A stretch of DNA of 21,481 bases from Saccoglossus kowalevskii (lineage: Eukaryota; Hemichordata; Enteropneusta; Harrimaniidae), in contig NW_003131858.1 in NCBI RefSeq assembly GCF_000003605.2, forward strand, positions 147,182 to 168,662, written 5' to 3'. This document shows positions 1-21,481 of the stretch, in pieces. The notes under the pieces are model-generated. The model was not told the DNA's origin, searched no databases, and worked only from the letters and a program-made list of their open reading frames with translations. Numbering within the stretch: position 1 is the first letter of the stretch; every line of letters starts with the position of its first letter. The translations under genes were made by a program, and so were the position numbers.

Positions 1-23
1 AATAAAAAGAAAACCTTCCTTAC

Positions 24-250
24 CTCATTTAGTGGCACCTTCCCGGACCGGTGTACAAATGTTAGCAAACCTAGCAAGTTTCAGAAAACCCAATGCAGCA
101 GGGCAATTCAGAGCAGACACAGAGACGTCTTCGCTCTTCAGAAGCACATGCTGAACTGAAGACAATAGCCTGCCTAGCCCAGAGTTCACCACAGGTCATA
201 CAGGTGAAACAAAGGAATCTAACTATGTAATCAATAACCAATCAGAGGGG
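24..250 (-). promoter_or_regulatory. possible minus-strand first exon with upstream CCAAT box
   Basis: Read on the minus strand, GAG|GTAAGG forms a good 5' splice donor, with the exon ending at position 24 and the intron running off the window. Upstream on the same strand lies a relatively GC-rich stretch, about 24-180, without obvious repeats. A CCAAT box (plus-strand ACCAATCAGAGG, about 237-248) sits where a promoter element would lie for a start near 150-200. An ATG on this strand near 200 opens only about 47 codons before a stop, so the exon may be non-coding 5'UTR. This rests on a donor, a CCAAT box and local composition; there is no protein evidence. The call is weak. Confidence 0.22.
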
Positions 251-540
251 AGGTTTGCACAACTTACAATGCCGTTAACACAAACGTCATTACATTTGCC
301 ACAAACACCGAGATAAAAATGATAAGCATCTAGTCATCCACTATATGTCACTTGAGTAAGAGTCAGACACATAAAAGAAACAATTCATGACACTTTTTGT
401 CACAAAGATGTTTTTCCTATTTTTTCAAATGTTTTAGCTATTTATTATTATAATTCATTCGGACAGTTTTCTAGCAGTAACGTATTCACTGTCATTTATT
501 CTATGTTTTTCTCTGTTATCTCAACCCCTGCAAATATAAG

Positions 541-598
541 TATGCATGGAATCATGGAAATAAACGGTGTGCATTGCCGTGTGATAACTGTCATAAAG
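541..598 (+). other. possible small internal exon with consensus donor
   Basis: AAG|GTGAGT (donor GT at 599-600) is a perfect consensus 5' splice site. About 58 bases upstream is a pyrimidine-rich run ending in ...ATATAAG that could act as an acceptor. One frame across the segment is open and reads YAWNHGNKRCALPCDNCHK, with a C-x4-C-x2-C pattern. No partner exon was found, and such sites arise by chance in long AT-rich DNA. Confidence 0.15.
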
Positions 599-755
599 GT
601 GAGTGCTTGTTTACAACTCTGGAAGAACAATTGGAATCTTCCAGGTGTGCTCATATTTTACATAACAAAAGATGCTTACGATCAACTGAATTGCCCACGT
701 GAGGCTCTGCATGTCATCGTGAGCTGCTAGCAAAACCACATTCTGATTTGCTCCT

Positions 756-1274
756 GTGGAAACCCAGGTTGTGTACCTGAATCTGTACCAGTTATGCCCT
801 AATAATAGGCCAGATTTGAGACAGTTGGAGACCGCCATTTCCATTGAGTATTATGTGTATTGCTGCTACGATATTGTGAGACAAGTGACACAGGCTTCAA
901 TTATCATTCTTTGGGATCTTTTTGAACTGCTCTGCGATATCCTGCTATCAGCGATGCCCTCCAGAATAACAGCATTCCTCTACAAGCTAGCCTCGTGTAT
1001 CTCATCGTTGTTGTGTAGCAAGAAGCCATTGACTGTCATCAACTTCGACATCCCAGAACTGCCAGTTATCACTAATGCACACTTCCCTAGGCAATCCCCT
1101 ATTTTAGTGAATTTATTCTTTGTATTCTGTTCCTTGTTTCTTATCATAGTTTTCAGATGTATTAAAGCAAGGGGCTTTAACTTGATATATTGGTGTGTGT
1201 GTGTGTATTCCATTTCCTTACTATTACCTTGTCTACCCCATTCTAGCAGTGGAAGAACCCCATGTTCAGTGTGA
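756..1274 (+). CDS. unrecognised 172-codon hydrophobic ORF, may be spurious
   Basis: This stop-free frame runs from ATG to TGA. It is unusually long for AT-rich DNA, although the local segment is GC-richer than its surroundings, which lowers the surprise. The translation has several hydrophobic stretches: around residues 45-65, a strong one near 114-132 (VNLFFVFCSLFLIIVFRCI), and a cysteine-rich one near 140-160. It could be read as a small multi-pass membrane protein, but I recognise no family. Shorter open frames overlap it on the minus strand at 611-844 and 980-1213, so the strand of any real coding is undecided. A (GT)7 run crosses its 3' end at 1193-1206, which argues against tight constraint there. 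It could also be one exon of a split gene or the remnant of a mobile element. Confidence 0.2.
   Translation: METQVVYLNLYQLCPNNRPDLRQLETAISIEYYVYCCYDIVRQVTQASIIILWDLFELLCDILLSAMPSRITAFLYKLASCISSLLCSKKPLTVINFDIPELPVITNAHFPRQSPILVNLFFVFCSLFLIIVFRCIKARGFNLIYWCVCVYSISLLLPCLPHSSSGRTPCSV
1193..1206. repeat. (GT)7 dinucleotide run
   Basis: Seven perfect GT units. It is short and lies inside the unrecognised hydrophobic ORF. Confidence 0.8.
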
Positions 1275-2713
1275 GTTATGTGGGTGGGTGCAATAAGCAG
1301 GCCTTACACTATGACATTAATAAATCCATGCGTCCATGTGTAATATAAATGGTATCAAACAGCGAACAATTTCCAGATTTTCCAGAATTTAATTATTTTA
1401 AAATTGTGATTATGGCATCGGTTCTATTTGCAGATCGTTTTTTTAGACATAAAAACTAAACAAAATCACAGATTTCAAAATTTACAGCTCTGTTAGTGAC
1501 AACGTACCTGTACTTTGTACTGCTTAGATTTTAATTCGATGTATTATTTAGAGAAGTCTTTCTTCCTTCTCATCACAACAACCTCGTTTAAAATTTCAAT
1601 TTTCGATAACAAATTAACGAGAATGTACATTAAATATAAATTATATTTGTATTTTGTAATTTTCATATTGGTACAACTATACCTAACATTAATAGTAGTG
1701 TTCACGCTACACGAAGTACGAGCTAGGATTTAAGATAATATCGTATGTTTTTATATCGGATAGCCCCAATTGCATTAATGCACAGTACAAATTTTAACTT
1801 TGATTACTAAGTACAGTAACTAGGAAGATGTATATGATAGTTCCAACCGTTAGTTTATTTTTTTCTTAAGAACAATGTCCGTAGATGTACTTGTTTGTCA
1901 GGTCGGAAACGGCATGCCTAAAAGGATAGTTATGAATATAATAGTAAGTCGTTCAAATGAACATTTTATACAATGGCGTTTTCGGTGCTAAGTCCGAGCT
2001 AAGCGTTCGGGTATACTTCATCTAGACCGAGTCTTAAAAAAGCGTCCGTGCTAAGGAGCTGTGCGTAAACTATTGACTATGGCTAGTTCCCCAAGGCCAA
2101 CAGCAAAGTAATTACACACGTAAAAACAAAAATTTGACCATAATGGTGTAAGTATGCTATGAAAATGACCCACAGGATATTGTGCAAATGTACGTTTTCT
2201 GTGTTTATTTTTGGTTTATTACAGCGTACGTCTGTTGGAATAAAAAAACGATGGCTCGTGTTCCCGACTAATCCCATGGTTTCTGTGTGCTTATTGCTAT
2301 TCTCGCGTAAATCTTCACGATAAATATTAAATAGACTGTGGATAATCACGTGGTTAGATTGTACAATTTAAACTCGTCGATTTGTATCGTTGTGTATTGT
2401 TATGTATTGCGATTGACATCATTTAATTGACATGTACTTTTCAATGCATATGTAGCGTATATGATCTGTAATGGATATATATTGATCTTTGGATATTATC
2501 ATCAATGTGTTCTTCATGCTTGTGTCTCATCATATCAGAGTTAGCAGAAACATAAATCGCGTCGCCACACACACATTTACGTTCATTACTGTAATACTAG
2601 GCAAGACAAAACCTTTGCAGTAAAGGCAGAACGATAAAATCAACAAATGGAGATGTACGGATACTCAGTCATACTCATCAATGGTTTGTCGATATTTTTT
2701 TCATGAAAGTTGG

Positions 2714-2936
2714 ACCTATGTGAGCAGGGTGTGTCAATGTTTACGACTGCCGCTCTCTCAACAGAGAGCATAGATATTCACATGGGAGATGAACAGAGGA
2801 AATCGTTAAATATGTATTATAGAATAATAGTTTTATTTTAGTGGTCTGTTTCATTTGGATTGAATATAGAGAGCGCGAAGAACGCATCATTTGGTCTACT
2901 TCTAATTAAATAATTTAAGACGTTGTCAACGCATCT
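2714..2936 (+). repeat. diverged dispersed repeat, copy 1
   Basis: The segment opens at 2714-2739 with ACCTATGTGAGCAGGGTGTG, matching 6316-6340 with one substitution and one deletion over 26 bases. It closes near 2926-2936 with TCAACGCATCT, which recurs at 6589-6599; in both places a run containing ATTAAAACAAA follows. The intervening sequence is much less similar and differs in length (about 212 against 273 bases), as expected for two old copies of one interspersed element. The family was not recognised. Confidence 0.4.
2752..2769. other. perfect 7-bp hairpin, 4-nt loop
   Basis: GCTCTCT and AGAGAGC are perfect complements around the loop CAAC. It lies inside repeat copy 1 and is not present in copy 2, so it may be specific to this copy or have arisen later. 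No function can be assigned. Confidence 0.5.
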
Positions 2937-5024
2937 ATATATTAAAACAAAGGCATGGGAATGTTGTCAGAATTGTGTGAGTCACATTTTGATTACCCTT
3001 GACATTATATTACACCGTAGGACAATTTACATAACGGTTAATGACACTGAACGTCGTGCAGAAATTAATGTAAGTATACATACTCAGCATTGCTTTTAAA
3101 TTTTAAACACGATTTGTGTGTTAATTAGTTTTTACAAGCCTTGCTTCATGATTCGGAAAACATTCTTCAGATAACTGTGTGGGATATAGATCGCATAACC
3201 GCACTATAAATGTTTGAGTATTGTAACTTCATTGATTTCTGAGAATTGGTGTACTCTAATATTTGAGTTTCAACATAAATACTCATATTGTTTTAACTTT
3301 GCGCTTAACTTGTATGTCCTCCTTCAATGTAGTATATGGTTCATTAAGTCTGATAAGTTATTTTTTCTCTATATGATATCAATAACAAATGAAGCGTGGA
3401 ACTCCCACAAGACTATAGATATAAAACTACCATCATACTAATCATAGCTTTTCTGAATTATTAATAGTCAATTAAATAAATTCTACCATCTGAAACAGAC
3501 AGTTAGTTAGGTCATATGGGTTAGGACGTATATCAATCTCACTATTACAATTTACGATTATAATTCTCAACTTCTCAACTTTATTTTACATTATCTAAAT
3601 TGACTATTACTACTGATACTAATTATTATTACTGGCAAACCATAATACAAAACAGGATTTTCACAGTTCATGTGTTTAAGATCAATTGAATACTTTCGTA
3701 CATCGAAAATTAAGACCTTACAACGAGTGTACATTTTCAGCCACATGCACATGTAGTATATCAATAACATTTTACATACCCAACTTAAATATTTTGAAAG
3801 GGATTAAACAATTACCCTATGGAATGATCCTGTATACCGAAGGGATTATCTCTAACCACGAGTATGATGCGCAACACATTTTAAACATAATGTGTTGTTA
3901 TAGTTTGAGGCAATGAAAATGCTCGCTTTGATACTCATTTCACATTTCGATTACTTTGACGAAATCCATCTGATCACGAGTAATAAATCTGCCCTTTGGT
4001 TGCACTTATACTCGAGTATCTGTGTATGACATAAAATGAGTCCGTATTACAGTCTTCAATTTTCATCATTCTCTGTCATTCAATTCTGAGAAGATATAAT
4101 GCCTGGCAACTCTGAGATTAACTAGTTGAATCTCCGTTTGATTTTAATAAGTTTACTTTTTATTGATATATGAGAACTACGAACCATATAAATGTCTTCA
4201 ATTAAATTGTCTAATCATTAGTATTAAATGTATCCCTTGGATACAACTGCAGTTGATAAAAGATGAATGTGTATAACATAGTGCCTATAGACTCTAAGAT
4301 CTACATTCCAAATGAAGCATACAAACTACGAAACACATATATAACATCTTTTGATTATTCCTACAATATATGATTTAATAAACGAGAGTAGTAATGTTAG
4401 TTTGTTCATAGTCTTTGCCGAAATATACCTCACGAGTTAAATAAATGTGTTATTATAGAATCAAAAATGTTTTATCATACTACTATATTAAAATGGGTTA
4501 GAATTTGTGTTACTTTTTTCTGACTATGTACTCGCTCTGATAGATTATGAATTATTTAAATAAAACGAACATGTATACAAGAGGCATTAATAGCTTTATT
4601 ATTGACAATACACTTTCTGCTCATACTGTCCAGGGCCTCTCTGTAAACGCTAGTGATTCGTGTGAAATCATCAATTGTGTTAATATATAGTCTTTTATAG
4701 TTTTTCTAATGGTCCCTTGACGTTAATATCATTCACGTTTCTGTCGAGGGAAGCGTTCACTAACGAAAAGGTATAATATGTGAACCGGTTTTGTTGTTTA
4801 ATATCCATCTTTATATAGGTACGGAGTATGGCAAATGAAATGAGAGCAAATCGTGGATTTTGTTTAAATACGATATGCGACGTAGTTACAATAGTAGTGA
4901 ATATGATGTACATGTTATTTAAGTATCACCACGTTATTTTGTGAAATAGTATTAATAGTATACACCGTCGCATGTACCGGAAATCTGATGTCAAGCCACA
5001 TAGACTTTGACAGACCATTATTTA

Positions 5025-5026
<2 letters not shown>

Positions 5027-5062
<36 letters not shown>
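5027..5062. repeat. (TA)18 microsatellite
   Basis: This is an uninterrupted run of 18 TA units, the longest simple repeat in the window. It lies in gene-free DNA and is probably length-polymorphic. Confidence 0.97.
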
Positions 5063-5064
<2 letters not shown>

Positions 5065-6315
5065 TTAAACTTGTTACGCATTTAGACTAGACCATTGACA
5101 ATTTATCATGTATTCACCATGGATAACTACATTTCAATTCATTTTGTTTTTGTTTTTACAAGTACATTTTATTCGTATCTCCATAAAGAATAACTGAAGG
5201 TATTAACATTCACAATATAATACATTAAAAATGCCAAATAAGAACAATAATTGAATATAATCTTGTAGTCCGTGTATTGCATCTTACCACTCTGGTGATA
5301 TATGATGCGTGTCAGTTTGTTTATGTATTCTCAGAGATAATTGCAAGAAGATCTAAATCCGGACATTCTTTCTCTGTAGACATTGTGTGAGCTTACTTAT
5401 TTTTCCAGTCAATATTTATTTCGCTAATGTATTTAGTAGGAGGTGTCGATATTGAAATAGTACAGCTAACTTTGAAATTTGTGCAATTTGAGTAGTATTG
5501 TGGTAAATTATAAGTTATTTGACAGTATCATAATTAAAATTACCGATTAATCGAACTCGCTGACCGAGTCGCTTGGTTAAATATATGATAATCTGAACTG
5601 ATATGGCTAACATAATTTTCAATCATCTTCTAAAATAAACTCTAAGTATAATTAAAAACATTGATTGATTGAAATGCGGAAGACAGTAATATATTTTCAC
5701 AAAGATGGTCTCCACATAAATTGGTTGCACTGCTACTTATATATATATTGGTCTCTTAATGTATGTGTACAAAATAGTTCCCAACAATAAGCATTACAAC
5801 GCAAGAAGATAATGTTGTTGGGATATCTGATGTATTGAACGGGTCAACAGATATGGAGCTAATAATTCAGTAGATGCAACGATATACTCATGGCGCCATT
5901 GATGACAATCTGGTATGCCAAATCAAGACATTAAACATCACATTAATATATCCATTAAAATCAGTTCATGAGAATATACAGGCACTTAAATGCATTACAT
6001 GCCTTTTAGATTAGTCGTAAAAAATATTACCTTAAATATTGCCATTAAGAGAGTGATATGAACGGATTTGGTGTTAATGATATTGCATATTTTGGCAAAT
6101 ATGAAAGCAACGTTAACTAGAAAGTGATTCTAATTTTATTATAGTATATTAACCTTAATGGATTAAGGTAGAACACATGTGTGCGATGTTGATATGAAGT
6201 ATAGACGAGATAGACATACAAGATTTAAATCTGTAAATATATCTCATATCATCTATCCTAAGGTAATTCATCGGTGTTATCATTCAAGTGATGCCTACAG
6301 CAAAAAATAAGGTAT

Positions 6316-6599
6316 ACCTATGTGAGCAGAGTGTGTAATGGCACCGTCAGTGCAATACGTATTCGAAAATTACCGACTATAACATTATTGTATCATTTTA
6401 TGTGCGTCTTCGTATTACCATTCATTCACATTATATTTTTTACGAGTATCGCACTTTTAAAAGAAATCATAAATAGAAAATGTAGAATGGAGATAAACAG
6501 GATGACACGTGTATATAATTATACTTCAATTTAAGGTCTTAATGTTCATTACGTTTCGTCAACTGCTGATATACTAAGAACAAAATTTTCAACGCATCT
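6316..6599 (+). repeat. diverged dispersed repeat, copy 2
   Basis: It is anchored by ACCTATGTGAGCAGAGTGTG at its left end and TCAACGCATCT at its right end, in the same order and orientation as the copy at 2714-2936. Between the anchors only short stretches can be matched by eye, for example GGAGAT-AACAGG against GGAGATGAACAG. A 70-codon open frame runs through most of it but shows no recognisable motif. Confidence 0.4.
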
Positions 6600-9306
6600 G
6601 TTGATTGAATTAAAACAAATGGTCGACAATATTGGTCGTCAACTAACTAAAATCAAAATGAATGCACTGCTGCGATATCTCTATACAATGTATATCTATA
6701 GTAATCACTTATAAGATTGAGCGTTTTACGCCATCAATGCCAGTTGCTTCAGCCAAGACACATTTTTGTGTCGCTTTCAAAGTGTAATTGCAGACTACAA
6801 ATCCTAACTTTACACAATATATATGTCTTTTCCTTACATATTTGCAGTCTGAATCGGGATTATTGTGAATAATAAATCTCTATAATTATTGCTAAAAAAA
6901 CTCAAAACAATATTATTTACGTCAGGCAAACATTGCAATGCATTGTTCATATCGTTTTTAATATAGTTTTATATATAACAGTAAATTATTCCTAAAGTAT
7001 AACCAAAGAAGGCAGTTGTTCAATTCAGTCTATAACAAAATTAATGTACAGTGCGTGGTACAGGGTATATTCCTTCTTGCTAAAAATTAAAAACAGAATT
7101 TCCTAAAATCTAGTTACATTTGCACTTGCAAACATCATTCTCAGAACAGGCTAAATAGAATAATATGTATCAAAATATATTATAAAGTACATGTTGAGAA
7201 TTATAATGTATGAGAATCATAACGTTTCGTATCACTAAGATAAACATATCTACAATATAACTGACATTTAAGGTAAAACAAGACAATCTAAGTGACTGAG
7301 TGTATATTAATTCCGGAGTGGCATCTCATAAATGCAAATTAAAAATTCGAGAGAACAGGAAACACTAATCAGTGAGTTTTCTCATAATCTAAAATAGTTG
7401 AGATTGAATTTAAGTCATTCGAATTTTTGAACTTGTCTGATTAAGAACTGTGTTAACCTGGCGGAATATGACGATTGGTACGATTGTTATACGTCATAGT
7501 TGTTGCTCATTAGTGACAGCACTTGTTTATCGTATTTCATGTTCATCACATGACTGCTTCGACATTTTGTACTGTAGATCTGGATTATTGTCCGACATAA
7601 TCAAGCTAATATAATTCATATTTGAAGGAAATATAGTTTAAACGAATATCATCCAGAATACATTTTCATATAATAGAGAGCATATAGTCTCAACCTATGA
7701 CCAGTCACACAAGATTCCCTTCCACTCTGCTTCACGGAAGGAAATGCCTGTATACCATTGGTATATTTAAAAAAGGAATGTTTGAGATATGCTAAAACCT
7801 ATAAGGGTTTCCCAACCCAATATTAAGGATTAAGATTTTTTATTCTGCATAAAGTATGACCCTTAAAAAATCACTGTAATTGAATAGTGTATGAGTTTTG
7901 TTTTATTATCAGGCTTTTTACTGTATTGAAATTAAAATTATGGTAGAAGAATGCTATACTGCCGTCTAGTATGCTGCATTCGGTTATTATTTCAAGTCAG
8001 TCACATATGACAATTAATGCTAAAGAGGCTTTATATTCACAACACACAATTGATTCACAATTTTAAACTCCACAGAATATGGGTAATGGCTGATACGGTC
8101 CTTTTAAGCAATGTAAAATTTATGACAAATGATTTCATCAATTTTAAATTTTGCAAAACTCGTTTCTCCCACGCTTTTGTAATCTAAGCCAGAATTGCTG
8201 TGAGGCCTGACAATATGGAAATTGTGAATATGGATTTAATTTGACTATCGTCACGCCGTGACTGACTGCATTTGAGTGTGTTCTGAAAGAGTGCAATTGA
8301 TGGCGACTCTCATTTCACTTAACCACTTATTTCCTAATGCATTGATTTGAGAGTCACCGTAAAATTAATTAAATATGGTATTATAAACGTCAATCAGAAA
8401 ATGCAATATCCTTTCATTTTAAATAATATGTTAAAATCACCGTTTTATTATTATGACTCATATATACCTTTTTTGTAAATACCCTTTAAATCTGACACAT
8501 TCTGTCATCTGGTTGATGGGTGAAAGTTGTACGTTATATTGCTAACTAAAAACATGCAAAAAAACATACAATGTTGTTAATCTGTTCACTTACTTATCTA
8601 CATTCATGAATTGTTTGCTAATAAAGATTCACGTGACATGGAACGACCAATGAGAAAGTTCTAATATAATATTCGGCAACTCATTTGTTATGAGTAAATG
8701 ATATACCTAGTATTGGGTTTGATGTTGTTCTCGTCAGGGTGCATCTTAATCAGATTATATTATATGGCTTGACAATACGTATTTGTTACACTATGAAAAG
8801 GAGAAGCAATTTCATTATTTTATTTAAAACACAATGACTATCTCATTGATCAATTCATCATTGATGATAAATTTATCATTTCATTGGATTTAACATTTTT
8901 AATCTAGATATCTCTAGGCTTGGTCAGAGTGATGCAGTCTGCCGTATCAACAATGAAAACTCATTTAATTATGTTGTTTATTATTGCTGGTTGTATATGT
9001 CTTATGTATCAGGATGTAAATATACTTTTAAAAGAACACAATGACGCGTAAAAGGGGAATGATTTTACACTGATAATAATTAACAATCAAGAAACCAAAC
9101 CTTTTGACGGATAGTAGAGCGTAAATGAATGTATTGATGATCAGAAATTAATAGATTGAATATATTTGAAATAGAGTAAATTATTAATATATCCATTATG
9201 TAATAAATATCCGCTCGACTAAGTGGATTGTCTGTTGCAAATTTGTAAAATTGCAAGTGTTTTGTGTGTATGTGGGTGATTGTTTTCCTGTCTTAGAATG
9301 CATGAA

Positions 9307-9323
9307 TATATATATATATATAT
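9307..9323. repeat. short (TA)n tract
   Basis: About eight TA units, flanked by GCATGA on the left and TTGCATGA on the right, so the tract could fold into an imperfect hairpin. No function is implied. Confidence 0.75.
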
Positions 9324-10736
9324 TGCATGATGTGTTTAGTGTTTCGTAACTTTATGTTACATGCATTTATAATCATTTGATATATTCTATAATGTGTAAT
9401 CGCTGCAAAGTGTGTCGCCCACGTTTTGATAATTAATTGGGATTGAGTGTCTCCTAAAAGCTGTCACATGATTCAATGTGTTTCTTGTTGACTAAATGTA
9501 CAAAATGAGTGTCTAGTCAACATGTTATTACAAAATATGTGAATTATAGAAACTTTAAGTGTACGTTATCAAGAACACTGCAAGTAATTTCAAAGTGAAG
9601 ACAAATATATGTCTAGTTTTTCACAGGATCTGACATATGAATGTAACATTATTGAAAGTTAAACATTGAAACTATAATGATTTTTATTCTATTCCTTCAA
9701 CAGTTATTATTTTTTCATTATTATTTTGAAAGAACAAAAAATATATAAACACTTCTACTGACCACGTATATTTGTGTCCATGTTTCGTTGTCTTGGTTTT
9801 AGGATTTATTAAACAAGTTATCAAATGTACGCATTGTCGAAAATGAATACACGATATTTGTTTGATCTCCTGTGTGAGAATATAGTCCAGTGGATTTAGC
9901 CTTGAAACAGACCGAACCGGGAAGTAAATAGTACAATAACAAGTCTGGTATCAAAAGATTGGGAATTTTCGTAGATTTACCCAAAAAACCCAAGAACTGA
10001 CAACATGGACATTTTTTTTACACGGGTAGAAGTAAGGGGTAGTGTTTTTCATACATTTTAGATTTTTCTTATATTTATATTTTGTAATTAATATTACTTA
10101 CAGCCTATACATTATTTCATATACATATTGCTAGTGTTTTCTATACATTTTATTTAGATAAACTGAAGAAACTATCCGCCAGTTATAGAACAGAAATTTG
10201 CTGATGTCGGCATTTTTTTACAAATATTTTAGTCCTGTCAAGTAGTCAATCAATCTTTTGTTTTACCAGAGACCTATCGGTATCACAAAATATATTTCCT
10301 TTATTTCTAAGCACCAGTATCTAGGTAACTAAGCACTGTTTGAACTTTTAATGACTCGTTCGTAATTTCCAGGGGTTTTTAAACACCCTGATATTCCCAA
10401 AATATAGCTAAATCCTGTTACACAAGGAAGATTGTTATGGTAAGCTTATAAACACTTTGCTATGATTACTTCTCTTTTTCCTTTCTGTATAAATTGCTCT
10501 GTTTAGAGTAATCATATTTTAATATAGTTAAAACAAGCCATTTGCAAGTCCTTGCATGACTGTCAATCATAATAAATTGCTCAATTTGTAAAGTCAATGT
10601 GACTTTTGATTATCATCACGTGATTTTCTTATATGGCAACCAGCACAAGATTAGGTCCCGATTTTTTTGCTTGAACACGCGTACTAAACGCGTCTTGTTT
10701 ATGCTTGTGATAAATTTAGATTCAATATCCACAAAG

Positions 10737-12690
10737 ATGAGTGGGTACAGCAGGTACAAGCCAGACTTCACAGCATCAGCAGTTTTACATGATTTCCACT
10801 ATCATGCAAAGAATGAAGCCCCTGAATCCGAAAAAAATCGACTCATTAAAACGGTTGCACAACTTATTAAAAATGATATAAAATCGTGCAGCACAACTAG
10901 TCATTTACACCCAAACTGAGAAAGCCACCTTCCATCCGCCCTGAAAGTTTTACTTCAAGATATGTTTGTTGGAAAAGACACTGATGTTAAGGTGGCATCC
11001 GTAGGGCAGGCCATCATGCAGTCAGTTCGCCCACGAGTTACAGTGGTTACACTGCAAATTGGAATTGCTGTTCAAATACATCGCCAGTTTGGCTCATGAT
11101 TTCCCATTGATTCTCTCCATAGTCATGGGTTTTGTTCATCATATGCAGAGGTACAGAAGTTTGAACGTAGTGCCACTTGTCACCAAGTAACTGACATTCC
11201 TGGTTGTTCACAAGCGGACATTTTAAACAACATGTAGCTGATAATGTTGACCATAATGTCCGAACCATTAACGGGCTGAACACGTTTCATGGTATGGTCA
11301 TAATAACGACCATAACACCAGAGATATTGTGGAACAACACCATACCTAAAGTTCATGTCACATCTGAGGATATGGTTTCTGTTGCAAAAGTCAATATTAG
11401 ATATTATAAGCAGTTATCAAAGGACATGGCCAAATTAAAGTATGTCCAATTACCCAGTGATAGCAGGTGATGATACATTGAATGTGGATCTTCTGTGGAA
11501 AATTGCTTGGTTGTTACAACCATCTAGACCATTTTGGAATAGTTTTATGCAAATGGTACATCAAGGTCCTCATCCTGGGGTCTCATCTATAATGTTCATG
11601 CCAATCGATATGAAATCAACTGATGAACCATGTATTTTCTCAACTATGTGCTTCATCAGTGAACAAGCTAAGAAGTATGATTTAACACCAGTGCCCACCT
11701 TCGACCAGCCTTTATGGTGGAAATCACTGGAAATCCAACAGAATGAGCCCAGAAGTAGCAGTGTGAAGAATATTGTTCTTCGACTGGGTGGTCTGCATGT
11801 GCAAATGAGTTTTCTGGGTTGCATTGGACATTTAATGAGTGGATCTGGACTTAAGGAACTATTGGAGACTGATGTTGGACATATGTTGAGTAGCAAGGCC
11901 ATTTCCAGGGCTATCAGGGGTCACATTCTAGTGGAAGCAGCATTATATGCATTGCTTTTGTCAATGATGTATGACCTTCTATTACCAAGAAAAGAATCAA
12001 GAAGAAATGAGTTGAAAGAAGCAGGGACCATCCCAGAGACACTGCTTGCAAACGAGACAGAATATAATTGGTTTGTTCAGAGGAAGTACTGACTCTAATC
12101 CAGGAAAAAAATCAACCAATTCAAGGAAACACTCGCTTTCCTTAGAACATCAAAGTTATGGTTACAGTACATAGAGATGATTGAAATACTTCAGCAGTTC
12201 ATTAAGGCTGAAAGAACTGGTAACTGGTCTCTCCATCTAAAAGCTTTTCCAGACATGCTTCCATAATTTGCTGAATCTGGCCATAATCTTTATGCAAAGT
12301 CAGTATACATATATTTTCAGATTATGTCAAAACTACCAGAAAGTAGTGCTGATGTATTTCGATCATTTCTGAATGGATACCATGTTGTTAGGCGGACGTA
12401 CAGGTACTGGGCAGGTATATCGACTGATCTTGCATTTGCTAATGTTGATGAGGAGTGTCAAAACAAGTGGTGGGCTGACAAGAGGTAGAGGTATGTCAGA
12501 AATACAACATACCGTTTGGCTACTCTCAACACCTGTATGTGCAGAAGTCAACCGTGCAATGCAAGAGTTCACTGGTGTTTCTTACATCACAAGTGAGCAA
12601 CACAAAGCGAGTACAAAGACCAGGCAAATTAGAGATCATAATGACCTAATGGAGTTGGTACAGTTTCTTTGTGCAACAACTCTTCACTAT
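10737..12690 (+). other. N-terminal and central part of the element protein, no known domain
   Basis: The start chosen is ATG 10737 (MSGYSRYKP), because family-like sequence begins there; the same frame is open back to 10599 but looks non-coding. The first block runs through in-frame TGAs at 10917 and 11097, with clear continuation after each (LPSALKVLLQDMF, then FPIDSLHSHGFCSSY). A frame change near 11225 leads to HVADNVDHNVRTING. The next block holds the FDQPLWWKSL, IVLRLGG and SFLGCIGHLMSGSGL stretches, then three stops (12090, 12096, 12264). KLWLQYIEMIEILQQFIKAE follows the first two and AESGHNLYAKS the third. A frame change near 12425 joins the WAGISTDL stretch to LMRSVKTSGGLTRGRGM. I assign no fold or function to this roughly 650-residue region. 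Its highly conserved tryptophans and glycines suggest a globular, probably catalytic or structural role in intact copies. Confidence 0.65.
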
Positions 12691-13034
12691 GTAGTATAGC
12701 TACTGGATTTGTTGTTGATGACACAGTAAATGTCGATAATGCTAGGTCTATTGGTGCTGAAATAATAAAGTATATGATTAGAAAAAGCGCGAGTGATTTT
12801 TCAATTACTAAAGAACAGGCTAAAAAATTAAGCGTGAAAACATCATTAAAGCTTGATGCAGATGAAGTACAAGTTGATCCCCAGTTGTTATTTCAAAGAC
12901 TTGTTTTCATTGCAAAGGGAATTGTATCAACAAACGAGTTGTCCAGTCTTTTCACCTATGAGCTGTGTACTCATCCACCAGCAATGTTTGCCTCTGATGG
13001 ACTGATGCGGGAAACAAACAAACCAGCTTTAGTC

Positions 13035-13730
13035 GAAGCAGTCTGGAAACGTGTTGGTCCCATTACTAGTGACATGTCCATTAAGGTTAAGTATGTTATT
13101 GATGAAGGTTCACTTTTACAGAGAATTCCATGGCTACGAAGACTAACATATAAGGGCATCTGCAAACTTTACCTTGACTACATTGACCGCAAATGTGGTA
13201 AAGAATCAACAACTCATCTTAGGCGTTCAATAGGGAAAATGTCTACTAGTGTTAACTGTGATTCTGACATGGTTATGAATATGAAGAAACAACAGTTCCT
13301 TGAAAATGCAGCAAATAGGCAGCGGTTCATTAATAATATCCTGGGAACCGAACTAGAAATGAATCAATGTTCGACATGCTGAAGAAGATGCAGATGTCCT
13401 TATAGTGATGACAGCTGTAGACTCTGCTGTCAATGCACCAATGGTAGTTGTAGGTGAGGACACAGACTTGTTAGTATTGTTGATCTACCATGCCAACTTA
13501 AATAGTCACAAAATGTATTTAAAACCAGAGGCACGGCGAAATACAAAAAACGAAGTCAAAGTGTGGGACATGCCAAAGACAAACTAGACCACTTGTTTGC
13601 CAAAACATATTATTTATACATGTTGTCTTGGGCTGTGACACCACATCCAGCATGTATGTCTTAGGAAAGGGCCTGTCCTTGAAAAAATCAAACCAACAAG
13701 CAGAAGCAATGTCATGTTTCAGTGTTTGAT
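13035..13730 (+). other. region resembling a FEN1/XPG-type PIN nuclease core
   Basis: Four stretches occur in the order of the FEN/XPG acidic ligands. YVIDEGSLLQ (Asp codon 13101) fits the first Asp near a PIN N-terminus. HAEEDADV (13375-13398) fits the EAEA helix. VVVGEDTDLLVLL (Asp codons 13459 and 13465) fits the TEDxD motif. VLGCDTTS (Asp codon 13637) fits the GxDY motif. The spacing is also compatible. The second ligand normally sits in a VFDG-like strand about 30 residues after the first helix. It is absent here: the text goes from KCG straight to KESTTHLRRS near 13198-13206, which I read as a small deletion. Frame changes near 13366 and 13590 interrupt the region. The motif assignment is my inference; it was not checked by profile search. 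Confidence 0.5.
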
Positions 13731-14007
13731 GCTCCGAAAGACGACATTGTGGAGTCAAGAGAAAAAGCGTTGGTCCTTTTATATGGGGGCAAGTCCGATG
13801 AAACATTGGATTTACTCAGAATGGGAATTTTTTTCAGAGAGTTGCTACAAGCGTTACATCTGCACTGCAGGTACCATAGTCAACGTGTATACCCTAGGTC
13901 TGTGTGGAAAGGGCAATCCAGAAGAATGGGGATGGAAAGAGAAGAAGGGAAAATTGCTTGCTATCCAAACTGACAAGCCTCCTGCACCTGACAAATTACT
14001 AAATGTT

Positions 14008-14160
14008 ATCAGATGTAAATGTAAAGCAGACTGTCGAACGACACGTTGCACATGTAGAAAACATGGACTAAAATGCTCCCCCATATGTGATGAATGTAGA
14101 GGTGTAAGCTGTAGAAATTCACACAATCTGGATCTTGATGATGATGATGATCAACTATAA
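14008..14160 (+). other. C-terminal CXC-like cysteine-rich domain and poly-Asp tail
   Basis: The last block contains nine Cys in about 35 residues, in the pattern IRCKCKADC..CTCRKHGLKC..ICDEC..VSC. This resembles the tesmin/TSO1 CXC zinc-binding, DNA-binding motif in its CxC-x3-C...CxC-x5-C layout. It is preceded by NPEEWGW and the PPAPDKLL linker. The protein ends in an acidic run (LDLDDDDDQL, encoded partly by a GAT repeat) and TAA at 14158-14160. In known CXC proteins paired Cys clusters bind zinc and DNA; only one such cluster is visible here. It is the least damaged part of the relict. Confidence 0.6.
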
Positions 14161-14202
14161 TATTATAAACTTAGAATTATACTGACTTGCTTTGATGAAT
14201 GG

Positions 14203-14220
14203 CCAACCAACCAACCAACC
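14203..14220. repeat. (CCAA)n microsatellite
   Basis: Four and a half perfect CCAA units, 43 bases after the stop codon of the element relict, in its presumed 3'UTR. Confidence 0.9.
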
Positions 14221-14679
14221 TATTTTCATACCAATCCTAAACAGAATGAAGTTATGACAAAACACAAGTCTGATCAGGAAAGTTTGTAACTGTCTCATTC
14301 TACCACAAACTTTGAGATATTTATTGATATAATCGATACATCACAAATCTTGGCAATCACTTTTTTGAAATTACCACATCACACTTGATATAAGCCCCCT
14401 TCATTGTGTGATCATTGCCACATTCCGCATACCTGTAACTGTGAAATGTCCTTCATATATATTACCACTTTATCACCAATCTTTACATGATACAATCACA
14501 TATACTTTGATAAACACGATTCATTTGTATGTTTTATGCACATGTACAATTTGTGGGAGGGGCGAGTTAGTGAGACCGACTGCAGCAAAGTATCATGTTG
14601 ATTTGGCGAATGATGGAGACTAAATATGCCCCAAATATTCCTGAAAAATTGTTTTTAATAATAAAAATGATATATGAAC

Positions 14680-14685
14680 AATAAA
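14680..14685 (+). terminator. candidate polyadenylation signal for the element
   Basis: A canonical AATAAA lies about 520 bases after the element stop. Others at 14660 and 14941 are equally possible, and in AT-rich DNA such hexamers are common. No downstream GT-rich element stands out. Confidence 0.2.
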
Positions 14686-15164
14686 CGCAAATTTTTCTAT
14701 ATTGTGTAGAATTAATACTGATAAAATGCCAATGAAACAAGACTAATACCAGACCCTGTATATTTCTGAAAATATCACCATTTGGTGGCGCTGTACCTGC
14801 ATATAGAGGGCGCTATTTGCCTCACCATGTGCAAACAAATGTTTGGCTGACTAAGTATGATAAGTGGTGTAAGTGTGATGAAGCGTGTTATATTGACCAT
14901 TATTCCATATGCATTTATATATGTACATCTTTACTCCATCAATAAAATGGCTTAATATTTCCATTATATGGGCACTATTAATACCTGAAAAAATCAACTT
15001 TCTCTTTCTCCGATTTTGATAGACTTTTGATATGTTGTTTATAGATGTCTGCTGTTGCTAAATCTGCAAAGAAACTTTCTTTTGCAATTTTGTCCGGGTT
15101 GACCTAATAATCAAATTAGATTGAGCTTTCAAAAGACATCAGCTTCACAAGGTCGACGAACTTC

Positions 15165-15201
15165 TGACGTCAGCAATGACGTCATCATATATATGACATC
15201 A
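15165..15201. promoter_or_regulatory. cluster of CRE/ATF-type sites
   Basis: Two perfect palindromic CRE octamers TGACGTCA (15165-15172 and 15177-15184) start 12 bases apart, close to one helical turn. A one-mismatch copy, TGACATCA, lies at 15194-15201. CREB/ATF-family bZIP dimers bind this octamer. The cluster lies about 540 bases upstream of the GPCR pseudogene start and about 1 kb after the element stop, so it could belong to either, or to a repeat. Confidence 0.45.
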
Positions 15202-15740
15202 TCATGCATGTTGCAGTGATCTGTTACAGATGCAGATTTTTATTTCATTCATTGTTTTTAAAATATTGTTGCTATACAGTAATACATTTCAATGGTATTT
15301 AGTGGTTATTGCATGGTCGGATATCTGCGGTAGGGAAAATCAGTGCTAAAAACAATAAATCTTCAACATGCTCTAAAAAAAATTGCCCGATGGTTTAGGT
15401 CTTGGGGTTTTTTTTGGTCATTCTCAATGACCTTAGCCAACGTTTGAAACAAAATTCGCTAATGTACTATTTTATTCCGGGTCAAACCCTAAATCCACTG
15501 GACTAATACAATGTGAACTAATTTCACATTCACTATTTCCTATCACTGTTCACTTGATCGCACAAGTGGCCGCTGAGGGGGTTTTATTATGGATGCTTTG
15601 ATGATAAATATCAGGCCCATTCATTCGTATTGCGTTTTTCTTGGCCGACCGGGCTCGTTCTGTTATACGTTCAGTGATTTTAACTTCTAGACACCTATGA
15701 TGATGTTTTATCTACGTTTGCTTACCAGCCGTGTTCTACA

Positions 15741-16551
15741 ATGGATTTTACCAATGTAAGCGATTATGTTACTATGTTACATTATACTTCGCTACCTAGG
15801 AATGACATCGCTGCCCAATTTGTACACCTTACACATGGCGTCTGCGGATTTCCCTTTTTCTACTCAGATTGCCTTTTCTGACGTATTTTTACACAACGAA
15901 GCGGTGGATATAATGTGCAAGGTAGTGATGGGAATTGACGGATGTAATATGTTTACTGCTATATCCACTTTGACTGTGATGGCTATTGACCGATACATCG
16001 TCCACATTGTCTGGTCTAAAAACTACCGAACTGCCCTTAAAACTAAAGTGGTGTGTGCTGCGACTTGGTTAGCCGCGTTCGCCATCACCGAACAATTGCG
16101 GTTGTACTCAGTGACACAAAACGTTCAATGGGGTGACGGTCTGTCACGTCATCTGCCCGATGTTAGTCGGACAGCTTTTTATCATATACGCGTTTCTCTT
16201 TGAATTAGCTCTAACGATAATATGCATTATAGTTTACTACTGCTACGCCGTCGACAGTTTCACGTCGGTAGAATCGGCGCGATGGTACCGATTGCGGTGG
16301 TTCTGTTCGTTATATGTTGGTTTCCTTTTTGGATTATAAGACTACTGTGGCTCTCCGGTGATCACAGTCACACGTTAGTGTTACAGGTCTCGTACTACGT
16401 CAGTGTATTCCTGAGCTCCATAAATAGCTGTTTAAATCCGCTAGTGTACGTCTATTTCAAGCAAGATTTCCAAGACGTGATTAAACACTGCATATGTTAT
16501 TGCAAGTCACATAAGGAAACAATGTCTAGGTTACGATGTTCATCATGCTGA
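15741..16551 (+). pseudogene. rhodopsin-like peptide GPCR pseudogene, somatostatin/opioid/galanin/allatostatin-C type
   Basis: Class A GPCR hallmarks appear in order. After ATG 15741 (MDFTNVSDY, with an N-glycosylation site) the frame changes to LCYIILRYLG, the end of TM1. TM2 follows with MASADF (Asp2.50 codon 15847), then Cys3.25 (15916), TM3 with DRY (15988-15996) and TM4. ECL2 has the second disulfide Cys (CHVICP). TM5 is FIIYAFLFELALTIICI from 16178. TM6 has CWFPF (16315-16329) and TM7 has NSCLNPLVY (NPxxY box 16435-16449). Helix 8 is Cys-rich, and the stop is at 16549. Damage: about 30 residues of TM1 are missing, the usual Trp-rich ECL1 end is shortened, and frames change near 15766, in ECL2 around 16130-16178 and in ICL3 near 16250. 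The subfamily call rests on the ILRY/LPNLY, MAIDRY and CWFPFW contexts. It is intronless, which is common for this group, so retrocopy origin is undecided. An intact version would be a Gi/o-type plasma-membrane neuropeptide receptor; this copy cannot encode seven helices. Confidence 0.85.
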
Positions 16552-17928
16552 TTCATCTACTGACTCGTATTTATTTTATAAATTTATCCTAGATAGTACG
16601 CTCGTTGTTGAGTTTGTAAATCTGACTACGGAATTAATTTAGTATTTCTTTAAAGGCATGTATGTACACAGAGGCAGGGTGTGTAAATTGAACGCTTATT
16701 AAAACACGTGCAAGGTTATATTCGTTTTCTTGAGGAAAGTAGGAAATCTTGTTTAGCGTATTTATACCTTACCCCCCAAAGGGTTATTAGTGACAGCCGC
16801 GCGTCTTGATTTTGCCCTTCGATTCCCGAATATATAGCGTTTGTGCGTTTATAGTTTTTGTGCACCTGACGTCGACAAACCGAAAAGTCGGACAGATTTC
16901 AAACATACAAATTTGGCTATAGCATAATACTTTCATATTTAGGGGATATTGTGATAGTTAATAAACAATATCGCAGTTATATTTATTCAGCAAACACACA
17001 CCATCGGTTTTCACTTCATTTTTTTCTGAAATAATCATTTTTTTTCAACTGGTAATCCAATTTTCTCAGCTGAATTACATAGTTTGTGTAGCTGTCTCTT
17101 TTGTACCTACACATGCTCACTCTGCTACCTGTGTTATATATCCCACTGACTTTTTACGGGGCTGCATGTCTATTGTTCTTATCGAATTGTTATGTTTCTG
17201 ACAAACCATCGCCCGTTCCCAGGCAGGATACTCATGCGCAAGTAGAGTTACATCGTGTCTGTCTGTTTTTCGAAAATTGGGAAATAATGTTATCAACTAG
17301 AACAAATGTCGTGGTTAAAGTATATATTCAAGTACATATTCTGCGTGGCCGTAAAAACATTTTTTTCTGTCTAGTCAGATTTGCAAGTGTTTATTGACAT
17401 AATTTTAGTATTTTATGTAAAATCGTATGTGCTAAATTATGTGGAACTTATGTAGTAAAATGTGTCACAAATCGAAATCATCGTTGGCACCTGACTGATT
17501 ATTTTTTATAGCGGCATGAAACGTGATTTTGAATTCTGCTTTTGATCAACCCAGATAATCTACATAGTATAAAATCTCCCAGGTTTAACTCTCATTCATT
17601 CATTCGTGCAAAGGCTATTATGAGTCTCATATAACATGTATACAGTTAGCATGAATAACGCAGGAATACCAAAGAGCGGGTGCCAAACAAATCCTGATGA
17701 GAGTTTGTAGTCGAATAAAACAGTTTCCCGACAGTGGTGGTTCGAAGTGAACGCACGGAAGTATTCACATAAGAATAAGCTCTTATCGCTAATGTATTAG
17801 CGTATGGGAAGCTATTAAAACTGTTGGATCTGTACAAATATCTCACGATACAATATCAGACATTTTAAAAAAAGGCAAAGATAATGTGCAGGCGGCAATT
17901 GCAAGTTCTAGTTTACAAACAAGTGTCC
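16552..17928. other. GPCR 3' flank, no supportable gene
   Basis: A 98-codon open frame at 17101-17397 starts with a hydrophobic stretch (LLPVLYIPLTFYGAACLLFL) but resembles nothing I know and is probably fortuitous. The phrase AAACAGTTTCCCG near 17719 recurs near 18329, a short direct repeat of unknown meaning. A frame near 17800-17930 reads plausibly protein-like (EAIKTVGSVQISHDTISDIL) but is bounded by stops and unrecognised. Confidence 0.45.
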
Positions 17929-18120
17929 ACCCATGAACCAATGCGTTTTTAGCATTCGTAGTGTTATCGTCGCTTTGGACGCACTCTCCGCGCGTGCGCA
18001 GTTGACGACCATTTAGGTTACTCTCCTGGATCATACTCTGAGGCAGAAACAACTGGGAAACCGCCCATGGTTTTTCCTAGGCTCGCGCTATGCCATGGCG
18101 ACGTTACGCTTTTACACGAA
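17929..18120. promoter_or_regulatory. CpG-rich patch with NRF1-like and CCATGG palindromes
   Basis: In otherwise CpG-poor AT-rich DNA this patch contains CGCGCGTGCGCA (17989-18000), one base from the NRF1 consensus YGCGCAYGCGCR. Nearby are GCCCATGG and GCCATGGCGACG, the latter close to an RFX X-box half-site and to YY1-like ATGGCG. Such combinations mark CpG promoters in animals. No open reading frame of useful length starts here; the ATG in GCCATGGCG gives only 11 codons. Direction and target are unknown. Confidence 0.3.
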
Positions 18121-19222
18121 AGGTTTCTGAAGATTGTATGCAGTGAAGTGGTGACTTTTTTTGATTGAAAATAATTAGTGATTTTTTTTATTGAAATAAT
18201 TAATGCGTTTTTACAGTATTAAATAATACTAAACAATTTCCTGTGTCAGAACGGGTACAAGGCGAACTGTTTCTTTAAACTCCACTATGGTATATATTGT
18301 CTCAATAGTTGTAATAAAATAAGGCTCAAACAGTTTCCCGTCATTCATACTTCTACTGAGTGTATCTACACGTTATTCACAGTCACAGTCCAGCACACAT
18401 ACCGTGATATAAGTAAATATTTTCACGTAATTCCAGCATATCGTGTGTACTATCATACACCTTAGCAAAGAATAGAATAGGCAATACACATAAGTTATAT
18501 ATAATAATTTATTCACTGTTACTTTATTCAAATTCTCAGTTCCCGAGCTTTCTTCTCTATGGTATATGATATTGTATGCGGATTCAGTTAAACACAACTT
18601 AAATTTGGCCTCCTTAACAAGTCTCATCATAGCCGTGCTGTCCGTAACAATCACATTTATGGTTAATCACATATGTTAGAGTAAATTCTCCTTGATTATG
18701 ATCATTAGGCACGCTTCACGCTTGATCCGATCTACAAATGAAGTCGAAAAGCGTGTTATTAGGCGCATGGCTCATTTTCAGTTTGGTCATATACATGTAC
18801 ACCATGGTTATATACATTTACATTTAATCGGGTCGAAGTGGATATAAGTTTTCAAGGATGAGGCCCATGTTCATGGGCGCTTATATTCAAACCTGTATTT
18901 CACACAGAAAATGCTATTGGTTTTCTTTCAAACTAGTGAAGTGTATGCATGTTTCTCTTGAAAATGAGCCTTTTTAGTTTTTTTAACTCAAAACAGACGT
19001 TAGGAAAACAAACTGAAGTTTCAGACATATTGCCTATTGTTATAAATTGATTAGAAACCAGACCATGTCCGAGCCCTTGTCAACTTCTCAATTTATGAAC
19101 GATATTTTTTACTCTACCTAAGAGTTCTATCGTTTTAATAAGTCGATCGAGTAATGTGATACATACAGTTATTGGTATGCAAGATGAGAATCTTCTGTGA
19201 AAACATTCAACTGTTATATTGA
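18121..19222. other. gene-free AT-rich stretch
   Basis: The 93-codon minus-strand frame at 18373-18654 shows no recognisable motif and looks fortuitous. I saw no RNA gene or repeat that I can support. Confidence 0.5.
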
Positions 19223-19830
19223 TCCGGCGTCTGTCAGACGTATATTAAAGTATTGCGCGAAGTGCCGAAATGAAACGCTCGAAAACAGAAACTTTGCATA
19301 AAAGTAATCGTATCCCTACTCGTGTGGAAACGATTTTTGAAACGATTAGTTTTTCATCGTAATTCGCTTAGATATTACTCGAATCTTTGACATCACATTC
19401 GACGAAAATAATCATACTGCGACGGATATTTTTTGGAAAATGCAACGAAATTTCCGAAACCATCCGGTAATATGGCGCCACTTGTTAACTGAGTAAAAAC
19501 AGTTTAATCTTGTCAGAAATATAAACGCGTGTAAAGCGTCATGAATACGTTGGATTAATTCATAAACCTTGTTAATCTTGTTACCGTGATAAGAAAAACA
19601 GCTAGAGCTTGATTCGGAAGTTCCATCAAATTCTAGAAGTCGTTTTGTACAATATTAATTTTCTTGGACGGCATTGCTGCTTCGTCCAAAGAGTCATCGT
19701 GACCAGACACGTACCTATGCACATTTTGCGGGAAACGTGTTAGCGCCTGCTATGTTGTTGATGTTATGACTAAGTGCATGCACAGAACTTATCAACGAGA
19801 AGAATGCAGTGTTTCGCATAATCCCCTGTC
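19223..19830. promoter_or_regulatory. CpG-dense segment, possible regulatory island
   Basis: By eye about 23 CpG dinucleotides fall between 19224 and 19483 despite modest G+C, and the density continues to about 19830. It includes a perfect inverted repeat CGTCTG-T-CAGACG (19229-19241) and AATATGGCGCCA near 19471, which resembles a YY1-type site. No coding frame was seen. In animal genomes retained CpG suggests unmethylated, often promoter-associated, DNA. Confidence 0.3.
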
Positions 19831-20497
19831 AATGTTAAGTTTTGCCTGCAAAAAAAAACAGTCACACTCGTAGCTGTTTATTGTCGCATTTTTATCAATA
19901 TTTAGCACTTTTCTAAGCACAAATTTAACTACTAGTATTTTGTTTTACTACTGTGACGAAGACCTTGCAGCATTTAAAAATATGCAGAAAAATGTCTCAT
20001 CCTTAATTGATTAATATATTTTATTTTATAATAAAATTTATTTGATAATTCGAAAACCCACAATAAAATACTATTATGAAATAAAAGGGATAAAAATAAT
20101 AGGCCAAACCCCCTTTTGAAATAAAAACAATACAATGTTGAATGTAGCTACAGCACAATAAAAGGAAGTGGTACATATGGCAAACCAATGTATGAGATAA
20201 ACAAAGTCAGTAATGAGTGTTTTTTGGGGGTTTTGTTTGTCATGTGTTAAAATATTAATGCTATGTATTTCAGTTTACTAAAACAGAAACTGGAAAATGA
20301 ACACAAGTATAGAGAATGGGATACGTAGACAATTTCGATAAATATTGAAAAGTTATATATACTTGATATATCCAAGACATTACTTGCTAGTGTATTTATG
20401 TTCGCTCGGCCTCTTAATGTTCATTCAAAACTTTTGGATTTTTCTTTGTATGAAGTCGATCGCCCGGGAAAACCCCATCACTTTTAATCTAGCTTAC
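19831..20497. other. AT-rich gene-free stretch
   Basis: Very AT-rich with several A- and T-runs and multiple AATAAAA hexamers on both strands (for example near 20030-20100). No gene was seen. Confidence 0.5.
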
Positions 20498-20677
20498 ATG
20501 CCTTGGTAAGCATTCTTTCTGTTCCTTGGTGAGGAACCCATTTGTCTCAAGATTTAGCTGCCGTTCATTATATCCAATAAGGCTTGTGTCTCTTCGTCGC
20601 TTCATTTTTTTTTTGCGAGGGAACAGAACACGGATGCTATTTATGGAGTGGAAGATTTGGAACAAAGTTTTCTTCAT
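20498..20677 (-). CDS. possible minus-strand exon, unrecognised
   Basis: The minus-strand frame from 20677 reads MKKTLFQIFHSINS..., then a lysine/arginine-rich stretch, then LIGYNERQLNLETNGFLTKE, which has the balanced composition of real coding sequence. It ends at GGCAT|GTAAGC, a reasonable 5' splice donor with the exon ending at 20498. Without the splice, the frame stops at 20489. No family was recognised and no partner exon is visible, so it may be chance. Confidence 0.22.
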
Positions 20678-21481
20678 GTATGACCACTAGAAATGTATCT
20701 AAAAGTACATGCTAAGAATATTAAAAATACCGCAATATTGTGTGGGTTTATAGATAAAAACCTACCGGTTTTGTCAGAGTCGAGTGTATTGCCCGAGGGC
20801 GCCACGAAATAGTCCTTGACACCGGAAAAAATGTCGGCAAGATAATATATAATAAGATAAACAGATAATAAATGACAATTTCACTTCATTTTGTATATCG
20901 GTTTTCACAAATTTTTCTTATAATTTGTATCATGGAATGTCATTTATGTAAAAAATAAATAAAATTAAATTTTTTACCAAAGTGTAACACTGTTGAATTA
21001 GTTTATACCTTAAATTTGCATTCAAAGTGCATTCATATAGAATTCACGCATTTTTTAGGTGCTTCCACGAGTAAAAACACAACCAAAATTCATTCTGTAA
21101 ACTGTTTATAAGCGACATGACGCAAACAAAGACTAAAAACGTAGTTATTTTTGACTTGGCTTGATTTAATCGTTGTTCATTAAATTTGGTATTTGATATA
21201 ATTTTTCATTGTGACCCTTAATCCCATTGAATGAGCAATTATTATCGCATGTGATTTCACAATGCAGAAGTAATCAAGAAACAATGCAACGATCCGCATT
21301 GGTCTGTTCAACATAATGGAATATTGTATTTTCCGTGGCGTTATTAATGCGTAAATGATCCCATTTCTATGTAACCATGTTATTACATGACAATTATGTT
21401 ATTTGACCAAATAATTGATCCCTTCTTCCAGCAGATAATAAACACTGTGTCAAGATATGAAAGGTTTAATAGAATTTCTAA
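20678..21481. other. gene-free AT-rich right edge
   Basis: No coding frame, RNA gene or notable repeat is visible. A small GC-richer spot near 20785-20815 (GCCCGAGGGCGCC) stands out but carries no recognisable gene. Confidence 0.5.

Follow-up and report, generated by a model that had tools for sequence, protein, structure and literature searches.

The stretch of Saccoglossus kowalevskii DNA analyzed here (21,481 nucleotides, in the following called the window) contains what we consider a defunct 5.6-kb copy of a repeated animal DNA transposon, the AcademX lineage of Academ being its most probable assignment. Intact relatives of this copy are predicted to encode one long protein, consisting of an N-terminal DDD/E-type transposase region, a FEN1/XPG-like PIN core (seven acidic metal ligands plus a helix-hairpin), and a C-terminal cysteine cluster. 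We assign this reading a probability of roughly 80%; its statements on fold and function are derived from sequence comparison.

Terminal repeats and target-site duplications

Spanning 5,623 bp (positions 9883–15505 of the window), the element ends in inverted repeats and is flanked by a target duplication of 3 bp. The left repeat (9883–9955, forward strand) begins with the 17-nt outer end TAGTCCAGTGGATTTAG (9883–9899), which is perfect, its complement lying at 15489–15505 within the right repeat (15443–15505, reverse strand). The inner part of the repeats is weaker, with 75% complementarity between 9916–9955 and 15443–15482. The trinucleotide ATA flanks both ends, at 9880–9882 on the left and at 15506–15508 on the right.

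We searched the source genome, that of S. kowalevskii (572,110,611 bases in 4,830 contigs), for the terminal 17-mer and obtained 31 exact matches, compared with none for the reversed control. Fourteen of the 31 matches form seven pairs of ends facing each other, with the window copy among them; the six other paired elements range from 3,770 to 5,648 bp in length. The 3-bp flanks are identical in 7/7 paired copies (TTA, TTA, TCA, ATA, TTT, TTG and TAT), a count that covers the exact pairs, the remaining 17 ends having no exact partner. From the inverted repeats and these identical flanks it follows that the element is a transposon making 3-bp duplications. Inverted repeats at both ends and a target duplication of fixed length (3 bp) are the features of a DNA transposon, and they rule out a retroelement or a virus as the identity of the element.

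An internally deleted copy of 500 bp (locus L068, 1018–1517) has kept both ends, the left one with one mismatch to the 17-mer, and carries GTT on each side. It is probably a non-autonomous derivative. Some 250 bp beyond the right end of the transposon, the window contains a rhodopsin-type GPCR sequence (7tm_1; 15760–16551, forward strand), whose two halves matched with E-values of 5.4e-17 and 4.2e-11. Its frame is broken by one TGA (16201–16203), which marks a pseudogene, an error or an exon boundary.

A candidate transposase region in one frame with motif I

Two pieces of the transposase region were identified on the forward strand of the window copy. The piece at 11195–11470 contains ADNVDHN (11237–11257) with a candidate first catalytic Asp, and the piece at 11439–12092 contains TFDQPLWWK (11697–11723) with a candidate second one. 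Past the candidate Glu region lies another piece on the same strand (12373–12699); the sequence that reads DLxIEQxLMRS in relatives is broken here by a frame change near 12435–12450. A 245-aa open frame (12645–13382, forward strand) covers the part upstream of the nuclease core together with motif I, VIDEGSLL (13095–13118).

In the related locus L025, a single open frame of 830 aa runs from the transposase region through motif I, hence both belong to one protein. Numbered along this frame, D89 (22/22), E107 (21/22), D132 (22/23), D135 (21/23) and H148 (22/23) are conserved, as are D291 (16/16), H322 (14/16), D580 (21/23) and E584 (19/24). Judging from conservation, our guess is that the DDD/E triad might consist of D132 or D135, D291 and E584, the last of these preceded by a long insertion; E584 is the weakest of these candidate columns. 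The lower rows of the transposase alignment A3 are poor, and it supports no claim.

Acidic motifs in the window and in related copies

The original prediction named four motifs, IDEGSLL, HAEEDADV, GEDTDLLVLL and LGCDTTS, in this order. All of them were found in order on the forward strand, though in three reading frames (positions modulo 3 of 0, 1, 1 and 2). Downstream of motif I, HAEEDADV (motif III, 13375–13398) is the putative equivalent of the EAEA motif of FEN1 and GEDTDLLVLL (motif IV, 13453–13482) that of E-D-x-D. LGCDTTS (13628–13648) opens motif V, LGCDTTSSMYVLGKG (13628–13672), the putative equivalent of G-x-D-Y and the following hairpin. Because the motifs lie in three frames with intervening stops, the window copy represents a decayed gene, in which no single open frame holds all four.

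A loose pattern of order and spacing, composed after the motifs had been seen, matched once in the window, at the motif site, and not at all on the reverse strand; in 1,636 dinucleotide-preserving shuffles it had no match on either strand. These chance counts are outweighed by the recurrence of the motifs in related copies elsewhere in the S. kowalevskii genome, which rules out chance peptides in unrelated frames.

Using the 245-aa window piece as a query against this genome, we obtained at least 67 matches including itself, the others having 26–86% identity. The open frame of a distant relative, L027, yielded at least 84 matches including its own place. Both numbers are lower bounds on matches, with several per copy, and are not copy numbers. 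The related copies share a motif set that reads, in order, VIDGGSLLxRxPW, VFDGYxxxxSTKDxxHxRR, (G/E)DADxxI, EDTDLLVLL and GCDTTSRxxGxGK. The second of these motifs was missed in the original prediction, and the window copy lacks it: compared with the relative L043, 15 residues are absent at the junction 13208/13209 (forward strand), the site of VFDGY...STKD. Within motif I, the window copy reads IDEG, and the third place is G in the other 24 of 25 loci.

Downstream of motif V, the window copy retains a conserved piece, EKALVLLYGGKSDETLD (13701–13850, forward strand, frame shifted), and a C-terminal cysteine cluster, CKCKADCRTTRCTCRKHGLKCSPICDECRGVSC (14014–14112, forward strand). Similar clusters occur in L043, L038 and L077. 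Pfam gave nothing above its cut-off for this cluster; judged by eye, it and its counterparts in relatives resemble a CXC/TSO1-type pattern, and it would bind zinc.

FEN1 has seven metal ligands (D34, D86, E158, E160, D179, D181 and D233). In the related copies, seven acidic residues stand in the same order as these ligands, motif II being absent from the window copy. The putative ligands are conserved as follows, given as the number of loci, window included, among those with a residue at that place: the D of VIDGG in 23/25, the D of FDGY in 19/20, the two positions of DAD in 20/22 and 22/22, those of EDTD in 23/25 and 22/25, and the D of GCD in 24/25. The first profile comprised 25 loci and the second 27, counting the window. 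Two loci, L069 and L054, were left out as second views of L043 and L022; L045 and L046, likewise marked for exclusion, gave no rows.

Conservation of these Asp/Glu positions among homologs, on which the original prediction depended, is seen across the loci of the S. kowalevskii genome. With the window left out, the mean fraction of the top residue was 0.93 over the seven ligand columns versus 0.59 over the other columns of 226. This conservation was reached in 0 of 20,000 permutations over all columns and in 0 of 20,000 draws among the 29 columns with D or E on top, a test that is not fully independent, since these very motifs had served as anchors of the alignments. High conservation is also seen in three other acidic columns (N56, 14/15; N1, 11/12; C150, 12/15).

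Four relatives with 33–34% identity to the window piece (L026, L027, L028 and L033) are surrounded by other inverted repeats, about 4.4–5.1 kb apart. A rough search for long inverted repeats in 21 loci gave candidates in eight and settled no duplication, clear duplications not being seen at these four loci. Because of their different inverted repeats, several distinct element families may exist in the genome. Two much diverged relatives were noted in addition. L076 (1339–2190) reads HEEADVKII, CEDTYVFVL and LSGCDTVAQCFGVGKS, and L075 (757–2112) has 31% identity to the transposase-side region; together they perhaps represent another lineage of such elements in the S. kowalevskii genome. Searches for relatives in phages and plasmids (tblastn), viral contigs and contigs of prokaryote genomes returned nothing usable. 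A looser C-terminal pattern matched in 10 prokaryote-genome and six viral contigs (L001–L016), which were left out of all results.

Comparison with FEN1 and XPG

The XPG_I profile has three matches in the S. kowalevskii genome. By our reading, one of them, L079, continued in L081, is the FEN1 of this species, and L078 looks like XPG. A search for FEN1 sequences to enlarge the alignment, covering viral contigs, plasmids and phages, returned one archaeal FEN1. It is a flap endonuclease gene (L083, 667–1626) on a haloarchaeal plasmid of Salinibaculum sp. KK48, in which the EAEA motif is aligned as AGEA.

The comparison anchored on the archaeal FEN1 by hhalign came out weak, with a score of 19.0 that was reached by 5/200 shuffles, the largest being 27.0; because of this, a comparison anchored on the S. 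kowalevskii FEN1 was tried second. Here, the family (23 merged rows) was compared with a three-row alignment, giving a score of 22.05, a P-value of 0.014 and a probability of 3.2%. In 300 column shuffles, the mean score was 12.63 (sd 2.42) and the maximum 21.84, so that 0/300 reached 22.05, and the reversed profile scored 12.46. The pairs VFDG/VFDG, PGDAD/PGEAE, QDTDLL/EDMDSL and GCDSTSRIFGIGK/GCDYCDSIRGIGP were placed in register. Motif I lies outside this comparison because the first exon of FEN1 is absent from the alignment. GCDTTSRxxGxGK faces GCDYCDSIRGIGPKRA of the S. kowalevskii FEN1, which places a predicted hairpin after G-x-D in the family as well. On untrimmed alignments, the profile comparison was weaker still (0.5%), with the last motif alone aligned.

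Searches with the window pieces in Pfam, PHROGs, NCBIfam and PDB sequences named no PIN/XPG family, nor did Pfam for nine ORFs of related copies or the family profile when run against PDB sequences. The best Pfam matches were unrelated and below the cut-offs (POT1_C_insert, E 0.0025, for the window pieces; DUF4136, E 0.0095, for the ORFs of relatives), and the PDB sequence searches returned either nothing or unrelated proteins at E 0.13 or worse. As none of the database matches is significant, the case is built on motif order, register, shuffle controls and selective conservation. On these grounds we infer a PIN fold with a metal site in intact relatives and, with it, nuclease activity.

Two other explanations of the acidic motifs have to be weighed against this. 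They could belong to an unrelated fold (a different PIN-like branch, for instance, or a protein that is no nuclease) and resemble FEN1 by convergence, as the Pfam and PDB sequence searches without a match and the low hhalign probability might suggest. Five motifs, VFDG and the GCD...GxG hairpin among them, follow the FEN1 order at compatible spacing, which argues against convergence, as do a FEN1 profile score reached by none of the 300 shuffles and the selective conservation of the acidic ligand columns, and we regard this explanation as quite unlikely. Similarly improbable, in our estimate, is a PIN/FEN domain that is catalytically idle and has been kept to bind branched DNA during transposition. 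Ligands have been lost in some copies, the window copy included, and the divergent relative L076 reads EDTY for EDTD; yet across loci the ligand columns rank with the best conserved acidic ones, as is expected from selection for catalysis.

A FEN1/XPG-like core that is catalytically active remains our preferred explanation, and the nuclease idea of the original prediction is probably right. Its interpretation is supported in part: the conserved acidic ligands, the register with the species' own FEN1 from VFDG onward and the GxG hairpin speak in its favor, whereas Pfam, PHROGs, NCBIfam and PDB sequence searches named no PIN or XPG family. In the profile comparison that it had proposed, the score lay beyond all shuffles in one case but had a low probability, and the two other comparisons were weaker. 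Since Pfam is blind to the nine ORFs of relatives and to the window pieces, such proteins can easily pass as uncharacterized. Identifying them as products of transposons that carry a FEN1-like nuclease would allow a cleaner annotation, and it makes the role of a flap-type nuclease in transposition a testable question.

Assignment to Academ and possible mechanism

The nuclease of AcademX elements is called XPG. Our literature search found no text in which the words Academ and XPG occur together, and the Academ passages of three papers (PMC10799480, PMC9004415 and PMC9587614) do not mention a nuclease in Academ. According to the relevant passage of PMC10045372, AcademX transposons encode a nuclease and their duplications are 3 or 4 bp long, as against 9 or 10 bp in AcademH, a difference that seems tied to the encoded helicase and nuclease. 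The combination of transposase and nuclease is thus already in print in outline, and the suggestion in the original prediction that a catalytic role would be new for this family was overstated. In a study of bivalves, curated Academ elements, their lineage not given, have a mean length of 5,565 bp, and among molluscs Academ is described there as almost confined to bivalves (PMC10294476, Academ passage).

The 3-bp duplications of the present element fall within the range described for AcademX. Duplication length, a probable nuclease and an Academ-like size together make the element fit AcademX/Academ, a name given by described features. Because the name is based on such features (3-bp duplications, probable nuclease and a length of about 5.6 kb), membership in another superfamily, either an unnamed or a differently named DDD/E one, has to be considered as well for this transposon and its XPG-like nuclease. 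We consider it unlikely, as the AcademX description in PMC10045372 matches both the duplication length and the probable nuclease, and the Academ elements summarized in PMC10294476 are of similar size.

For the present element, the following mechanism can be envisaged. The DDD/E transposase region would cut and join the transferred strands (3′ ends) with a 3-bp stagger. The FEN1-like core would act on the 5′-ended strand, which could be a 5′ flap at the insertion gap or, at the ends of the element, the strand that is not transferred, and the cysteine cluster would bind zinc and DNA. A more specific version is speculative and, in our view, improbable: the FEN1-like domain might be a second-strand cutter that cleaves the 5′-ended strand three bases from the 3′-end cut of the DDD/E region, and might thereby set the 3-bp length of the duplication. 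A recruited flap-repair enzyme would then be the eukaryotic counterpart of TnsA in Tn7.

Relation to known systems

Among the described transposons, AcademX, with duplications of 3 or 4 bp, resembles the present element in duplication length (3 bp here) and in a probable nuclease accompanying a predicted DDD/E-type transposase region (PMC10045372, in the passage cited), and Academ elements of unspecified lineage resemble it in size, 5,623 bp being near the mean of 5,565 bp (PMC10294476, same passage). The window copy differs in being decayed and has the termini TAGTCCAGTGGATTTAG; it is likened to AcademX by published descriptions and not by a sequence match. AcademH belongs to the same superfamily, but is described as encoding a helicase and producing duplications of 9 or 10 bp instead of the 3 bp found here (PMC10045372). 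In the window pieces and ORFs tested, Pfam named no helicase.

With the cellular nucleases FEN1, XPG and EXO1, the family has in common the order in which the acidic motifs occur and their spacing, as well as VFDG and G-x-D followed by a GxG hairpin. It differs from them in being fused behind a transposase region, in having DAD for EAE and in having T for Y after GCD. It is also too distant for the Pfam models in the ORFs tested, and its nuclease activity is putative.

In Tn7, the DDE transposase TnsB is paired with an unrelated nuclease, TnsA, a separate bacterial protein with a restriction-enzyme-like fold. The element described here may resemble this arrangement, by analogy, in combining a DDE-type transposase with a second, unrelated nuclease. 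TnsA differs from the predicted nuclease of this element in its restriction-enzyme-like fold, in being a separate protein and in its bacterial origin.
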